NCBI GenBank assembly: GCA_029066805.1
Contig: JAIEFT010000036.1
Span: forward strand, 1-64,000
Direction of reading: 5' to 3'
DNA from: Clostridiales bacterium
GTDB taxonomy: Bacteria > Bacillota > Clostridia > Christensenellales > Pumilibacteraceae
Length of the DNA stretch: 64,000 bases
Shown: piece after piece, positions 1-64,000 of the stretch
Layout: every line of letters begins with the position of its first letter
Position numbering within the stretch: the first letter of the stretch is position 1
Position numbers and translations under genes: made by a program
The notes under the pieces: generated by a model
Seen by the model: the letters and a program-made list of their open reading frames with translations, nothing else
Told to the model about the DNA's origin: nothing
The model's database searches: none

Positions 1-129
1 CCCGGCGACAACGTAACAATGACCGTTACGCTTATCCACCCGATCGCTGCCGAGAAAGGCTTGCGCTTCGCTATCCGCGAAGGCGGCAGAACCGTTGGTT
101 CGGGCGTTATCACCGAGATAATAAAATAG
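1..129 (+). CDS. tuf: Elongation factor Tu, C-terminal end (partial)
   Basis: Frame 1 from the first base reads [20 protein letters not shown] and continues to [15 protein letters not shown] stop. This is the characteristic last beta-barrel segment (domain 3) of EF-Tu, the GTPase that brings aminoacyl-tRNA to the ribosome. Only the last 42 residues are inside the window, so domains 1 and 2 and the start cannot be judged. It is followed by a hairpin-rich spacer and a good intrinsic terminator at 291-319, so it is the last gene of its transcript. The identification rests on the highly conserved GGRTVGSG motif and is secure. Confidence 0.95.
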
Positions 130-135
130 GCATTA

Positions 136-243
136 ACACAAGGCTCGCCTTGTGTGCGCGCAATGCGCGCTGTCCCGTCGTAAACGACGAAACATGCCTA
201 CTTTGTCGTCGTCGTAAATTTGCCCTTGCAAGCAAGCAAATTT
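136..243. repeat. Cluster of four consecutive perfect short hairpins after tuf
   Basis: Four inverted repeats follow each other: 136-144/147-155 (ACACAAGGC), 156-161/165-170 (GCGCGC), 176-181/184-189 (CGTCGT) and 216-223/236-243 (AAATTTGC). No gene is supported here; the 65-residue ORF at 150-347 is built from these palindromes and has no ribosome site. The stretch may shape the tuf 3' end or be the remnant of a palindromic repeat family. Confidence 0.6.
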
Positions 244-290
244 ATTCCTCGACACAAATAATTGCGATTAAATTACTGATAAACAAAAAG

Positions 291-319
291 AACGGTGTTC
301 ATACGAACGCCGTTTTTTT
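291..319 (+). terminator. Intrinsic terminator of tuf
   Basis: Stem AACGGTGTTC/GAACGCCGTT (10 pairs with one G-T wobble), four-base loop, followed directly by a run of seven T. It ends the tuf transcript before the nrdD promoter region. Confidence 0.85.
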
Positions 320-376
320 GTGCCTAAAGATAAAACCGACGGTTTAGGCAGGTGTTGATAGTAAACAATAATTATC

Positions 377-434
377 TTTCAATATATTGTGTATGTTGTG
401 GAAAAAATTTTTTAAAAAACACAATATCTTGTGG
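377..434 (+). promoter_or_regulatory. Two NrdR boxes upstream of nrdD
   Basis: Box 1 (377-392, TTTCAATATATTGTGT) and box 2 (419-434, ACACAATATCTTGTGG) match the known NrdR consensus acaCwAtATaTwGtgt at 13 and 14 of 16 positions. They start 42 bases apart, about four helical turns, so both would lie on the same DNA face. Box 2 ends 8 bases before the -35 element, a position suited to repression by NrdR, the zinc and ATP-cone repressor of ribonucleotide reductase genes. The nrdR gene itself is not in this window. Confidence 0.8.
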
Positions 435-442
435 TAAAACTA

Positions 443-471
443 TTGACAAAGCTATTTTGGGATGATATAAT
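443..471 (+). promoter_or_regulatory. nrdD promoter
   Basis: TTGACA at 443-448, a 17-base spacer and TATAAT at 466-471, a perfect housekeeping-sigma promoter. The leader to the nrdD start is about 130 bases, and I see no recognised riboswitch in it. Confidence 0.85.
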
Positions 472-607
472 GAACAAGCTTTCGCACCTTTATCTACGAG
501 GGAAAATCAAAAGTCGCAGCATTTGCTTTGCGAAGGTTTTGAAAGCGCTAACAACGGTTATAATCATAAATCTTTAAAGGTTTTTTGATATACATTTGGA
601 GGTAAAC

Positions 608-3043
608 ATGTACAACGTAGTTAAAAGAGACGGCAAGCTCACCGGGTTTGATATCTCTAAAATCAGCCAGGCAATACGCAAAGCGTTTGAGGCGGTAGGT
701 AAGCAGTATAACGATGACGTTATCGATCTTATTGCGCTCCGCGTTACGGCGGACTTTGCGGGCAAGGTCAAGAACGAGCGAGTAGCCGTCGAGGACATTC
801 AGGATAGCGTCGAGCAGGTGCTCATTCAAGCGGGCTATGCAGACGTTGCTAAGGCGTACATTCTTTACCGCAAACAGCGCGAAAAAATCCGTAACATGAA
901 GTCCACCATCCTTGACTACAAGGAGCTTGTGGACAGCTACGTCAAGGCGTCCGACTGGCGCGTCAAGGAGAACTCCACCGTTACGTATTCGGTTGGCGGA
1001 CTTATTCTTTCCAACTCCGGCGCGATAACCGCCAACTATTGGCTTTCCGAAATCTACGATGAGGAAATCGCCAACGCTCACCGCAGTGCGGACATTCATA
1101 TTCACGACATGTCCATGCTTACCGGTTACTGCGCGGGCTGGTCGCTTCGTCAGCTTATTCAGGAAGGCTTAGGCGGCATACCCGGCAAGATAAGCTCGTC
1201 GCCTGCAAGCCACTTGGCTACGCTGTGCAATCAGATGGTCAACTTCCTCGGCATTATGCAGAACGAATGGGCGGGCGCGCAGGCGTTCTCGTCTTTCGAT
1301 ACCTACCTTGCGCCGTTCGTCAAGGTGGACAACCTCAGCTACAACGAGGTTAAAAAGTGCATTGAGTCGTTTATTTACGGCGTTAACACTCCGTCGCGCT
1401 GGGGCACGCAAGCTCCGTTCAGCAACATTACGCTTGACTGGACCGTTCCGCCCGACCTTGCCGAACAACAGGCGATCGTCGGCGGCAAGCCCATGAGCTT
1501 CAAGTACAGGGACTGCAAGCGCGAAATGGACATGGTGAACAAGGCGTTCATCGAAATCATGATCGAGGGCGACGCCAACGGCAGGGGATTCCAGTATCCC
1601 ATACCCACGTATTCCATTACCCGCGACTTCGACTGGTCGGAAACCGAGAACAACAAGCTGTTGTTTGAGATGGCAGCCAAATACGGCACGCCGTACTTCA
1701 GCAACTATATCAATTCGGACATGGAGCCGTCAGATATCCGCAGTATGTGCTGCCGTCTGCGCCTCGATCTTCGCGAGCTTCGCAAAAAGTCGGGCGGATT
1801 CTTCGGCAGCGGCGAGAGCACCGGCTCGGTCGGCGTTGTCACGCTCAACATGCCGCGCATTGCGTATCTTGCGGAAAACGAAGCCGACTTCTACGCAAGG
1901 CTGGACAAGCTCATGGATATTTCCGCGCGTTCGCTCAAGATCAAGCGCGATATCATTACCAAGCTCATGGACGAGGGGCTGTATCCGTACACACGCCGCT
2001 ACCTCGGCACGTTCAACAACCACTTCTCCACGATCGGTCTTGTCGGCATGAACGAGGCGGGACTCAACGCCAAATGGTTAAGAGCCAACCTCACCGACCC
2101 GCGCGTACAGAAGTTTGCGCAGGACGTGCTCAACCACATGCGCGAGCGCTTGGTTATCTACCAAGAGCAGTACGGCGATCTGTACAACCTCGAAGCTACG
2201 CCTGCGGAGTCCACTACCTACCGCCTTGCCAAACACGACAAGGAACGCTATCCCGACATCATCACCGCTAACGAGAACGGCACGCCGTACTACACCAACA
2301 GCTCGCACCTTCCCGTCGGCTATACCGAGGACGTGTTCAGTGCGCTCGACATTCAGGACGAGCTTCAGACTCTGTACACCTCGGGTACTGTTTTCCACAC
2401 CTTCCTCGGCGAGAAGCTGCCCGACTGGAAAGCGGCTGCCAAGCTTGTCCGCACGGTCGCGGAAAACTACAAGCTTCCGTATTTTACGCTTTCGCCCACG
2501 TACTCGGTGTGCCGCAACCACGGCTACATCGCAGGTGAGGTTTATACCTGCCCGCACTGCGGCGAAAAGACCGAGGTCAACAGCCGTATAACCGGATACT
2601 ATCGTCCCGTGCAGAACTGGAACGACGGCAAGGCGCAGGAGTTTAAGGACCGCAGAACGTACAACACCATGAAGTACGACACGCCTCACACCGGTCACTG
2701 CGTGAACAAGACGGCGGATAAGACCGAACAAGCGTCCGAAGTCCGCATGAACGGAGCAAGACTCATGATGTTTACTACTCCCACCTGTCCTAAGTGCAGG
2801 GCTGCGAAACCTATGCTCAACGAAGCGGGAATCGAAGTGGAGATAATAAACGCAAATGAGCAGCGCGAGCTCGCCATGAAGTACGGCGTTAAGAAAGCTC
2901 CCACCCTCGTAGCAGACGACGGGGAGAATGTCGTTAAGTATGTAGATATTGCCGGAGTAAAGCAATTCATAGACGCGTACAGGGCGAGCAAGGCGGACGT
3001 TCCCGGCTCGGGCGATCCGAACAAGGTCAATGCCCATGCATGA
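608..3043 (+). CDS. nrdD: Anaerobic (class III) ribonucleoside-triphosphate reductase with fused glutaredoxin-like domain
   Basis: This 811-residue glycyl-radical enzyme reduces ribonucleoside triphosphates to dNTPs. The N-terminus (about 1-93) is an ATP-cone. The catalytic core has the active-site region SMCCRLRLD (C381/C382). A zinc site of CRNH and CPHC type precedes RITGYYRP with the radical glycine G663. After the normal end of NrdD there is an extra domain (about 715-800) with a CPKC redox motif (C727, C730) resembling NrdH/glutaredoxin. ATG 608 is chosen because GGAGG at 598-602 sits 5 bases upstream; the ORF-track TTG at 596 overlaps that site. The next gene, a thioredoxin-reductase-like flavoprotein, overlaps by 14 bases. 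Together these suggest the thioredoxin/NrdH-dependent subtype (NrdD2) rather than the formate-dependent one. The activase gene nrdG is not seen nearby. The promoter carries two NrdR boxes. Confidence 0.95.
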   Translation: MYNVVKRDGKLTGFDISKISQAIRKAFEAVGKQYNDDVIDLIALRVTADFAGKVKNERVAVEDIQDSVEQVLIQAGYADVAKAYILYRKQREKIRNMKSTILDYKELVDSYVKASDWRVKENSTVTYSVGGLILSNSGAITANYWLSEIYDEEIANAHRSADIHIHDMSMLTGYCAGWSLRQLIQEGLGGIPGKISSSPASHLATLCNQMVNFLGIMQNEWAGAQAFSSFDTYLAPFVKVDNLSYNEVKKCIESFIYGVNTPSRWGTQAPFSNITLDWTVPPDLAEQQAIVGGKPMSFKYRDCKREMDMVNKAFIEIMIEGDANGRGFQYPIPTYSITRDFDWSETENNKLLFEMAAKYGTPYFSNYINSDMEPSDIRSMCCRLRLDLRELRKKSGGFFGSGESTGSVGVVTLNMPRIAYLAENEADFYARLDKLMDISARSLKIKRDIITKLMDEGLYPYTRRYLGTFNNHFSTIGLVGMNEAGLNAKWLRANLTDPRVQKFAQDVLNHMRERLVIYQEQYGDLYNLEATPAESTTYRLAKHDKERYPDIITANENGTPYYTNSSHLPVGYTEDVFSALDIQDELQTLYTSGTVFHTFLGEKLPDWKAAAKLVRTVAENYKLPYFTLSPTYSVCRNHGYIAGEVYTCPHCGEKTEVNSRITGYYRPVQNWNDGKAQEFKDRRTYNTMKYDTPHTGHCVNKTADKTEQASEVRMNGARLMMFTTPTCPKCRAAKPMLNEAGIEVEIINANEQRELAMKYGVKKAPTLVADDGENVVKYVDIAGVKQFIDAYRASKADVPGSGDPNKVNAHA

Positions 3044-3938
3044 TATAATAGTAATAGGCGCAGGCACGGCGGGAATGACCGCCGCGCTGTACGCGCTTAG
3101 GAACGGGAAAAGCGTGTTATTGCTCGAGGGCGAGTGCGTCGGCGGACAAATCGCCAACTCGCCGCGAGTGGAAAATTTCCCGTCGGTCAAGGCGATTTCG
3201 GGCAGCGAGTTTTCGGACAGGCTTTTCGAGCAGATCAAGGCGCTCGGCGCAGAACTGGAACTGGAACGCGCGGAGCAAATACAAAAAAACGCCGACGTCT
3301 TTACCGTTAAGACCGACAGCGGCGCGCACGAGGCTCGGGCGGTAATAATCGCTACCGGGGTCAAGCACAAAAAAATCGGAGTGGATCGCGAGGAAGAGCT
3401 GACAGGCAGCGGCGTAAGCTACTGCGCCGTTTGCGACGGTCCGTTCTACTCGGGCGACGACGTGGCGCTTGTTGGCGACGCAAATACCGCGCTCCAGTAC
3501 GGCATTCTGCTCTCGGGATACTGCAATAAGGTCTACGTATGTACATGGATGGACAAGTTTTTCGGCGATAAAGCGCTAGTCGATACACTGCTGCAAAAAC
3601 CCAATGTCGAGTGGGTAAAAAATGTTACGTTGTGCGGATTGGAGGGTAGCGATGAGCTCAGCGCGTGCGTATTCGACGAAAAGGATACCGGAAAAAAGCG
3701 CTCCATACCCGTCAAGGCGTGTTTTATCGCAATAGGTCAAGAGCCCGATAATGCGCCCTTTAATGACGTAGTCAAGTTAGACGGAAAAGGCTATATCGCC
3801 GCCGACGAGAGCTGCATGACGGACACCGCAGGCGTGTTCGTAGCAGGCGACTGCCGTACTAAAAAAGTTCGTCAGCTTACCACCGCCGTAGCCGACGGCG
3901 CTTCCGCCGCTATGGCAGCCTGCAAATACTTAGGATAA
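3030..3938 (+). CDS. Thioredoxin-reductase-family flavoprotein, probably ferredoxin-linked
   Basis: The 302-residue protein has the FAD-binding GAGTAG motif near the start, the redox motif CAVC (C132, C135) and the C-terminal GVFVAGDC FAD motif of low-molecular-weight thioredoxin reductases. The usual NADPH motifs are altered: GxGxxA reads GDANTA (149-154) and HRRxxxR reads TWMDKFF. That loss is the hallmark of the FFTR group in clostridia, which takes electrons from reduced ferredoxin instead of NADPH. It overlaps nrdD by 14 bases and so is translationally coupled. The inferred job is to reduce the glutaredoxin-like tail of NrdD, and perhaps free thioredoxin. The start may be ATG 3030 or ATG 3036. 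Family is sure; electron donor is inference. Confidence 0.85.
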   Translation: MPMHDIIVIGAGTAGMTAALYALRNGKSVLLLEGECVGGQIANSPRVENFPSVKAISGSEFSDRLFEQIKALGAELELERAEQIQKNADVFTVKTDSGAHEARAVIIATGVKHKKIGVDREEELTGSGVSYCAVCDGPFYSGDDVALVGDANTALQYGILLSGYCNKVYVCTWMDKFFGDKALVDTLLQKPNVEWVKNVTLCGLEGSDELSACVFDEKDTGKKRSIPVKACFIAIGQEPDNAPFNDVVKLDGKGYIAADESCMTDTAGVFVAGDCRTKKVRQLTTAVADGASAAMAACKYLG

Positions 3939-4030
3939 TTGAGTTTGTTTTTCCTACTTCTTTTGAAAAAGAAGTGGGGTAAGAAAACTTTAAACGAAAA
4001 GTGTTAGAGTAACTATAGTCATCTATTCTT

Positions 4031-4066
4031 TTGTCACTCAGAGCGTAGCGAAGAGTCTCATCCTTT
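4031..4066. repeat. Solo arm of a dispersed TGTCATTC...ATCTCATCC repeat
   Basis: TTGTCACTCAGAGCG and AGAGTCTCATCC match one arm of the inverted-repeat elements at 5478-5591 and 10979-11060. Here only one arm is present. Repeats of this type are common in intergenic DNA of gut bacteria. Confidence 0.55.
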
Positions 4067-4075
4067 TCTATAATA

Positions 4076-4106
4076 AAACCCTTTGCAGTCGTATTGCAAA
4101 GGGTTT
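4076..4106. terminator. Bidirectional terminator
   Basis: Perfect 12-pair stem AAACCCTTTGCA/TGCAAAGGGTTT with a 7-base loop between the convergent reductase operon and the XRE gene. The T-rich right flank serves the plus strand, and the A-rich left flank serves the minus strand. Confidence 0.8.
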
Positions 4107-4311
4107 ATTTATTTAGTTTGGGGTTATCGGTGCGTTCGAGTAGGTAATCAATTGATACGTTAAAGTAATCGGCAAGTGCAATAAGTGTCGCATAGTCCGC
4201 TTCATGCTCGCCGGTTTCGTATCTGCTTATACTATTTTGGTTTAAGCCCAAATCCATAGCAAGCTTGATTTGTGTAATATTATGTTTTTCTCTTAATTCT
4301 TTTAGGCGCAT
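4105..4311 (-). CDS. Small XRE-family HTH repressor (module A)
   Basis: This 68-residue protein is almost only a Cro/C1-type helix-turn-helix domain. Helices 2 and 3 read TQIKLAMDLG and NQNSISRYE, followed by the typical FNVSIDYLLERTDNP end. I take ATG 4311 as the start; the ORF-track start at 4335 is a TTG without better support. The upstream DNA carries two related palindromes (TATACC-N5-GGTATA and TATCCC-N5-GGGATA) and a divergent consensus promoter that drives a short RNA. The gene probably represses both itself and that RNA. The same arrangement recurs at 17026-17370 and 26022-26493. Confidence 0.85.
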   Translation of the reverse strand: MRLKELREKHNITQIKLAMDLGLNQNSISRYETGEHEADYATLIALADYFNVSIDYLLERTDNPKLNK

Positions 4312-4328
4312 AATTTTTAAATTTCCTA

Positions 4329-4379
4329 TTGACAATATTATACCATTATGGTATAATCATAATATCCCAAATCGGGATA
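4329..4379 (+). promoter_or_regulatory. Promoter with two palindromic operators (module A)
   Basis: TTGACA (4329-4334), 17 bases, TATAAT (4352-4357). The 17-bp palindrome TATACCATTATGGTATA (4339-4355) fills the spacer and overlaps the -10. A second palindrome, TATCCC-AAATC-GGGATA, lies at 4363-4379, 24 bases away centre to centre. Binding of the adjacent XRE protein would block this promoter. Both halves fit TATmCC-N5-GGkATA. Confidence 0.7.
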
Positions 4380-4464
4380 AAATGTCCCTAGGCCATTAGG
4401 CATACCGTTCCGTTGAATGCGACGCTAAAGAATCCCCTTTCTCTTGAGAGAGAGGGGGTTCTTT
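4364..4464 (+). ncRNA. Candidate small RNA of the XRE-linked family, copy A
   Basis: Downstream of the 4329 promoter lies the core GTTCCGTTGAATGCGACGC (about 4407-4425), shared with copies B and C. It is followed by a 17-pair hairpin (AAAGAATCCCC...GGGGGTTCTTT, loop TTGA) at 4427-4464. No reading frame with a ribosome site fits. Its 5' part before the core is about 40 bases longer than in copies B and C. The C-rich, pyrimidine-rich arm CCCCTTTCTC could pair with purine-rich ribosome sites. Family membership is from my alignment; function is unknown. Confidence 0.6.
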
Positions 4465-4514
4465 AACATAGAATGATTTTCTGTTTGCAATCTGATTTTG
4501 AATTTATTATTGTC

Positions 4515-4543
4515 TTGTAATTTTTAATGCAATATGCTACAAT
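4515..4543 (+). promoter_or_regulatory. gluQ promoter abutting the start codon
   Basis: TTGTAA (4515-4520), 17 bases, TACAAT (4538-4543). The ATG follows only 6 bases later, at the expected transcription start, and there is no Shine-Dalgarno sequence. The mRNA is probably leaderless. Confidence 0.65.
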
Positions 4544-4549
4544 AAAATT

Positions 4550-5476
4550 ATGAGCAACGAGACGGTTATTGGAAGATTTGCGCCGACGCCGAGCGGGTTT
4601 ATGCACGCGGGCAATCTTTTGTGCGCCATGCTCGCGTATCTTTCGGCTAAGAGCAAAGGCGGTAAGTTCATAATTCGTATAGAGGATCTGGACGCGTTGC
4701 GCTGTCCTCGGTCTTCAGCGCTCGAAATTATAGACACGCTCGCGGCGGTGGGGATAAAAAGCGACGAGCCTATCGTTTGGCAGAGCGAACGCACTTCCGC
4801 GTATAAGTCGGCGGAACGGCTGCTCAAATCGCATGCCGAAATCTATCCGTGCTATTGTACGCGCGCCGAGCTGCATGCGCCGCAAATTACGCGCTTGCCC
4901 GACGGTGGAATATTGTACCCTCAAACCTGCAAAAAACTATCGGCTGAACAGCGCGAGGAAAAAGAAAAATCTGTCAAGCCGTCGTTTAGAATATCCGTGC
5001 CGGACGAGATTATCACATTTACCGACGGCATACGCGGCGAGCAACGTCAAAACCTTGCTTTAGGCTGCGGCGATTTTATTATCAGGCGCAGCGACGGCGT
5101 GTACGCGTATCAGCTTGCGGTGGTAGTAGACGACGGCGAGAGCGGTGTGACAGAAGTCGTGCGCGGCGCCGATCTACTGTACGACACGCCGCGGCAAATA
5201 TATTTACAGCGACTTTTAGGACTGCCTACGCCCAAATACTATCATATCCCGCTTGTGTGCGACTTTAGCGGCAGAAAGCTCAGTAAGAGCGAGGGCGACA
5301 GTGCACAGCGGCTACTGAAGACTTTCACCGCACGGCAGATAATAGGCGAGCTTGCATTTGCGGCGAATATTATAGCCGAGCCGAAGCCCATGGATATTGA
5401 CGAATTGATACCGCCGTATTCGGCGGATAAAGTGCCGAAGGATAAGATTTTTTTGACGGACATGTTTATGAAATAA
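4550..5476 (+). CDS. gluQ: Glutamyl-Q tRNA(Asp) synthetase
   Basis: The 308-residue protein is a shortened relative of glutamyl-tRNA synthetase that lacks the anticodon-binding domain. It activates glutamate and attaches it to queuosine at the wobble base of tRNA(Asp). The HIGH-type signature is in FAPTPSGFMHAGNLL near the start, the glutamate-pocket RIEDLD follows, and the KMSKS-type loop is GRKLSKSEGD. CYC (in PCYCTR) and YPQTC supply the cysteines of the structural zinc site typical of GluQ. Length and zinc motif separate it from full GltX (about 480 residues). It appears to be a single-gene transcript with a leaderless start. Confidence 0.9.
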   Translation: MSNETVIGRFAPTPSGFMHAGNLLCAMLAYLSAKSKGGKFIIRIEDLDALRCPRSSALEIIDTLAAVGIKSDEPIVWQSERTSAYKSAERLLKSHAEIYPCYCTRAELHAPQITRLPDGGILYPQTCKKLSAEQREEKEKSVKPSFRISVPDEIITFTDGIRGEQRQNLALGCGDFIIRRSDGVYAYQLAVVVDDGESGVTEVVRGADLLYDTPRQIYLQRLLGLPTPKYYHIPLVCDFSGRKLSKSEGDSAQRLLKTFTARQIIGELAFAANIIAEPKPMDIDELIPPYSADKVPKDKIFLTDMFMK

Positions 5477-5477
5477 G

Positions 5478-5591
5478 GTTGAGATTCTTCACTGCGCTTC
5501 GCTTGTTCAGAATGACAAAAGTAAGTTAGTTTGGTCGATAATCAAGCAAGTAGCTTTTGTCATTCCGAGCAACGCGAGGAATCTCATCCTT
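5478..5591. repeat. Dispersed inverted-repeat element
   Basis: Two arms (5478-5521 and 5554-5591) are imperfect inverted copies of a unit ending in GAATGACAAAAG and starting GGATGAGATTCCTCG. They can form a long hairpin after the gluQ stop. The same unit recurs at 10979-11060 and singly at 4031-4066. It is MITE-like or REP-like, with no coding content. Confidence 0.7.
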
Positions 5592-5642
5592 TTTATAAAC
5601 AAACAGTGTATAAATGCCGTAAATGCGGTAATAATCGTATGC

Positions 5643-6209
5643 ATGGTTACATTCTGTTTGGGTTCTGCGCGGGCAAAACGCGCACACGTCAAGTCTATCG
5701 GTGATGCGATACTCCTCGACAACATAGAGGTAGTGTTCTGCGTTAGCGAGAACGGGCGCAACTACTTTGCGTACGCGCCCGTGCCGTTCAGTGAGTTTAC
5801 AGTATACGACTACCTAAGCTATAGGCGCGCGCTGTGCGGCGACAAGGTTATAATGTCGGACATAGCGCGTTTCGGTATAAGTCCCAAGTGTAAAATGGGC
5901 AGACTTTCCGCAGCGGCGCGGCGCATTGTGCAATTCCTTGAAAAGACTTGCGGCAAAGCGGATAAACCTGTAATAGTCAATCTTGACGGTATAAGATATA
6001 CGCGCAAAAATATGGCTGCGCTCCGTCGGCTGCTTGCCGCTATAGGCGAAGCGTATGTGTTTGTCACGGACAGACGGTTCGTCACGCGCTATCGCGGCGA
6101 ATGTGTGACGCAAACGTTCGGCACGCAGTCGAATTACATGTCACACAGGTTCTACGGAGCTAAACTTCTCGCCCAAAAAATCGGTGCGAACAAGATATCC
6201 ATAATGTAG
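5643..6209 (+). CDS. Unknown protein resembling a degenerate ABC ATPase domain without Walker A
   Basis: The 188-residue protein resembles the second half of an ABC nucleotide-binding domain. FSEFTVYDYLSYRRALCG fits the region after the Q-loop, GRLSAAARRIVQFL lies where LSGGQ-RxxxA is expected, KPVIVNLDGI sits where Walker B and the D-loop belong, and YVFVTDRRFV fits the H-switch without a histidine. There is no GxxGxGKS/T Walker A and the Walker B glutamate is missing, so ATP hydrolysis is unlikely. No transporter permease is adjacent. It follows the 5478 repeat with only a weak ribosome site and ends at a clear terminator. It could be a decayed gene or a pseudo-ATPase with a structural role. 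The start is uncertain. Confidence 0.5.
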   Translation: MVTFCLGSARAKRAHVKSIGDAILLDNIEVVFCVSENGRNYFAYAPVPFSEFTVYDYLSYRRALCGDKVIMSDIARFGISPKCKMGRLSAAARRIVQFLEKTCGKADKPVIVNLDGIRYTRKNMAALRRLLAAIGEAYVFVTDRRFVTRYRGECVTQTFGTQSNYMSHRFYGAKLLAQKIGANKISIM

Positions 6210-6218
6210 TAAACGGGG

Positions 6219-6242
6219 CGCACGCGGAAGCGTGCGTTTTTT
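6219..6242 (+). terminator. Intrinsic terminator
   Basis: Stem CGCACGC/GCGTGCG with GGAA tetraloop and six T. It ends the 5643 gene. Confidence 0.85.
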
Positions 6243-6402
6243 ATTGAACAAAACATAAAAATCTCGCTGTATGCCCAGAAATGTCAATATGTAAAAGTCA
6301 CCGAAAATGATATTGCGTGTCATACAGGCGCATTTAACGGCATTTGACGGCACGTCGCCAAAAATAATATTTAAGATATTGGGATTTTTGGGCTAAAACG
6401 CT

Positions 6403-6430
6403 TTGAAAATTTACCGTTTTGTGGTATAAT
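6403..6430 (+). promoter_or_regulatory. gyrB-gyrA promoter
   Basis: TTGAAA (6403-6408), 16 bases, TATAAT (6425-6430), then a leader of about 25 bases with AGGAG before ATG 6461. Confidence 0.75.
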
Positions 6431-6445
6431 CTAAGTAACTATTGA

Positions 6446-8374
<1,929 letters not shown>

Positions 8375-8390
8375 TCGGAGGTGAGTGAAA

Positions 8391-10928
8391 ATGGCTAAAT
8401 TACCTAAAAGAGGCGCGCCGTCCGGCAGCAGCAACAAGGATTACGTAGACAATACCAAAATAATAGAAACGCACGTCGTTGACGAAATGAAAAAATGCTT
8501 TATTGCTTATGCAATGGCGGTCAACGTTTCGCGTGCTATACCCGACGTTCGCGACGGTCTTAAACCCGTTCACCGCCGCATACTTTACGCAATGGGCGAG
8601 CTTTCGTTGTGGGCGGACAAACCGTACCGCAAGTGCGCGCGTGTTGTAGGTGACGTTCTCGGTAAGTATCACCCGCACGGAGACAGCTCGGTGTACGACG
8701 CATTGGTCAGGTTCGCGCAGGACTTTTCCATGCGCTATCCGTTGGTAGACGGGCACGGCAACTTCGGTTCGGTAGACGGCGATCCTCCCGCGGCTATGCG
8801 TTATACGGAAGCGCGTCTTGCCAAAATCGCTGCCGAAATGCTGCGCGATATAGATAAGGAAACGGTAGACTGGACAAACAACTTTGACGATTCGTTACAA
8901 GAGCCGACGGTTCTTCCCGCAAGATTCCCCAATCTGCTCGTCAACGGTTCGGACGGTATAGCCGTAGGCATGGCGACTTCCATTCCGCCGCACAACCTCG
9001 GCGAAGTCATTTCCGCTATAGACGCGTTGATCGAAAATCCCGATATCACGGTAGACGAGCTGTGCAAATACGTGCCTGCGCCCGACTTCCCGACCGGCGG
9101 CTTGATCATGGGCAGATCCAACATCAAGCGCGCGTACAAGACGGGCAAGGGCGGCGTTATCATGCGCGCCAAGACCGAGATAGAAGAGTATCCTGTGCGC
9201 GACGGCAGCGACCTTATGCGCCAGCGCATTGTCGTTACCGAATTGCCGTATCAGGTAAATAAGGAAAAGCTGATCGTCCAGATCGCCGACCTCGTCAAAG
9301 ACAAACGCATCGAGGGCATTTCGGACATCAAGGAAGAGTCCGACCGCAGCGGTATGCGCATTGTTATAGAGGTCAAGCGCGACGCTCAAGCGCAGGTCGT
9401 ACTTAACACGCTGTTCAAGCACACCAACCTTCAAGTATCGCAGGGCATAACCTTCCTTGCGCTTGCCGACGGCGAACCCAAAATCCTCAACCTTAAGGAA
9501 ATGCTCGAGTACTACCTCAAGCACCAGGAAGAGGTTATTGTGCGCCGCACCAAGCACGATCTTCAAGCGGCGCAGGAACGCGAGCACATCGTCGAAGGGC
9601 TTGTCAAAGCGCAAGCCAATATCGATAGAGTTATTAAGATAATCAAGCAGAGCCGCGACAACGTGGAAGCCGCCGAACGTTTGATGGCGGAGTTCTATCT
9701 GTCCGACAAGCAAGCCAACGCAATACTCGAAATGAAGCTGCGTAGGCTTACAAGTCTGGAAATCGACGCGCTCCAAGCCGAGCTTGCGGCATTGCAAGAG
9801 AAAATCGCCGACTTCAAGAGCATACTCGCCAGTCCCAAGCGCGTTACCGATATCATTCGCACAGAGCTTCAGGAGATTAAGGAAGCTTACGACAATCCGC
9901 GCCGAAGCGAGCTTGTGATCGACTACGACGAAATCGATATCGGCGACCTTATCGACAAGGAAGACGTTGTCATTTCCATGACGCATTACGGCTACATCAA
10001 ACGCCTTCCCACAACCGAGTACAAAGCTCAGCACCGCGGCGGCAAGGGCGTTACGGCGCACCGTCCCAAGGAAGAGGACTTTGTCGAAAAAATGTTTGTC
10101 ACCAACACGCACGACACGCTGCTGTACTTTACCAACTTCGGCAGAGTGTATGCGGACAAGGCGTACGCCGTTCCCGAAGCGGAGCGCACCGCGCGCGGCA
10201 GAGCGATTGTCAATCTGTTGCAGCTAAGCGACGGCGAAAAGGTCAGTGCGGTCATTCCCATTGCCGACGATATGTACAAGGGCAACCTCGTCATGGCAAC
10301 AAAGCGCGGCATGATTAAAAAGACGGCGCTTACCGAGTTCAAGCAGATCCGCAAGGTCGGCAAGGTCGCTATCAAGCTAATGGACGGCGACGAGCTGATT
10401 TCCGTTCAGCAGTCCGGCGGCATAGACGAAATACTCATCGCTTCGCAGAGCGGTAAGTGCATACGCTTCTCCGAGGAGAACGTAAGGCTTATGGGCAGAG
10501 ACACGCAGGGCGTAAGAGCAATGCGGCTGGACGAGGACGACAACGTAGTCGACATGACGGTCGTACTGCCCGACTGCGACGTGCTCACCGTCAGCGAAAA
10601 CGGCTTCGGCAAGCGCACCGATATCGAAGAGTTCAGACTTCAGTCGCGCGCAGGCAAGGGCATTAAGGCGGGCACGTTCAACGAAAAGACCGGACGGCTT
10701 GTCAACCTTAAGCTTGTCAACCCCGACGACGACGTAATGGTAATTTCCGACAACGGCACGATAATAAGAATGCTCGTCAAGGAAATCAGCAAGATCGGCA
10801 GGGGCAGTCAGGGCGTAAGAATGATGCGCGTCAAGAACCAAGGCAACGTCGTGTGCGTAGCCACCGCTCCTCATCAAGAAGTAATCGAGGAAGGCGGCGA
10901 AGGCGGCGCGGACGGTGCGGCGGAATAA
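8391..10928 (+). CDS. gyrA: DNA gyrase subunit A
   Basis: The 845-residue subunit breaks and rejoins DNA. The catalytic tyrosine is Y138 in [10 protein letters not shown]. The quinolone region reads [13 protein letters not shown], with S99 and D103 equivalent to E. coli S83 and D87, so no classical quinolone-resistance change is present. The GyrA box of the C-terminal wrapping domain is QHRGGKG (547-553) instead of QRRGGKG, and six beta-pinwheel blades follow. The tail is acidic and glycine-rich. ATG 8391 is preferred over GTG 8385 because GGAGG at 8377-8381 then has a 9-base spacing. It is co-transcribed with gyrB and followed by a repeat element with a T-run. Confidence 0.96.
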
Positions 10929-10960
10929 TGCAGAATTAAGAATGCAGAATTATGAATTAG
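10927..10960. repeat. AT-rich GAATTA/GCAGAATT dispersed repeat
   Basis: TAATGCAGAATTAAGAATGC with further GAATTA units directly after the gyrA stop. Related strings occur at 13277-13377 and 36825-36845, always in gaps between genes. Confidence 0.5.
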
Positions 10961-10978
10961 TGGCGACAAAGCCGCATT

Positions 10979-11060
10979 AAGGATGAGATGCCTCGTTACA
11001 CTCGGCATGACAAAAGAATTTAATCTTGTCATTCCGGGCAACTCGAGGAATCTCATCCTT
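10979..11060. repeat. Dispersed inverted-repeat element, probable gyrA terminator
   Basis: Arms 10979-11016 and 11024-11060 are inverted copies of the GGATGAGATTCCTCG/GAATGACAAAAG unit. The hairpin is followed by ATTTTTTCTT, so it could also terminate the gyr transcript. Confidence 0.7.
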
Positions 11061-11085
11061 ATTTTTTCTTAGTGCCTTTGATTTC

Positions 11086-11114
11086 TTGCCAAATAGTGTT
11101 AAATATGATAAAAT
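11086..11114 (+). promoter_or_regulatory. purF promoter
   Basis: TTGCCA (11086-11091), 17 bases, TAAAAT (11109-11114). No PurR-type box or purine riboswitch is visible in the 30-base leader. Confidence 0.65.
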
Positions 11115-11146
11115 GTACTTGACATCTTTGAGAGGTGATAACACTA

Positions 11147-12514
11147 ATGATTCACGAAGAATGCGGAGTAATGGGCGCATACGACTTTGACGGCGGTGAC
11201 GTTGCGGTCGATCTCTATCACGGTCTGTATACGTTGCAGCACCGCGGGCAGGAGAGCTGCGGCATTGTTACAAACAACTATGTCGGGCTGTACACGGTCA
11301 AGGGTAAGGGGCTTGTAAACGAGGTCTTTACCAAAGACAATCTGCCTACTCTTAAGGGCAAAATCGGCGTGGGGCATGTGCTTTACGGCTATACGGGCGA
11401 GCGTAGCGACGGCGTTCAGCCGATTGTATCGCGGTACTGCAAGGGCTCGATGACCATTGCCATGAACGGCACGATCACCAATTACGACGAGCTGCGCAGT
11501 GAGCTTGAGCACCGAGGAGCGATATTCCAGTCTGCTTCGCATGCGGAAATGGTCATGAACATGATAGCCGTTGCGCGTACGCAAACACACAGCGCGGAAG
11601 ACGCCGTGATGAAGGTTGTAGCTAGGCTCAAAGGCGCGTTCTCCATTATTGTAATGAGCCCCAAAAAACTCATGGCGGTGCGCGATCCGTACGGGTTTAA
11701 GCCGCTGTCGCTGGGCAAGCGCGGCAACGCGTACTTCTTCGCTTCCGAGACCGCGGCGTTCGACGTAATTCGCGCCGAGACGTTGTGCGACGTCAGGCCG
11801 GGCGAGCTTATCAAAATCGACGACAACGGCGTTACGCACTACGACAACGCGGTAGGCAAGGTGACTCCCGCGCAGTGCATATTCGAGTTTGTATACTTTG
11901 CGCGCCCCGACAGCTTTATCGACGGCAAAAGCGTTTACCGCGCGCGTATCGATATAGGCAGAGAGCTGTTTAAAGCCGCTCCCGCAGAGGCTGACGTTGT
12001 TATAGGCGTGCCTAGCTCGGGCTTGCACTTCGCGCTCGGCTATTCTTATGAAAGCGGGATCAGATACGCCGACGGGCTTGTAAAAAATTCCTATGTAGGC
12101 AGAACGTTCATTAAAGGCACGGACGAGCTGCGCAGGGAAGCTGTGTCTATCAAGCTCAATGCGCTCCGCGGCGCGATAGAGGGCAAGGACGTCGTGCTCA
12201 TAGACGACTCGATAGTCCGCGGCACGACCAGCGCAAACCTTATTAAGCTGATCAAGGACGGCGGCGCTAAAAAAGTACATATGCGCATTGCCTCGCCGCC
12301 TTTCATTCATTCCTGCCCGTACGGTTCGGACATTCCCAACCGCAAGCATTTGGCAGCGGTGCGTATGGACGTGGAGGGTATTCGTAAGTCCATAGGCGCG
12401 GACTCGCTCGGGTATCTGCCTATGGAAGCGTTTGAAAAAGTCGGCTTGGGCGGAAGATATTGCGACGCGTGCTTTACCGGCAAATACCCCGACGGCTATA
12501 CGGAGCAAGACTGA
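11147..12514 (+). CDS. purF: Amidophosphoribosyltransferase
   Basis: The 455-residue enzyme makes 5-phosphoribosylamine from PRPP and glutamine, the first step of purine synthesis. From ATG 11147 it reads MIHEE-CGVMGAYD, a five-residue propeptide whose removal exposes the N-terminal nucleophile C6. The PRPP loop is VVLIDDSIVRGTTS. Four cysteines, in AQCIFEF, HSCPYGS and YCDAC, match the [4Fe-4S] ligands of the Bacillus-type enzyme, which makes it oxygen sensitive. The ORF-track GTG 11135 overlaps the ribosome site GAGGTG. No other pur gene is adjacent, so the gene is separated from the usual pur cluster. A membrane protein gene starts 2 bases after its stop. Confidence 0.95.
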   Translation: MIHEECGVMGAYDFDGGDVAVDLYHGLYTLQHRGQESCGIVTNNYVGLYTVKGKGLVNEVFTKDNLPTLKGKIGVGHVLYGYTGERSDGVQPIVSRYCKGSMTIAMNGTITNYDELRSELEHRGAIFQSASHAEMVMNMIAVARTQTHSAEDAVMKVVARLKGAFSIIVMSPKKLMAVRDPYGFKPLSLGKRGNAYFFASETAAFDVIRAETLCDVRPGELIKIDDNGVTHYDNAVGKVTPAQCIFEFVYFARPDSFIDGKSVYRARIDIGRELFKAAPAEADVVIGVPSSGLHFALGYSYESGIRYADGLVKNSYVGRTFIKGTDELRREAVSIKLNALRGAIEGKDVVLIDDSIVRGTTSANLIKLIKDGGAKKVHMRIASPPFIHSCPYGSDIPNRKHLAAVRMDVEGIRKSIGADSLGYLPMEAFEKVGLGGRYCDACFTGKYPDGYTEQD

Positions 12515-12516
12515 TC

Positions 12517-13272
12517 GTGGACGATACCGTAACCGAAGTAGCCATGCCCGAAGAGAGCGCTAAAGAGCGATTTACGCGTACGCTCAAAAGCTATGCTCAG
12601 AGCATAAACAGCGCGCGAAACGACGTGTACACCACAAAATGGTGGCAGTTTGTGTTGAACTTTTTATTGGGCGGCGGCGCGCTTGCACTGCTTATTGCGT
12701 CCATGTTTACCAAGGGCACGGCAATGGCGGTGTGCTCGATACTCGGTATTGTTCTGGTCATAGCGCTTATTGTTTTTAACTATGTATTGCGTTCGATCAC
12801 GCCTTCGAGTTTTTTGCAGTATACCTATCTCGAGCGCGATAAGAACAATCGGTACAGATACATGATACTCTCTAAAAAACGCGCAGTGTTCGATGACGGC
12901 ACGAACACAATAGAGTGTAACCGCGACGCGGCGGCAATGCTGGAAGAACCTATGTTTACGCAGTATCGGTTTGACTTCTTTGCTTATATGCAGCCCAAGG
13001 AGCGCATAACCGACGGCAAAAAGGAAGAGTTTAGAGGCGTGCTCACCGAGAACGGCAAGCAGTACAAATGCAGAATAGTGTTTTCCGGCGGTGTGCCGCT
13101 GTACGGCTCGGTGGGCGGTGCGCGCATAAAGTACTTTGACGTAAACAACACCAAAGAGAAGTTTGTTGTGCCCGTCAATCTGAAACGCGCGGCAAAGGCG
13201 TTAAAGGTGGACTTTCCCAAAATCCCCGGACTGTATATCAAGGACGACGTTAAGGATTATACAAAACAATAA
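12517..13272 (+). CDS. Membrane protein of unknown function
   Basis: I do not recognise this 251-residue protein. A charged N-terminal stretch of about 45 residues leads into two adjacent hydrophobic segments (WWQFVLNFLLGGGALALLIA and AVCSILGIVLVIALIVFNYV). A soluble domain of about 155 residues follows, rich in charged and aromatic residues, with no cysteine pairs or nucleotide motifs. The ORF-track start at 12460 lies inside purF. I prefer GTG 12517 (VDDTVTEV) with GGAG 11 bases upstream, or ATG 12544 as the alternative. It is separated from purF by 2 bases and so is co-transcribed. The soluble part is probably cytoplasmic, by the positive residues flanking the segments. Confidence 0.7.
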   Translation: MDDTVTEVAMPEESAKERFTRTLKSYAQSINSARNDVYTTKWWQFVLNFLLGGGALALLIASMFTKGTAMAVCSILGIVLVIALIVFNYVLRSITPSSFLQYTYLERDKNNRYRYMILSKKRAVFDDGTNTIECNRDAAAMLEEPMFTQYRFDFFAYMQPKERITDGKKEEFRGVLTENGKQYKCRIVFSGGVPLYGSVGGARIKYFDVNNTKEKFVVPVNLKRAAKALKVDFPKIPGLYIKDDVKDYTKQ

Positions 13273-13276
13273 TTTT

Positions 13277-13377
13277 GAATTCAGAATTATGAATTCAGAA
13301 TTGATTCTTATTAAATAAGGTACGAGCAACGCGAGTAATCAATTATTCTTAATTCTGCATTCTTAATTCTTAATTAA
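13277..13377. repeat. AT-rich dispersed repeats in inverted orientation
   Basis: ATTCAGAATTATGAATTCAG (left) and TTAATTCTGCATTCTTAATT (right) are inverted relatives of the repeat at 10927-10960. They sit between two convergent genes and could form a long hairpin acting as a terminator for both. No other content is seen. Confidence 0.5.
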
Positions 13378-14146
13378 ATTTAAAAATCTCATTATATTCG
13401 GCGGTGCAGGACGTACCGCCGAATTTGTCTATTTTGAACTTTTCTACCGTAGTTACTTTTATAGGTCGGTCGCCGTCCACAGTGAGCGTGAACTCGACGT
13501 GGCTGTACTCCGGATAGGACTTTCCGCCTAGCGTGGTTTTGACCTCGTTGCGCGAGTACAGCGTAGAGCGGGCGGGGTCAAGCACGTATCTAAACGTATT
13601 GTCGCTTAGTTGCTCGGCAGTAATAACCGTGCCGTCAAGGTTGTACTTGACAACGCCCGTAAACGGCTGCCCGTATTGCGCAATATAGTTGCTTTTTGTC
13701 AGCTTTTGCTCGTTGTCGTAAGTGAATGACTTGCGTTTGTAGCTTCCGCGCGATACGTAAAAAACACCGTCCCGTCCTTCGCGCTTGAGAGCGGCTTTTA
13801 CAAGCGCGGACTTGCTCTCCGCCACTTCGGCAAAGGCTTGGTATTTGACGTCGACGGTGCGGCTGCCGTGAATTTTTTGCGTGTACTTTACGCCGATTAC
13901 GTTAGCTTTGACCGACCCGTTCATGGTAGTGGAAAAGTCGTTGGCGGCGGCGTAGGCGTTGCAACAGCCTAGCACGCGCATGGCTTCGGCGTCCATATCG
14001 CTCATGCTCGACGTGGCTTCCGTTCGTGCATTGCGTGAAACAATTGTCGGTATGAATGCCGCAACCGCGAGCGCTAAAATCAGCAGCGACAGCAGCAGTG
14101 TAATTATAAAACTCTTGTTATTTTTTTTCGCGTTGTTCATACCCAT
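13370..14146 (-). CDS. Secreted or membrane-anchored protein of unknown function
   Basis: The 258-residue protein starts with a short basic stretch and one hydrophobic segment (SFIITLLLSLLILALAVAAF), an uncleaved anchor or signal peptide without a lipobox. The rest is predicted to be outside the cell: alternating hydrophobic and polar beta-type sequence with a CC pair (LGCCNAY) near residue 60 and a single late cysteine. The pattern (TYDNEQKLTKS..., VKYNLDGTV..., VEFTLTVDGDRPIKV) resembles LolA/LppX-like beta-sandwich carriers in a general way, but I cannot name a family. It is convergent with the purF operon and stands alone. Confidence 0.7.
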   Translation of the reverse strand: MGMNNAKKNNKSFIITLLLSLLILALAVAAFIPTIVSRNARTEATSSMSDMDAEAMRVLGCCNAYAAANDFSTTMNGSVKANVIGVKYTQKIHGSRTVDVKYQAFAEVAESKSALVKAALKREGRDGVFYVSRGSYKRKSFTYDNEQKLTKSNYIAQYGQPFTGVVKYNLDGTVITAEQLSDNTFRYVLDPARSTLYSRNEVKTTLGGKSYPEYSHVEFTLTVDGDRPIKVTTVEKFKIDKFGGTSCTAEYNEIFKFN

Positions 14147-14279
14147 AGTATTGGCATTTACGGATATTATTACACGCTCGACTTGTGCTGTTTAACGCCT
14201 TACGGCAATAAGCGAAAAACGTTGAATTTTGCCGGTTTTGTTAAGGCGAAAATTTTTACTGATTATTTTTGAAAAACCC

Positions 14280-14308
14280 TTGATTTATCATATTAAACAT
14301 GCTATTAT
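14280..14308 (+). promoter_or_regulatory. Promoter of the small membrane protein gene
   Basis: TTGATT (14280-14285), 17 bases, TATTAT (14303-14308), followed by a 21-base leader containing GGAGG. Confidence 0.6.
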
Positions 14309-14336
14309 ACATATAAATAATCATGGAGGTAAAAAA

Positions 14337-14570
14337 ATGTCCCTTAATAGCAGTTTTAAATCATTGCCGAGATTGATTCAAATCATATTGCTTTTAATCC
14401 CCGGCGTTAACTGGTTCACGGAAATCCTCGTCCGCGGCTCGGCTGCTCTTCACGGCAAGGCGATGTTGCAATTGATCGTGTTGATTTTCGCGATTCTGCC
14501 CACCGGCGTATTGCTTGGCTGGATTGACTTGTTCTCCTGCTTGCTGCAGAAGAAACTGATTTTGACCTGA
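14337..14570 (+). CDS. Small membrane protein (77 residues)
   Basis: ATG 14337 follows a strong GGAGG site with 7-base spacing, so the ORF-track start at 14229 is too early. The 77-residue product has two hydrophobic segments (LIQIILLLIPGVNWFTEIL and LQLIVLIFAILPTGVLLGWI) joined by a short loop RGSAALHGK. No cysteines other than one near the end are present. It has its own promoter and a good terminator, so it is a monocistronic gene. I do not recognise a family; the clean expression signals argue that it is real. Confidence 0.75.
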   Translation: MSLNSSFKSLPRLIQIILLLIPGVNWFTEILVRGSAALHGKAMLQLIVLIFAILPTGVLLGWIDLFSCLLQKKLILT

Positions 14571-14584
14571 TTAGGAAAATCAAC

Positions 14585-14620
14585 AAAACCCGATATGCCT
14601 ATAGCGGCTGTCGGGTTTTT
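14585..14620 (+). terminator. Intrinsic terminator
   Basis: Stem AAAACCCGA/TCGGGTTTT with a 17-base loop and a T-run, ending the small membrane protein transcript. Confidence 0.75.
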
Positions 14621-14659
14621 ACATGCCGTAAATTTTTTTGTAAACTGCTTGTAATATCA

Positions 14660-14688
14660 TTGACAAACTCAACCCATTGTCTTATAAT
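14660..14688 (+). promoter_or_regulatory. iscS-iscU-luxS promoter
   Basis: TTGACA (14660-14665), 17 bases, TATAAT (14683-14688). The leader is about 40 bases. No IscR-type box is recognised. Confidence 0.8.
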
Positions 14689-14735
14689 ATCCTTACAAGT
14701 AATTCATACTAAATTCATAGGAATTAAACGCTTGT

Positions 14736-15938
14736 ATGGCACAGACTAAAAGAACGATCTATGTAGATAATGCGGCTACCACCGCCATGTGTGATGACGC
14801 TATCGCCGCCATGACTCCGTATCTAAAGGAAGTATACGGCAATCCGTCGTCGCTGCACACGGCAGGACAGGTGGCTAAGGAAGCGCTGGAACGCGCGAGG
14901 GCGGCAATTGCCGCGCATTTAAACGCCGACGCGGGCGAGATCTATTTTACTTCCGGCGGGAGCGAGGCGGACAATCAGGCTTTGCGCTCGGCTGCGGTAA
15001 ACGGACTTAAGCGCGGAAAAAAGCATATTATAACTACGGCGTTTGAACACCACGCGGTGCTGCACACACTTAAGAAATTAGAGCGCGAGGGATTTGACGT
15101 AACATACCTTGACGTGCACGAAAACGGAATTGTCACGCCCGAACAGGTGGCAAATGCAATCCGCCCCGACAGTGCGCTTGTGACTATTATGTTTGCCAAC
15201 AACGAAATCGGCACTATTCAGCCGATAGCGGAAATCGGCGCGATCTGCCGCGAGAAAAAGGTTGTGTTTCACACCGACGCGGTTCAGGCGGTCGGACATG
15301 TGCCTATCGACGTTAAGGCGATGAACATCGATATGCTGTCCATGTCTGCGCACAAGTTTCACGGCGCGAAGGGCGTGGGCGCATTGTATGTGCGGCGCGG
15401 TGTTCCGCTCAACACGTTTATTGACGGCGGTGCACAAGAAAAGGGCAGGCGCGCGGGCACTGAAAACCTCGCCGGCATAGCGGCTTTTGCCGCGGCACTC
15501 GATTACGCTTGCAAAAATATGGAAAGCAACGCAAAGCGGCTATCCGCCCTGCGCGACAGAATTATAAAAGGACTATCGGCTATCCCGCACTCCAAGCTGA
15601 ACGGTGACGCCACTACGCGACTGCCGAGCATACTCAACATGTGCTTCGAGGGCATAGAGGGCGAAAGCTTGCTTTTGCTGTTGGATGACAAGGGTATTTG
15701 TGCGTCAAGCGGTTCGGCGTGCACGTCGGGATCGCTCGACCCGTCGCACGTGTTGCTGGCTTTGGGCTTACCGCACGAGGTGGCGCACGGCAGTCTGCGA
15801 ATAAGCCTGTCCGAAGACAACACCGACGAGGACGCCGATTATATTATAGCGGCGGTCAAAGAGGTCGTAAAATATCTGCGGGAGATGTCACCCGTATGGG
15901 AAGCTCTGGAGAAAGGCGAGAAGCCGCATCTACTATGA
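14736..15938 (+). CDS. iscS: Cysteine desulfurase (IscS/NifS family)
   Basis: The 400-residue PLP enzyme removes sulfur from cysteine and passes it on as a persulfide. VDNAATTAMCDDA opens the fold, the PLP lysine is K207 in SAHKFHGAKG, and the catalytic cysteine is C329 in SSGSACTSGSLDPSHVL, inside the longer loop typical of group I (IscS/NifS) enzymes. AGGAA lies before ATG 14736. The scaffold gene iscU follows after a 120-base structured repeat, which fits iron-sulfur cluster assembly. NifS and IscS cannot be separated by sequence alone; there are no nitrogenase genes here. Confidence 0.93.
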   Translation: MAQTKRTIYVDNAATTAMCDDAIAAMTPYLKEVYGNPSSLHTAGQVAKEALERARAAIAAHLNADAGEIYFTSGGSEADNQALRSAAVNGLKRGKKHIITTAFEHHAVLHTLKKLEREGFDVTYLDVHENGIVTPEQVANAIRPDSALVTIMFANNEIGTIQPIAEIGAICREKKVVFHTDAVQAVGHVPIDVKAMNIDMLSMSAHKFHGAKGVGALYVRRGVPLNTFIDGGAQEKGRRAGTENLAGIAAFAAALDYACKNMESNAKRLSALRDRIIKGLSAIPHSKLNGDATTRLPSILNMCFEGIEGESLLLLLDDKGICASSGSACTSGSLDPSHVLLALGLPHEVAHGSLRISLSEDNTDEDADYIIAAVKEVVKYLREMSPVWEALEKGEKPHLL

Positions 15939-16058
15939 CCGCGCATTCATCGCGTGATGCGGGCTACGTTTGCCTCGGCGGTTCGGTCATGTAGGTGGGT
16001 CTACACTCCCTTCACCACCTCGCCAACTGTTGCCCACCTGACGCGCGACTCCGCGGTC
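15937..16058 (+). repeat. Structured intra-operon element R1
   Basis: This 122-base element begins at the iscS stop codon and shares most of its core with R2 at 21905-22033 (CATTCATC-CGTGAT, GGGCTACGT, CGGTCATGTAGG, GGGTCTACACTCCCTTC, CTGTTGCCCA, CTGACGCGCGACT). Its ends pair (GACCGCG with CGCGGTC), as does GGTGG with CCACC inside. Where R1 and R2 differ, both partners differ together, which indicates a conserved RNA or single-strand DNA fold. It may tune iscS and iscU expression. I do not recognise the family. Confidence 0.75.
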
Positions 16059-16105
16059 AAATCGAAATAGTTAGAAACAAACAATAAGGAGATAAATATT
16101 TTATC

Positions 16106-16549
16106 ATGGCATTATACAGTGAAAAAGTTATGGATCATTTTCGCAACCCGCGCAACGTCGGAAAGATAGACGACGCCGACGGAGTCGGCGAGGTGGGCAA
16201 TGCGCGTTGCGGCGATATAATGAAGATTTACATTAAGGTCGCAGACGGCATTATAACCGACGTCAAGTTCAACACGTTCGGGTGCGGCAGCGCTATCGCA
16301 TCGTCGTCCATGGCGACCGAGCTCATCAAGGGCAAGCCCATAGAACAGGCGCTTGAACTGACAAATAAAGCTGTTGTGGAAGCCTTGGAGGGTCTGCCCG
16401 CGCACAAGCTGCACTGCTCGGTGCTTGCCGAACAGGCTATCCGCGCCGCAATCAAGGACTACTACGAAAAGCACGGAATCGAGTACGACAAAGAAATGTT
16501 CCCCGACTTCGACGAGGACGAGCACGACCATGGTGATGGGGAAGAATAA
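16106..16549 (+). CDS. iscU: Iron-sulfur cluster scaffold protein (IscU/NifU N-terminal type)
   Basis: The 147-residue protein is the scaffold on which new Fe-S clusters are built from IscS sulfur. It has the three conserved cysteines: NARCGD, TFGCGSAIASSS and LHCSVLAEQAI. The aspartate after the first cysteine is present. The C-terminal tail is rich in Asp, Glu and His (DEDEHDHGDGEE), could bind metal and extends beyond the usual end. AAGGAG lies 14 bases before ATG 16106, a long spacing. Six bases separate it from luxS. Confidence 0.93.
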   Translation: MALYSEKVMDHFRNPRNVGKIDDADGVGEVGNARCGDIMKIYIKVADGIITDVKFNTFGCGSAIASSSMATELIKGKPIEQALELTNKAVVEALEGLPAHKLHCSVLAEQAIRAAIKDYYEKHGIEYDKEMFPDFDEDEHDHGDGEE

Positions 16550-16555
16550 TCCGAC

Positions 16556-17029
16556 ATGAACGAGCTGAACAAAATACCGTCGTTTGAAAAAAATCACAAC
16601 ACACTAATGCCGGGGCTGCACGAGAGCGGCACGGCTAACGGCGTTACCACGTGGGACTTGCGGTTCAAGCGTCCCAACTGCGGCGACTTTTTGGAGCAGG
16701 CGGCGTTGCATTCCATAGAGCATATGTTAGCGACGATACTCAGAAGCTCCGACAAAAAGGATGGCATTGTGTACTTCGGACCGATGGGTTGCAGAACGGG
16801 GTTTTATCTTTTGACCGTCGGCATGAATAGGGCGGAAGTGGTCAAGCTGTTAAAGCAGAGTTTTACCGCTGCGCTTGAGCTTGACTTCGTCCCCGGCGCG
16901 AAACAAGAGGAGTGCGGCAACTACCTCGAGCACGACATTGACGGCGCAAAAGCCGAATGCAAAAAATACATAGAGATACTCAATTCGGAATTAGTGGTTG
17001 GGACTAATAATCAGCCAATAAAAAATTAG
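16556..17029 (+). CDS. luxS: S-ribosylhomocysteine lyase
   Basis: The 157-residue LuxS splits S-ribosylhomocysteine into homocysteine and DPD, the precursor of autoinducer-2. The metal ligands are visible: H52 and H56 in HSIEHMLAT and C120 in EECGNYLEHD, with the catalytic cysteine in GPMGCRTGFY. It closes the iscS-iscU operon, linking recovery of homocysteine sulfur with cysteine desulfuration; the link is inferred from position only. No pfs (SAH nucleosidase) gene is in the window. Its stop codon overlaps the stop of the convergent XRE gene by 2 bases (shared TA). Confidence 0.95.
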   Translation: MNELNKIPSFEKNHNTLMPGLHESGTANGVTTWDLRFKRPNCGDFLEQAALHSIEHMLATILRSSDKKDGIVYFGPMGCRTGFYLLTVGMNRAEVVKLLKQSFTAALELDFVPGAKQEECGNYLEHDIDGAKAECKKYIEILNSELVVGTNNQPIKN

Positions 17030-17232
17030 ATTATTTGTCTTCCGATTAGTTCGTCAACCGTAATTCCGTAAAAATCTGCAAGTTTAACGCAAAAATCAAT
17101 ATTCGGTAAAACCTTGCCGCTTTCCCAGCGGCAAATATTTTGGTGCGAAGTACCTATTTGATTTGCAAGCTCTACTGTTGTCAGTTTAGCTATTACGCGT
17201 TGCGTTCTCAATGCCTCACCATAGTTAATCAT
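17026..17232 (-). CDS. Small XRE-family HTH repressor (module B)
   Basis: This 68-residue protein is a single Cro/C1-type HTH domain: VIAKLTTVELANQIGTSHQN with recognition helix SHQNICRWE, then LADFYGITVDELIGRQ. GAGAGG lies 8 bases before the ATG at 17232, so the longer ORF-track start at 17271 is not used. Its 3' end overlaps luxS on the opposite strand. The upstream DNA carries two TGCAC-N6-GTGCA palindromes, one of them inside the promoter of a divergent short RNA. It is expected to repress that RNA and itself. Confidence 0.85.
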   Translation of the reverse strand: MINYGEALRTQRVIAKLTTVELANQIGTSHQNICRWESGKVLPNIDFCVKLADFYGITVDELIGRQII

Positions 17233-17253
17233 AATTATACCTCTCATATATTT

Positions 17254-17305
17254 TTGCACATTTTTGTGCAAAACGCTTGGCTTGCACGTATTTGTGCAGT
17301 ATAAT
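17254..17305 (+). promoter_or_regulatory. Promoter and two palindromic operators (module B)
   Basis: Operators TTGCAC-ATTTTT-GTGCAA (17254-17271) and TGCAC-GTATTT-GTGCA (17283-17298) lie 28 bases apart. The plus-strand promoter is TTGGCT (17277-17282), 17 bases, TATAAT (17300-17305), with the second operator exactly in its spacer. This mirrors module A with a different operator sequence. Confidence 0.7.
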
Positions 17306-17311
17306 TATTTA

Positions 17312-17370
17312 TACTGTTCCGTGGTTGCGACACTAACGCACCCTCCTTTCTATTGATAGGGGGGTGCGTT
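17312..17370 (+). ncRNA. Candidate small RNA of the XRE-linked family, copy B
   Basis: The predicted start is near 17312. Core CTGTTCCGTGGTTGCGACAC is followed by hairpin AACGCACCC/GGGTGCGTT, whose loop side carries CCCTCCTTTCTA. That string resembles the anti-Shine-Dalgarno tail of 16S rRNA (CACCTCCTTTCTA). There is no T-run after the hairpin, so the 3' end is uncertain. No ORF fits in the roughly 60 bases. Confidence 0.6.
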
Positions 17371-17428
17371 GAATTGAATAGATAAGAGATAGAATTGAAT
17401 AGAATGTGATAATTCTTACAAAACAAAG

Positions 17429-17455
17429 GCGGTGTTGTTTTGTTTACGACACCGC
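17429..17455 (-). terminator. Terminator of the P-II/DUF1538 operon
   Basis: Stem GCGGTGT/ACACCGC. On the minus strand it is followed by a T-rich stretch (TTTGTTTTGT). Confidence 0.6.
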
Positions 17456-17472
17456 TTGTTTTGTTGTTTGAC

Positions 17473-17841
17473 TTATTTATCGTCGGCAGCTTCCGCTTTT
17501 TCGGCTTTGTTTTCCTCAGCGGGCTGCGCAGGCGGGGCAGAGGAAATGCCTACAACGTTTGTTACCGGCAGAGAGAACGCTATGCCTTGTCCCGCTGTTT
17601 TAAGTCCTGCCGCGCCGTATACCGCGTGAAGCACCGCGTCCTTGATTTCGGAGGGGACGAGTATCATAACCATTTCCTTATCGGGCTGAATGGAGATGTG
17701 GAAAAACTCCTCCGCTTCCTTATTGGCTGTGCCTCTGCCGTGAATGACAGTGCCGCCGCGCGCGCCGACTTCCTTTGCGGCGTCCATGACAACGTCGGTG
17801 AACCCGGTATTTACTATACAAACGATAAGCTCATTCGTCAT
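17473..17841 (-). CDS. P-II-like regulatory protein, first copy
   Basis: The 122-residue protein has the ferredoxin-like fold pattern of GlnB-type proteins: LIVCIVNTGFTDVVMDAAKE, then HGRGTANKEAEEFFHI where the T-loop lies, and ILVPSEIKDAVLHAVYGAAG, GQGIAFSLPV at the end. The uridylylated T-loop tyrosine and the TGxxGDGKI B-loop of true GlnB are absent, so effector binding probably differs. A 25-residue Ala/Glu/Lys tail follows. It is the last of three genes; another P-II-like gene ends 1 base upstream, and a DUF1538 membrane protein starts the operon. The three probably work together, the soluble proteins controlling the membrane partner. Confidence 0.75.
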   Translation of the reverse strand: MTNELIVCIVNTGFTDVVMDAAKEVGARGGTVIHGRGTANKEAEEFFHISIQPDKEMVMILVPSEIKDAVLHAVYGAAGLKTAGQGIAFSLPVTNVVGISSAPPAQPAEENKAEKAEAADDK

Positions 17842-17842
17842 A

Positions 17843-18313
17843 TTATTTACTCTCCTTCGTCTCCCCGGTCATGTGGCGGTTGTGGCTTAACAAGCCGAAT
17901 CGCCGCGGGCCGCTCACCCCCGACAGCGGGACGGTATAGGCTATGCCTTTGCCGTTTTTGATAGTGCGGAATTTTTCTTCTAGCGCGTCGAGCGCGGCTT
18001 GGAGCTTGTTGCCCTGAATCACGCTGAAGATGACGACTTTGTCCGAGTCGGTAAAGCCAAACATCGACAGCGTTTTGGCGTCCGCCGTGCCGTGACCCAT
18101 AGCAATAAATTGCATGTTTACGTCGAACGACTGAATTAGATCGGCGTAGTATTCGCCTTTATTGCGTCCCACAATAGTGATGAGCATCTCCAGACGGTTT
18201 TCGGACACCGTGTTGGTTGCGGGCGCGTCGGTTTTGGCGGTCTTTGTCGGTTTAAGCTTGGCAAGGCGTCTGCCCATTGCCGTATCCGTTTGAAATCTTT
18301 TTTTGTTCGCCAT
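17843..18313 (-). CDS. P-II-like regulatory protein, second copy
   Basis: The 156-residue protein has a basic N-terminal extension of about 40 residues (KKRFQTDTAMGRRLAKLKPT), then a P-II-like domain: RLEMLITIVGRNKGEYYADL, HGTADAKTLSMFGF and DALEEKFRTIKNGKGIAYTVP. Like its partner it lacks the uridylylated tyrosine. It lies between the DUF1538 gene (10-base gap) and the first P-II-like gene (1-base gap). The two copies are divergent in sequence, so they may form different oligomers. Assignment to the broad P-II superfamily is by pattern and context. Confidence 0.7.
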   Translation of the reverse strand: MANKKRFQTDTAMGRRLAKLKPTKTAKTDAPATNTVSENRLEMLITIVGRNKGEYYADLIQSFDVNMQFIAMGHGTADAKTLSMFGFTDSDKVVIFSVIQGNKLQAALDALEEKFRTIKNGKGIAYTVPLSGVSGPRRFGLLSHNRHMTGETKESK

Positions 18314-18323
18314 GTTACACCAC

Positions 18324-19856
18324 CTACTTTTTGTCCCAAGCGAAGTTGATTATCTGTTCGTCGTCGGCGGAGAGTATGCGCTTCATAATAATGCGGTTGC
18401 GCGCTTTAGCTGACATTACGGCTTTAAAGCCGAGCGTCTGAATGGATATAAGCGGGATCATGGCGACAAGCGCGACTACGCCGAATGCCAGCTCCAAAAC
18501 TCGCGACGGCGCAAGAATGCTGCATGCTCCTATTGCGAGCGGAAGAATAAACCCCGACGTGAGCGGACCGCTTGCCACGCCGCCCGAGTCGAACGCGATT
18601 GCCGTGTACAGTTTAGGTACAAAGAACGACAAGCCGAGCGACAGCAGGTAGCCGGGGATGAGGTAGTACAGCACCGAAAATTCGTAGATTATGCGTATCA
18701 TGGAAAGCGCGATCGCAAGACCCACGCCCAAGCATAATGCCACCATCATTTGCGTTTTGGTAACGCCGCCGCCGGTAACTTCCTCCACCTGTTTGTTAAG
18801 GACGTGGATAGCGGGCTCGGCAAGAACTACGACCATGCCGAACACCAAGCCGAATATAACAAGCACTATGCGGTTTTCGGCGAGCAGCTGACCGAGCTTA
18901 AGTCCTATCGGCATGAATCCGATTTTGACCGCCGAAAGGAATATGACAAGCCCGATAAACGTGTATGTAATGCCTATTACAATGCGAATGATTTTGTCGC
19001 GCGGAAGCTTAAGCACGGTAAGCTGTAACACTACGAAGAACGCCACGATAAGCGCGAGCGCGATAATAACTTCCTTGCAAGTTTCCAGTATTGTCCAGCC
19101 CCATTCGCCGTTTGCCAGCATGGAGCTTACCGTATATGTGGGAGTCTGATAGTCCAAACTGCCGTTTGAGGCGATGGAAAGAATAGTCACCGCGAGTATA
19201 GGACCTATAGAGCAAAGCGCGACTAAGCCGAAGCTGTTTTCGTTGCTGTTTTTTCCGCCGATGGTTGTTGCAATACCTACGCCGAGAGCCATTATGAACG
19301 GAACGGTGATCGGTCCGGTTGTAACGCCGCCGGAGTCGAAGCACATAGCGAGCAGATCGTTCTTTCCGCTTTCGATAAGCATGGCGCACAATGCAAACAG
19401 CGCCATGTAGAAGAACATGAGCATTGCGGACAGGTCTTTGCGCAGTATTATTTTGAGTACTGCGAGTAACAGGAAAAGCCCCACGCCGATACCGACCGTG
19501 GCAATCAGCAGCGTGCTGTTCATTACCGTTTTGACCTGATCGGCAAGAACCGAAAGGTCGGGTTCGGCAATAGTAATAAGTACGCCCATCAAAAAGCACA
19601 CAATAAGCAGTACGGTTATTTTTTTTGACTTGGTAAGACCCGAGCCGATTTGTTCGCCCATGGGCGTCATGGCAAGGTCTGCACCCAGATTGAACAGTCC
19701 TATGCCGACGATTAGGAACACAGCAGCCACGCAAAATGCGGCAATCTCCGTGCCTGAAAAATCTACCAACGGAGTTGCGGAAAGAATGAGTACTATCACC
19801 GCAACCGGAAGTACGGATATTAATGCTTCACGCAGTTTTAAAAATACCAATTTCAT
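18324..19856 (-). CDS. DUF1538 membrane protein with internal duplication
   Basis: The 510-residue protein has about 12 hydrophobic segments and belongs to the DUF1538 family. The two halves are related: each has a LG-L--M (or IGL-LGQLL) to -AEP--VL--QV block, and each carries FDSGGV-(T/S)GP(I/L)T--FI--L--G (around residues 175-200 and 415-440). This duplicated, motif-in-membrane layout is typical of transporters. The adjacent P-II-like genes suggest a nitrogen- or nucleotide-responsive transporter, but the substrate is unknown. The promoter ends 8 bases before the ATG, so translation is probably leaderless. Confidence 0.8.
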   Translation of the reverse strand: MKLVFLKLREALISVLPVAVIVLILSATPLVDFSGTEIAAFCVAAVFLIVGIGLFNLGADLAMTPMGEQIGSGLTKSKKITVLLIVCFLMGVLITIAEPDLSVLADQVKTVMNSTLLIATVGIGVGLFLLLAVLKIILRKDLSAMLMFFYMALFALCAMLIESGKNDLLAMCFDSGGVTTGPITVPFIMALGVGIATTIGGKNSNENSFGLVALCSIGPILAVTILSIASNGSLDYQTPTYTVSSMLANGEWGWTILETCKEVIIALALIVAFFVVLQLTVLKLPRDKIIRIVIGITYTFIGLVIFLSAVKIGFMPIGLKLGQLLAENRIVLVIFGLVFGMVVVLAEPAIHVLNKQVEEVTGGGVTKTQMMVALCLGVGLAIALSMIRIIYEFSVLYYLIPGYLLSLGLSFFVPKLYTAIAFDSGGVASGPLTSGFILPLAIGACSILAPSRVLELAFGVVALVAMIPLISIQTLGFKAVMSAKARNRIIMKRILSADDEQIINFAWDKK

Positions 19857-19864
19857 GTGCTTTC

Positions 19865-19893
19865 AGTATAACATTATTATTCGAAATAATCAA
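19865..19893 (-). promoter_or_regulatory. Promoter of the DUF1538 operon, abutting the start codon
   Basis: On the minus strand TTGATT (19893-19888), 17 bases, TATACT (19870-19865), then 8 bases to the ATG at 19856. No ribosome site can fit, so the mRNA is probably leaderless. Confidence 0.65.
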
Positions 19894-19991
19894 CAATATT
19901 CGCCTTTATATTTTCAAATAAATTTTAAGCAGTTGTATGTGAACGCGAAAAAACGAAATGCAACCGACGTTTGCGCAAAAAAGCGTTTTTG

Positions 19992-20034
19992 CAACCGAAA
20001 ATCGGTTGAAAAATATTTAATCATACTGTATAAT
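19992..20034 (+). promoter_or_regulatory. Promoter of the 20043 gene with overlapping palindrome
   Basis: TTGAAA (20006-20011), 17 bases, TATAAT (20029-20034), and ATG 20043 only 8 bases later, hence a leaderless transcript. The inverted repeat CAACCGA-AAA-TCGGTTG (19992-20008) overlaps the -35 and could be an operator. GCAACCGA occurs once more about 30 bases upstream. Confidence 0.6.
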
Positions 20035-20042
20035 TACTATTA

Positions 20043-20981
20043 ATGAAACGGCGTGACAGAATTTTAGAATTTTTACTAAAGCCGCCTATTTGGGTGTGCA
20101 TTATCGTTTGGACGGTCGGCGCGGTCACGCTTGGCGGCAGCATCGTGCTCTACTATTTAGGTTTGGGGTTAAAGCTGTGGGCGCTGTCCGTGCATTTGTC
20201 TGCGCTTGTGTTTTTTATACTGTCCGTGTACGCCGTGCTCACCGTTATAGGTTTGCCAAAGCGTGCAAAAAACAGTGCGCGCGTTCAAAGGTTTTTCGAT
20301 AATTACAGCGTGCGTGCGTTTGCGTATGCGGCGTGCTCTATAGTGTTCAATTCCTGTTATGTGGTTTTCGGTATCATAATCGCCAATCTCGAACAGTCGG
20401 TGTGGCTTGGTGTGCTTGTCGGTTATCACGTGTTTTTGATTATTCCGCGAATAACGGTATTTTATATGAAAAAACGCGGCGACGATAAAGAAATACAAAA
20501 CGTTCGCGCGTACGCGTATTGCGGATTTGCGCTCATGCTTTTGGCGTTTGCGGTTGTGCCGGTAATCAGAATGGTGCTGGATGACCAAAACTCGTACAAC
20601 TACTTTGTAAGCAGTATAATTTACGTCATGGCGATTTCCACATATAGCTTTGTCAAGCTCGGCATTGCGTTGTACAACTTGAAAAAAGTGCGCAAGTCGG
20701 ACGACATGTCGCTAAAGGCCATTAAGAACGTCAGCTTTGCCGACGCGCTTATTTCCATATTCGCATTGCAGGCAATGATGCTGAAAGAGCTTAACGGCAC
20801 GACAAATTCTTCGGTAATGAATCCCGTCACCGGCGGACTTGTGGCGCTTTTCATATTCGCTATGGGCTTGTATATGCTTATCGTCGGGCGAAAGAAATTA
20901 AAATCGCTGCCGCTCGAAATCGTCGAACAGGCGGACGGACAAGAAGAACAAAACGATAATAGCGTAAGGGAGGAAGAATAG
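20043..20981 (+). CDS. Polytopic membrane protein in an ABC exporter operon
   Basis: The 312-residue protein has about eight hydrophobic segments, for example VCIIVWTVGAVTLGG, LSALVFFILSVYAVLTVIGL and GGLVALFIFAMGLYMLIVG, and a highly acidic C-terminal tail (EQADGQEEQNDNSVREEE). I do not recognise a family. One base separates its stop from the ABC ATPase gene, so it is the first gene of that operon and may be a membrane partner or an immunity or sensor component. It has no Shine-Dalgarno sequence and starts leaderless. Confidence 0.7.
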   Translation: MKRRDRILEFLLKPPIWVCIIVWTVGAVTLGGSIVLYYLGLGLKLWALSVHLSALVFFILSVYAVLTVIGLPKRAKNSARVQRFFDNYSVRAFAYAACSIVFNSCYVVFGIIIANLEQSVWLGVLVGYHVFLIIPRITVFYMKKRGDDKEIQNVRAYAYCGFALMLLAFAVVPVIRMVLDDQNSYNYFVSSIIYVMAISTYSFVKLGIALYNLKKVRKSDDMSLKAIKNVSFADALISIFALQAMMLKELNGTTNSSVMNPVTGGLVALFIFAMGLYMLIVGRKKLKSLPLEIVEQADGQEEQNDNSVREEE

Positions 20982-20982
20982 C

Positions 20983-21903
20983 ATGCAATGTGCGCAAGGT
21001 CACGACGCAATAATCGAGATTGACGGACTTGTAAAAAAGTTCGGCGAGCTCACCGCAGTGAACAACGTTTCGTTCGAGGTGCGGAGGGGAGAGCTGTTTG
21101 CGTTTTTGGGCGTGAACGGCGCGGGCAAATCCACCACCATTTCCATAATCTGCGGTCAGCTCGACCGCGACGGCGGTAGCGTTACGGTGGACGGGCACGA
21201 CATCGACAAGGACATCAATGCCATAAAAGGCGATATCGGCGTGGTGTTTCAGTCTTCTGCGCTCGACAAGGTGCTCGGCATAAAGGCTAATCTAAAGAGC
21301 CGAGCCGCGCTGTACGGAATATTCGGCGCGGAGTTTGAAAAGCGTTACGCCGAGCTCGACGAAATGTTGGGGCTTAAGGAATTGGAAAAGCGCGCCGTGG
21401 GCAAGCTTTCCGGCGGGCAGCGGAGGCGGTGCGATATTGCGCGCGCGCTGATACATAATCCCAAAATCCTTATACTGGACGAGCCTACGACGGGACTCGA
21501 CCCGCAGACGCGCAAGACGGTTTGGAGCGTTATAGAACGCTTGCGAGAAAAGCGCGACATGACGGTGTTTTTGACCACGCACTACATGGAAGAAGCGGCG
21601 GACGCCGATTACGTTGTCATACTCAACGCGGGCAAGGTCGTAGCAAATGGCACGCCCGTCGAGCTGAAAAACGCGTATACGGGCGACTTTATCAGCTTTT
21701 ACGACAAGACCGAAAACGACTTGCATGTACTGGGCATGCCGTTACAAAAAATAGCCGGCGGCTACCGCATAGAGGTAAAGGACACCGCCCAAGCAACCGA
21801 GCTTATCAAGGCTTATCCCGAGCTGTTTACCGATTACGAGGTGAGCAAGGGCAAGATGGACGACGTGTTTTTGGCAGCGACCGGACTAAAGGCAGGTGAT
21901 TAG
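20983..21903 (+). CDS. ABC-2 exporter ATP-binding protein
   Basis: The 306-residue ATPase has Walker A GVNGAGKST, Q-loop GVVFQSSAL, signature LSGGQRRRCDIA, Walker B ILILDEPTTGLDP and H-switch TTHYMEEA. The DrrA/NodI-like architecture, with a C-terminal extension of about 80 residues, marks drug, antibiotic or polysaccharide exporters of the ABC-2 class. GGAGG precedes ATG 20983. The structured repeat R2 starts right at its stop and separates it from its permease at 22060. The substrate is not predictable. Confidence 0.9.
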   Translation: MQCAQGHDAIIEIDGLVKKFGELTAVNNVSFEVRRGELFAFLGVNGAGKSTTISIICGQLDRDGGSVTVDGHDIDKDINAIKGDIGVVFQSSALDKVLGIKANLKSRAALYGIFGAEFEKRYAELDEMLGLKELEKRAVGKLSGGQRRRCDIARALIHNPKILILDEPTTGLDPQTRKTVWSVIERLREKRDMTVFLTTHYMEEAADADYVVILNAGKVVANGTPVELKNAYTGDFISFYDKTENDLHVLGMPLQKIAGGYRIEVKDTAQATELIKAYPELFTDYEVSKGKMDDVFLAATGLKAGD

Positions 21904-21904
21904 G

Positions 21905-22033
21905 TTTTTTGGCGCATTCATCACGTGATATGGGCTACGTGCGGCAATCAGCCTCGGTCATGTAGGCGGGTCTACACTCCCTTCGGTCAGCTTGCCGCCT
22001 GTTGCCCATCTGACGCGCGACTGCGCCAAAAAA
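21905..22033 (+). repeat. Structured intra-operon element R2
   Basis: This 129-base relative of R1 (15937-16058) starts 1 base after the ATPase stop codon. The terminal stem is TTTTTTGGCGCA/TGCGCCAAAAAA, different in sequence from R1 but equally paired. The inner stem is GGCGG/CCGCC where R1 has GGTGG/CCACC. A further pair, GCGGCAA/TTGCCGC, is seen only here. The covariation supports a conserved fold. The strong stem with A/T run could also act as a partial terminator between ATPase and permease. Confidence 0.75.
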
Positions 22034-22059
22034 TTTTATACATGACAAGGAGTTCGATA

Positions 22060-22977
22060 ATGATAAAACAATACATAAAACAGATAGCGGCGTTTACCGC
22101 GAGGAATATAAAGCTGTTCTTTAAGGATAAGGGCACGCTGATCGGAGCGCTTATTGCGCCGCTCATAATAATGATGCTGTACGCGCTGTTTTTGCACCGC
22201 GTGTTTTTGCAAACATTTGACGGCATGTTTGGAGGCATAACGCTTTCGGCAAATACCGTAAACGGCTTAGTCGCGTCATACGAGGTTTCGTCGGTGCTGG
22301 CGGTGTGCTGTGTTACTGTCGCTTTTGTCGCCAATATGAACATGGTGACAGACAAAGTAAGCGGTGCGCGCGCCGACATAACGGTAACGCCCGCCAAGGG
22401 GCACGTGCTTGTGCTCGGCTACTACTTTGCCACCGCCGTCGTCACGCTCGCCATATGCTACATCGCCATGATTGTCGGATTGTGCTATATAGCCGGAATG
22501 GGTTGGGCGATGTCCGTAAGCGAAGTATTTGCAGCCGTATTGGACGTATTTTTGACAGTTATGTTCGGGACTGCGTTGTCGTCCGTAATTTGTTACTTCC
22601 TAAAATCGCAGGGTGCGGTGAGCGCGGTATCGACCATTGTGTCGTCGGTTTACGGATTTATCTGCGGCGCATACTATCCGATATCGCAGTTCTCCGCGGG
22701 CATGGCAAACACCATTATGTGTTTGCCGGGCACGTACTGCACCGGGCTGCTGCGCACGCACTTTATGGGCGGATACGCGGAGCTGATGACCGCTGAGGGC
22801 GCGCCCAAAGCGGCGGTGGACGGTCTGCTCGGCGGCTTTGACGTAAAGCTTAGCTTTTTCGGCAGCGACGTGAAGGTGTGGGCAATGTACCTTGTGGTCG
22901 TGTGCGCCGTGATCGCGCTTATTGCTGTGTTTGTGCTGATAAACGTGCTAAACAAAAAACGCAATACCAAAGTGTAA
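22060..22977 (+). CDS. ABC-2 type permease
   Basis: The 305-residue protein has an N-terminal cytoplasmic amphipathic stretch (TARNIKLFFKDKGT), a first membrane segment LIGALIAPLIIMMLYALFL, a large extracellular loop, and five further segments in the second half, the usual ABC-2 layout. ATG 22060 with AAGGAG 6 bases upstream is the start; the ORF-track start at 21925 lies in repeat R2. It pairs with the ATPase at 20983. A hairpin terminator follows at 23021. Confidence 0.85.
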   Translation: MIKQYIKQIAAFTARNIKLFFKDKGTLIGALIAPLIIMMLYALFLHRVFLQTFDGMFGGITLSANTVNGLVASYEVSSVLAVCCVTVAFVANMNMVTDKVSGARADITVTPAKGHVLVLGYYFATAVVTLAICYIAMIVGLCYIAGMGWAMSVSEVFAAVLDVFLTVMFGTALSSVICYFLKSQGAVSAVSTIVSSVYGFICGAYYPISQFSAGMANTIMCLPGTYCTGLLRTHFMGGYAELMTAEGAPKAAVDGLLGGFDVKLSFFGSDVKVWAMYLVVVCAVIALIAVFVLINVLNKKRNTKV

Positions 22978-23020
22978 CTTTAGCGCTCATGAACGAGCTT
23001 TCGTATAAAACAAAGCAAAG

Positions 23021-23060
23021 AAAGCGGATTATGCGAAAACCCACGCATATTCGCTTTTTT
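23021..23060 (+). terminator. Terminator of the first ABC operon
   Basis: AAAGCGGATTATGCG pairs with CGCATATTCGCTTT around an AAAACCCA loop, followed by a T-run. Confidence 0.75.
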
Positions 23061-23269
23061 CGCTTAACGGATTAGCATTGCCGTTGATTAAATCAATCCT
23101 CGCCGCGCACAACATAAATAGCCCCAAAAAATCAACCGTAAAGGCGGTTTTTGTTTTTCCGAAGATTAAACGATTGATTTTTAAAATGCGATGTGCTAAA
23201 CTATTGTTCATAACTCCCCGAAACAAATTTTGAAAAATTTCAAAAAAGCCGCCCTCAAGGCGTTCCCTC

Positions 23270-23290
23270 GGGGGGGGGGTATATTATAAT
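23270..23290 (+). promoter_or_regulatory. G10 tract next to TATAAT upstream of the second ABC operon
   Basis: Ten G residues (23270-23279) are followed by TATAT and TATAAT (23285-23290). If this TATAAT is the -10, the homopolymer lies in the spacer and its length would set promoter strength. No good -35 is seen, so the promoter assignment is weak; the tract itself is certain. Confidence 0.4.
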
Positions 23291-23375
23291 TTCCTTATTA
23301 ATTTTACGATTATTGTCGATTATGATGTGTATAAATCGACAGTAGTCACAGCTACATCGGCATCGTGAGGGTAAT

Positions 23376-24422
23376 ATGATTGAACTGAAGAATGTAGAAA
23401 AATATTTCACCAAGCCCATTCGCGGCAAAGGCGTGTGGGGAATGCTAAAGTCGCTGTTTTCGCGTAAGCATACAGTGGTGAAAGCTGTGGACGGAGTGTC
23501 GTTTACCGTTAACGACGGCGAGGCTGTTGGGTACATAGGTGCGAACGGCGCGGGCAAGTCCACCACTATCAAAATGATGAGCGGTATACTGACGCCCACC
23601 GGCGGAGAGATCCTTATTGACGGAAAGCATCCGTACAAGTCCAAGGAGCGTAACGCCGTGCTCAAAACCATAGGCGTGGTGTTCGGGCAAAAAACTCAAT
23701 TGTGGTACGACCTGCCATTGACCGAAACATACGAGCTATTAAAGTACATATACGACGTGCCCGACGACGAATACAAAACGCGACTGGGCGAGCTAGTCGA
23801 GCTGCTTGATATGAAGTCGTTTATGGACGCGCCTGTGCGCACGCTGTCGCTCGGTCAGCGCATGCGTGCGGACCTTGCCGCCGCCATGCTGCACAATCCC
23901 AAAACGCTGTTTTTGGACGAGCCGACTATCGGCTTAGACGTGCTTGTCAAGCGCAATCTGATAGACGCCATAAATAAACTCAAGACCGAATACAACACCA
24001 CGCTTATTCTTACCACGCACGCAATGAGCGATATCGAGCTATTGTGCGAGCGCGTTATTATTCTTGACGCGGGCAAGGTGCTGTTTGATGGCTCGCTGGA
24101 AGCGGTAAAGCACATGTTCGGCGACAGCCGCGACATTAAGGTAATAGCAAAAGCTCCCATCGACGCGGACGGCGTAAAAAGCAGCTTTGGCGAGGCGATA
24201 CTCAAAACCACGGCGGAGGACGGCGGACACAGCGTTACGGTTACCATTGACGCGACCAAGCTGACTACGGGCGAGCTTCTTAACTATATGTTCAATCACA
24301 ACGAGGTTGCGGACGTCAAGATTTCCGAGACGGGTATTGAGCAGGTGGTGGAAAAAATCTACGAGAAAAACCGCATTGCAGCGGGCGGCAACGGAGATGG
24401 CGATGCGCAAGGGACGGATTAG
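23376..24422 (+). CDS. ABC-2 exporter ATP-binding protein (COG4586 type)
   Basis: The 348-residue ATPase carries an insert before Walker A (GVWGMLKSLFSRKHTVVKAV) typical of the COG4586 group, then GANGAGKST, signature LSLGQRMRADLA, Walker B TLFLDEPTIGLD and H-switch TTHAMSDIE. The long C-terminal part ends in a glycine-rich tail. Its start region has only a weak GAGGG site. It overlaps the next permease by 20 bases. The ATPase plus two dissimilar permeases matches the three-gene export systems of COG4586-COG4587-COG3694; the substrate is unknown. Confidence 0.9.
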   Translation: MIELKNVEKYFTKPIRGKGVWGMLKSLFSRKHTVVKAVDGVSFTVNDGEAVGYIGANGAGKSTTIKMMSGILTPTGGEILIDGKHPYKSKERNAVLKTIGVVFGQKTQLWYDLPLTETYELLKYIYDVPDDEYKTRLGELVELLDMKSFMDAPVRTLSLGQRMRADLAAAMLHNPKTLFLDEPTIGLDVLVKRNLIDAINKLKTEYNTTLILTTHAMSDIELLCERVIILDAGKVLFDGSLEAVKHMFGDSRDIKVIAKAPIDADGVKSSFGEAILKTTAEDGGHSVTVTIDATKLTTGELLNYMFNHNEVADVKISETGIEQVVEKIYEKNRIAAGGNGDGDAQGTD

Positions 24423-25224
24423 AAAATACTTAATATTTATGCGGTCGGGCTTTCAGACCATGCTGGCATACCGCGGCGCGATAATCCTGTGGTTTATCGG
24501 CGCGATTATCAGCGCGGTGCTAATGGGGCTTGTTTGGTGGGCTATTTACTCGTTTTCGCCGGACAGCGCGATTGCCGGCTATACCTTTCCGCAAATGCTG
24601 ATGTACGTTATACTTTCCGCAGTGGTGGGAGAGGCGATATATACCGATACGCTCGGCGAAATATCGGATGACGTAAAGCAGGGGCTGATCGGCATGCGGC
24701 TAATGAAGCCGATCAACTATCGCATGCAGCTCGGCTTTTCCGCTATGGGCTCGTTTTTGGCGCGCATACTCATTATAGGCGTGCCGGTCATCACCGTAGG
24801 CACAATAATCGTCGTGTTCGGGTTTGGATTGGAAGGAATACAGTGGTACAACATTCTGCTGTTTTTGCCGGCGTGCGTGCTGTCCGCTATTATGTTCGAT
24901 ACGTTCGGCTTCCTGTTCGGACAGCTCGCGTTCCGTACGCAGGCTATGTTCGGCGTGTCCAGCATGAGCCAAATAATCATGTCGTTTCTGTCCGGCGGAA
25001 TAGTGCCTATTGCACTGTTTCCCGTTTGGGCGCAAACGGCTTTGGCGTACACGCCGTTCCCCACACTGGTGAGCCTGCCTGTGCAAATATTTTTGGGTCA
25101 GGTCGGTTGGATGGATATGCTGATAGCGTTTGCCGTGTCAATCGCTTGGATTTTGGTGCTTAACGTTTTGGCGCACTTCGCGTACAAATCTTCAGTAAAA
25201 CACGTTGTAGTATTCGGGGGCTGA
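24403..25224 (+). CDS. ABC-2 permease (COG4587 type)
   Basis: The 273-residue permease has about six hydrophobic segments, beginning YRGAIILWFIGAIISAVLMGL and including the DTLGEISDDVKQGLIGMRLMKPINY loop characteristic of this group. ATG 24403 is preferred to ATG 24397 because GGAG at 24393-24396 then has 6-base spacing. It overlaps the ATPase gene and is followed after 1 base by the second permease, so the three subunits are translationally coupled and should form one heteromeric exporter. Confidence 0.85.
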   Translation: MRKGRIRKYLIFMRSGFQTMLAYRGAIILWFIGAIISAVLMGLVWWAIYSFSPDSAIAGYTFPQMLMYVILSAVVGEAIYTDTLGEISDDVKQGLIGMRLMKPINYRMQLGFSAMGSFLARILIIGVPVITVGTIIVVFGFGLEGIQWYNILLFLPACVLSAIMFDTFGFLFGQLAFRTQAMFGVSSMSQIIMSFLSGGIVPIALFPVWAQTALAYTPFPTLVSLPVQIFLGQVGWMDMLIAFAVSIAWILVLNVLAHFAYKSSVKHVVVFGG

Positions 25225-25225
25225 T

Positions 25226-26017
25226 ATGATTAAAGAATTAAAGTTATATCCCAAATACGTTTCGATGAGCTTAAGGAGCGGATTGTCGTACAAAGCCGAT
25301 TCTATCATAATGATGATCAGCTTTGCCATATCCGAAATAATATCGTTGGCTACGGTGTACCTTATAGTAGGGTCAGTGCCGCAGACCGGTATTTGGACGT
25401 TTAACGCTTTAGCGTTTCTGTTCGGATTCACGCTTGTGCCAAAGGCGATCGATCACGTCTTTACGGACGAGCTGTGGATATTGGCGTACTGGGCTGTGCG
25501 CCGCGGCGAGCTGGATATTTATTTGACGAGACCGCTGAACCCGCTGTACCAGTTTGTAGCCAAAACGTTCAAGTGGGACGGGATAGGCGAGTTTGTAGTC
25601 GGCATAGTGATCATGTGCATATTTGCGCCCATGTCCGGAATCGCTTGGTCGTTCGGCGGGGTTATGGCGCTACTGTTGTGCGGCTTTTTCGGAATATTCG
25701 TGTTTACCGGAATCAAGTTGATTTTTGCTTCGCTCGCGTTTTGGATCAAGTCCTCGGGAATAATACTCAACACCGTGTACGGCTTTAGCGGCTACGCAAA
25801 GTACCCGCTAAAGTACATGGGCAAAGCGTTCATGTCGATAATGTTTTACGTAATTCCGTTTGGGCTTGTACTGTACTATCCGATAGAGTGCCTGATAACG
25901 GGCGAGAACATTTGGTGGTCGGTGCTGTGGAGCGCAATCGCCGCAATAGTAGTTATAACGCTTGGACTGTTTGTGTGGCACAGAGGCATAAGACGTTACG
26001 AAAGCTCGGGAAACTAA
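25226..26017 (+). CDS. ABC-2 permease (COG3694 type)
   Basis: The 263-residue permease has six hydrophobic segments and the family loop RRGELDIYLTRPLNPLYQF. It starts 1 base after the preceding stop, with GGGGG as the ribosome site. It is the last gene of the exporter operon; the hairpin at 26022-26056 ends the transcript and at the same time ends small RNA copy C coming from the other side. Confidence 0.85.
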   Translation: MIKELKLYPKYVSMSLRSGLSYKADSIIMMISFAISEIISLATVYLIVGSVPQTGIWTFNALAFLFGFTLVPKAIDHVFTDELWILAYWAVRRGELDIYLTRPLNPLYQFVAKTFKWDGIGEFVVGIVIMCIFAPMSGIAWSFGGVMALLLCGFFGIFVFTGIKLIFASLAFWIKSSGIILNTVYGFSGYAKYPLKYMGKAFMSIMFYVIPFGLVLYYPIECLITGENIWWSVLWSAIAAIVVITLGLFVWHRGIRRYESSGN

Positions 26018-26021
26018 ATAT

Positions 26022-26056
26022 AAAAACACCCCTTCTTTTTGAGAAGGGGTGTTTTT
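26022..26056. terminator. Bidirectional terminator shared by ABC operon and small RNA C
   Basis: Perfect 15-pair stem AAAAACACCCCTTCT/AGAAGGGGTGTTTTT with a 5-base loop. T-runs on both strands make it work in both directions. Confidence 0.85.
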
Positions 26057-26077
26057 ATGTCGCAGCCAAGGAACGGT
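26022..26077 (-). ncRNA. Candidate small RNA of the XRE-linked family, copy C
   Basis: Read on the minus strand from about 26077: CCGTTCCTTGGCTGCGACAT, then AAAAACACCCC and the perfect hairpin with a T-run. The core matches copies A and B. At about 56 bases it is the shortest and cleanest copy, with a good promoter (26112-26084) and a good terminator. No peptide can be encoded. The C-rich stem arm CACCCCTTCTC is the counterpart of the anti-Shine-Dalgarno-like strings in A and B. Confidence 0.7.
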
Positions 26078-26083
26078 ATATCA

Positions 26084-26112
26084 ATTATAAAAAGTATTGA
26101 CTTATTTAACAA
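26084..26112 (-). promoter_or_regulatory. Promoter of small RNA C
   Basis: On the minus strand TTGTTA (26112-26107), 17 bases, TATAAT (26089-26084). The core begins 7 bases later, so transcription would start at its first bases. Confidence 0.7.
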
Positions 26113-26147
26113 CGATAACAATTTGAGTAATAAAACATATAAAAATC

Positions 26148-26225
26148 ATACGTTTTACGTATAAGAAGATTATATCATACGGAAAACGTATAAGCCAAGC
26201 GCTTTATACGCTTTTCGTATATAAT
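26148..26225 (+). promoter_or_regulatory. Three evenly spaced operators and xre promoter (module C)
   Basis: ATACG-TTTTA-CGTAT (26148-26162), ATACG-GAAAA-CGTAT (26177-26191) and ATACG-CTTTT-CGTAT (26206-26220) have centres exactly 29 bases apart. The last overlaps a TATAAT (26220-26225) that would drive the XRE gene. This is a clear autoregulatory operator array. Confidence 0.75.
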
Positions 26226-26244
26226 TTTTTTAAGAGGTTTTATT

Positions 26245-26493
26245 ATGAAATTGTTGAAATTTCCCGAGAATTTACGAAATGCATTAGCCGAAAGCGAAAT
26301 GACACAAATAAAGCTTGCCGACCTTTTAGGTACAACGCAAGCGACAGTCAATCGTTGGATAAAAGGTATAAACGAGCCGGACCTGACAACGCTATTGGAA
26401 ATATGTTTATATTTGGACGAAACACCAAACTCGCTTTTAGGCTACGACGATATAACAGAACAAGACGCTTCGGCGTATAAACAAACCCATTAA
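26245..26493 (+). CDS. Small XRE-family HTH repressor (module C)
   Basis: The 82-residue protein has one Cro/C1-type HTH: MTQIKLADLLGTTQATVNRW with recognition helix TQATVNRWI, then LYLDETPNSLLGYDD and a short polar tail. AGAGG precedes ATG 26245. Three ATACG-N5-CGTAT operators lie between it and the divergent small RNA C. It is the third regulator of this type in 22 kb. The three proteins differ in their recognition helices, in line with their different operator sequences. Confidence 0.88.
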   Translation: MKLLKFPENLRNALAESEMTQIKLADLLGTTQATVNRWIKGINEPDLTTLLEICLYLDETPNSLLGYDDITEQDASAYKQTH

Positions 26494-26528
26494 ATAACAC
26501 AAAAAAGCTCTGGGGTATAATACCTTAT

Positions 26529-28703
26529 TTATTTTTTTGTTCGCGATTTGAATGCGGCGCGAATGGCTGCGAGCAGGGTATCTACATCTAACGGTTTGTT
26601 GATGTGCGAGTCCATGCCCGCTTCGAGCGACGCGCGCCTATCGCTCTCGAACGCATTGGCGGAAAGCGCGATTATGGGTATATCCGACAGCGGGTGGTCT
26701 TTCAGTCCGCGGATCTCGCCCGCAGCGGTGCGCCCGTCCATAATCGGCATTTGTATATCCATCAGCACGAGATCGTAGTCGTCTTTGCCCGCGGCGGCGA
26801 TTTTATCAACGGCTATCTTACCGTTTTCCGCGCTGTCGATAACAAAACCGTAGTCGGAGAGGATTTCCGTTTCGATTTCCAGATTGATTTCGTTGTCCTC
26901 AACTATCAGGATCTTTTTTCCGCAGAGGTCTGTGTTGTCGGCTTGCTGTTCGTCTGCGTATTGTGTTAAGTCCGGTTTAAAGCCGAGCGTGACCGTGAAT
27001 GTACTGCCTTCGCCTAAAACGCTTTCCGCGCGAACAGTGCCGTGCATAGCGTTCACCAGTTGCTTGACTATTGTAAGCCCAAGCCCCGCGCCGAATATGC
27101 CACTCTCCGTGGAGTTGCTTTCGCGTATGAACGGCTCGAATATGCAGTTTAGCGTTGCGGCGGAAATGCCTATTCCGTTGTCCTCCACCTGGAACGTGAA
27201 CGACGATATCCTGTTGATAAGCCCTGTTTTTTGCGTGACGGTTATGTCCACTTTACCGCCGATATCGGTATACTTGACGGCGTTGTCTATTATGTTGCTT
27301 AAAATTTGAATCAGCTTATTTTTGTCGCCGATTACTTTGTCGTCTGTCAATGTGTCTACGTTTAGCGACAGCTTGATATTCTTTTTTTCTGCTTGCGGCC
27401 GCATGCGCAATATTACTTGAGCGAGCAGCTCGGTAACGCTGAACGGCTCTTCGTTGAGCATGTAGTCTTGCGACTCCGAATAAGAAAGCTCCAATACCTT
27501 GTCTACCAGATCGAGTATTTGCTTGCCCGCGCCTTCTATCTTGTCGAGATAGGCAGTAGCGGCGGCGGTAAGCTCGGTTTTTCTTGCGAGCTGAATGTAG
27601 CCGAAAATGGCGTTGAGCGGTGTGCGCATGTCGTGCGACATGTTGGAAAGAAAAGTGTCTTTTGCGAGCTCCGCTGTTTTGGCGTTTTGCAATGCTACTT
27701 CCAAAAGTTGTTTCTGGCGCATTTCCTGCAAAACTTCCTCGTCGACGTTGCGGTAGCCCATTACTATCTGCGCCACCTTTTTGCCCACGCTGACGTTGAC
27801 TATGCGCAGTTGAATATATTGAACCTCGCCGTTTTGAATGCAGCGGTAGTTGATGTAGTAGGTGTTCTTTTTGGATAGCGCCGACTTAATGTGCTTGATT
27901 GACGTGCGCCGTTTTACATGATCGCGGTCCTCGGGGTGAACCCATACCTTGACGTACTCGTCCAAAAACCAGTCGAGCGCGCGTACCTCCAGTTTTTTGG
28001 TGAACTGGTGGATCAGTCTTGTGGAAAGGCGGTAGGGCAGTGCGATGTTCTGCTCGATATTTGCGTAAATTATGGAGTCGTAGTTGACGCTGAGACCTTC
28101 TATTACCTCTAAGCGCTGCAAATGCTCCTGGCTTATCAGCTTGCGCTCCTTGTCGAATTCCTCGATCAGGTTTTGCAGCCTTTGTTCTTTTTGAGTTTGG
28201 TCGTTGATCAATTGTGCGCGTTCTATAATTTGCTTGGTGATTTTTTCGGTCGCGTCCGTTATGAACACGTAAAAATAGTTGTCCGCATTGCCGCCAGAAA
28301 TATAATGTCCGTAGTCCTCCACCCAGCGCACAATGCCGTCTTTGCGGATTATGCGGTACTCCACGTAGTCCAGCACTTTGCCGCCGTTGCTTAATTGACC
28401 TTTGATTTCCTTTTCTACGCGATCGAAATCGTCGGGGTGAACGACGCCGCGAAACACGCCGTCGGTGAGCAGCATGAACTCCTTAAAGTCGTTGCACTTA
28501 AATATGTCGAGCAATGCCTTGTTGGCATAAATTATTTGCTCGTCGCCGCCGGCGCGGTAAATCAAAAATCCGCCCGGGATTTCGTCGATAAACATGCGAA
28601 TTTGCTCCGCGGCTTTCGCCTCCGCCGAGCTGTCGTCACTTTCCGAATGCAGCGTGGGTAGCAGATAGTCTATAATGCTTTTGTTCTCGCGGTCGCTGTT
28701 CAT
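26529..28703 (-). CDS. Hybrid sensor histidine kinase with C-terminal receiver
   Basis: The 724-residue protein has no membrane segments. Two PAS-type regions (about 35-160 and 210-330, the first with FLIYRAGGDEQIIYANKALL) are joined by a coiled stretch rich in Gln, Lys and Glu. The HisKA box is SNMSHDMRTPLNAIFGY with H357. The ATPase has N-box NIIDNAVKYTD, G1 VEDNGIGIS and G2 GAGLGLTIVKQL. The receiver domain has D649 in LVLMDIQMPIMDG and K in HINKPLD. No HPt domain or partner regulator is nearby. It is probably a cytoplasmic phosphorelay sensor. The promoter overlaps the end of the upstream ATP-grasp gene. Confidence 0.93.
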   Translation of the reverse strand: MNSDRENKSIIDYLLPTLHSESDDSSAEAKAAEQIRMFIDEIPGGFLIYRAGGDEQIIYANKALLDIFKCNDFKEFMLLTDGVFRGVVHPDDFDRVEKEIKGQLSNGGKVLDYVEYRIIRKDGIVRWVEDYGHYISGGNADNYFYVFITDATEKITKQIIERAQLINDQTQKEQRLQNLIEEFDKERKLISQEHLQRLEVIEGLSVNYDSIIYANIEQNIALPYRLSTRLIHQFTKKLEVRALDWFLDEYVKVWVHPEDRDHVKRRTSIKHIKSALSKKNTYYINYRCIQNGEVQYIQLRIVNVSVGKKVAQIVMGYRNVDEEVLQEMRQKQLLEVALQNAKTAELAKDTFLSNMSHDMRTPLNAIFGYIQLARKTELTAAATAYLDKIEGAGKQILDLVDKVLELSYSESQDYMLNEEPFSVTELLAQVILRMRPQAEKKNIKLSLNVDTLTDDKVIGDKNKLIQILSNIIDNAVKYTDIGGKVDITVTQKTGLINRISSFTFQVEDNGIGISAATLNCIFEPFIRESNSTESGIFGAGLGLTIVKQLVNAMHGTVRAESVLGEGSTFTVTLGFKPDLTQYADEQQADNTDLCGKKILIVEDNEINLEIETEILSDYGFVIDSAENGKIAVDKIAAAGKDDYDLVLMDIQMPIMDGRTAAGEIRGLKDHPLSDIPIIALSANAFESDRRASLEAGMDSHINKPLDVDTLLAAIRAAFKSRTKK

Positions 28704-28737
28704 GATAACGCCTTATAAATAATATCAGTCTGAAAAT

Positions 28738-28766
28738 ATTATATCGTATTCAATTGGAAATGTCAA
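28738..28766 (-). promoter_or_regulatory. Promoter of the hybrid histidine kinase
   Basis: On the minus strand TTGACA (28766-28761), 17 bases, TATAAT (28743-28738). It overlaps the last codons of the RimK-like gene. Confidence 0.75.
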
Positions 28767-29628
28767 TATTATTAATTATATGTTCCGCGTACGCGCCCGC
28801 GACGTTGATGCCTGTTGCGGCTTCGAACGCGTCGAAAAACGCGTTGGAGTTGACCTCGCAGAGCATGTAAGTTTTTTCTCCGTACAAAAAGTCGATCCCG
28901 CAGTAGTCAAGTCCCAAAATTTCCGCTGCTTTTATTGCCGTTTTTTCGACTTCAGTCGGCACGTCCGCTCGCTTTGCATGCCCGCCCAAGCCGACGTTGG
29001 AGCGGAAGTCCGTGTCCGAGCTCCGCTCTATGCCGCCGAGCACCTTTCCGCCTACTACTATTACGCGTAGGTCCTTGCCGCACGACGAACCGATATACTG
29101 CTGAAATAGATGCGGCTCGCACTTGAATTTTTCCATAAGCGCCTTAAGCCGGTCTTTCGTGTCTGCCTTATACACGCCTGTGCCCATCGAGCCGTATGCC
29201 TGCTTTACAATAACGGGAAGCCCGAGATAGGCCATTACGCAGCTTACCGAATCCTCGCGTATCTCGGCGGATCTGTCGTAGCACAAAAAACCCGCAAGAG
29301 TGTCGGGCATTATTATGCCGTGGTTTGCAAGCATTAGGTGCGTAATCATTTTGTCGTCGCAGTATTCTATCGCCGACGCGGAGTTGAAAAGCCGCATGCG
29401 CTTACTCAGCACGCGCGGCACATACTTGTCCTTATCCAAATAAAGACAAAAATCGTATTTTTTGAATTCTTCCTCTTCTACTATGTTGTTCGTTATGCGC
29501 GCAAAATGTTGGTCGTTGCGCAACGTATCTACCGTTACACCGCGGCGCGTAAGTTCCTCGCGCATGCGCACGACCTGACGGGTCTCCGTCGTTTTGGCAT
29601 AAGCGTTTACGAGAATAAGCCCTTTCAT
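28750..29628 (-). CDS. RimK-like ATP-grasp ligase
   Basis: The 292-residue protein has the ATP-grasp core of RimK/LysX-type ligases, which join an amino acid to a carboxylate with ATP. It has LPVIVKQAYGSMGTGVYKA (ATP-binding lysine and glycine-rich loop), LFQQYIGSSCGKDLRVIVVG, the R-S-N-VGLGGHAKR substrate loop and CEVNSNAFFDAFE with metal-binding Glu and Asn. The N-terminal pre-ATP-grasp domain is short. It lies 18 bases after a lipoprotein gene and is probably co-transcribed with it. The substrate (ribosomal protein, F420, lysine carrier or a peptide) cannot be told. Confidence 0.85.
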   Translation of the reverse strand: MKGLILVNAYAKTTETRQVVRMREELTRRGVTVDTLRNDQHFARITNNIVEEEEFKKYDFCLYLDKDKYVPRVLSKRMRLFNSASAIEYCDDKMITHLMLANHGIIMPDTLAGFLCYDRSAEIREDSVSCVMAYLGLPVIVKQAYGSMGTGVYKADTKDRLKALMEKFKCEPHLFQQYIGSSCGKDLRVIVVGGKVLGGIERSSDTDFRSNVGLGGHAKRADVPTEVEKTAIKAAEILGLDYCGIDFLYGEKTYMLCEVNSNAFFDAFEAATGINVAGAYAEHIINNIDISN

Positions 29629-29646
29629 TATATAATATGCCGCGGA

Positions 29647-30624
29647 CTACTTAGTAAACGAGCAACCGGCAAGCACATACTCGGTGTGGCGGTACGGCTT
29701 AGCGTTTTGGTACGAGCTGTAGTCTATTTTGACGGGCAGCTTTTTGTGTTCCGCCTCGCCCTGAAGGAAGGAATCTTTAGCATACAGAACGGTGTACGAA
29801 GGACCGTGCTTGTCCGCGTTTATCGTAAGCGTTGTGGGAGTGCAGTTAACGGGGTAAGGGATCGCGACGTTTTCGCCCTCGGCGGCTTTTATGCCGAAGT
29901 CCTTGACCCATTCGCCCAAATCGACGGCGCGCTCCGAGCCGCCTGCAACGGCTATGCGATATTCCGCCACCTCGCCCGATATAAAGGAGTCAAACACGTT
30001 TATCATTTTGAAGTTGGTGGACGAGCTCGCGCTTAAGCCTTGAGCTCGCGCCACAAAAAACATCATTTCGTTGTCGCGTGCGGCGTTGCGGGGAAGATCC
30101 ATGGTCTGTTCCTTTGCGCCGTCCTGCTTGGTGTATAGCATAGTCGCTTTGTGAGTTTCGAAGTAATCCGCCGTGACCTTGTAGGAAAGGTTGGTCTTGT
30201 CCTTGCGGTCGGCAAGCGTGACGGTCTTTTCCATGCTTTTTGCGGCAAGGCTGTTTGCCTCGAATACTACGTGCGAAGTGATGGCGTCGGTAAGTCCCGC
30301 GTCCACGCCCGCTTTTTCCGTGTTGTCGATATACTTTACGGAAAAGCTCATGTCAAGCGTTGTATAGCCCGGCTCAGCGCCTTCGTCCAATGTGAACGTG
30401 AGCGTGCCGTCGGCTATCTTTTCGCGTTCGGATTCGCTCTCGCTCTTTTCGGTATTGTACACGGCGACCTTGTAATCGAGCTTTTCGTACGACACGGCGA
30501 CGGCGTGCCAAGGCAGCTTTTCGTCAAACCCCGATTCGGGCTGTTCTGTACTGCACGCCGCAAGCGGCATAGCCAAGGCGGCGGCAAGCGCCGCGCATAA
30601 TATTCGTTTTCCGTTGTTCTTCAT
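29647..30624 (-). CDS. Lipoprotein of unknown function
   Basis: The 325-residue protein begins with a lipoprotein signal peptide ending in LAAC with lipidated C24, then an acidic Ser/Glu stretch. It has a beta-rich extracellular body without recognised motifs. The last residues contain one further cysteine (LAGCSFTK). It heads the operon with the RimK-like ligase, but no functional link is evident. It is divergent from addB. Confidence 0.75.
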   Translation of the reverse strand: MKNNGKRILCAALAAALAMPLAACSTEQPESGFDEKLPWHAVAVSYEKLDYKVAVYNTEKSESESEREKIADGTLTFTLDEGAEPGYTTLDMSFSVKYIDNTEKAGVDAGLTDAITSHVVFEANSLAAKSMEKTVTLADRKDKTNLSYKVTADYFETHKATMLYTKQDGAKEQTMDLPRNAARDNEMMFFVARAQGLSASSSTNFKMINVFDSFISGEVAEYRIAVAGGSERAVDLGEWVKDFGIKAAEGENVAIPYPVNCTPTTLTINADKHGPSYTVLYAKDSFLQGEAEHKKLPVKIDYSSYQNAKPYRHTEYVLAGCSFTK

Positions 30625-30681
30625 AGTTCACCGCGTGCGTATTGATTAGCTATCAAAATGCATAGCCGTACGATTTAGCAT

Positions 30682-30710
30682 ATTGTACCATATCGCGGTC
30701 GTTTTGGCAA
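30682..30710 (-). promoter_or_regulatory. Promoter of the lipoprotein/RimK-like operon
   Basis: On the minus strand TTGCCA (30710-30705), 17 bases, TACAAT (30687-30682), about 55 bases before the start codon. It is back to back with the addB promoter. Confidence 0.65.
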
Positions 30711-30728
30711 CCGATTATCGACTACTAC

Positions 30729-30757
30729 TTGCTTTTTGGCACAAACGGATATATAAT
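30729..30757 (+). promoter_or_regulatory. addB promoter abutting the start codon
   Basis: TTGCTT (30729-30734), 17 bases, TATAAT (30752-30757), then 6 bases to ATG 30764. There is no ribosome site, so the transcript is probably leaderless. Confidence 0.65.
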
Positions 30758-30763
30758 ATCAGC

Positions 30764-33568
30764 ATGAGCTCACGCATGAAAAAATTGCAGTTTAATAGCT
30801 ATCCGCAAGCATTGGGCGCGCTTGCGCGCGAGATTAACGGTCGCGAGTTTTCGTTTGACGAATACTATGTGGTGCTTTGTCCCGATCGCTACACGCTGGC
30901 TGTGGAGCAAGCGCTGTTTTGCGGCGGGGAAAACAGCGGCGGGCGCGGCGCGCTGGACTGCGAGGTGCTCACGCTGTCCCGATTGTCGCGGCGGATCGCG
31001 CCCGCGTCCAAAACGCTTTCGCAAGAGGGCGGAATAATGATAACCGCGCGCGCTATTGCCGCTGTAAAGCCCAACCTCGGCTACTATGCAAAGGCGGCGG
31101 TGTTTGACGACTTTGCACGCGAGGCGTATACGACCATTCAACAGATAACCGCGTCTGACGTGGATATAAGCGCAATACCCGCAACCGGCGCGACAAAAAT
31201 CAAGCTGGACGATTTGTCGCTGATCAAGGCGGAGTACGACAAAATAAAGGGCGAATACTCGGATTCACCGGACAAGCTGTTCGCACTGATCGACGGCGCA
31301 AGCACGAGCGAGTTTGTAAAGAACACACGCTTTTTTGCGATAGGCTATTACGACATGACCAAGCTGATTGCGCGCGTGTTTTCCGTGCTGAGCGGGTACG
31401 CAAAATCGTTCACGCTGTACGACGCGCAGCCGCAAAATATAAAGCGAAACGAGCTCGATTTATTTTGCGCGCCCGATCGCATAAGCGAGTACAAACAGGT
31501 CGCGACTGAAATACGCGACTATGTGTACGTCGGCGGCAAATACGAGGACGTTTCCATAGTGTGCGCCTCGCCGCGTGCACTTAAAAGAATACTGTCCGAA
31601 TACGATATACCAAGCTATACAGACGAGAGCAAGCCGCTGTACGCAACACCGCCGCTGACGGCGTTAGATAATATTTATAAGCTTTGTGCGGCGTACAAAA
31701 AGCGCAACGCCATTGACTGCACCGCGCTTGTAGCATTGTGCAAAAATCCGTACATAGGCTGTGACGCGTTCGACGCGGAAAAGCTGCTGACATACGTGGC
31801 GACGCGCGGACTCACGCTTGTGCCGGCGGACTACGAGTTTAATGGCGACGGCGGTAGGGCGGCTTTGCGTGCGCTGTCCGTAGTTCGCGCGTTTTTGACG
31901 TACCCGAATTTTTGCGCCGCAGTCAAATGCGTGGTCGAGCTTTGCGACTTTTCGGGAGTGCATGAGGCTAAGGCGCAAAACGGCACTGACGAGGTGACGC
32001 CGATATTAAGCCTTGTAGAGCTGCTTTCGCGCTACGGTTCGGGCGACTTCGACACCGACGCCAAAGCGTTTTTTGCGGCGGCGCAGTCTGTGGACGTAAA
32101 CACCCTGCCGCGAGAACGCGATTGCGTTACCGTTACAAGCATAAGCGCGCTGCGCATGACAAGTGTAAAAAAACTGTTTATAACAGACTTTAACGAAGGC
32201 GTAATGCCGCAGGCGACCCCGGATACCGGACTGATCACCGACAGTGAGCTGAATGCGCTCGGCGGCGTTATCGAGCCGACGGTGAGAAAACGCAACAAAT
32301 CCGCCCGCGACGAACTGAAAGCGGTGGTTTATAATGCCGACAGCGTGTTTATTGCGTATTCCGCCGCGGACGGAAGAGCGGCGGCGTTCATAAAAGAGCT
32401 TGCCGACAAAATCAACGAGTACGATTTTTCCGAAAACAGCGACGTGCTGTTACTCTCGCAGGACGCGCGGTTTATTGCCAAGTACGCGTGCGTGCCTGCC
32501 GCCGCGCGGGAGATCGCCGCGCGGCATTTGTCATGCTATTATAGCTCCGTGGACGCCGCTACCGAAAAAATCGAAGCATACTATGCGCCGTTTGTCGATC
32601 GAGTGGATTTATCCCACAAACCCACAATATCGGTCAGCGAGCTGTCGCACTGGTTTACCTGCCCGTATTCGCGGTTTTTGCGCGACGCGGTGGGGCTGGA
32701 AGAGCGGCGCAGTGGGTTTGGCGCACCCGACTTCGGCATAGTAGTGCACGATTTTATGCGGCGGTTTGTGGAAAAAACGCCTTACGATCATTCGCGCGAG
32801 GCGGTAAAAAAGATTATCGACGACGTGCTTGATGAAAGCGATATTCACCTCGATGACGCTGCGTACAGCCGAATGGTGGCGGACGCCGTCGATTACGCGC
32901 AGGCTAACGCACTCATTTTGGAAAGGGGCAAATACAAAGTCGCAAACACCGAATACCGCTTTGGCGGAAAGACGTTCGGCAAGAGCGCCGGATTAGAGTT
33001 TATCGGGTTTATAGATAGGTTTGACGTGTGCGAGGGGCGCGCGCGCATAATCGACTATAAAACAGGCAACAAGGTTTTCAGTATAGACAGGTGTCTCGAC
33101 GGCACGGACATGCAGCTTCCGCTGTACGCTTATGCACTGCCTTACGACGTTACGGGAATGTTCTACGTGCGCCCGACCAAGCGTTACTCTACTGCCGACG
33201 GTGTGGAACGTGCAATGTCGGGCTGTATGGTTATGGACGTAGACGTTGCGTGCGAATACGATACCGCGCTCGAGGCGGGCGGCGCGGCGTCCGACATCGT
33301 GCCTGTGCGACTAAAGGTCGATAAGGACAGCGGGGAAGTTGTGTTTTCCGGCAGACCGAGTAAATCTTTGCTCGGCGCGGATGAGTTTGACAAGCTCATA
33401 ACGGCGTGCAAGGACAACGCCGATGTTGCGGCGGATGAGATCGCGCGCGGCTACATTTGCCGCTCGCCCGTTGAGGGCGCGTGCGACTACTGCCCGTATA
33501 TAGGGATATGCGGCGGCGGTGTGCCGAGGGTGTTTGACGGCGCGGGCGAAGAGAACGAGGGGGATTAG
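30764..33568 (+). CDS. addB: ATP-dependent nuclease subunit B
   Basis: The 934-residue subunit works with AddA in double-strand break processing. The C-terminal nuclease has IIDYKTGNK (D764, K766). The four iron-sulfur cysteines are present: one in WFTCPYSRF and three in CDYCPYIGIC. The N-terminal helicase-like part has no GxGKT Walker A, so this subunit is probably not a motor. It is shorter than the Bacillus protein (about 1170). ATG 30764 is chosen because the promoter ends 6 bases before it; the ORF-track start at 30683 would lie upstream of the promoter. AddA starts 5 bases after the stop. Confidence 0.9.
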   Translation: MSSRMKKLQFNSYPQALGALAREINGREFSFDEYYVVLCPDRYTLAVEQALFCGGENSGGRGALDCEVLTLSRLSRRIAPASKTLSQEGGIMITARAIAAVKPNLGYYAKAAVFDDFAREAYTTIQQITASDVDISAIPATGATKIKLDDLSLIKAEYDKIKGEYSDSPDKLFALIDGASTSEFVKNTRFFAIGYYDMTKLIARVFSVLSGYAKSFTLYDAQPQNIKRNELDLFCAPDRISEYKQVATEIRDYVYVGGKYEDVSIVCASPRALKRILSEYDIPSYTDESKPLYATPPLTALDNIYKLCAAYKKRNAIDCTALVALCKNPYIGCDAFDAEKLLTYVATRGLTLVPADYEFNGDGGRAALRALSVVRAFLTYPNFCAAVKCVVELCDFSGVHEAKAQNGTDEVTPILSLVELLSRYGSGDFDTDAKAFFAAAQSVDVNTLPRERDCVTVTSISALRMTSVKKLFITDFNEGVMPQATPDTGLITDSELNALGGVIEPTVRKRNKSARDELKAVVYNADSVFIAYSAADGRAAAFIKELADKINEYDFSENSDVLLLSQDARFIAKYACVPAAAREIAARHLSCYYSSVDAATEKIEAYYAPFVDRVDLSHKPTISVSELSHWFTCPYSRFLRDAVGLEERRSGFGAPDFGIVVHDFMRRFVEKTPYDHSREAVKKIIDDVLDESDIHLDDAAYSRMVADAVDYAQANALILERGKYKVANTEYRFGGKTFGKSAGLEFIGFIDRFDVCEGRARIIDYKTGNKVFSIDRCLDGTDMQLPLYAYALPYDVTGMFYVRPTKRYSTADGVERAMSGCMVMDVDVACEYDTALEAGGAASDIVPVRLKVDKDSGEVVFSGRPSKSLLGADEFDKLITACKDNADVAADEIARGYICRSPVEGACDYCPYIGICGGGVPRVFDGAGEENEGD

Positions 33569-33572
33569 TATT

Positions 33573-36500
33573 ATGGCGTTTACCGAAAACCAGCGCCGCG
33601 CGGTCACGACAAGCGGCAATATAATAGTATCGGCGGGCGCGGGCAGCGGCAAGACTACCGTCATGATCGCGCGTATAATAGACAAGCTTAAAAATCACGA
33701 CGCCGCGCTTGACGAAATGCTGATAGTAACGTTTACACGCGCGTCGGCGGCGGACATGCGCGCTAAGCTGACCGAAAAGCTGTACGAGCTGAAATCGGGC
33801 GACGGCGGAAAAATAGCGGAAGCAGCGCTCGACGCACTCCCCACAAGCAATATCGGAACTCTGCACAGCTACTGTCAGCGGCTTATAAGAATGTTTTTTT
33901 ACACCGCGGATCTCGACCCGTCGGCGGCGGTGTGCGAGGAGAGCGAGGCGGTCTCGATTAAGCAGCGTGCAGTAGCCGAAGCGGTGGAGTCGGCGTGGAA
34001 TAAATCCGACACGTACTTTATGGCAATGTACGATATGCTTTGCACACGGCGCAGCGACGAGCAGGTAAAGTCCGTCGTGTACAAAATTTTGGATTTTGCG
34101 CTTTCCATGCCCGACCCGATAGGATATCTTACCGACAGCCGCACGGACAGCGAATATTTTGAGGACTTGGACGTAATAGTAAAATCGCGGCGTGACAAGC
34201 TTTTAAATGATATTGCCGCGCTAAAGAATGACCTCGAGAGCGCAGGCATGGCAAAGCACGTGATAGGCGCGGACGACATGGCGGCGTATATTAACGGAAT
34301 AGCGGACGACATTATATCTACCTCGCACACCAAACGCCACGACTACACCGACGAGCTCAACGAGCAGTACAAAGTCCTAAAGACGGCTTGCAAAAAGTTC
34401 CGAGAGTTCAAAGCGGAAACGGACGTCGCCAAACATGTAGACAGCGCGCCGTACTCGTATGCGCTGCGTATGGTTGCGCTCGACGCGTTGGGCAGGTACG
34501 GCGAGAAAAAGAAGTCGCTGGGCAAGATCGATTATTCCGACCTCGAGCACGGCGCGTACAGGGTGCTGTGCGACGAGGATTGCCTTAGCGAAATCACCAA
34601 GAATATAAAATACGTGTTTATAGACGAGTTCCAGGACGTAAACCCGTTGCAATCGGCTATTGCCGACAAGCTTCGCGTTGCGGGCGCGGAAATGTTTGTT
34701 GTGGGCGATATAAAACAGTCGATTTACGGCTTTCGCCGCTGTTCGCCCGAGCATTTTAAACGCGCAATCGCAAATCCGGATTATACGCACATTCCGCTAA
34801 CCGACAACTTTCGCTCGTCCGAGGCGGTTATAAACTTTGTAAACACCGTGTTTGACGGCGTTATGACCAAAGAGTTCGGCGGAGTCGATTACTCGGACAA
34901 AGCCCAGCGGCTTGTATGGGGCAACAAGAATATCTCGGATGGAAGCGCGGAGTTCTACGCCGTGGACGACGCGCAGCCCGCACATAACGACAGCGTTGTT
35001 GCACCGCCCGAAAAAAAACGCGGCGGCGGATATTCTGTTGTAAACGGCGCGGCGTGCTTGCAGCGCAACGCCGAGGCCGAGCTTGTAGCCGATTGTATTG
35101 TCGATTACATAAAAAACAGCCCCGCGCCGCAAATGAGCGGTATTGCGGTCTTGACAAGGTCGGTCAAAACTCCGTTTGTCGCGGCGCTCACGGACGAGCT
35201 GAATCGCCGCGCAGTCAAGTACAGCGTGGGCAAAAACAGCGGCGCTAAGTTGTATCCCGAGGTCGTCGCGCTTATGGATATTGTGCGCTGCGCGGATAAC
35301 AGGCTGGACGACGTGGCGTTGTACACGGCTATGCGGTCGGGATTGGGCGGATTTTCGGACGCAGAGCTTGCCGAGGTCGCTACGGTGGGGGACGGCATCT
35401 GCCGAAAGAACGGCGACGAGCCGCTCGGCGCGCGCAGCAGCTATGCGTTTTGGCAAAAGGTGGATTCTTACCGCGGCGAGTTGCGCGCCAAGGTAGAGAG
35501 TTTTATCGCCGTGCGTGAAAAAATATCCGATTACGCGTTGAACCACGACTGCGCGGACGTGCTTGGGTACATTACTTCGGAAATCGATTATTTTCAGCAC
35601 GTATACGAAACGGACGGAAGCGCGGCGGCTGTGGACGCGCTCATACGGCTTGCCGCAGAACGCGCGCAGGACGTTCACGCATTTTTGACGTACTACGACG
35701 GCAATGCGTGCGAGCTGGGCGAATCAAGCGGCGGAGACGCGGTCACTATCACCACCATACATTCGTCCAAGGGTTTAGAGTATGACTTTGTTATAGTAGC
35801 CGACGCGGGCAAAAGCTTTAACGAGACGGACCGATATGCGCGAGTGCTCGCGTCCGAGAACGGCGTTTTTGTAAAAGTCCCAGACGAGGATACGCGAACG
35901 CTTTTAAAATCCGTGCCGTGGACTGTGGAAAACCTGTTATACCCCGACCGTATGCGCGCCGAGGAGCTTAGATTGCTGTACGTCGCGCTCACACGCGCCA
36001 AGCGCCGACTTGTGGTGTGCGGAAATAGCAAGGCGTACAAAAAAGCGCCGCCGCAGAGCAGCACGTGCCAAATGATGTTTTTCGGCAATATAACGCCGAG
36101 CATTGCGGACGTGCCGCGTCTGCCGATAGGCGACGATACTCCCTACTGCCCATATAATAATGATATAGCGGCGGCGGTTGCTGCGCGTCACAAGCAGGTC
36201 AAGGATTACAACGCGCTCAGGCTGAAAAACGCTTTGCCCGTTAAAACATGCGTAACGGCGGTTGCGCACAGCGAGTGGGAGGAACGTGCCGACTATACGT
36301 CGACTGCGCCAGTGCTCACGATAGACGACCGTGACCGAACAAAAGACGGCGAAGACGTTATGAAAAGAGGCACTGCATACCATCGTGCTATGGAGAAAGT
36401 AGACTTTATCAGTCCCGATGTGGAAAGCCTCCGCCGTGAGTGTCAAGACTTCGACTTGGTTGACGAGAGCGTGATCCTGACTGCCGCAAGCGCTATGAAA

Positions 36501-36824
36501 GAGCTTACAAAGGATTGCATTTTTGTTGCGCGCGAGCGGTACTTTATAGCCAACCTTCCGGCGAGGCTGGTTTATGGGGTCGAGTCCTCTGCGGCTAACG
36601 GCGGCAGCGTGCTTGTTCAGGGCGTTATAGACCTGCTTATAGTGCACGGCGACAACACCGTAACGATTGTGGACTACAAGACCGGCAGCCCGTCGTCGCT
36701 CAAAAACCCGAGCTACCGCAAGCAGCTCGAGTTATACTCCGCCGCGGTCGAGCGCTGTACGCCGTTCAAGGTGAAAAACGCGCTGCTGTATTCGTTCGCT
36801 TCGGGTGAGCTGATAAAGCCGTAG
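33573..36824 (+). CDS. addA: ATP-dependent helicase/nuclease subunit A
   Basis: The 1083-residue UvrD/Rep-type helicase has motif I SAGAGSGKTT (K27), motif II YVFIDEFQDVN, motif III GDIKQSIYGFR and motif VI LRLLYVALTRAKRR. The C-terminal RecB-type nuclease has GVIDLLIVHG and IVDYKTG followed by YRKQLELYSAAV. GAGGGGG lies before ATG 33573; the ORF-track start at 33519 lies inside addB. With AddB it resects DNA ends until a Chi-like site and loads RecA. It is somewhat shorter than the Bacillus protein (about 1230). It is followed by a short AT-rich repeat, with no clear terminator. Confidence 0.95.
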   Translation: MAFTENQRRAVTTSGNIIVSAGAGSGKTTVMIARIIDKLKNHDAALDEMLIVTFTRASAADMRAKLTEKLYELKSGDGGKIAEAALDALPTSNIGTLHSYCQRLIRMFFYTADLDPSAAVCEESEAVSIKQRAVAEAVESAWNKSDTYFMAMYDMLCTRRSDEQVKSVVYKILDFALSMPDPIGYLTDSRTDSEYFEDLDVIVKSRRDKLLNDIAALKNDLESAGMAKHVIGADDMAAYINGIADDIISTSHTKRHDYTDELNEQYKVLKTACKKFREFKAETDVAKHVDSAPYSYALRMVALDALGRYGEKKKSLGKIDYSDLEHGAYRVLCDEDCLSEITKNIKYVFIDEFQDVNPLQSAIADKLRVAGAEMFVVGDIKQSIYGFRRCSPEHFKRAIANPDYTHIPLTDNFRSSEAVINFVNTVFDGVMTKEFGGVDYSDKAQRLVWGNKNISDGSAEFYAVDDAQPAHNDSVVAPPEKKRGGGYSVVNGAACLQRNAEAELVADCIVDYIKNSPAPQMSGIAVLTRSVKTPFVAALTDELNRRAVKYSVGKNSGAKLYPEVVALMDIVRCADNRLDDVALYTAMRSGLGGFSDAELAEVATVGDGICRKNGDEPLGARSSYAFWQKVDSYRGELRAKVESFIAVREKISDYALNHDCADVLGYITSEIDYFQHVYETDGSAAAVDALIRLAAERAQDVHAFLTYYDGNACELGESSGGDAVTITTIHSSKGLEYDFVIVADAGKSFNETDRYARVLASENGVFVKVPDEDTRTLLKSVPWTVENLLYPDRMRAEELRLLYVALTRAKRRLVVCGNSKAYKKAPPQSSTCQMMFFGNITPSIADVPRLPIGDDTPYCPYNNDIAAAVAARHKQVKDYNALRLKNALPVKTCVTAVAHSEWEERADYTSTAPVLTIDDRDRTKDGEDVMKRGTAYHRAMEKVDFISPDVESLRRECQDFDLVDESVILTAASAMKELTKDCIFVARERYFIANLPARLVYGVESSAANGGSVLVQGVIDLLIVHGDNTVTIVDYKTGSPSSLKNPSYRKQLELYSAAVERCTPFKVKNALLYSFASGELIKP

Positions 36825-36845
36825 GAATGCAGAATGAAGAATTAG
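36825..36845. repeat. AT-rich dispersed repeat after addA
   Basis: GAATGCAGAATGAAGAATTA is a short relative of the units at 10927-10960 and 13277-13377. Confidence 0.45.
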
Positions 36846-36937
36846 GAAAATTTACAAAAAACTTTTTTAAAACTGTGGATTTTTTCATTTTTGTATGTTA
36901 CACTATAATAGTACAATAATCGATAGAGGAGAGAAAA

Positions 36938-38092
36938 ATGCTGGATTTTCTTATTACATTATTTACGGAACAGCTTACGCTGTCAGCCGATTTATGGTTG
37001 ATTGCATTGACGGTTGTCGTGGTACTCGCGTTTTTGATCCCGCTAATCATGGGACTTGTGACGGGTGCGTTCTCTAAAATCAAAGGGAACATGAAACGCG
37101 CGGTGCAAAAGCCGTCAACGGCGGTCGTGCAAATGAAGAATATGCCCGCAGGCGTCAAGGCGCTTTACAAAACGGCGCGCATGAGCAATGCCAAGCCGTC
37201 CGCGCTTGTTACGCAGGCAGTGTGCGTGGACGAGCCGTACAAGCATTCGCTTGTTTCCAAGGTTTGGCTTACAACGCTTATCGCTACCGTTGTTTGCGCT
37301 GCGCTCGCGTATTTTACCGCGCCGCTCTCCGCGTTTGCCGAGGACGCAGACGCTGTGGTTTCGACTATGGCGGAGGCCCTTTCGCCCATATTTGTGCTTA
37401 TTGTCGGCGGATTGCTCACTTTGGTCGGCGGCATCGTCGGCAGGGCAGTGTACGGCGGCGCTGTCAAGACCTACGCCAAGTTCGCGCCCGTCATCGACGG
37501 CGACGGTAACACGGCGGATCATATGGCGCAAGCCCAAGCACAGCAACAGCAAACATACGAACCTCAAGCCGCCGCTTATGCGGCCGAGCCTGTCGGAAAC
37601 GCTTATGCCGAGCAGCCCGCTTACGAAGCTCAAGCGGCATATGAACCCCAAGCCGATTACGCAGCCGAGCCTGTCGGAAACGCTTATGCCGAACAACCCG
37701 CTTACGAAGAGCCTGTAGCGGTGGTTGCCAACGAACCGCAGGAGAGCGACGAGGAAATTCGCCGCCGTGCGCGCGAGGAGGCCATGGCACAAGCCCGCGC
37801 CGCGCAGCAACAGGCGCAAGCGCAAGCGCAGGCTAAAGCTCAACCGCAGCCGCAGCCCAAACCGCAACAGCAAGCCGCAGCTTCGGGCGGCACGTCCACC
37901 GCGGACGACGTTATAGCGCAGATAGAAAAGATTTCGCGCGAGGGCGCGCCGAGGGAAACCATGCGCGACGTGGCAACACTGCTCCAAAAGGAACGCGCCA
38001 AGCCCGAGAACAAAACGCCCGAACAGCAAAAGCGCCTTAACGAAGCGCTCAGCAAGCTGCTAAAGGCAATGTCCGCGGCAACTAAGAAATAG
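36938..38092 (+). CDS. Membrane protein with repeat-rich Gln/Ala/Pro tail
   Basis: The 384-residue protein has an N-terminal segment (LWLIALTVVVVLAFLIPLIMGL), two further segments (VWLTTLIATVVCAALAYF and IFVLIVGGLLTLVGGIVGRA) and a cytoplasmic-looking tail of about 190 residues. The tail has two nearly identical 17-residue units (YAAEPVGNAYAEQPAYE; DNA 37577-37627 and 37658-37708), a Gln/Ala/Pro stretch, and a final helical domain rich in charge. GAGGAG precedes ATG 36938. No family is recognised. The tail looks like an interaction region or a flexible linker, and the DNA repeats may change in number by recombination. Confidence 0.75.
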   Translation: MLDFLITLFTEQLTLSADLWLIALTVVVVLAFLIPLIMGLVTGAFSKIKGNMKRAVQKPSTAVVQMKNMPAGVKALYKTARMSNAKPSALVTQAVCVDEPYKHSLVSKVWLTTLIATVVCAALAYFTAPLSAFAEDADAVVSTMAEALSPIFVLIVGGLLTLVGGIVGRAVYGGAVKTYAKFAPVIDGDGNTADHMAQAQAQQQQTYEPQAAAYAAEPVGNAYAEQPAYEAQAAYEPQADYAAEPVGNAYAEQPAYEEPVAVVANEPQESDEEIRRRAREEAMAQARAAQQQAQAQAQAKAQPQPQPKPQQQAAASGGTSTADDVIAQIEKISREGAPRETMRDVATLLQKERAKPENKTPEQQKRLNEALSKLLKAMSAATKK

Positions 38093-38150
38093 CCGTATCG
38101 CGGCGAAGCCCCGCAGCCGAAACGAGCATAAAATAATCAGTAAAACGTAA

Positions 38151-38185
38151 AGGCTCTTGTACAAAACGTGCAAGAGTCTTTTTTT
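38151..38185 (+). terminator. Intrinsic terminator
   Basis: AGGCTCTTGTAC pairs with GTGCAAGAGTCT around AAAAC (wobbles at two positions), followed by seven T. Confidence 0.8.
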
Positions 38186-38204
38186 GTATCAAATATTATG
38201 GATA

Positions 38205-40634
38205 TTACAAGTTCTTTATCGCGTCGATCGGCTTTAGCTTGATTATCTTTCTTAACGGTATCAACGCCGCAAGCAACAATAGCACGAATGACGCCGTGAC
38301 CAGAGTTATAACGGTAAGGTAATCGAATCTTAGCAACGTCAGTTTTAGAAGCGTGTACATGCAGAACAAATTGTTGCTTACGGTAATGCCGACGAGAATT
38401 GCTGCAAGATTGATTATAAACGCTATTGTCGCTATCAATAAAGTTTCTAACAAGAATATTTTGGTTATATCGCCGTTGGTCGCGCCTAACGCAGACAGAA
38501 TGCCTATCTCTTTTTTGCGGCTTACTATGCTGAACGAGATAAGGTTAATGACAAGTAATATCAAAATAAGCGTAAGCAATACGGCAACGCCTAAGAATAT
38601 GAATTTGAACATGAAAATTTCCTTTTCGAAGAAGTAAACGTAATCCGCGTAATGTTCACTCTCGTCTACTCCGATGTTTGTGACATAACCCGCGTGCTTG
38701 CTGCGGAAGTTGACAAGAAATTTTTGCAGGTTGTCAATACTGCCGACGTGCACAAGAAAGCTGCGATTGGATAACGCTCTGTTAATTTTATGTGAGGTAT
38801 TTGTGCTCGTGGCGAATTTAGGTACGTTTTCGCTATTAAAATAATTAGGTTTATTTTCGAATTCACTATATGAAAAAACTATTCCCGCAATTTTCAGTTC
38901 GCCCACGTCAATCAACAGTTCGCCCGTATCATGCTCGAAGAATTTAACGCGCAAGCTCTGTCCGATATGCTGCGGCGTGCTTATCACTTCCGTAAGTTCT
39001 GTGTTCACATAAGACCATTTCGGACTGACGTCAAACAGCTTTGAATACATATAATATGAAAACGCTATTTCGTCGTCGTCGAGCTCGACATCCCATAGCT
39101 CCTGTAAGCCATTCTCAGTCAATATTTTGCCGCCGCCACGATTTCCATTTTCACTCGGGTTCGCTAAGCTGGCTAAATTGGTTCTTGCGGAAAAATCTTT
39201 TGAGTATTTCACGTTTCCGAACTGAATGGTTATTTCGGGTGAAACAGTTCCTTGTTCGGCAGAAGTATATTTTATTTTATCGGAGCTTTCTTTTACGAAA
39301 TATTCTGGAAAAGCGTCCGATATAAGCGGACTGCAGGAAGAGATATCCACCACGCCCGCGAGCGTATAGTCTGTTGAAAATCGGCTTATATCCAGCTTTT
39401 TCCCTACAAGGAATTCGGCAGGGTGTCGTTCTTTGATCAACTTGACCTTTTCGCCGTTTATCTCGACGTAGCTGTCTTTGTTGTTATATTCTGCTTCCAG
39501 TTCGGCAGTGGTAATATAATATGAATAATCGTCAAGCTCTAACGCGTCGCCCACAAAGGACAGTCCCAAATTATAAATATCCTGCTTTGTTTTAATTTGT
39601 CCGTACTGATCATCGAATTCAATACAATTTGAGTTTTCTATTAAATATTTTTCAGTAGCGGGTCTTACCGGAATGCTGAAATAATCAAATTCATTGCCGA
39701 ACCTTAATTTGCCTTGTGTGACAGTTATATAGTCGATATTATTATCGGTTATGAATTTTGCAAACGTTTTTTCCGCAGAAAACGAAAGTAAGGTTTGAGC
39801 CAACAGAATAACAAAAATGGTAAGAATGGACAGTAATATTACGCTTACCGTTTTTACTTTGCGTTTTAGCAAATTGTTCATTGCCATTTTGAAGCAAACG
39901 GCAAAAGAAAGCCGCTTCCGCGTCGGCGAAAACGTTTTCGTTTCCTCTTTAGCTTCGGGCTGCTCGCCGTTGTCCGATATTATTTTTCCGTCCGATATTT
40001 CTATTATTCTGTCGCCGTACTTTTCCGCGCTCTCTCTGTCGTGCGAAACCACGATAACAAGCTTCTTGCTTGAAAGGTCTTTTAGAATACTCCAAATACT
40101 TTTGCCCGTTTCGCTGTCGAGATTTCCAGTGGGCTCGTCTGCCAGTATCATCTTGCTGTCTTTGATAATAGCACGTGCAATAGCCACTCTCTGCTTTTCG
40201 CCGCCCGAGAGCTCGTCGATTTTTCTAGTAAGATATTCGGAAGAAAGCCCGACAGCTGCGAGCGCGCTCGTAACCTTTTCGGTAATTGCGGTTTCCTTAG
40301 AAAGCCGCAACGCAAGTGCAACGTTGCCGGAGACGTCAAAATCATTTAAAAGATTGAATTCTTGAAATACAAAGCCGACATACTGATTGCGGTAATTATC
40401 GTAATCGGCTTGTTTAAAATCCGCAAAGCTTTGATCGTTTACATAAATATCCCCGCTTGTAGCGCTGTCTAAACCGCCTAAAATATTAAGAAGAGTGGAC
40501 TTGCCGCTCCCGCTCTTGCCGAGAATAAATACAAGCCCGCTGTCTTTTATTTCAAGATTGATATTTCTAAGTGCAGCAACTTCTTGCTTGCTCTTGGATA
40601 TGTAAGATTTGCAAACGCTGTTAAGCTTTAACAT
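38205..40634 (-). CDS. MacB-like ABC transporter with fused FtsX-type permease
   Basis: The 809-residue protein starts with a LolD/MacB-type ATPase: Walker A GKSGSGKST, Q-loop FVFQEFNLL, signature LSGGEKQRVAIA, Walker B MILADEPTGNLD and VVSHDRE. A membrane segment near residue 265 (TVSVILLSILTIFVILLAQTL) and a large extracellular domain of about 330 residues follow. The end has three segments, including the FtsX block SRKKEIGILSALGATNGDITKIF. This order, ATPase first, fits MacB-like efflux or peptide-sensing and resistance transporters in Firmicutes. The ribosome site is a run of nine G 7 bases before the ATG. Codons are more AT-rich than in the neighbours, which hints at transfer. Confidence 0.88.
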   Translation of the reverse strand: MLKLNSVCKSYISKSKQEVAALRNINLEIKDSGLVFILGKSGSGKSTLLNILGGLDSATSGDIYVNDQSFADFKQADYDNYRNQYVGFVFQEFNLLNDFDVSGNVALALRLSKETAITEKVTSALAAVGLSSEYLTRKIDELSGGEKQRVAIARAIIKDSKMILADEPTGNLDSETGKSIWSILKDLSSKKLVIVVSHDRESAEKYGDRIIEISDGKIISDNGEQPEAKEETKTFSPTRKRLSFAVCFKMAMNNLLKRKVKTVSVILLSILTIFVILLAQTLLSFSAEKTFAKFITDNNIDYITVTQGKLRFGNEFDYFSIPVRPATEKYLIENSNCIEFDDQYGQIKTKQDIYNLGLSFVGDALELDDYSYYITTAELEAEYNNKDSYVEINGEKVKLIKERHPAEFLVGKKLDISRFSTDYTLAGVVDISSCSPLISDAFPEYFVKESSDKIKYTSAEQGTVSPEITIQFGNVKYSKDFSARTNLASLANPSENGNRGGGKILTENGLQELWDVELDDDEIAFSYYMYSKLFDVSPKWSYVNTELTEVISTPQHIGQSLRVKFFEHDTGELLIDVGELKIAGIVFSYSEFENKPNYFNSENVPKFATSTNTSHKINRALSNRSFLVHVGSIDNLQKFLVNFRSKHAGYVTNIGVDESEHYADYVYFFEKEIFMFKFIFLGVAVLLTLILILLVINLISFSIVSRKKEIGILSALGATNGDITKIFLLETLLIATIAFIINLAAILVGITVSNNLFCMYTLLKLTLLRFDYLTVITLVTASFVLLLLAALIPLRKIIKLKPIDAIKNL

Positions 40635-40641
40635 TTATATA

Positions 40642-40650
40642 CCCCCCCCC
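40642..40650 (-). promoter_or_regulatory. G9 homopolymer acting as ribosome-binding site
   Basis: On the minus strand the sequence before the ATG at 40634 is GGGGGGGGG-TATATAA. The G run stands where the Shine-Dalgarno sequence belongs and no other site is visible. Slippage in the run would change ribosome-site length or spacing. Confidence 0.6.
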
Positions 40651-40750
40651 GTCAACATTTCGGAATTCTTAAAAGCTTTACGTTTATATATTTTAGCATA
40701 TATCAACATGTTTTTCAAGTATATTCCGAAAGAAGTATTTATATATATAC

Positions 40751-40779
40751 TTGACAATCTTCCGCCTAAAGTGTAAACT
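40751..40779 (+). promoter_or_regulatory. Promoter of the acetyltransferase gene, abutting the start codon
   Basis: TTGACA (40751-40756), 17 bases, TAAACT (40774-40779), 9 bases to ATG 40789, with no ribosome site. Leaderless or nearly so. Confidence 0.65.
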
Positions 40780-40788
40780 TGTTTTGTT

Positions 40789-41469
40789 ATGAAGCTGTTT
40801 GAAAGTGGCAAGTTCGCAGTTGAACGCGCGGCAATGGAAGACGGGCTCAAGTTCGAGAACGCCAAGGTCGTTATTGACGAGCCTAACGCCGCGGTCATCG
40901 ACATGGGCAGATGGAGCAAGTGCGTATTTGCGGACGTGCGCGACTATTCGTGTTTTACGCAAAAGTACGGGATAAGCGGCGATGTGTGTCTTATCGGCGC
41001 GCCCGAAGGTTTAGCGGACGATCCGTGCTATACGTATGCGTATCTAAACCCCATGCCGCCAGCGCCTGTAGCCGTTAACGGCATGGAAATCAAGCAGCTC
41101 GCGCCCAGTCTGGCGGAAGTCGTGCTTGCGGCTTATCACAACCCGGGCGGGGGATATACCGTCGAGCGTATGGCGGGGATCATGCGCGACAAGGGCGTAT
41201 TCGGCGCGATAGTAGGCGGAAAGCTCGCCGGATTTATCGGCAGACACGGCGACGGCAATATGGGCATGCTGGAAGTGTTTGAGCCGTTTCGCCGTCGCGG
41301 GATTGCGGCGGAGCTCGAAAAGTTTTTAATCACTTATGTAATGACGTTTGGGCGCGTGCCGATCTGCGACGTGTATGCGGACAATCCCGCAAGCATGGCT
41401 TTGCAGAACAAGCTTGGACTTATAAAGGGCGTCGGTTGCACATATTGGATTAGTACGGACAAGGAATAA
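40789..41469 (+). CDS. GNAT-family N-acetyltransferase
   Basis: The 226-residue protein has a GNAT fold in its C-terminal half: VFGAIVGGKLAGFIGRHGDG, NMGMLEVFEPFRRRGIAAEL with the acetyl-CoA motif RRRGIA, and VYADNPASMALQNKLGLIK. The N-terminal about 100 residues form a second domain with several Cys and Tyr residues (CVFADVRDYSCFT) that could be a degenerate GNAT half. The acceptor is unknown. It is the first of a run of four genes with close spacing (9 bases to the next). Confidence 0.85.
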   Translation: MKLFESGKFAVERAAMEDGLKFENAKVVIDEPNAAVIDMGRWSKCVFADVRDYSCFTQKYGISGDVCLIGAPEGLADDPCYTYAYLNPMPPAPVAVNGMEIKQLAPSLAEVVLAAYHNPGGGYTVERMAGIMRDKGVFGAIVGGKLAGFIGRHGDGNMGMLEVFEPFRRRGIAAELEKFLITYVMTFGRVPICDVYADNPASMALQNKLGLIKGVGCTYWISTDKE

Positions 41470-41478
41470 ATTGAGATA

Positions 41479-42423
41479 ATGGAAATCAGTCAGACGATAA
41501 AAGAATTGTTCGAGCCCACGTTTGAGTGCGTGGGAGACAGCGAGCTCAAATATCAGCTCAAACGGGAATTGCTGTATAATTTGTATTGCTTTGCGTGCGC
41601 GATTTATCCCGAGTATGTGGCAAACCCTTGCAACACGCTTTTCGAGTACGGCTGCTGCTTTTTGATCGAACCCGAACGTCATCCCGATTATGAAGAAGGC
41701 AAATCCGAGTTTGTGCATACTGCGGCGTCAAACGACGCTCTGCCCGGCGGCGGCAGGTGGTACGAGCGTAAAGGCAAGTACTTTATCAAGTACGACTACG
41801 GTTCGCCGCTCTATAATAAGCTTGTATTGAGCGGCGTAATTCCCCCCGACGACAGAGAGCCTATAGACAGTTTGTCGCTGTATGCTGCGGTGTATTGTGT
41901 GTGCAATCTGTTCAAGGACTTGCGACCGCTGTGGTTTACATACTATTTCTATCTGGACGCGACCAACGAGCCCGTGGACGAAGAATATGACGAAAAGCTT
42001 TTTGACATGTTGCATGACGAAAAGATATATAAGGCAGCGTGCGAGGTTGCGGGGTCTATGCTTATCGGCGACGAGACCGAGCTCGAGGGCGCAGAAAAAC
42101 TTTTAAACTGGTATAAGCCGTTTATGGACGTTCGGCGCGAGTGTATATTTGAAGTGTTTGAAAAACACATGGCAAGCGGCGACGTAGATTTTGTTTGTGA
42201 ATATTCGGGCGTACTGCTTAGCTGCTATCCCGAATCGGTGGGACTGATGAACTGGAACGCCGCCTCGCGCACCGAGCGCGTTGTTAAATTAAGAGACGCA
42301 GCAGAGCTCAAAGTATTGGTGGATGACTTGCGCGAATACTCCAAGTACACCGATTCGCCGGTGATAAAGAAGTATCTAAAGCTTGCCGTCCTAATGAAAA
42401 AGAACATCGACGGCGGAGTGTAA
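41479..42423 (+). CDS. Protein of unknown function
   Basis: I do not recognise this 314-residue soluble protein. It is rich in Tyr, Cys, Asp and Glu, for example ELLYNLYCFACAIYPEYV, LFEYGCCFLIEPERHPDYEE and FDMLHDEKIYKAACEVAG. The secondary-structure pattern looks mainly helical. There is no signal peptide, membrane segment or nucleotide motif. GAGATA is the only ribosome-site candidate before ATG 41479. It follows the acetyltransferase by 9 bases and is likely in the same transcript. Confidence 0.65.
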   Translation: MEISQTIKELFEPTFECVGDSELKYQLKRELLYNLYCFACAIYPEYVANPCNTLFEYGCCFLIEPERHPDYEEGKSEFVHTAASNDALPGGGRWYERKGKYFIKYDYGSPLYNKLVLSGVIPPDDREPIDSLSLYAAVYCVCNLFKDLRPLWFTYYFYLDATNEPVDEEYDEKLFDMLHDEKIYKAACEVAGSMLIGDETELEGAEKLLNWYKPFMDVRRECIFEVFEKHMASGDVDFVCEYSGVLLSCYPESVGLMNWNAASRTERVVKLRDAAELKVLVDDLREYSKYTDSPVIKKYLKLAVLMKKNIDGGV

Positions 42424-42506
42424 TAGAGCATAAAAACGATGTAGCCGTGTCAATCGGAAACGGTGGCGCTTAAAGCGATTCGGTATATTAAAAGGAGTTC
42501 AAACTT

Positions 42507-42959
42507 ATGGCATATTCATTCAACAGCGTTACGATCCGTACGGATAATTCCGAGAGCGGAATGGCAAAGATCAACGAGCTTTGGGCGGACATTATGCAAG
42601 GCAAAGTTCCGCTTGACTTTATCGCAAACGGCATGCCCGTCAAAGGGCTTTCGCCCATTTCGGCGTACAGCGACTACGAAAACGACGAGAAAGGCAAGTA
42701 TAACTTGTCGGTTATGAGCGTAACCGTTGACTTTTTTGCAAAACTGGAGGAAGCTGTTGCGCAAGGCAAGTACATAAAAATCGACGAGAGCGGCGAAACC
42801 ATCGGAGAATGCGCCGATAAAGCGTGGACAAAGGTTTGGCATCTTACGGCGAGCGGACAGTTGAACCGCGCATTTACCGTCGATTACGAAAGCACTGTTC
42901 CCGCACAATATACAAAAGACGGCAAAACGCACTGCTATTTGTATATTGCCGTAAAATAA
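42507..42959 (+). CDS. Effector-binding (GyrI-like) domain protein
   Basis: The 150-residue protein resembles the stand-alone effector-binding domain of AraC-type activators and GyrI (SHS2 fold). It has MAKINELWADIMQGK, VKGLSPISAYSDYENDEKGK, a YNLSVMSVTVDFFAKLEE stretch and the TKDGKTHCYLYIAVK end. Such domains bind small hydrophobic or cationic compounds. AAAGGAG precedes ATG 42507. The next gene, 13 bases on, is another member of the same superfamily, so the two may act as a pair in sensing or sequestering a compound. Confidence 0.7.
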   Translation: MAYSFNSVTIRTDNSESGMAKINELWADIMQGKVPLDFIANGMPVKGLSPISAYSDYENDEKGKYNLSVMSVTVDFFAKLEEAVAQGKYIKIDESGETIGECADKAWTKVWHLTASGQLNRAFTVDYESTVPAQYTKDGKTHCYLYIAVK

Positions 42960-42972
42960 AGGCGGGGCGACA

Positions 42973-43605
42973 ATGGCGTTCGACTATAAAAAAGAATATA
43001 AAGAGTTTTATATGCCGGCGAGCAAGCCGACAATAGTCACTGTGCCCAAAATGAATTATATAGCGGTGCGCGGCAAGGGCAATCCGAACGACGCGGACGG
43101 CGAGTACAAAAACTCCATCGGGCTTTTGTATGCCATAGCTTTTACTATAAAAATGAGCTACAAGGGTTCGCACAAAATTGACGGGTATTTTGAGTATGTC
43201 GTTCCGCCGCTCGAAGGTTTTTGGTGGCAGGACGGCAGTGATACGATCGACTATGTCAATAAAGACGGATTTAACTTTATATCGCTTATACGCTTGCCCG
43301 ATTTTGTTACGAAAGCCGAGTTTGATTGGGCAATACGGGAGGCGACAAGCAAGAAAAACATCGACTTTTCCAAGGTGGAATACTTGACCTACGACGAGGG
43401 CGTGTGCGTTCAGTGTATGCACGTCGGGTCTTACGACGACGAGCCGAAAACGGTTGAGCTTATGCACGAGTATATGGCGGCAAACGGCTATGAGTTAGAT
43501 ATAACGAGCGGTCGCTATCACCACGAAATATACTTATCCGATCCGCGCAAATGCGCCGTGGAAAGACTGAAAACCGTCATAAGACATCCCATACGTAGTA
43601 AATAA
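42973..43605 (+). CDS. GyrI-like small-molecule-binding protein (COG4832 type)
   Basis: The 210-residue protein shows the hallmarks of this conserved family: FDYKKEYKEFYMPASKP, VTVPKMNYIAVRGKGNPND, LLYAIAFTIKMSYKG, DGYFEYVVPPLEGFWWQ and HEIYLSDPRKC. The family is related to the GyrI/SbmC effector-binding fold; some members hydrolyse or bind toxic small molecules. GGCGGGG lies before the ATG. It closes the 40789-43605 gene run. Confidence 0.85.
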   Translation: MAFDYKKEYKEFYMPASKPTIVTVPKMNYIAVRGKGNPNDADGEYKNSIGLLYAIAFTIKMSYKGSHKIDGYFEYVVPPLEGFWWQDGSDTIDYVNKDGFNFISLIRLPDFVTKAEFDWAIREATSKKNIDFSKVEYLTYDEGVCVQCMHVGSYDDEPKTVELMHEYMAANGYELDITSGRYHHEIYLSDPRKCAVERLKTVIRHPIRSK

Positions 43606-43889
43606 TGACAAGTTTATAAGAATAAATGATAGCATGCTGCGGAATCGCCTGCGTCTGCGGCTGTTTTGGGCTGAATAATCCATATATATGTTTGACATTT
43701 TCCGCGCGGGCGTGTATACTAAGCTGTGTATCGGCGTCGGTTCTGACAAAGGAGTTGGCTGACGCCGTTATTGTCGTACTTGAAATTGCTGCGAAAAAGC
43801 GGGCTTTTAGGCTTTACATATGTTACGGCTTGCTTTGGCGCTGTCGGTTGCGGAACGATGAAAGAAGGTCTCGGAGGACTGTGATTATA
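43606..43889 (+). promoter_or_regulatory. Leader and promoter region of the 1488-residue lipoprotein
   Basis: TTGACA (43692-43697), 17 bases, TATACT (43715-43720) is a good promoter. The roughly 160-base leader has a hairpin CGGCGTC/GACGCCG (about 43733-43766). The upstream part of the ORF-track frame (43626-43889) overlaps this promoter and is not coding. No riboswitch is recognised. Confidence 0.65.
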
Positions 43890-46800
43890 ATGAAAAGATT
43901 TTACAAGCTTTTATGTGCGCTGTTTGCGGCGATATGCGCCATTGGCGTCGCAACTGTTTTTGTGGCGTGTTCGGAAACAACCGACAATCCGCCGCCGACT
44001 CCCAAGGAATACACTATCACGCTCATGCTCAACGAGGAGCAGGTGTGGGATACTTTTACCGGAAAAGCGGGGGACGAGGTCAAGTTTGAAAAGGGCTTGC
44101 CGTCCCGTAACAATTACGAGATGAAGGGGTGGAGCGCTACTCTTAACGGCGCGGCCGCACAGCTCCCTACCGTCATGCCCGAGAGCGACCAAACGTACTA
44201 CGCCGTATTTGTGCGTTACTACAATCTTACGCTCAGGGCGGGCGCGGGTACGCTTGCGGGCGACGGCAACATTCGCGCCGAAGAAGGACAAAGCCTTTAT
44301 TCGCTTGTTAAGGATGTTGCGCCTACCGCGCCGGGCTCGTCCAAGTTTGACGGCTGGTATTACGGCAACAAAAAGATAGACGCTCAAACTTCCGATACAG
44401 TCACTGGCACGCTTACGCTTGACGCTAGATACACCGTAGATTACACCATTAATATATTCAAGCAAAACGACTACAAGTCCGACGACTACACCAAGGTGGA
44501 GACCGACACGGTCGAAAAGTCCGGGTTTATAGGAAGTTCGCCGCGCGACAGCGAGTACCCTTCCTATCCGGGATTTGAGTTCGACGAGCAAAAAAGCGGC
44601 GCAACGTCCGACTTTGTGCTTTCGGCAACCGAGAAAAACGTGTTCAACGCGTATTACAATCTTCAAGCATACAGGCTCGTATTCAATCCCAATACTCCCC
44701 AGGGCTTGACCGTAAGCGGCTCTATGGGCGCTGCGGAGTGGGGATACAATGTGGAAAACACAATTCCCGACTGTGATTTCTCCATTACAGGCTATCGTTT
44801 TTCGCACTGGTCGTCCACTGCCGACGGCGGCGATAGGCTCGAAGTAGGCGATAAGTACAAAATAACCGACAGCACCACGCTGTACGCGGTGTGGACGCGC
44901 GGCTATGCCGACATCACCGGTCGGTCTTACGACTATATTTATGTTGTCGAAAACAACGACGGCAGCACCGTCGCGTACCTCGACAGATATTATCTGGACG
45001 AATTAGAGGGTACATACGACAAGACCACAAATACCGTTTCGTTCAAGGAGAACGGAAAGGTAATCTTGCGCGGCAAGCTCGATACCAAAGGCTATACTTT
45101 CGCGTACATAAACACGCAAGCGTATGTTCTGCATGCGCTCGGCTTGTCCAACGAGGATCTTTCGGGCACGATTGACGAGTCTGTAACGCTCATTCTGAGC
45201 GACAACGGCTCTGCCGTATATTCTAAGGACGGCGTCAAGGTTAACGGCACATATGCTCTTGACGGCGAGCAGCAGTCCATGAAGTTTACGGCGGATGACG
45301 GCGACAGCACGTTCTACTTCCGACTTTCGCGTCAGCTCACTGCGGGCGGCAATGTTGACGTGTTTGAAATTCGCAGCGACGCGGAAGTGGGCGAGTGGTG
45401 CAGACTTACCGACAACTATGGCGGCGGCTCGGACTACGCAGACGATTGCTATGTTCTTGAGCTAAACGGCTACGGCGAAGCTGTCATGCACGCAAAGAGC
45501 GGAATAAACTCTTCCGCCCGCGACTACGACGGCTATTACAGATATTCCGCGGGCGCGCCCGAGGGCAGATTGGAAATTTACACCGTGTTCGTCACAAGCT
45601 ACGATTCGGATATTTCGCGGGTCGTGCTGGTAGACCGCACGGCGACCGCGGCGGAGGACGCCAAATATAAAAAGTTCTACAAGCCTTGGGAGTTTGCTAC
45701 AACTGCGTACGCCAAGCCCGCGGACGGCGAAGAGCTTGACATCGAAACAGCGGATAGCGTCGTGCTCGACGGCTACGGCTTGTTCGATGACAGCGCCAAG
45801 TACACGCACGGCGGAGAAACGGTAAACGGCAAGTATACGCTCAACTATACAAACCGCACGCTTGAGTTTGGCGGTACGAAGTACTTTGTGGATATCCAAA
45901 CCGTAGGCGAGGGTGACGACGCGCGCTCGTATCTTGTGTACGAGCCCATGCAGAACAAGGACGAGTTTGACAAGCTATATGCCATAAGCGGTATCGAAAA
46001 TAGCTATCGTCCGGGCGCAACTTACGGCTTTAGGTTCTTCAACGACAACGTAGCTGTGCTTTACGTAGCTATGCCCGACATTAATCGCGCATTCAACATG
46101 CTAAACGTGTCGTTGCAGCCCGTTATCGAGGGAACGTACACCTCGCTCGGCGGCGGCGAGTATCTGTTTCAAGCGGATATCCCTGCCGAAGCGGTTTTGC
46201 TCATTCAGTATTATTACATAAACTTTTTCGGCAACCAAGTCGGGCTTAACATCTCCAACTTCGGCGACTTCAAGTTTAAGCTAAACGGCGCGACGACCGG
46301 CGAAGTATCGGCGCTAAGCGACGGCTATATCGGTATCGAGGTCGTTGAAAACGGCGTCACGTACGTGACTGACGGTTACGGCAAGGCTAAGTTCACCAAC
46401 GCCCAAGGTATTGTTACCGAGGAGCGCGATTACGTTATTCTCAACAGAGGCTTGCCCTGCTTGGTCCTGCGTTGGACGGCGGAAGAAATCGACGTAAACG
46501 GCAAAAAAGTAGAAGTAAGCAAGCAGCAGACGTACACGCTGATCGACGGCGAATTCAGAGAGTGCATCGACGAATACGGCAAGCACAATACGCAGTATTC
46601 GGCGCAGATTCCCGACACTACGTTCCGTTTGGTTGTTTACAAAGGCGACTACGCGACGCTCGCTTACGACAACGCCGCTACAAGGCAAATTACAATGTAT
46701 TCTTGGGGCAAGGTCGTTTGGGTGGACGGCGAAAAGCGGTTCGGCGTCTACGAAGAGAGCGGGATCGTCGGCAATACCGAGATTATTTTGCGCGACTTGT

Positions 46801-48356
46801 ACGGCGACTTTAAGTTCGGACTTAAAGAAGTGACGGTAAAGAGCTCGGACGGCAAGGAAACCACCGCGACGCGTTTATTCACATACGATTCGCCCGCGTC
46901 CGACGTGATTGACGGCAAGTTTGTCATAAACGGAAAGGACGGCGCGACGCTCGCGGTCGATCTTACCAAAGGCGAAGCCGAATACGCCGTGCCCAACGCC
47001 GACGGCGGAAAAACCACGGTAAGCGGCGAGTTCAAGCTGCGCGAGAACGTGCTTACCATAGTTTACACGGTAAAAGGCGAAGGCGAAGACGAAAATACGT
47101 ATATTCGCAGCAATGCGTTCAAGCTGATATACGAGAACAATGTTTTGACTTCGTTCATGCCCGTCGGCGCGGAAACCGGCACTTGGAATGACGCGACCGG
47201 CGTTAACGGCAGACTGTTGCTTTCGGGCGAAGCGTCGTCGGTCGACGGCGAGTATATCGGCACTTGGTACGGTTACGACCGCGACACCGACAGTATATCG
47301 GCTATAGACGGCACGTATGCGCGCACGGATAACACAGAGGTCATAGAGTATGTGTTCAAGTACAAGGTCGAGCCGAACGAGAGCATAGAAGGCGACGACG
47401 GCAGCCGTTCGTTCAACTTTGCGGTCGGCTATGACGCGTCGAGAATGCCTATATATAGGATATACTCCATTCCCGTTTACGTAGTTCTGTACGGAAGCTT
47501 GACGAGCACAATGCCCAGCTATATGTTGCGCGGCGGCGGCTACACCGACCTTACGTTGGTTGACACCTACAACAATTCGACGGTGGGACAGCTTTTGATT
47601 TATCCCGGCGCGAATCTACTGATAAAAGACGCGGTGCTGTACGCGTTTGGCACTAACGAGATCGAGCCCAGACCGCTGTTGTTCTTCACGATAATAGGCG
47701 AGGGCGAAAATATGCGCGGCATAATCCTCGACGGCACGTTCGCAGCCGAAAACTTCGGCAGGTTCGAGTGCGAGGGCGACGGCAAAGTGCTTACCGTGCC
47801 CGTGCTCAAGGACGCGGAAAGCGAAAAGTACGAGGACGAAAAGATCGTAGTAGACAGAATCTACTTTAACGGCTTAGGCACTGCTATGCTTATCGATACC
47901 AAAAACGAACGCTCTCTGCCCGTTATGTACTTGCGTTACAACACCAACACATACGCGCTTGTGTCTGTCTCCGGCGACAGCATAAGAATTATCGCGCTGT
48001 TCCGCTTGTATACCGGCACTAGGGAAGTAGAAGGCGACGACGGCGAGACTACCACCGAAACGCAGTACTTGGTGCGGTTTGACGACGCGGCGATTCGCCA
48101 AACGTTTAAGGGCGAAGGTCACACTGCGTTTGTAACCGACGGATTCGCTTCGGCGACCTATGCCGACGAGCGCGGCGAGCTGCATGTTTGCACGTTTGCG
48201 CGCCTTGACGAGCATCCCGAAGTTGTGGTGGTTACATACCTTAACGGATTGCAAATCGAGTACATGTTTGTCGAGGTGGACACCGACAAAGGCACGTTCA
48301 AGGTTTTGCCTGCGGACGACGACCGTATTCACGCCGAAAGCGAGCAAGGCGAGTAG
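43890..48356 (+). CDS. Large surface lipoprotein with Listeria-Bacteroides repeats
   Basis: The 1488-residue protein starts with a lipoprotein signal (KLLCALFAAICAIGVATVFV-AC, lipidated C27). Residues about 40-260 hold three or four InlB/Flg_new-type repeats (for example MKGWSATLNGAA, SKFDGWYYGNKKID, YRFSHWSSTADGG). The rest consists of many irregular beta units of about 100 residues with a recurring DGYG or NGYG turn and VNGKYTL or VNGTYAL strands. No transmembrane or sortase signal is present. ATG 43890 is the start (GGAGG 12 bases upstream; GTG 43881 is an alternative). It is probably an adhesin or glycan-binding surface protein, by repeat type. The 3383-residue lipoprotein follows. Confidence 0.85.
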   Translation: MKRFYKLLCALFAAICAIGVATVFVACSETTDNPPPTPKEYTITLMLNEEQVWDTFTGKAGDEVKFEKGLPSRNNYEMKGWSATLNGAAAQLPTVMPESDQTYYAVFVRYYNLTLRAGAGTLAGDGNIRAEEGQSLYSLVKDVAPTAPGSSKFDGWYYGNKKIDAQTSDTVTGTLTLDARYTVDYTINIFKQNDYKSDDYTKVETDTVEKSGFIGSSPRDSEYPSYPGFEFDEQKSGATSDFVLSATEKNVFNAYYNLQAYRLVFNPNTPQGLTVSGSMGAAEWGYNVENTIPDCDFSITGYRFSHWSSTADGGDRLEVGDKYKITDSTTLYAVWTRGYADITGRSYDYIYVVENNDGSTVAYLDRYYLDELEGTYDKTTNTVSFKENGKVILRGKLDTKGYTFAYINTQAYVLHALGLSNEDLSGTIDESVTLILSDNGSAVYSKDGVKVNGTYALDGEQQSMKFTADDGDSTFYFRLSRQLTAGGNVDVFEIRSDAEVGEWCRLTDNYGGGSDYADDCYVLELNGYGEAVMHAKSGINSSARDYDGYYRYSAGAPEGRLEIYTVFVTSYDSDISRVVLVDRTATAAEDAKYKKFYKPWEFATTAYAKPADGEELDIETADSVVLDGYGLFDDSAKYTHGGETVNGKYTLNYTNRTLEFGGTKYFVDIQTVGEGDDARSYLVYEPMQNKDEFDKLYAISGIENSYRPGATYGFRFFNDNVAVLYVAMPDINRAFNMLNVSLQPVIEGTYTSLGGGEYLFQADIPAEAVLLIQYYYINFFGNQVGLNISNFGDFKFKLNGATTGEVSALSDGYIGIEVVENGVTYVTDGYGKAKFTNAQGIVTEERDYVILNRGLPCLVLRWTAEEIDVNGKKVEVSKQQTYTLIDGEFRECIDEYGKHNTQYSAQIPDTTFRLVVYKGDYATLAYDNAATRQITMYSWGKVVWVDGEKRFGVYEESGIVGNTEIILRDLYGDFKFGLKEVTVKSSDGKETTATRLFTYDSPASDVIDGKFVINGKDGATLAVDLTKGEAEYAVPNADGGKTTVSGEFKLRENVLTIVYTVKGEGEDENTYIRSNAFKLIYENNVLTSFMPVGAETGTWNDATGVNGRLLLSGEASSVDGEYIGTWYGYDRDTDSISAIDGTYARTDNTEVIEYVFKYKVEPNESIEGDDGSRSFNFAVGYDASRMPIYRIYSIPVYVVLYGSLTSTMPSYMLRGGGYTDLTLVDTYNNSTVGQLLIYPGANLLIKDAVLYAFGTNEIEPRPLLFFTIIGEGENMRGIILDGTFAAENFGRFECEGDGKVLTVPVLKDAESEKYEDEKIVVDRIYFNGLGTAMLIDTKNERSLPVMYLRYNTNTYALVSVSGDSIRIIALFRLYTGTREVEGDDGETTTETQYLVRFDDAAIRQTFKGEGHTAFVTDGFASATYADERGELHVCTFARLDEHPEVVVVTYLNGLQIEYMFVEVDTDKGTFKVLPADDDRIHAESEQGE

Positions 48357-48446
48357 GCGGAAAGCCGATCATGGCATAATAAGCCCAATTCGGCATAGAA
48401 TATGTAAAATGATATATAATGTGTGTGAAAAGCACACAAAAAATAG

Positions 48447-48476
48447 TTGACATACATAAAATGTAAGTGGTATAAT
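48447..48476 (+). promoter_or_regulatory. Promoter of the 3383-residue lipoprotein
   Basis: TTGACA (48447-48452), 18 bases, TATAAT (48471-48476). The leader is about 165 bases and contains an internal terminator. Confidence 0.75.
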
Positions 48477-48482
48477 ACACAA

Positions 48483-48612
48483 AATACTAATACGGAAAGA
48501 AGTATCGACCTCGACTAATGGCGAGAAGGCGAAAAGTCAATCTGTGTTACGGTATAGTTTTTCAAATGTAACAAGGGCGTTGCAAATGTTTGCGGCGCTC
48601 TTTTGCTTTTTT
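48483..48612 (+). promoter_or_regulatory. Structured leader with intrinsic terminator (attenuator candidate)
   Basis: Between promoter and start codon lie a small hairpin CTCG/CGAG near 48513, a stem TGTTAC/GTAACA (48545-48550/48568-48573) and then a 12-pair hairpin GGGCGTTGCAAA/TTTGCGGCGCTC (48575-48600) followed by TTTTGCTTTTTT. A terminator inside the leader implies conditional read-through. No known riboswitch class or T-box sequence is recognised. Confidence 0.6.
48575..48612 (+). terminator. Intrinsic terminator inside the lipoprotein leader
   Basis: Hairpin 48575-48600 with several G-T pairs, followed by ten T in twelve bases. It lies 38 bases before ATG 48650 and downstream of the promoter, so it would stop most transcripts before the gene unless antiterminated. 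Confidence 0.7.
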
Positions 48613-48649
48613 AGTACACTTTAGGGTTAAACTTCTTATGGAGGCAGGT

Positions 48650-51600
48650 ATGAAAGGTAAAAGATGGTTGCACGCGGTTGTTGTTAGCATAGTCGCCGTA
48701 TTCGGCGCACTTGCTATTGCATGCGGCGGCGACGACGACGGCAAAAAGGACAACAAGCCTTTTACGTCACCGGCAATAGGCGTATATTATTACGACGCAG
48801 GGACTACGGAGTATTTGTTGTCGCTCAACGCGGACAAGACGCTTGCGCTTACGATCGATAACGCCGCAATTTCCGGCAAGTACGACGTCAGCGACAGCGG
48901 CGCGGTAACGTTCTCTGTCAGCGGTGCGGACAAATTGCTCAATACGGCAAAGTACGAGAACGACGAAGTCACGCTCACGTACGACGGCAATGTCTACAAA
49001 TTTTTGCGCAATGTCAATTACACCGTAACGTTTAATACCGGTTCTGGCAGCAAAATCGACAGCGCGACCGTGCGTAACGGCAAAAAGGTGACTAAGCCTG
49101 CCGATCCCGAATATGCCAACCATGTATTTATCGGATGGTACAAGGACGCTAATGCTACAAATGCGTTCAAGTTTGCCACGGACGTAGTTCGCGGCGATTT
49201 AACGTTGTACGCGGGCTGGGTGGATAAGACCGAGCGCGACGAGTACCAAGTTAAGTTCGATTTGGGCTACGGCGACAACTCGCTCTACTACACCGCTAAA
49301 ACGGTAAACGGCAAAGTTTACCCGACCGAAATGGCAGACCCGGCCAGAGCAAACTACACCTTTAAAGGCTGGTGGTTGAAGGATGCGGCAAGCGGCGAGT
49401 ACGCTACGCGCGTCGACCTCGGCAGCTATGTTTTTGCGCAGAACGAAACGGTGTACGCACTGTGGCAGGGCGCGGCGGAAGGCGGAAAGCTAGACGCCCC
49501 CATAGTTTCGGTCGATCTTGCGGGCAACAGATTGTCATGGGATTCCGTTAAAGACGCTTCGAGCTACTCGGTAAAGGTAGTCGATCCCGAAGGTAAGGAG
49601 TGGGAGCGGACTGTTTCGGGCACAAGCGTCGAGTATGCAGACAAGTTTACAAAAGCGGGCACGTACACGGTAGAGGTGTATGCGGTTTCGCTTGCGTCCG
49701 CGGACAAAAACTCGGCGGTCACAACGCGCAAGATTGTCAACAAACAGCTTGCACGCGTATCCAACTTTAAAGTAACGGGCGACGTGCTCACGTTCGGCGG
49801 GGTAGAGAATGCTACCAAATACCTGCTGTACATCACATGCGACGACGAGACACACGATCACAATCCCATAGATAACGGCAGCTCCAAGGAATACAACTTC
49901 GGCGATTGTGCTATGCCTGACAGCGGCATCAAATTCGTTGTGGAGGCGCAGGCGGACGGCTATGTCAGCTCGCGCTCGGAAGAATATGTGGTTGCCAGAA
50001 AGCTCGACGAGGTTACGGGCTTCAAGTACGACGAGAACACCCAAACGGTGTCATGGTCGGCTGTGCCCAATGCCGCGAGCTATTTAGTATCGGTAAAATG
50101 CGACGATCCCACGCACGAGGTTGAAACCGAAGTCAGAAACGCTACCGAAATATTCATCGGCGGATGCGCAGCCGGCTCGGTCAAAGTAACGGTCGTTGCC
50201 AAAAACGCCAAAAAGTACATCCCGTCGGATAGCGCGCTATACGCGGTGAACAAAACCGAATTGGCGGCTGTAACGGGTCTTGAGCTTATCGACACAACGC
50301 TTACTTGGAAAAAGCAGTCGCGCGTAAAGAAGTACATTGTTGACGTCAACGGCGTGACTAACGAAGTGGAAGGCGACAACAGCGTCGACCTAAGCAAGCT
50401 TGCCAATCTCACCTGGGAAGTAGGCAAGGTGTACGACATAAAGGTTCGCGCGGAGCTCACCGGCGGCGAATTGACGTCCTGGAGCTTGCCGTTCTCGGCG
50501 GCGTACAAGACTATGTCCGAGCTAAAATACAGCGAGGGCGTGGTGTCCTGGTCGCCTGTATTCGGCATTGGCACGGCGGGCTACAAGGTCGTGGTAAACG
50601 ACGCTGCGCCCGTATCGGTAAGCACTGCAAGCTATAAGGTAACGCTCACCGACAAGACCAATGTAATCAAAGTATATATCGGCAACGCCGACGCTTCCAC
50701 CGCCAAATCGATCAGCGTAAATGCGTACAAACTCACGCTTGACGGCAACGGCGGCACGGACGCCAATGTGCGATACTATGCAAAGGGCGATCCCATCGCG
50801 CTTCCTACAAGCAGCGAAGTCACTCGTCGCGGCTACAACCTTATGGGCTGGTACACCGCGGCAGAAGGCACAGGCGCGGCATATTACGACGGCGATCTTT
50901 ACGACCTTGACGCCGACCTTAAGCTTTTTGCGCGCTGGGACGGCAAGGAGTATACCGTAAAGCTCAACTATAACATAAACTGCGACGACACCGACGAGGT
51001 AGTTACCACAAAGGTTAAGTTTGGAAGCGAATACAGCTTAGGTGTTCCCACAACGCCCAAATCACTCATGCACGGCTTTTTGCAGTGGAATCTTGCTGCT
51101 GACGGCAAGGGCGCTGCAGTCAGCGATCTTTACGGCGACGGCATGGACGTATGGAATATAGCGGATGACAACGTCACACTGTATGCGGTATGGGCTGAGC
51201 TGTTCGAGTTCGAAAAGGAAGGCGAAGGCAACGACGCATATTACGTAGTTCGTCAGGGCGAAGGCACTCCGTTGGTAAACGAGGTTGTCATACCCGCGCA
51301 GTACCAAGCGCAAGACGACACGCGCATGTACCCGGTAAAGATAATAGGCGGTAATGCGTTCAACAAGTGCCATGATTTGACAAAAGTAACAATACCCGCT
51401 TCGATCGAAACGATTGAAGAAACGGCATTTAACAACTGTGCCGCACTGGAACAAATAAATGTAGATGGCGCACGTCCCGGCATCGATAATTTCTGGTCGG
51501 TCGACGGCGTACTGTACGGCATAAACAAAATATCGGAAAAGATCGAGCTCAAGCTTTTCCCTCGCGGCAGAAGCGGCGACTTTACGCTAGCCGACGGAAT

Positions 51601-54600
51601 AGAAGAGCTTTCATACCACAGCATGTACAATGCTAATATTAATACGCTCACATTGCCTTCGACGTTAAAACGTGTGGCAAGCGGCGCTTTTGAGTATAGT
51701 TCCATAACCGAGGTGATATTTGCCGAACCGAAGAATGCAAACGAAAATGTTGAGCCGTTGACTATTTCGAGCAACGCATTTAGATTTGCATTATCGCTCA
51801 CGTCGGTGACGCTTCCTTCACGTGAAGTCACCTTTGGCGACGGCAAAAATATTGACTTTAAAGCGGACTTCTTCCGTTCGTGCAGTGCGTTGGAATCCGT
51901 TTATGTAGCGCCAAACAACTCTAAGTATATGTCAATCGACGGTATGCTTTGCGAGATTGACCCCGCGACAAAAGAGATAACGTTGGTATTCTGCCCGGCA
52001 AACTATCAGTTTGGAAATAACGGACTGTACAAGACCGATAACAGGCTTACCGCAATAGGCGACAAGGCATTCTCCGGCGTAAGCGGACTTCGCGCGGTCG
52101 AAATTGACGTAAGCATTTCCCGTATCGGTAAAAACGCTTTCTCCGGATATACAACAAAGATTGACGAAGCGGACGTAAATGTAAGCGGCTGCTCGTCGCT
52201 CACCAATCTTACAGTGTTCGGCGGAAGGGTGACTCCGCTTGTAATAGGCGAGTCTGCGTTTGGTTCGGATAACAGCTCGCGCGCAAGCGTTTCTCTTAAT
52301 TTTGTAGACTTCCAGGACGGCTGCAACGTTACGGAAATACAAAAGTACGCATTTGCATATTGCCGTATATTGAGAGTAACGTTCCCCAACAGCCTTGCCA
52401 AGCTTGGCGACGGCGTATTCAAGGACTGCCGTCAGCTCGGCACGGTCACGTTTGGCGTAAGCGACGAGGGCGGCTTTGAGTTTGGCGAGGACGTGTTTAT
52501 GAACTGCGTCTCGCTGCGCAGGGTCATTCTTCCCAAAAACATCACCTCCTTTGAGGGCGGTGTGTTTGCTGGCTGTGAAAACCTTGAGACTATCGAGGTC
52601 GATCCCGAAAACCCCGTGCTTGAGTTTGTGGACGGCATACTGTACGGCAAGAAGGACGGCAAAATTACCGCTATCCACTTTGTTCCCGTGGGCGTAGATC
52701 TTACCGACTTCAAATTGCCTGACGGCATAACGGAAATAAGCGCGGGCGTGTTTGGCAATGCGGGCGGCTCGATTAAAAAGCTTACCATCAACAAGTACGT
52801 GACAAATATCGGTCTTGCGGCATTCGCGGGCACTGGTATAGAGGAAGTTATATTCGAAAACAAGGAGAATGACGAGGACGATGGTGCAGACACTCTTTCG
52901 ATAGCCGCACCGGCGGTAAGCACTTCTTACAATAAACAGGGCTTATTTGCCGAATGCACTAAATTAGAGAGAGTCGTTTTGCCCAAGCGCTTAAAGGCAA
53001 TCCCCAACTATATGTTTGCTAAATGCGATAGCCTCACATCAATTGACCTTGGCGGTGTTACGGAAATCGGGGCTTGGGCATTCTACTACTCCGGACTCAG
53101 CGACGAGCTTGTTATACCCAGGACGGTAGAAAAAATAAACCCTTATGCTTTTAGCAATTGCTCTAAATTGACGAAAGTAACGTTTGAGGACGAAAGAACC
53201 AAAGACCTTGTAATGTTGAATACAAAGGGCGAAAAAGACGGGCTCAATAACGAAAAGTCGTTTGTTACAAGAGTAACTAACGGAAATTACTTCGCTAATT
53301 GCTCCAATTTGACCGAAGTACATTTTCCCGAAAAACTTTTAAATATCGGTGAACAAACGTTCTACTACTGCAGTGCACTTACCACAGTAAATATTCCTGC
53401 GTCGGTGGAATCTATACGCGCGTCGGCATTTTTTATCAACATCAGCTCAAAGCTAACAAATATTAATTTTGCACCGCGTCCCAATTCCAACGCGCTGTAC
53501 TTGGAAGAAGGATTTACAACCGGTTATGGTAGCGACGTGAAATACTACGGCATCTTCTGTTCGCTGCCCGTCAAAGACGTAGTATTGCCGTCCGGTACTG
53601 TGCGTATCCCTTCATACTGCTTCTACAAATGCTCGAGTTTGGAAACGCTTTACATCCCCAACACAGTGAATAATACTGTTAACGAACAGGGTAAGGCTGT
53701 TGTTTTCGGAATAGGCAATAGCGTATTGCAGAATTGCTCGAATGTCACGAGTATAACGTTTGAAGCGGATAATCCTGCCGATCTGGCAAATGCAAATCAC
53801 CCCGGTTTGTCTGTGCCGAGCAACTTCATATATTACTGCAGCAAGCTTACTTCCATAACGTTGCCCGCAAGGCTCGCCGATTACTATTCCTATGCAGGCG
53901 CTACGGAAAAAACCGCAGTAACCGGCAACTTAAGCTCTACAAGCCTTACAAATATTAATGTTATGCCCGGCGGCAGAGATTACTCAAGCGTCGACGGTAT
54001 TATGTATAACGCGGCAGGTACGGAAATCAGATACTGCCCGCGCGGAAGGGTGGACGCCGTCACAATACCTTACTCCGTTTCTAAAATAGGCGTAAGCGCT
54101 TTTAAGGACTGCAAGAAGCTTACAGGTGTGACGTTTGCAGGCAAGCCCGCCGCCGCCGAAGGCGAAACTGTGGCAAATAACGATCTTGTAATAGATGAAG
54201 AAGCATTCTATAGTTGCGCGATAACCGAAATAAATATCCCCGCGCGTACTACCCGTATAGGCAAAAACGCATTCTGCAACAGCGACGTGGAAGTGCTTAC
54301 GTTTGAGAACAACTCCAAGCTTATTACCATAGAAGAACAAGCGTTTTACGGCACAGAGCTCAGCGGCACGATTACGATCCCCGCAAGCGTAACCACTATA
54401 GGCGTTAAGGCGTTTACTGCATCAAGCGGTCTTACTAATGTTACGGCAGTTAAATTCGGCGCAGCAGGCGAAACAAGCAAGCTCACCAATATAGGCGCAA
54501 ATGCGTTTGAAAAAATAGGCATAACCGAAGTATACATTCCCGATTCGGTCACTACGCTTGGCAACCAGGTGTTTGCTAACTGTTTGAGCCTTACAACCGC

Positions 54601-57600
54601 CAGCTTGCCGCTTACCGTAGATAACTTTAACGGCACGTTCCTCAACTGCGGCAACCTCACTTCCTTGACGTTCCGCGAAGTTGCGGGTAAAGCCCCCGTC
54701 CTCAACAAGACGGACGACGGCGCGGTGTACAGCAATGACAATTCGGTGCTTTACTACTATCCGCAGGACGGCGTCCCCGGCAAGGGTACTGCCAATGAGG
54801 GCGTACTTACAATTCAGTCCGGCGTTACGGAAATAGCGCCCACGGCGTTTGCGTTCAACCCGAATATCAAAAAGGTTGTCATCCCCAACACCGTCACCAA
54901 AATAGGCGAAAAGGCGTTCTACTTTATGTCCGCTTTGGAAGAAGTGGAGTTTGAAGCCGATAACGATACGACAAAGGCAACCACGCTTGTGATCGAGGGC
55001 GAACGCGCCTTTGCTGGCTGCAGTAGGCTCACTACTGTGAGGTTGCCTGCGAGATTGCAAACTATTGCTAAAGAGGCGTTCTATTACTGCACAAGCTTGT
55101 CCGACTTGACATTTGCCGAAGGCTGCAAGCTTACAACGATTAACGAAGGGGCGTTCAAGTACACCGGCAATTTAGGCAACGTGACGCTGCCTGCCAATGT
55201 GAGCAGCATAGGTAAAGAAGCTTTCCGTTACAGCGGAATAGGTGGCGTAGAAATACCTGCGGCATATAAGCACAGCACATCCAACACACATATATTTGCC
55301 GATTGTGCGAATCTGACTAAGGTCGAGTTCAAAACGCCCGCATCAAACAGAAGCAGTTTCCAGACGGTCAATTACATGTTCTACAACTGCCCTGAGTTAA
55401 GCGATGTGACGCTGCCCGACGATTTGACAAAAATAGGCACGTATACGTTCCAGCTCGATGAAAATCTGACGTCGATTAAATTTAACAACTCGAAGGGCCT
55501 GCTTACCACTATCGATAGCTATGCTTTTAGCAAATCGGGTATTGAGGAAATCACCTTGCCCGCCAACTTCACCACCATCAACGAAGGCGCGTTTTCCGAA
55601 TGCACCGCGCTTGTCGGTATAAACAGAGGAACAAACGAGCCTGCCGGAACGGTAAATCTTCCGTCAAAGGTTAAGACGATTGGTGCAAAAGCGTTCTACA
55701 AATGCTCTAATGTGACCAACATTAAGCTAACGGATATTACCGTTGCGCTTACCATCGGCAATCAGGCTTTTGCGGCGACGGGCATAAAGGAAATCACCAT
55801 TCCCGCAAAGGTTACCACGCTTAACAAAATTTTCAGCACACCGGGCACATCCGATGCTACCGATGTTTGCAAAAATTTGGAGACAGTTACATTTGCGAGT
55901 GGCAATACAGGACTTAAGTCTATCCCTGACAGCTTATTTATGATGCTTCCCAAGCTCAAAACGGTGGTACTGCCCAAGGGACTGTCAGGTACGGGTACAA
56001 ACGTGCTTTCAATAGGCAGCAGTGCATTCTACGGCACGGCAATAGAGGAAATTGAGATACCCAAAGAAACCAAAGAGATAAAGTCATCCGCATTTAGGAA
56101 CTGCGCGAACCTGAAGTCGATAACGTTCGAAAAGAAGGCGGACGGCACATGCGCGTTGCAGACGATAGCAGGCCATGCATTTGCGGGATCGGGGCTTACG
56201 ACGATTAGCATTCCGAAGTCCGTAAAGCTGAGCGCCTCAAACATGTTTGAAGGTTGCACTTCGCTTACGTCTGTCGTGTTCGAATCCGGCAATACAAATG
56301 TTACCGGCGGCTCAAATTCGCATCTATTCCGCGACTGCACGGCATTAAAGAGTGTTACGTTGCCTTCCGGGCTTAGCAGCATAGATAGCTATATGTTCTA
56401 CGGTTGTACGGCTCTCGAGAGCATCGAAATCCCGAGTAACGTTACCAAGATTGACGTCTATGCTTTCTCCGGCTGCACCAAGCTCGGTAACGTCACGTTA
56501 GGCAACAGCGTCGACCAAATCGGCAACTATGCATTCCAGAACAGCGGTTTGACGTCGATCGAGATACCTGCATCCGTAAACGCAATCGGCAACTATGCAT
56601 TTGGCGGTTGTGCAAAGCTTGAAACCGTAACCTACGGAGCATACAGCGGACTTCGCACAATCGGCAACTATGCGTTTAACGGCTGCACTAAGCTTTTGGC
56701 TATCAACATTCCCGAGGGCGTTACCACAATAGGTGATAGCGCGTACGAAAATTGCGATGCTGTCACTACCGTGACGTTGCCGAACTCGCTGAGAACGTTG
56801 GGCAACAATCCGTTCATCAACTGCGACTTGCTTGCCGAGATTGTCGCTCCCACCTATGAGGAGGGTGAAACAGTGCGCTTTACTACGGACAATAGCGCAC
56901 TCTATAACGGCGATAAATCTATTCTGTATGCATTCTACGATAGAAATGCTGCGTCGTTCACATTGCTCGAGGAAACGGTGGAAATCGCCTCGAATGCGTT
57001 CTGGAACATGCCGCTCACTACGGTTGTAGCAAATACTCGCGTAGTAGAGGAAGGTGACGGTTTATTGATCGGCAACAGCGCGTTCCGTTACAGCGGCATA
57101 AGCTCGATAACGCTCGGCAACAATGTATATATCAACAGTTATGCGTTTGCCAACTGCGGCAACCTAACGAGTATATCGATCCCCGACGGCGCTAATCTGG
57201 AGAAGCTTGCCTTTGACGGCAGCGCAAATCTTGCCAACATAACGTTTGAGGGCGATGTAACATACAGCGGGCATGCCGCAACGTTTGGCGAGAATGCGGT
57301 TGTCACCTTGACAGGTGTTGCCGTTGCCGGTGTAGAAGGGCTGGTAATAAAATCCAATGCCTACCAAAACGACACTGCCTTGGTAAACGTTGTTATAGCC
57401 GAGGGCGTCACCGTAATTCAAGACAATGCGTTTCTCGGAGCTTCCAATCTTACCAATGTAACTTTGCCTTCCACACTTAAGACTATAAGTACCGGTGCAT
57501 TCCGCGGTACTAAGCTTGCTTCGCTTACATTGCCTGCTTCTGTGGAAACCATAGGCAATGACGCATTTGTGAGTTCGGAGAATAACATTACGTCGCTTAC

Positions 57601-58801
57601 ATTGCCGTCCGGTTTGAAGTCGATAGGTTCGGGCGCGTTTGCGGGACTTAAAATGTCGTCAATCACTATTCCGAACACTGTAGAAAATATAAGCGCCGAT
57701 GTATTTTTATGTACCCTCTTAGGACAGACTTATGTTTGCGAGAATCTTTCATCCATAGTGTTTGAAGCCGGCAACACAAAGCTTACCAATATTCCACAGC
57801 ATGCCTTTAGGAATTTGCCTGCGCTCACGTCTGTAACGTTGCCCGATCACCTAGAGTCGATTGGTACGAATTATACGTCCGGAACGGGCTGGACTAGCTC
57901 TTCATTTATAGGCACATCGCTTACAAGCATATCCATTCCCTCTACGGTTACCGTAATAGCGGCTTATGCGTTTGACGGCGTTTCGACGCTTAAGAGCGTC
58001 ACGTTCGAAAAGGACAGCGACGGCAATTCCTCTCTCACAACAATCTATGGAAGTGCATTCCGCAATAGCGGCTTAACCGGAGAGCTTAAAATTCCCGCAA
58101 GCGTGACTGTAATCGAGGATTCTGCTTTCTACGGTTGCGACGGTATTAGTTCGATTACCTTTGAATGTGACGCGCAAGGAGCAAGCTCGCTTAGTAGCAT
58201 AAGTAAAGGCGCGTTCTACGGAACGGCGATAACCACGGTCACCATTCCCGCGAGTGTTAAACTTATCGGTGCAATAAATACTTCTTCTGCGCTCGGCACA
58301 TTCGAGGCTTGCACACAGCTTGCCACCGTCAACTTTGCATACGACGCACAAGGCAAGTCCGCGCTTGAATCGATAGGCAGCAATGTGTTCAAGAACTCCG
58401 GACTTACGCAAATTGTAATTCCCGAAACTGTAACGAGAGTGGACGCCGCATTTGCCGGTTGCGCGTCTCTTAGAAAGGTAACTTTGCCTAAAGATATATA
58501 TTATTTTGGCACAGGTATGTTTGCCAACCTTACGTCGCTCGAAGAGGTTGTCATCCCCGAGGGCGTCACATCGCTCGCTGCCAATTCGTTTGAGGGCTGC
58601 ACCGGTATTAAAAAGTTGGTTTTGCCGTCAACGATTACAGGCGTGAAGTCGCTAGCGTTTAAGGACTGGACGAATACGCAGACTATTTGCCTTACCGGCA
58701 TAGTCGCGCCGCGCTCCGGATTCGATCTCGACTGGGCGGCAGGCTGCAACGCCAACTTGGTGTGGAACTATCAGCCTCAAACCGAATCCGTAAATGGCTA
58801 A
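48650..58801 (+). CDS. Giant BspA-type leucine-rich-repeat lipoprotein
   Basis: The 3383-residue protein begins with a lipoprotein signal ending LAIAC (C25), then an acidic linker GGDDDGKKDN. The N-terminal part has InlB/Flg_new repeats (GWYKDANATNAFKF, GWWLKDAASGEYA, GWYTAAEGTGAAY). About five fibronectin-III-like beta units of 90 residues follow (LSWDSVKDASSYSVKV, VSWSAVPNAASYLVSV). From about residue 900 to the end there are dozens of LRR_5 units of about 23 residues (LTSVTLPSGL-SIG-YAF-GC). There is no C-terminal anchor, so it is held only by lipid. ATG 48650 has GGAGG with 5-base spacing. It is probably a surface adhesin or receptor. The long repeats may recombine. Confidence 0.9.
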   Translation: MKGKRWLHAVVVSIVAVFGALAIACGGDDDGKKDNKPFTSPAIGVYYYDAGTTEYLLSLNADKTLALTIDNAAISGKYDVSDSGAVTFSVSGADKLLNTAKYENDEVTLTYDGNVYKFLRNVNYTVTFNTGSGSKIDSATVRNGKKVTKPADPEYANHVFIGWYKDANATNAFKFATDVVRGDLTLYAGWVDKTERDEYQVKFDLGYGDNSLYYTAKTVNGKVYPTEMADPARANYTFKGWWLKDAASGEYATRVDLGSYVFAQNETVYALWQGAAEGGKLDAPIVSVDLAGNRLSWDSVKDASSYSVKVVDPEGKEWERTVSGTSVEYADKFTKAGTYTVEVYAVSLASADKNSAVTTRKIVNKQLARVSNFKVTGDVLTFGGVENATKYLLYITCDDETHDHNPIDNGSSKEYNFGDCAMPDSGIKFVVEAQADGYVSSRSEEYVVARKLDEVTGFKYDENTQTVSWSAVPNAASYLVSVKCDDPTHEVETEVRNATEIFIGGCAAGSVKVTVVAKNAKKYIPSDSALYAVNKTELAAVTGLELIDTTLTWKKQSRVKKYIVDVNGVTNEVEGDNSVDLSKLANLTWEVGKVYDIKVRAELTGGELTSWSLPFSAAYKTMSELKYSEGVVSWSPVFGIGTAGYKVVVNDAAPVSVSTASYKVTLTDKTNVIKVYIGNADASTAKSISVNAYKLTLDGNGGTDANVRYYAKGDPIALPTSSEVTRRGYNLMGWYTAAEGTGAAYYDGDLYDLDADLKLFARWDGKEYTVKLNYNINCDDTDEVVTTKVKFGSEYSLGVPTTPKSLMHGFLQWNLAADGKGAAVSDLYGDGMDVWNIADDNVTLYAVWAELFEFEKEGEGNDAYYVVRQGEGTPLVNEVVIPAQYQAQDDTRMYPVKIIGGNAFNKCHDLTKVTIPASIETIEETAFNNCAALEQINVDGARPGIDNFWSVDGVLYGINKISEKIELKLFPRGRSGDFTLADGIEELSYHSMYNANINTLTLPSTLKRVASGAFEYSSITEVIFAEPKNANENVEPLTISSNAFRFALSLTSVTLPSREVTFGDGKNIDFKADFFRSCSALESVYVAPNNSKYMSIDGMLCEIDPATKEITLVFCPANYQFGNNGLYKTDNRLTAIGDKAFSGVSGLRAVEIDVSISRIGKNAFSGYTTKIDEADVNVSGCSSLTNLTVFGGRVTPLVIGESAFGSDNSSRASVSLNFVDFQDGCNVTEIQKYAFAYCRILRVTFPNSLAKLGDGVFKDCRQLGTVTFGVSDEGGFEFGEDVFMNCVSLRRVILPKNITSFEGGVFAGCENLETIEVDPENPVLEFVDGILYGKKDGKITAIHFVPVGVDLTDFKLPDGITEISAGVFGNAGGSIKKLTINKYVTNIGLAAFAGTGIEEVIFENKENDEDDGADTLSIAAPAVSTSYNKQGLFAECTKLERVVLPKRLKAIPNYMFAKCDSLTSIDLGGVTEIGAWAFYYSGLSDELVIPRTVEKINPYAFSNCSKLTKVTFEDERTKDLVMLNTKGEKDGLNNEKSFVTRVTNGNYFANCSNLTEVHFPEKLLNIGEQTFYYCSALTTVNIPASVESIRASAFFINISSKLTNINFAPRPNSNALYLEEGFTTGYGSDVKYYGIFCSLPVKDVVLPSGTVRIPSYCFYKCSSLETLYIPNTVNNTVNEQGKAVVFGIGNSVLQNCSNVTSITFEADNPADLANANHPGLSVPSNFIYYCSKLTSITLPARLADYYSYAGATEKTAVTGNLSSTSLTNINVMPGGRDYSSVDGIMYNAAGTEIRYCPRGRVDAVTIPYSVSKIGVSAFKDCKKLTGVTFAGKPAAAEGETVANNDLVIDEEAFYSCAITEINIPARTTRIGKNAFCNSDVEVLTFENNSKLITIEEQAFYGTELSGTITIPASVTTIGVKAFTASSGLTNVTAVKFGAAGETSKLTNIGANAFEKIGITEVYIPDSVTTLGNQVFANCLSLTTASLPLTVDNFNGTFLNCGNLTSLTFREVAGKAPVLNKTDDGAVYSNDNSVLYYYPQDGVPGKGTANEGVLTIQSGVTEIAPTAFAFNPNIKKVVIPNTVTKIGEKAFYFMSALEEVEFEADNDTTKATTLVIEGERAFAGCSRLTTVRLPARLQTIAKEAFYYCTSLSDLTFAEGCKLTTINEGAFKYTGNLGNVTLPANVSSIGKEAFRYSGIGGVEIPAAYKHSTSNTHIFADCANLTKVEFKTPASNRSSFQTVNYMFYNCPELSDVTLPDDLTKIGTYTFQLDENLTSIKFNNSKGLLTTIDSYAFSKSGIEEITLPANFTTINEGAFSECTALVGINRGTNEPAGTVNLPSKVKTIGAKAFYKCSNVTNIKLTDITVALTIGNQAFAATGIKEITIPAKVTTLNKIFSTPGTSDATDVCKNLETVTFASGNTGLKSIPDSLFMMLPKLKTVVLPKGLSGTGTNVLSIGSSAFYGTAIEEIEIPKETKEIKSSAFRNCANLKSITFEKKADGTCALQTIAGHAFAGSGLTTISIPKSVKLSASNMFEGCTSLTSVVFESGNTNVTGGSNSHLFRDCTALKSVTLPSGLSSIDSYMFYGCTALESIEIPSNVTKIDVYAFSGCTKLGNVTLGNSVDQIGNYAFQNSGLTSIEIPASVNAIGNYAFGGCAKLETVTYGAYSGLRTIGNYAFNGCTKLLAINIPEGVTTIGDSAYENCDAVTTVTLPNSLRTLGNNPFINCDLLAEIVAPTYEEGETVRFTTDNSALYNGDKSILYAFYDRNAASFTLLEETVEIASNAFWNMPLTTVVANTRVVEEGDGLLIGNSAFRYSGISSITLGNNVYINSYAFANCGNLTSISIPDGANLEKLAFDGSANLANITFEGDVTYSGHAATFGENAVVTLTGVAVAGVEGLVIKSNAYQNDTALVNVVIAEGVTVIQDNAFLGASNLTNVTLPSTLKTISTGAFRGTKLASLTLPASVETIGNDAFVSSENNITSLTLPSGLKSIGSGAFAGLKMSSITIPNTVENISADVFLCTLLGQTYVCENLSSIVFEAGNTKLTNIPQHAFRNLPALTSVTLPDHLESIGTNYTSGTGWTSSSFIGTSLTSISIPSTVTVIAAYAFDGVSTLKSVTFEKDSDGNSSLTTIYGSAFRNSGLTGELKIPASVTVIEDSAFYGCDGISSITFECDAQGASSLSSISKGAFYGTAITTVTIPASVKLIGAINTSSALGTFEACTQLATVNFAYDAQGKSALESIGSNVFKNSGLTQIVIPETVTRVDAAFAGCASLRKVTLPKDIYYFGTGMFANLTSLEEVVIPEGVTSLAANSFEGCTGIKKLVLPSTITGVKSLAFKDWTNTQTICLTGIVAPRSGFDLDWAAGCNANLVWNYQPQTESVNG

Positions 58802-58842
58802 TATACACTTAAGCTGCTTTAGCAACAAATGAATACACAATG

Positions 58843-58884
58843 CTTTTGTACCGCCGGCATTATATAGTGTCGGCGGTACAAAAG
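58843..58884. terminator. Terminator after the giant lipoprotein
   Basis: Perfect 14-pair inverted repeat CTTTTGTACCGCCG/CGGCGGTACAAAAG with an AT-rich loop. The right arm ends 3 bases before the -35 region of the next gene. Confidence 0.65.
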
Positions 58885-58887
58885 TAT

Positions 58888-58916
58888 TTGACTTATTCTA
58901 CAAAAAACTGTATACT
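58888..58916 (+). promoter_or_regulatory. Promoter of the 58936 gene and probably the MoxR operon
   Basis: TTGACT (58888-58893), 17 bases, TATACT (58911-58916), with AAGGAGG 7 bases before ATG 58936. Confidence 0.75.
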
Positions 58917-58935
58917 ATATAAAGGAGGTATAAAC

Positions 58936-60093
58936 ATGGATTACGGTCAGCTCTACAGCAAATACTACTCGCGTATGTCCAAGGAAGGATGGTTCAAGTC
59001 CGCGGTGTTTGCATTGATAGTCGGATTTGTCGTCAACGGCATTATCGCTTTGGTTACTTGGATCGTCGGTTTTGACATGGGGCTCTGGATTGCGCTCGGT
59101 GGGCTTGTTGTCGTCACTGCGGCGATTACGCCTGTGTTTTACTTCCGTGTTTTCCGCCCGACCGAAAAAAAGGTCGCAAAGCGGCTTGACAGTCTAGGCT
59201 TGGACGAGCGTATCATCACTATGCTGGAATTGCAAAACGATACCTCTGAGATAGCGTCTCTTCAGCGCGCGGATACGGCGGCAAATGTTGAAAAAGCGGA
59301 CAAAGCGGAAAAGCAAAACGGCAAGCGTTCCGCCTTTAAATTGCCTGTTGCCGCCGTGGCTGCCGTGGTGTGCGTGGGCGTGTTCGGCATAGCGTTTTCC
59401 ATCGTTGCAGGACTTAGCGGTTACGGTGTTATCGATAGCGGTAAGGACGTTTGGAATAATGCGTTCTCAACTTCCGCCGAGTATTCCGTTACTTACGTTA
59501 TTCACGGCGTTAAGGAAGAGCAGGAAGACAAGGAAAGCGAGATGACCAAAGAGCAACTGGCGTCGTACATTGCTTACCGACTTGCGGCAGACAAAAGTGG
59601 TGACAGCGAGCAAGAGACTCCCGCATACATCACAAAAGGCAACGCCGAGCAGAAGGTAAAAGCTGGCGAGTCTTCCGGAGAAATCTTATACACTGCCAAA
59701 AATTACTACTACTTTGTTAAGTGGCTCGACAACTATGGCAATGTGTACAGCTACAAGGACGGTTACACGCCTTTGCGGCATGAGGACAACGTCAACTACA
59801 ATATCAAGTTTGAGGCGTATTTCGACAAAGTGTCCGCATGCGACGACGACGATGATTTGACTCGGTACTTAAGCGACAACCACAATGGTGGCAGTGGTGG
59901 TGGCAGTGGCAATATTCCGGGCAACATTAATATTGAGACTAACGTAAACGACAATATTATCGACGGAAACACCAAGTATATTACTGAATACGATATGTAT
60001 TACGAATTGGCGATGAAATATCTCTCCGACAACGATAGTCTTTCGGCAGAGGAACGCGCTATGATCGAGACGTACTTCGATATACTCAAGTAA
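58936..60093 (+). CDS. Membrane protein of unknown function beside the MoxR cluster
   Basis: The 385-residue protein has two adjacent hydrophobic segments near the start (VFALIVGFVVNGIIALVTWI and GLWIALGGLVVVTAAITPVF), a cytoplasmic domain of about 90 residues rich in Lys, Glu and Asp, a third segment (VAAVAAVVCVGVFGIAFSIV) and an extracellular part. That part contains an InlB-like strand set (YSVTYVIHGVKEE), a Gly-Ser linker (NGGSGGGSGN) and a helical end. ATG 58936 is fixed by AAGGAGG. It precedes moxR by 137 bases in the same direction. It may be an accessory of the MoxR-DUF58-BatA series; no family is recognised. Confidence 0.7.
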   Translation: MDYGQLYSKYYSRMSKEGWFKSAVFALIVGFVVNGIIALVTWIVGFDMGLWIALGGLVVVTAAITPVFYFRVFRPTEKKVAKRLDSLGLDERIITMLELQNDTSEIASLQRADTAANVEKADKAEKQNGKRSAFKLPVAAVAAVVCVGVFGIAFSIVAGLSGYGVIDSGKDVWNNAFSTSAEYSVTYVIHGVKEEQEDKESEMTKEQLASYIAYRLAADKSGDSEQETPAYITKGNAEQKVKAGESSGEILYTAKNYYYFVKWLDNYGNVYSYKDGYTPLRHEDNVNYNIKFEAYFDKVSACDDDDDLTRYLSDNHNGGSGGGSGNIPGNINIETNVNDNIIDGNTKYITEYDMYYELAMKYLSDNDSLSAEERAMIETYFDILK

Positions 60094-60229
60094 TATATTT
60101 TTTCGGCGTTGAGCGTCGGACAATCCGGTGGTCGCGCTTGCGTATATCCGCGGCGCGACTTGCTGTAAAAGGCGGGTCTATTGTTTTATTGCCGCCCATA
60201 CACACAAAATACATTTTTAAGAGGTCATT

Positions 60230-61342
60230 ATGGCAACGGAAAAGGACATTCTCAAATTCAGCGAACAGTGCAAAAACATTTTTGCGCAGGTCGAACGTGA
60301 CGTGATCGGGCAAAAGGACATTGTTCAAGGTACGATTATCGCCATGATCGCGGGCGGCAACGTACTGCTCGAAGGTGTGCCCGGCGTCGGCAAAACGCGT
60401 CTTGTGCGTTCGCTCGGCAGGGTGTTCAGTCTGCCGTTTTCACGTATACAGTTTACACCCGACCTTATGCCCGCAGACGTCACCGGTACCAACATTATCG
60501 TAAAGGACGACAAGGGCAACTCGGCGTTCCAGTTCCAGCCCGGACCTATCTTCAGCAACATCATTCTTGCCGACGAGATCAACCGTGCTACGCCAAAAAC
60601 GCAGTCCGCGCTTTTGGAAGCTATGCAGGAGCACACCGTTACCGTTATGGGCGTGTCGCGCAAGCTTAACGAGCCGTTCTTTGTTCTGGCTACGCAAAAC
60701 CCCATCGAGCAGGACGGCACGTACCCGCTGCCCGAGGCGCAGATGGACCGTTTTATGTTCAAGCTGATCGTTAAAAACCCCAGCCTCGACGAGCTTATGG
60801 ATATTGTCAGCATGACGCAAAAGACCATGGCGGAGGTTGCCGAGGCCGCATGTAACGGCGAGGACCTTTTGAATATGCGCGCCACTGCAAACCAAATCCC
60901 CGTGGCGACGGACGTTATGCGCTACGCCATGATACTTTGCTCGGCTACTCATCCGGACAGCGAGTGTGCGTCCGAAGCAGCCAAAAAGTACGTACGCTTG
61001 GGTGCTAGCCCGCGTGCGGGTCAAGCGCTTATTTCCGCGGCTAAGGTCATGGCGCTTTTAAAGGGCAGGTTCAACGTTGCGTACAGGGATATCAACGAGC
61101 TTGCGTGCCCCGTACTTCGCCACCGCATGAAGATGAACTTCGAGGCTATAGCGGGACGCGTTTCGCCCGATCAGGTAATAGAAATGATTATAGCCGAGCT
61201 TGTTAAAAAATACGATATTCCTCAGTCGGAAGCCCCTAAGTCTGTCGAAACGGCGGAAGGGGAGCAAGCCTCCGTCGCACCCGAGGCGGTCGTGCCCGAG
61301 GATGACGGAAAAAAGAAGAAACGGAGATTCGCTAAAAAATAA
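60230..61342 (+). CDS. MoxR-family AAA+ ATPase
   Basis: The 370-residue ATPase has Walker A GVPGVGKTR, PFSRIQFTPDLMPADVTG, Walker B NIILADEINRATPKTQSALL and the sensor ATQNPIEQDGTYPLPEAQMDRF, all typical of MoxR proteins, followed by the lid domain and a basic C-terminal tail (DDGKKKKRRFAKK). MoxR ATPases act as chaperones that assemble or activate VWA-domain partners. Here the partners are the next two genes. AAGAGG precedes the ATG, and the stop overlaps the DUF58 start (TAATG). Confidence 0.93.
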   Translation: MATEKDILKFSEQCKNIFAQVERDVIGQKDIVQGTIIAMIAGGNVLLEGVPGVGKTRLVRSLGRVFSLPFSRIQFTPDLMPADVTGTNIIVKDDKGNSAFQFQPGPIFSNIILADEINRATPKTQSALLEAMQEHTVTVMGVSRKLNEPFFVLATQNPIEQDGTYPLPEAQMDRFMFKLIVKNPSLDELMDIVSMTQKTMAEVAEAACNGEDLLNMRATANQIPVATDVMRYAMILCSATHPDSECASEAAKKYVRLGASPRAGQALISAAKVMALLKGRFNVAYRDINELACPVLRHRMKMNFEAIAGRVSPDQVIEMIIAELVKKYDIPQSEAPKSVETAEGEQASVAPEAVVPEDDGKKKKRRFAKK

Positions 61343-62241
61343 TGAAGGTCTCTTACTTAAATGATGACTTTTTCGGTCGTTTGGAGACCTTGGCGCTGAA
61401 TTTGCGCGCGGATTTGTCAGGATTTTTCGGCGGCAAGCATTTGGTCAAGACATACGGTCAGACCGTGGAGTTTGCCGATTACCGCGAGTATCAGTTAGGC
61501 GACGATATTCGCCGCGTGGACTGGAACTTGTACAGCCGTTTTGAAAAGTTTTTTATTAAACTTTTTACCGACGAAAGACAAATGCACGTGCAAGTGTTTT
61601 TGGATTGTTCCGCATCGATGGGAAAAGCTGACCCCAACAAAGCTGCATACGCAACGGCGGTAGCGGCTGCTTTCGGGTTTTTGGCTGTTCACAATATGGA
61701 TAAGCTTTCCATTCATCTCGTTAAGGGCGACAGGGCGGAAAACCCATTTGGCACGATCGTAGGCAAAACGTCGTTTTTTAAGGCGATCCGTACACTAGAG
61801 GAAACGGAGTTTACGGGCGACTGCGATCTCAGTTCTGCCATAGTCGGCTGTCAGGAAGTGGGCAACAAGGACGGTATTACCATTATTGTTTCCGACTTTT
61901 TCTCCGATAACGATTTTAAAAAGGCAATAGATTACTTGGCGTTTAAAAAGCGTCAAGTTTTGCTTGTGCAGGTGCTGGACGAGGAAGAAGCCGATCCGAC
62001 GTTTGACGGGAGATATCAGCTTACCGACAGTGAAGCGGTAGACGTTTCCGATCCAAAAAATATGCGGATTCGCATTACGCGCTCCGCGCTTAAGGCTTAC
62101 GCCAAGGCTCTTGCCGAGTATAACGCTGAAATTCGCGAATACTGTGCGTCGCGCGGTGCGGATTTTATTACTCTTAACACAACGCAGGCGATCGAGCGCG
62201 TGCTGTTTGGAGAATTGCTAAAGGTAGGTATTTTGGAATGA
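61342..62241 (+). CDS. DUF58 protein with VWA-type fold
   Basis: The 299-residue cytoplasmic protein matches DUF58: YGQTVEFADYREYQLGDDIRRVDWN is the family signature, followed by a VWA-like metal site VFLDCSASMG (DxSxS) and ITIIVSDFFSDNDF. It overlaps moxR by 1 base and the next gene by 4 (ATGA), so the three are translationally coupled. It is probably a client or partner of MoxR in envelope or stress functions. Confidence 0.9.
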   Translation: MKVSYLNDDFFGRLETLALNLRADLSGFFGGKHLVKTYGQTVEFADYREYQLGDDIRRVDWNLYSRFEKFFIKLFTDERQMHVQVFLDCSASMGKADPNKAAYATAVAAAFGFLAVHNMDKLSIHLVKGDRAENPFGTIVGKTSFFKAIRTLEETEFTGDCDLSSAIVGCQEVGNKDGITIIVSDFFSDNDFKKAIDYLAFKKRQVLLVQVLDEEEADPTFDGRYQLTDSEAVDVSDPKNMRIRITRSALKAYAKALAEYNAEIREYCASRGADFITLNTTQAIERVLFGELLKVGILE

Positions 62242-64000
62242 GCTTGCTATTGCCCCTCGGTTTTCTCGGGTTGATCGGACTGGCTGTGCTCCTTCTGATT
62301 TACCTGATAAAGCCCAATTATCAAAACAAGCTTGTTTCCAGCACGTTTGTTTGGAGACTGAGCCTTAAATACCAAAAAAAGCGTATGCCTATCAGCAAGC
62401 TTAAAAACTTGCTCGTTTTGCTTTTGCAAATTTTAATCATTGCGCTGTGCGCGTTTATCCTTGCCGGTCCGGTAATTTTAGAGAATGTGGACGATGTCGA
62501 CGAGGTGGTCATTATAATCGAAGCGTCGGCGAGCATGCGCGCTACCGATGAGGACAAAATCACGAGGTTCGACCGCGCGATTGAGGATGCGCGCGAGGTT
62601 GCCGCCAAAACGTTTGATAAGGGCGGCAGGGTTTCGCTCATATTTGCAGATAAGGACGCAGACTATGTTATGCACCGCGTTACAAGCGAGTCGCGCTTTG
62701 AGCTGTACGAGGAGCTCGAAAAAATGGCTGACGAAGACGCTTGCACTTACGGTTCTGCCGATATTGACGGTGCAATGAATCTTGCCAACACTATTGTCGG
62801 GAGTGTGCCCAATACGAAAGTCGTTTTGTATACTTCCACCAAATACGACAATCACGGGAGCGTGGACGTTCGCACCATGGCGAGGGATGACGGAAGTGAG
62901 TGGAATGTGGCTGTACTCGACCTTCGCGCAGAAAGGACTGTGGAGAACACATACACATTCTATGTAGACTTGGCGTGCTACGGCAGGGACATGGAAGTCA
63001 CACTTGGCTTGAATTTGAACAAGGTGAACAATACCGACAGTGAACAGACGTACTTGCTCAACACCGATCCAGTTAAAGTTGGCGAGCGCATTCGACTTGT
63101 GGGTAATCGCGTTACTACCGTGACTATTCCTACAGACGTGGCTGTGCCCGACGGAAGGGAAAAACCTTTGCCGGTGTTCACGTTTGACGACGCTATGGCT
63201 ACTGTGGTTGTAGATGACTCGCTAACCGATGATAACAGTTTTTCTCTGTGCAGCAATATCAAGCCTATAATGAATATTCAGTATGCCAGCACCAAAGCCA
63301 ACAGCTTTTTTGCGGCAGTGTTTATGAGCTTGCAAAGCGCTTTGCAAAATAAATGGACTGTTAACTACCAAGAGGTCCAACTCAGGCAAGATATGATTGG
63401 TGGTATGGACTTTTCTAAGATTAAAACTACGGGGTACGATATATACGTGTTTGAGGAGGGCGCAATTCCGCAAACGCTGCCTACCGACGGTGTTGTGTTT
63501 TTTGTCAACCCGCAGTACTTGCCGTTAGGAACTGATTTCGGCACGACCTCCGCTGTCAGCACGCCGCGCATATCGCTTACCGCAGGCGTTGAACATCCAA
63601 TTACAAAAAACGTGTCAGCCGACAATATCGAGGTCACGCGGTATTCGTCCATTAAGTTCTACAGTGACGAGTATACGCCGCTGCTGTACTGCCAAGGTGA
63701 ACCTGTTTTGGCATGCAAAAACACCGCTTCAAGTAAGACTGTGGCTATGTCGTTCAGTGTGAACTATTCCACCGTGGCAATGAGCTACGAATTTCCGCGA
63801 CTTATGCTCAATATTGCCAATTACTATCTTCCGTCAACGTTTGACAAGAGCGTGTACGAGGTCAACGACACCGTTTCTTTATATGCTCGCAGCTCAAAGC
63901 TCAATGTTGACGGTCCGGATGGGATAAGCAATGAGTACAGTGTGTTCCCGCAAGTATTAGAGCTTACGAAAAGAGGAATTTACACGTTGACTCAAAAGCT
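62238..64000 (+). CDS. BatA-like membrane protein with VWA domain (partial, runs off window)
   Basis: It is open to the window end and so is missing from the ORF track. The N-terminus has a BatA-type segment (LGFLGLIGLAVLLLIYLIKP), SSTFVWRLSLKYQKKR and a second segment (LLVLLLQILIIALCAFILAGP), as in aerotolerance-regulator N-terminal domains. A VWA domain follows, but its metal site reads EASASM, with Glu in place of the first Asp of DxSxS. The rest is an extracellular beta-rich region. At least 587 residues are inside the window. The ATGA overlap couples it to the DUF58 gene. The role is envelope-associated and not defined. Confidence 0.85.
   Translation, partial: MSLLLPLGFLGLIGLAVLLLIYLIKPNYQNKLVSSTFVWRLSLKYQKKRMPISKLKNLLVLLLQILIIALCAFILAGPVILENVDDVDEVVIIIEASASMRATDEDKITRFDRAIEDAREVAAKTFDKGGRVSLIFADKDADYVMHRVTSESRFELYEELEKMADEDACTYGSADIDGAMNLANTIVGSVPNTKVVLYTSTKYDNHGSVDVRTMARDDGSEWNVAVLDLRAERTVENTYTFYVDLACYGRDMEVTLGLNLNKVNNTDSEQTYLLNTDPVKVGERIRLVGNRVTTVTIPTDVAVPDGREKPLPVFTFDDAMATVVVDDSLTDDNSFSLCSNIKPIMNIQYASTKANSFFAAVFMSLQSALQNKWTVNYQEVQLRQDMIGGMDFSKIKTTGYDIYVFEEGAIPQTLPTDGVVFFVNPQYLPLGTDFGTTSAVSTPRISLTAGVEHPITKNVSADNIEVTRYSSIKFYSDEYTPLLYCQGEPVLACKNTASSKTVAMSFSVNYSTVAMSYEFPRLMLNIANYYLPSTFDKSVYEVNDTVSLYARSSKLNVDGPDGISNEYSVFPQVLELTKRGIYTLTQK

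Follow-up and report, generated by a model that had tools for sequence, protein, structure and literature searches.

The locus raises the question of whether a 10-kb gene for a giant lipoprotein is controlled within its own leader and, if so, by what kind of factor. In the window, that is, the whole 64,000-nt stretch of DNA analysed, the leader is framed by the following features:

48447 to 48476, forward strand: sigma-A-type promoter, TTGACA-18-TATAAT with an extended -10 (TG), matching the consensus at 12 of 12 positions and aligning with the promoters of orthologs
48573 to 48612, forward strand: intrinsic terminator, stem at 48573–48602 and U-tract at 48603–48612
48640 to 48644, forward strand: Shine-Dalgarno sequence GGAGG, read from the sequence, before the ATG at 48650
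48650 to 58801, forward strand: giant lipoprotein of 3383 aa, with a lipobox, 3 Listeria-Bacteroides repeats and BspA-type LRR_5 in 21 stretches

From this promoter, transcription was predicted to start at about 48483. The terminator stem had 13 pairs and a loop of 4 nt, followed by the tail TTGCTTTTTT as far as 48612, and the isolated stem-loop folded with -17.7 kcal/mol. The original prediction had described a strong promoter followed by a structured leader and an intrinsic terminator 38 nt before the start codon of a 10-kb gene; the promoter was borne out by its full consensus match, and the leader and terminator by folding, terminator search and conservation. The 167-nt leader as a whole was moderately more stable than its shuffles (z -1.75; 11 of 200 shuffles equally stable), and the number of terminator-like matches in the region, 5 versus 3.8 expected, was not beyond chance. 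It is conservation, not match count, that places the terminator beyond chance, since a promoter-proximal terminator was found in the same place in 13 of 13 orthologous giant lipoprotein genes. These orthologs, from 13 genomes, were collected by similarity to the N-terminal 138 residues; 12 were open frames of 1086 to 3900 aa and one was cut short by its contig. Their common layout was a promoter, a hairpin with U-tract no more than about 10 nt further on (more in two leaders), a Shine-Dalgarno sequence and the start codon.

The terminator shares its 5′ side with a second structure:

48567 to 48584, forward strand: antiterminator-like hairpin UGUAAC(AAGGGC)GUUGCA, A1/G4 hexaloop at 48573–48578, -4.3 kcal/mol alone

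The stem is 6 bp long and the loop, AAGGGC, agrees with the loop consensus A-A-R-G-R-C. Because the 5′ arm of the terminator consists of the loop and 3′ arm of this hairpin, the two structures are mutually exclusive; in the whole window leader the terminator fold was favoured, with -38.4 versus -25.2 kcal/mol for the hexaloop fold. The presence of this alternative hairpin, together with a terminator in all the orthologs, supports the attenuator that had been proposed. A hexaloop stem of 3 to 6 bp occurred in 13 of 13 orthologs, with loops AAAGGC, AAGGGC or AAAGAA, all A1/G4, on stems that covary: ACAAC(AAGGGC)GUUGU, GUGAC(AAAGGC)GUCGC, CGAC(AAAGGC)GUCG, GGUC(AAAGGC)GACC and the UGUAAC(AAGGGC)GUUGCA of the window. 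When leaders were pooled and permuted with the loop as anchor, 75 paired positions were counted versus 53 in shuffles, a value reached by 0 of 20000 permutations; these pair counts exclude the MAFFT alignment, in which genome G017 is misaligned. The 40 distinct hairpins contained 26 double-change cells versus 10.6 after shuffling, and their inner three pairs were 95.8% paired versus 10.8–73.8% when slid. Among terminators with the same arm motif, the stem was present in 29 of 39 near TATAMT versus 1 of 61 without an adjacent TATAMT, two true lipoprotein leaders having been set aside from the latter figure; the near-promoter set was partly chosen with a pattern fixing two pairs, a selection of which the lipoprotein set, obtained from protein similarity, is free.

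The same leader was also found before genes of nitrogen metabolism. Two of the 32 exact consensus promoters examined in the genome of the window were followed immediately by a terminator of this kind, and the genes behind them, identified by their N-terminal sequences, encode glutamate dehydrogenase and type III glutamine synthetase. Genus-wide, the hexaloop-terminator leader occurred before gdhA in 11 genomes, before glnA in at least 10, and also before a small number of further genes for lipoproteins and membrane proteins; the A1/G4 hexaloop was present in 11 of 11 gdhA leaders, and the leader pattern was found 83 times versus 23 for a reversed control. Sister genera with an ANTAR gene carried the leader before glnA, a gene for a GltB-like amidotransferase and one for an InlB-type lipoprotein; like the gdhA leaders, these were mostly found with the pattern that already fixes two pairs. 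Pattern matches examined in ANTAR-negative genera were unrelated. In named Clostridia, a single hexaloop overlapping the terminator was present in 33 of 80 type III glnA loci, mostly as ACAGC(AAAGGC)GCUGU, and a double one in none. Promoter-proximal loop motifs in glnA leaders of these organisms were enclosed by a stem of at least 3 bp in 35 of 36 cases, and copies of this octamer at other positions of the loci in 18%. The single-hexaloop glnA leaders of named Clostridia matched no Rfam family at threshold, and a literature search of journals open without subscription returned no published account of them. Some variation was observed: glnA leaders of genomes G006 and G008 had AGC(GGGGUU)GCU, which lacks A1 though the ANTAR gene is present, and some glnA leaders retained just 2 contiguous stem pairs.

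A hairpin with an A1/G4 hexaloop and at least three stem pairs, overlapping a terminator, defines ANTAR targets (PMC3369931). In the window, an A1/G4 hexaloop on a 6-bp stem excludes the terminator, and an ANTAR gene is present in the genome. Leaders of this type resemble those of EutV/eut (Enterococcus faecalis), NasR/nasF and AmiR/amiE in the A1/G4 hexaloop, short stem and terminator overlap (PMC3369931, PMC8934654), and further resemble dual-hexaloop systems in the closing pairs (A-C/G-U or G-C/G-C), the ANTAR gene and the nitrogen-gene partners. They differ in possessing one hexaloop, which abuts the start site, and in including a giant surface lipoprotein among the targets. EutV antitermination requires both hairpins, and all described ANTAR antiterminators need two (PMC3369931), whereas a search for a second hexaloop hairpin (P1, 5–12 nt upstream) gave 0 candidates in 70 leaders and none in the window leader. 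In almost every leader, the hexaloop hairpin started 7–16 nt downstream of the -10 box, and therefore the transcript has no room for P1; because P1 is absent, the leaders were not assigned to the dual-hexaloop family. In 2022, a structural study of ANTAR-RNA complexes reduced the minimal binding site to a single hexaloop, without deciding whether such sites regulate genes; EutV was found to bind isolated hexaloops, and the authors expected single sites in settings free of the time constraint that transcription imposes (PMC8934654).

Exactly one ANTAR protein above the curated cut-off was detected in each of the 20 genus genomes, and none in 14 control genomes. In the 11 loci read (10 relatives and the own genome), its gene lay between glutamine-synthetase-like and purF-like genes. 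The ANTAR domain aligned with those of EutV, AmiR and Rv1626; the EutV RNA-contact residues Lys143, Lys149, Glu160 and Met172 were kept, Tyr164 was replaced by His as in AmiR, and Arg142 was not kept (numbering inferred from the alignment). The N-terminal half had no Pfam receiver match, and the usual phospho-Asp motif appears to be missing from it. In AmiC-AmiR, the ANTAR protein is held by a co-encoded sensor. NasS likewise is a co-encoded sensor that holds the ANTAR protein NasT (PMC3795266). The gene described here is similar to these in adjoining a possible sensor gene and in encoding an N-terminal part without a receiver match, but its neighbour is glutamine-synthetase-like. By analogy, as the receiver match is absent, control by a partner protein in the manner of AmiC-AmiR is a reasonable guess.

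The sequence evidence, namely the terminator with its alternative hairpin, the fixed loop on a covarying stem, the distribution and the single ANTAR gene, supports the reading that the leader, in its conserved part, is probably an ANTAR-like transcription attenuator reduced to one hairpin, and that the lipoprotein belongs to a nitrogen regulon; the latter placement follows from leaders of the same design in front of gdhA and glnA. The leader would act in the manner of an ANTAR attenuator, as a variant with a single hexaloop abutting the start site. In the default state, the terminator stem at 48573–48602 would form in the nascent RNA and transcription would stop before the 10-kb gene; an active ANTAR protein, presumably responding to nitrogen state, would hold the hexaloop hairpin at 48567–48584 so that polymerase reads on. 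ANTAR binding, the direction of control and the nitrogen signal are what we infer from these features. A hairpin that emerges at promoter escape may relax the time constraint of transcription. Among the possibilities named in the original prediction, a protein-binding antiterminator is accordingly the best reading, given an ANTAR-type hexaloop and one ANTAR gene in each of the 20 genomes.

These observations suggest that nitrogen supply may control a giant surface lipoprotein by way of a simplified version of a known switch, which gives a concrete, testable hypothesis for the control of the giant LRR lipoprotein. For a wider proposal the chances appear about even: that ANTAR attenuators in widespread use among Clostridia carry one hexaloop at the 5′ end of the transcript, where no recruitment hairpin would be needed as the hexaloop hairpin emerges at promoter escape, and that glutamine and glutamate synthesis and the giant LRR lipoprotein stand under one nitrogen regulator. 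Such sites would escape covariance searches that rely on two hairpins, and the leaders offer a natural set of conserved, easily testable single-hexaloop sites overlapping terminators.

The leader could instead be a true regulated attenuator with the hexaloop switch that is read by a factor other than an ANTAR protein, such as another RNA-binding protein or a pause or NTP effect at promoter escape. The loop consensus A-A-N-G-R-Y is stricter than the A1/G4 minimum, the P1 hairpin required in known ANTAR systems is absent, and the hairpin lies at the extreme 5′ end, as in initiation-linked attenuation. We nevertheless regard this as unlikely, since the single ANTAR gene per genus genome and the nitrogen-gene partners fit ANTAR closely and the clearly glnA-linked pattern matches outside the genus fall in ANTAR-positive genera. 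Hairpins at the 5′ end protect mRNAs, and high expression is expected of glnA, gdhA and surface proteins, so that the hairpin and U-tract might be a mere 5′-terminal stabiliser or a constitutive damping of highly expressed genes; stabilisation, however, would require neither the conserved U-tracts nor a conserved second hairpin whose loop is fixed and which excludes the first, and this explanation is given a low probability.

The hexaloop attenuator, preferred here, accounts for the downstream part of the leader, and the stems upstream have another origin. A search with the leader against 20 genus genomes returned two independent sets of relatives, one for 48467–48546 (element A) and one for the terminator, and the leader is composed of two unrelated parts, element A upstream and the conserved terminator downstream. 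The following features belong to the upstream part:

48477 to 48560, forward strand: inserted element A unit, about 84 nt, seen as an 84-nt gap in aligned orthologs and as a covariance model match
48553 to 48558, forward strand: TATAGT, presumed degenerate second -10 box (duplicate of 48471–48476), from the ortholog alignment

The covariance model of element A matched the window at 48465–48570 with 82 bits, and folding gave an upstream stem, UAAUACGGA/UCUGUGUUA, within the unit, whose ends are ambiguous owing to the duplicated -10 box. Alignment with ten leaders of orthologous lipoproteins shows the copy in the window as some 84 nt inserted after the -10 box and before the terminator hairpin, and TATAGT occupies the same place relative to the hexaloop hairpin as the -10 box of the orthologs. 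Element A would thus be a later insertion that shifted the promoter about 84 nt upstream. The window is thereby an exception in hairpin position, with about 84 nt between the predicted start and the hairpin, unless the weak TATAGT box serves as a promoter element too.

By exact-pattern, alignment and covariance-model searches, 116 copies of element A were found in 14 of 20 genus genomes, up to 40 per genome, including tandem arrays with a period of 83–85 bp; the exact pattern was not seen in other genera of the family. Each copy lay directly behind a -10 box, which together with some following sequence recurred at the downstream end in locus-specific variants. The next ORF was in the same sense at 66 of 80 loci, opposite at 11 and undetermined at 3 (contig ends), and the genes behind, named from N-termini, included lon, secA, lepA, nrdR, uvrB, gyrB, pyrG, valS, rpsF and others. 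Because it precedes unrelated genes and is lacking in aligned orthologs, element A was interpreted as a promoter-leader repeat and not a surface-protein sensor. Its upstream stem was 88% paired, with some double changes, in 88 copies, and may have a role as an RNA or DNA element; element A may be a small mobile element with -10 boxes as its insertion sites.

These findings leave the new sensor of the original prediction unsupported. That the upstream stems form a ligand-binding aptamer, i.e., a new riboswitch governing the terminator, is very improbable: the upstream region does fold stably, and 116 copies conserve its primary sequence, but these copies precede the unrelated lon, secA, lepA, der and valS, mostly with no terminator behind them, form tandem arrays with embedded -10 boxes and gave little pairing support in a first alignment, and aligned lipoprotein orthologs possess the terminator without the stems. 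A comparison of LRR lipoprotein leaders had been suggested as a way to a shared aptamer; what they share is the terminator and hexaloop hairpin (13 of 13), the upstream stems being absent from the aligned orthologs. The statement that these stems match no known riboswitch held, as no Rfam 15 family, riboswitch classes included, matched the window or related leaders at the gathering threshold. At relaxed thresholds, the single weak match was the RF04312 trpB motif, which is alike in having a hairpin followed by a terminator hairpin and aligned weakly over its full length, but the window leader scored 20.6 bits (E 1.3), well below the gathering score of 59 bits. A 17-codon ORF at 48518–48571 (MARRRKVNLCYGIVFQM), ending just before the terminator, was rejected as a leader peptide, having no good Shine-Dalgarno sequence, lying inside the inserted repeat and being absent from orthologs; it is probably a chance ORF. 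The complementary segments TGTTAC and GTAACA were rejected as an antiterminator, since they overlap the terminator by just one base.

Although terminator-like patterns are common in the region, it is hardly credible that the hairpin arose by chance, or that it ends an upstream transcript or an independent small RNA with no relation to the gene, when 13 of 13 orthologs hold the terminator between the promoter and start codon of the same gene and no good promoter lies between terminator and gene.

Directly 3′ of the giant gene, a strong terminator-like hairpin of 20 pairs (58841–58886) overlaps the start of a 417-aa ORF without a Pfam match. The protein encoded directly upstream of the leader (43626–48356) has 1576 aa and contains one Listeria-Bacteroides repeat.
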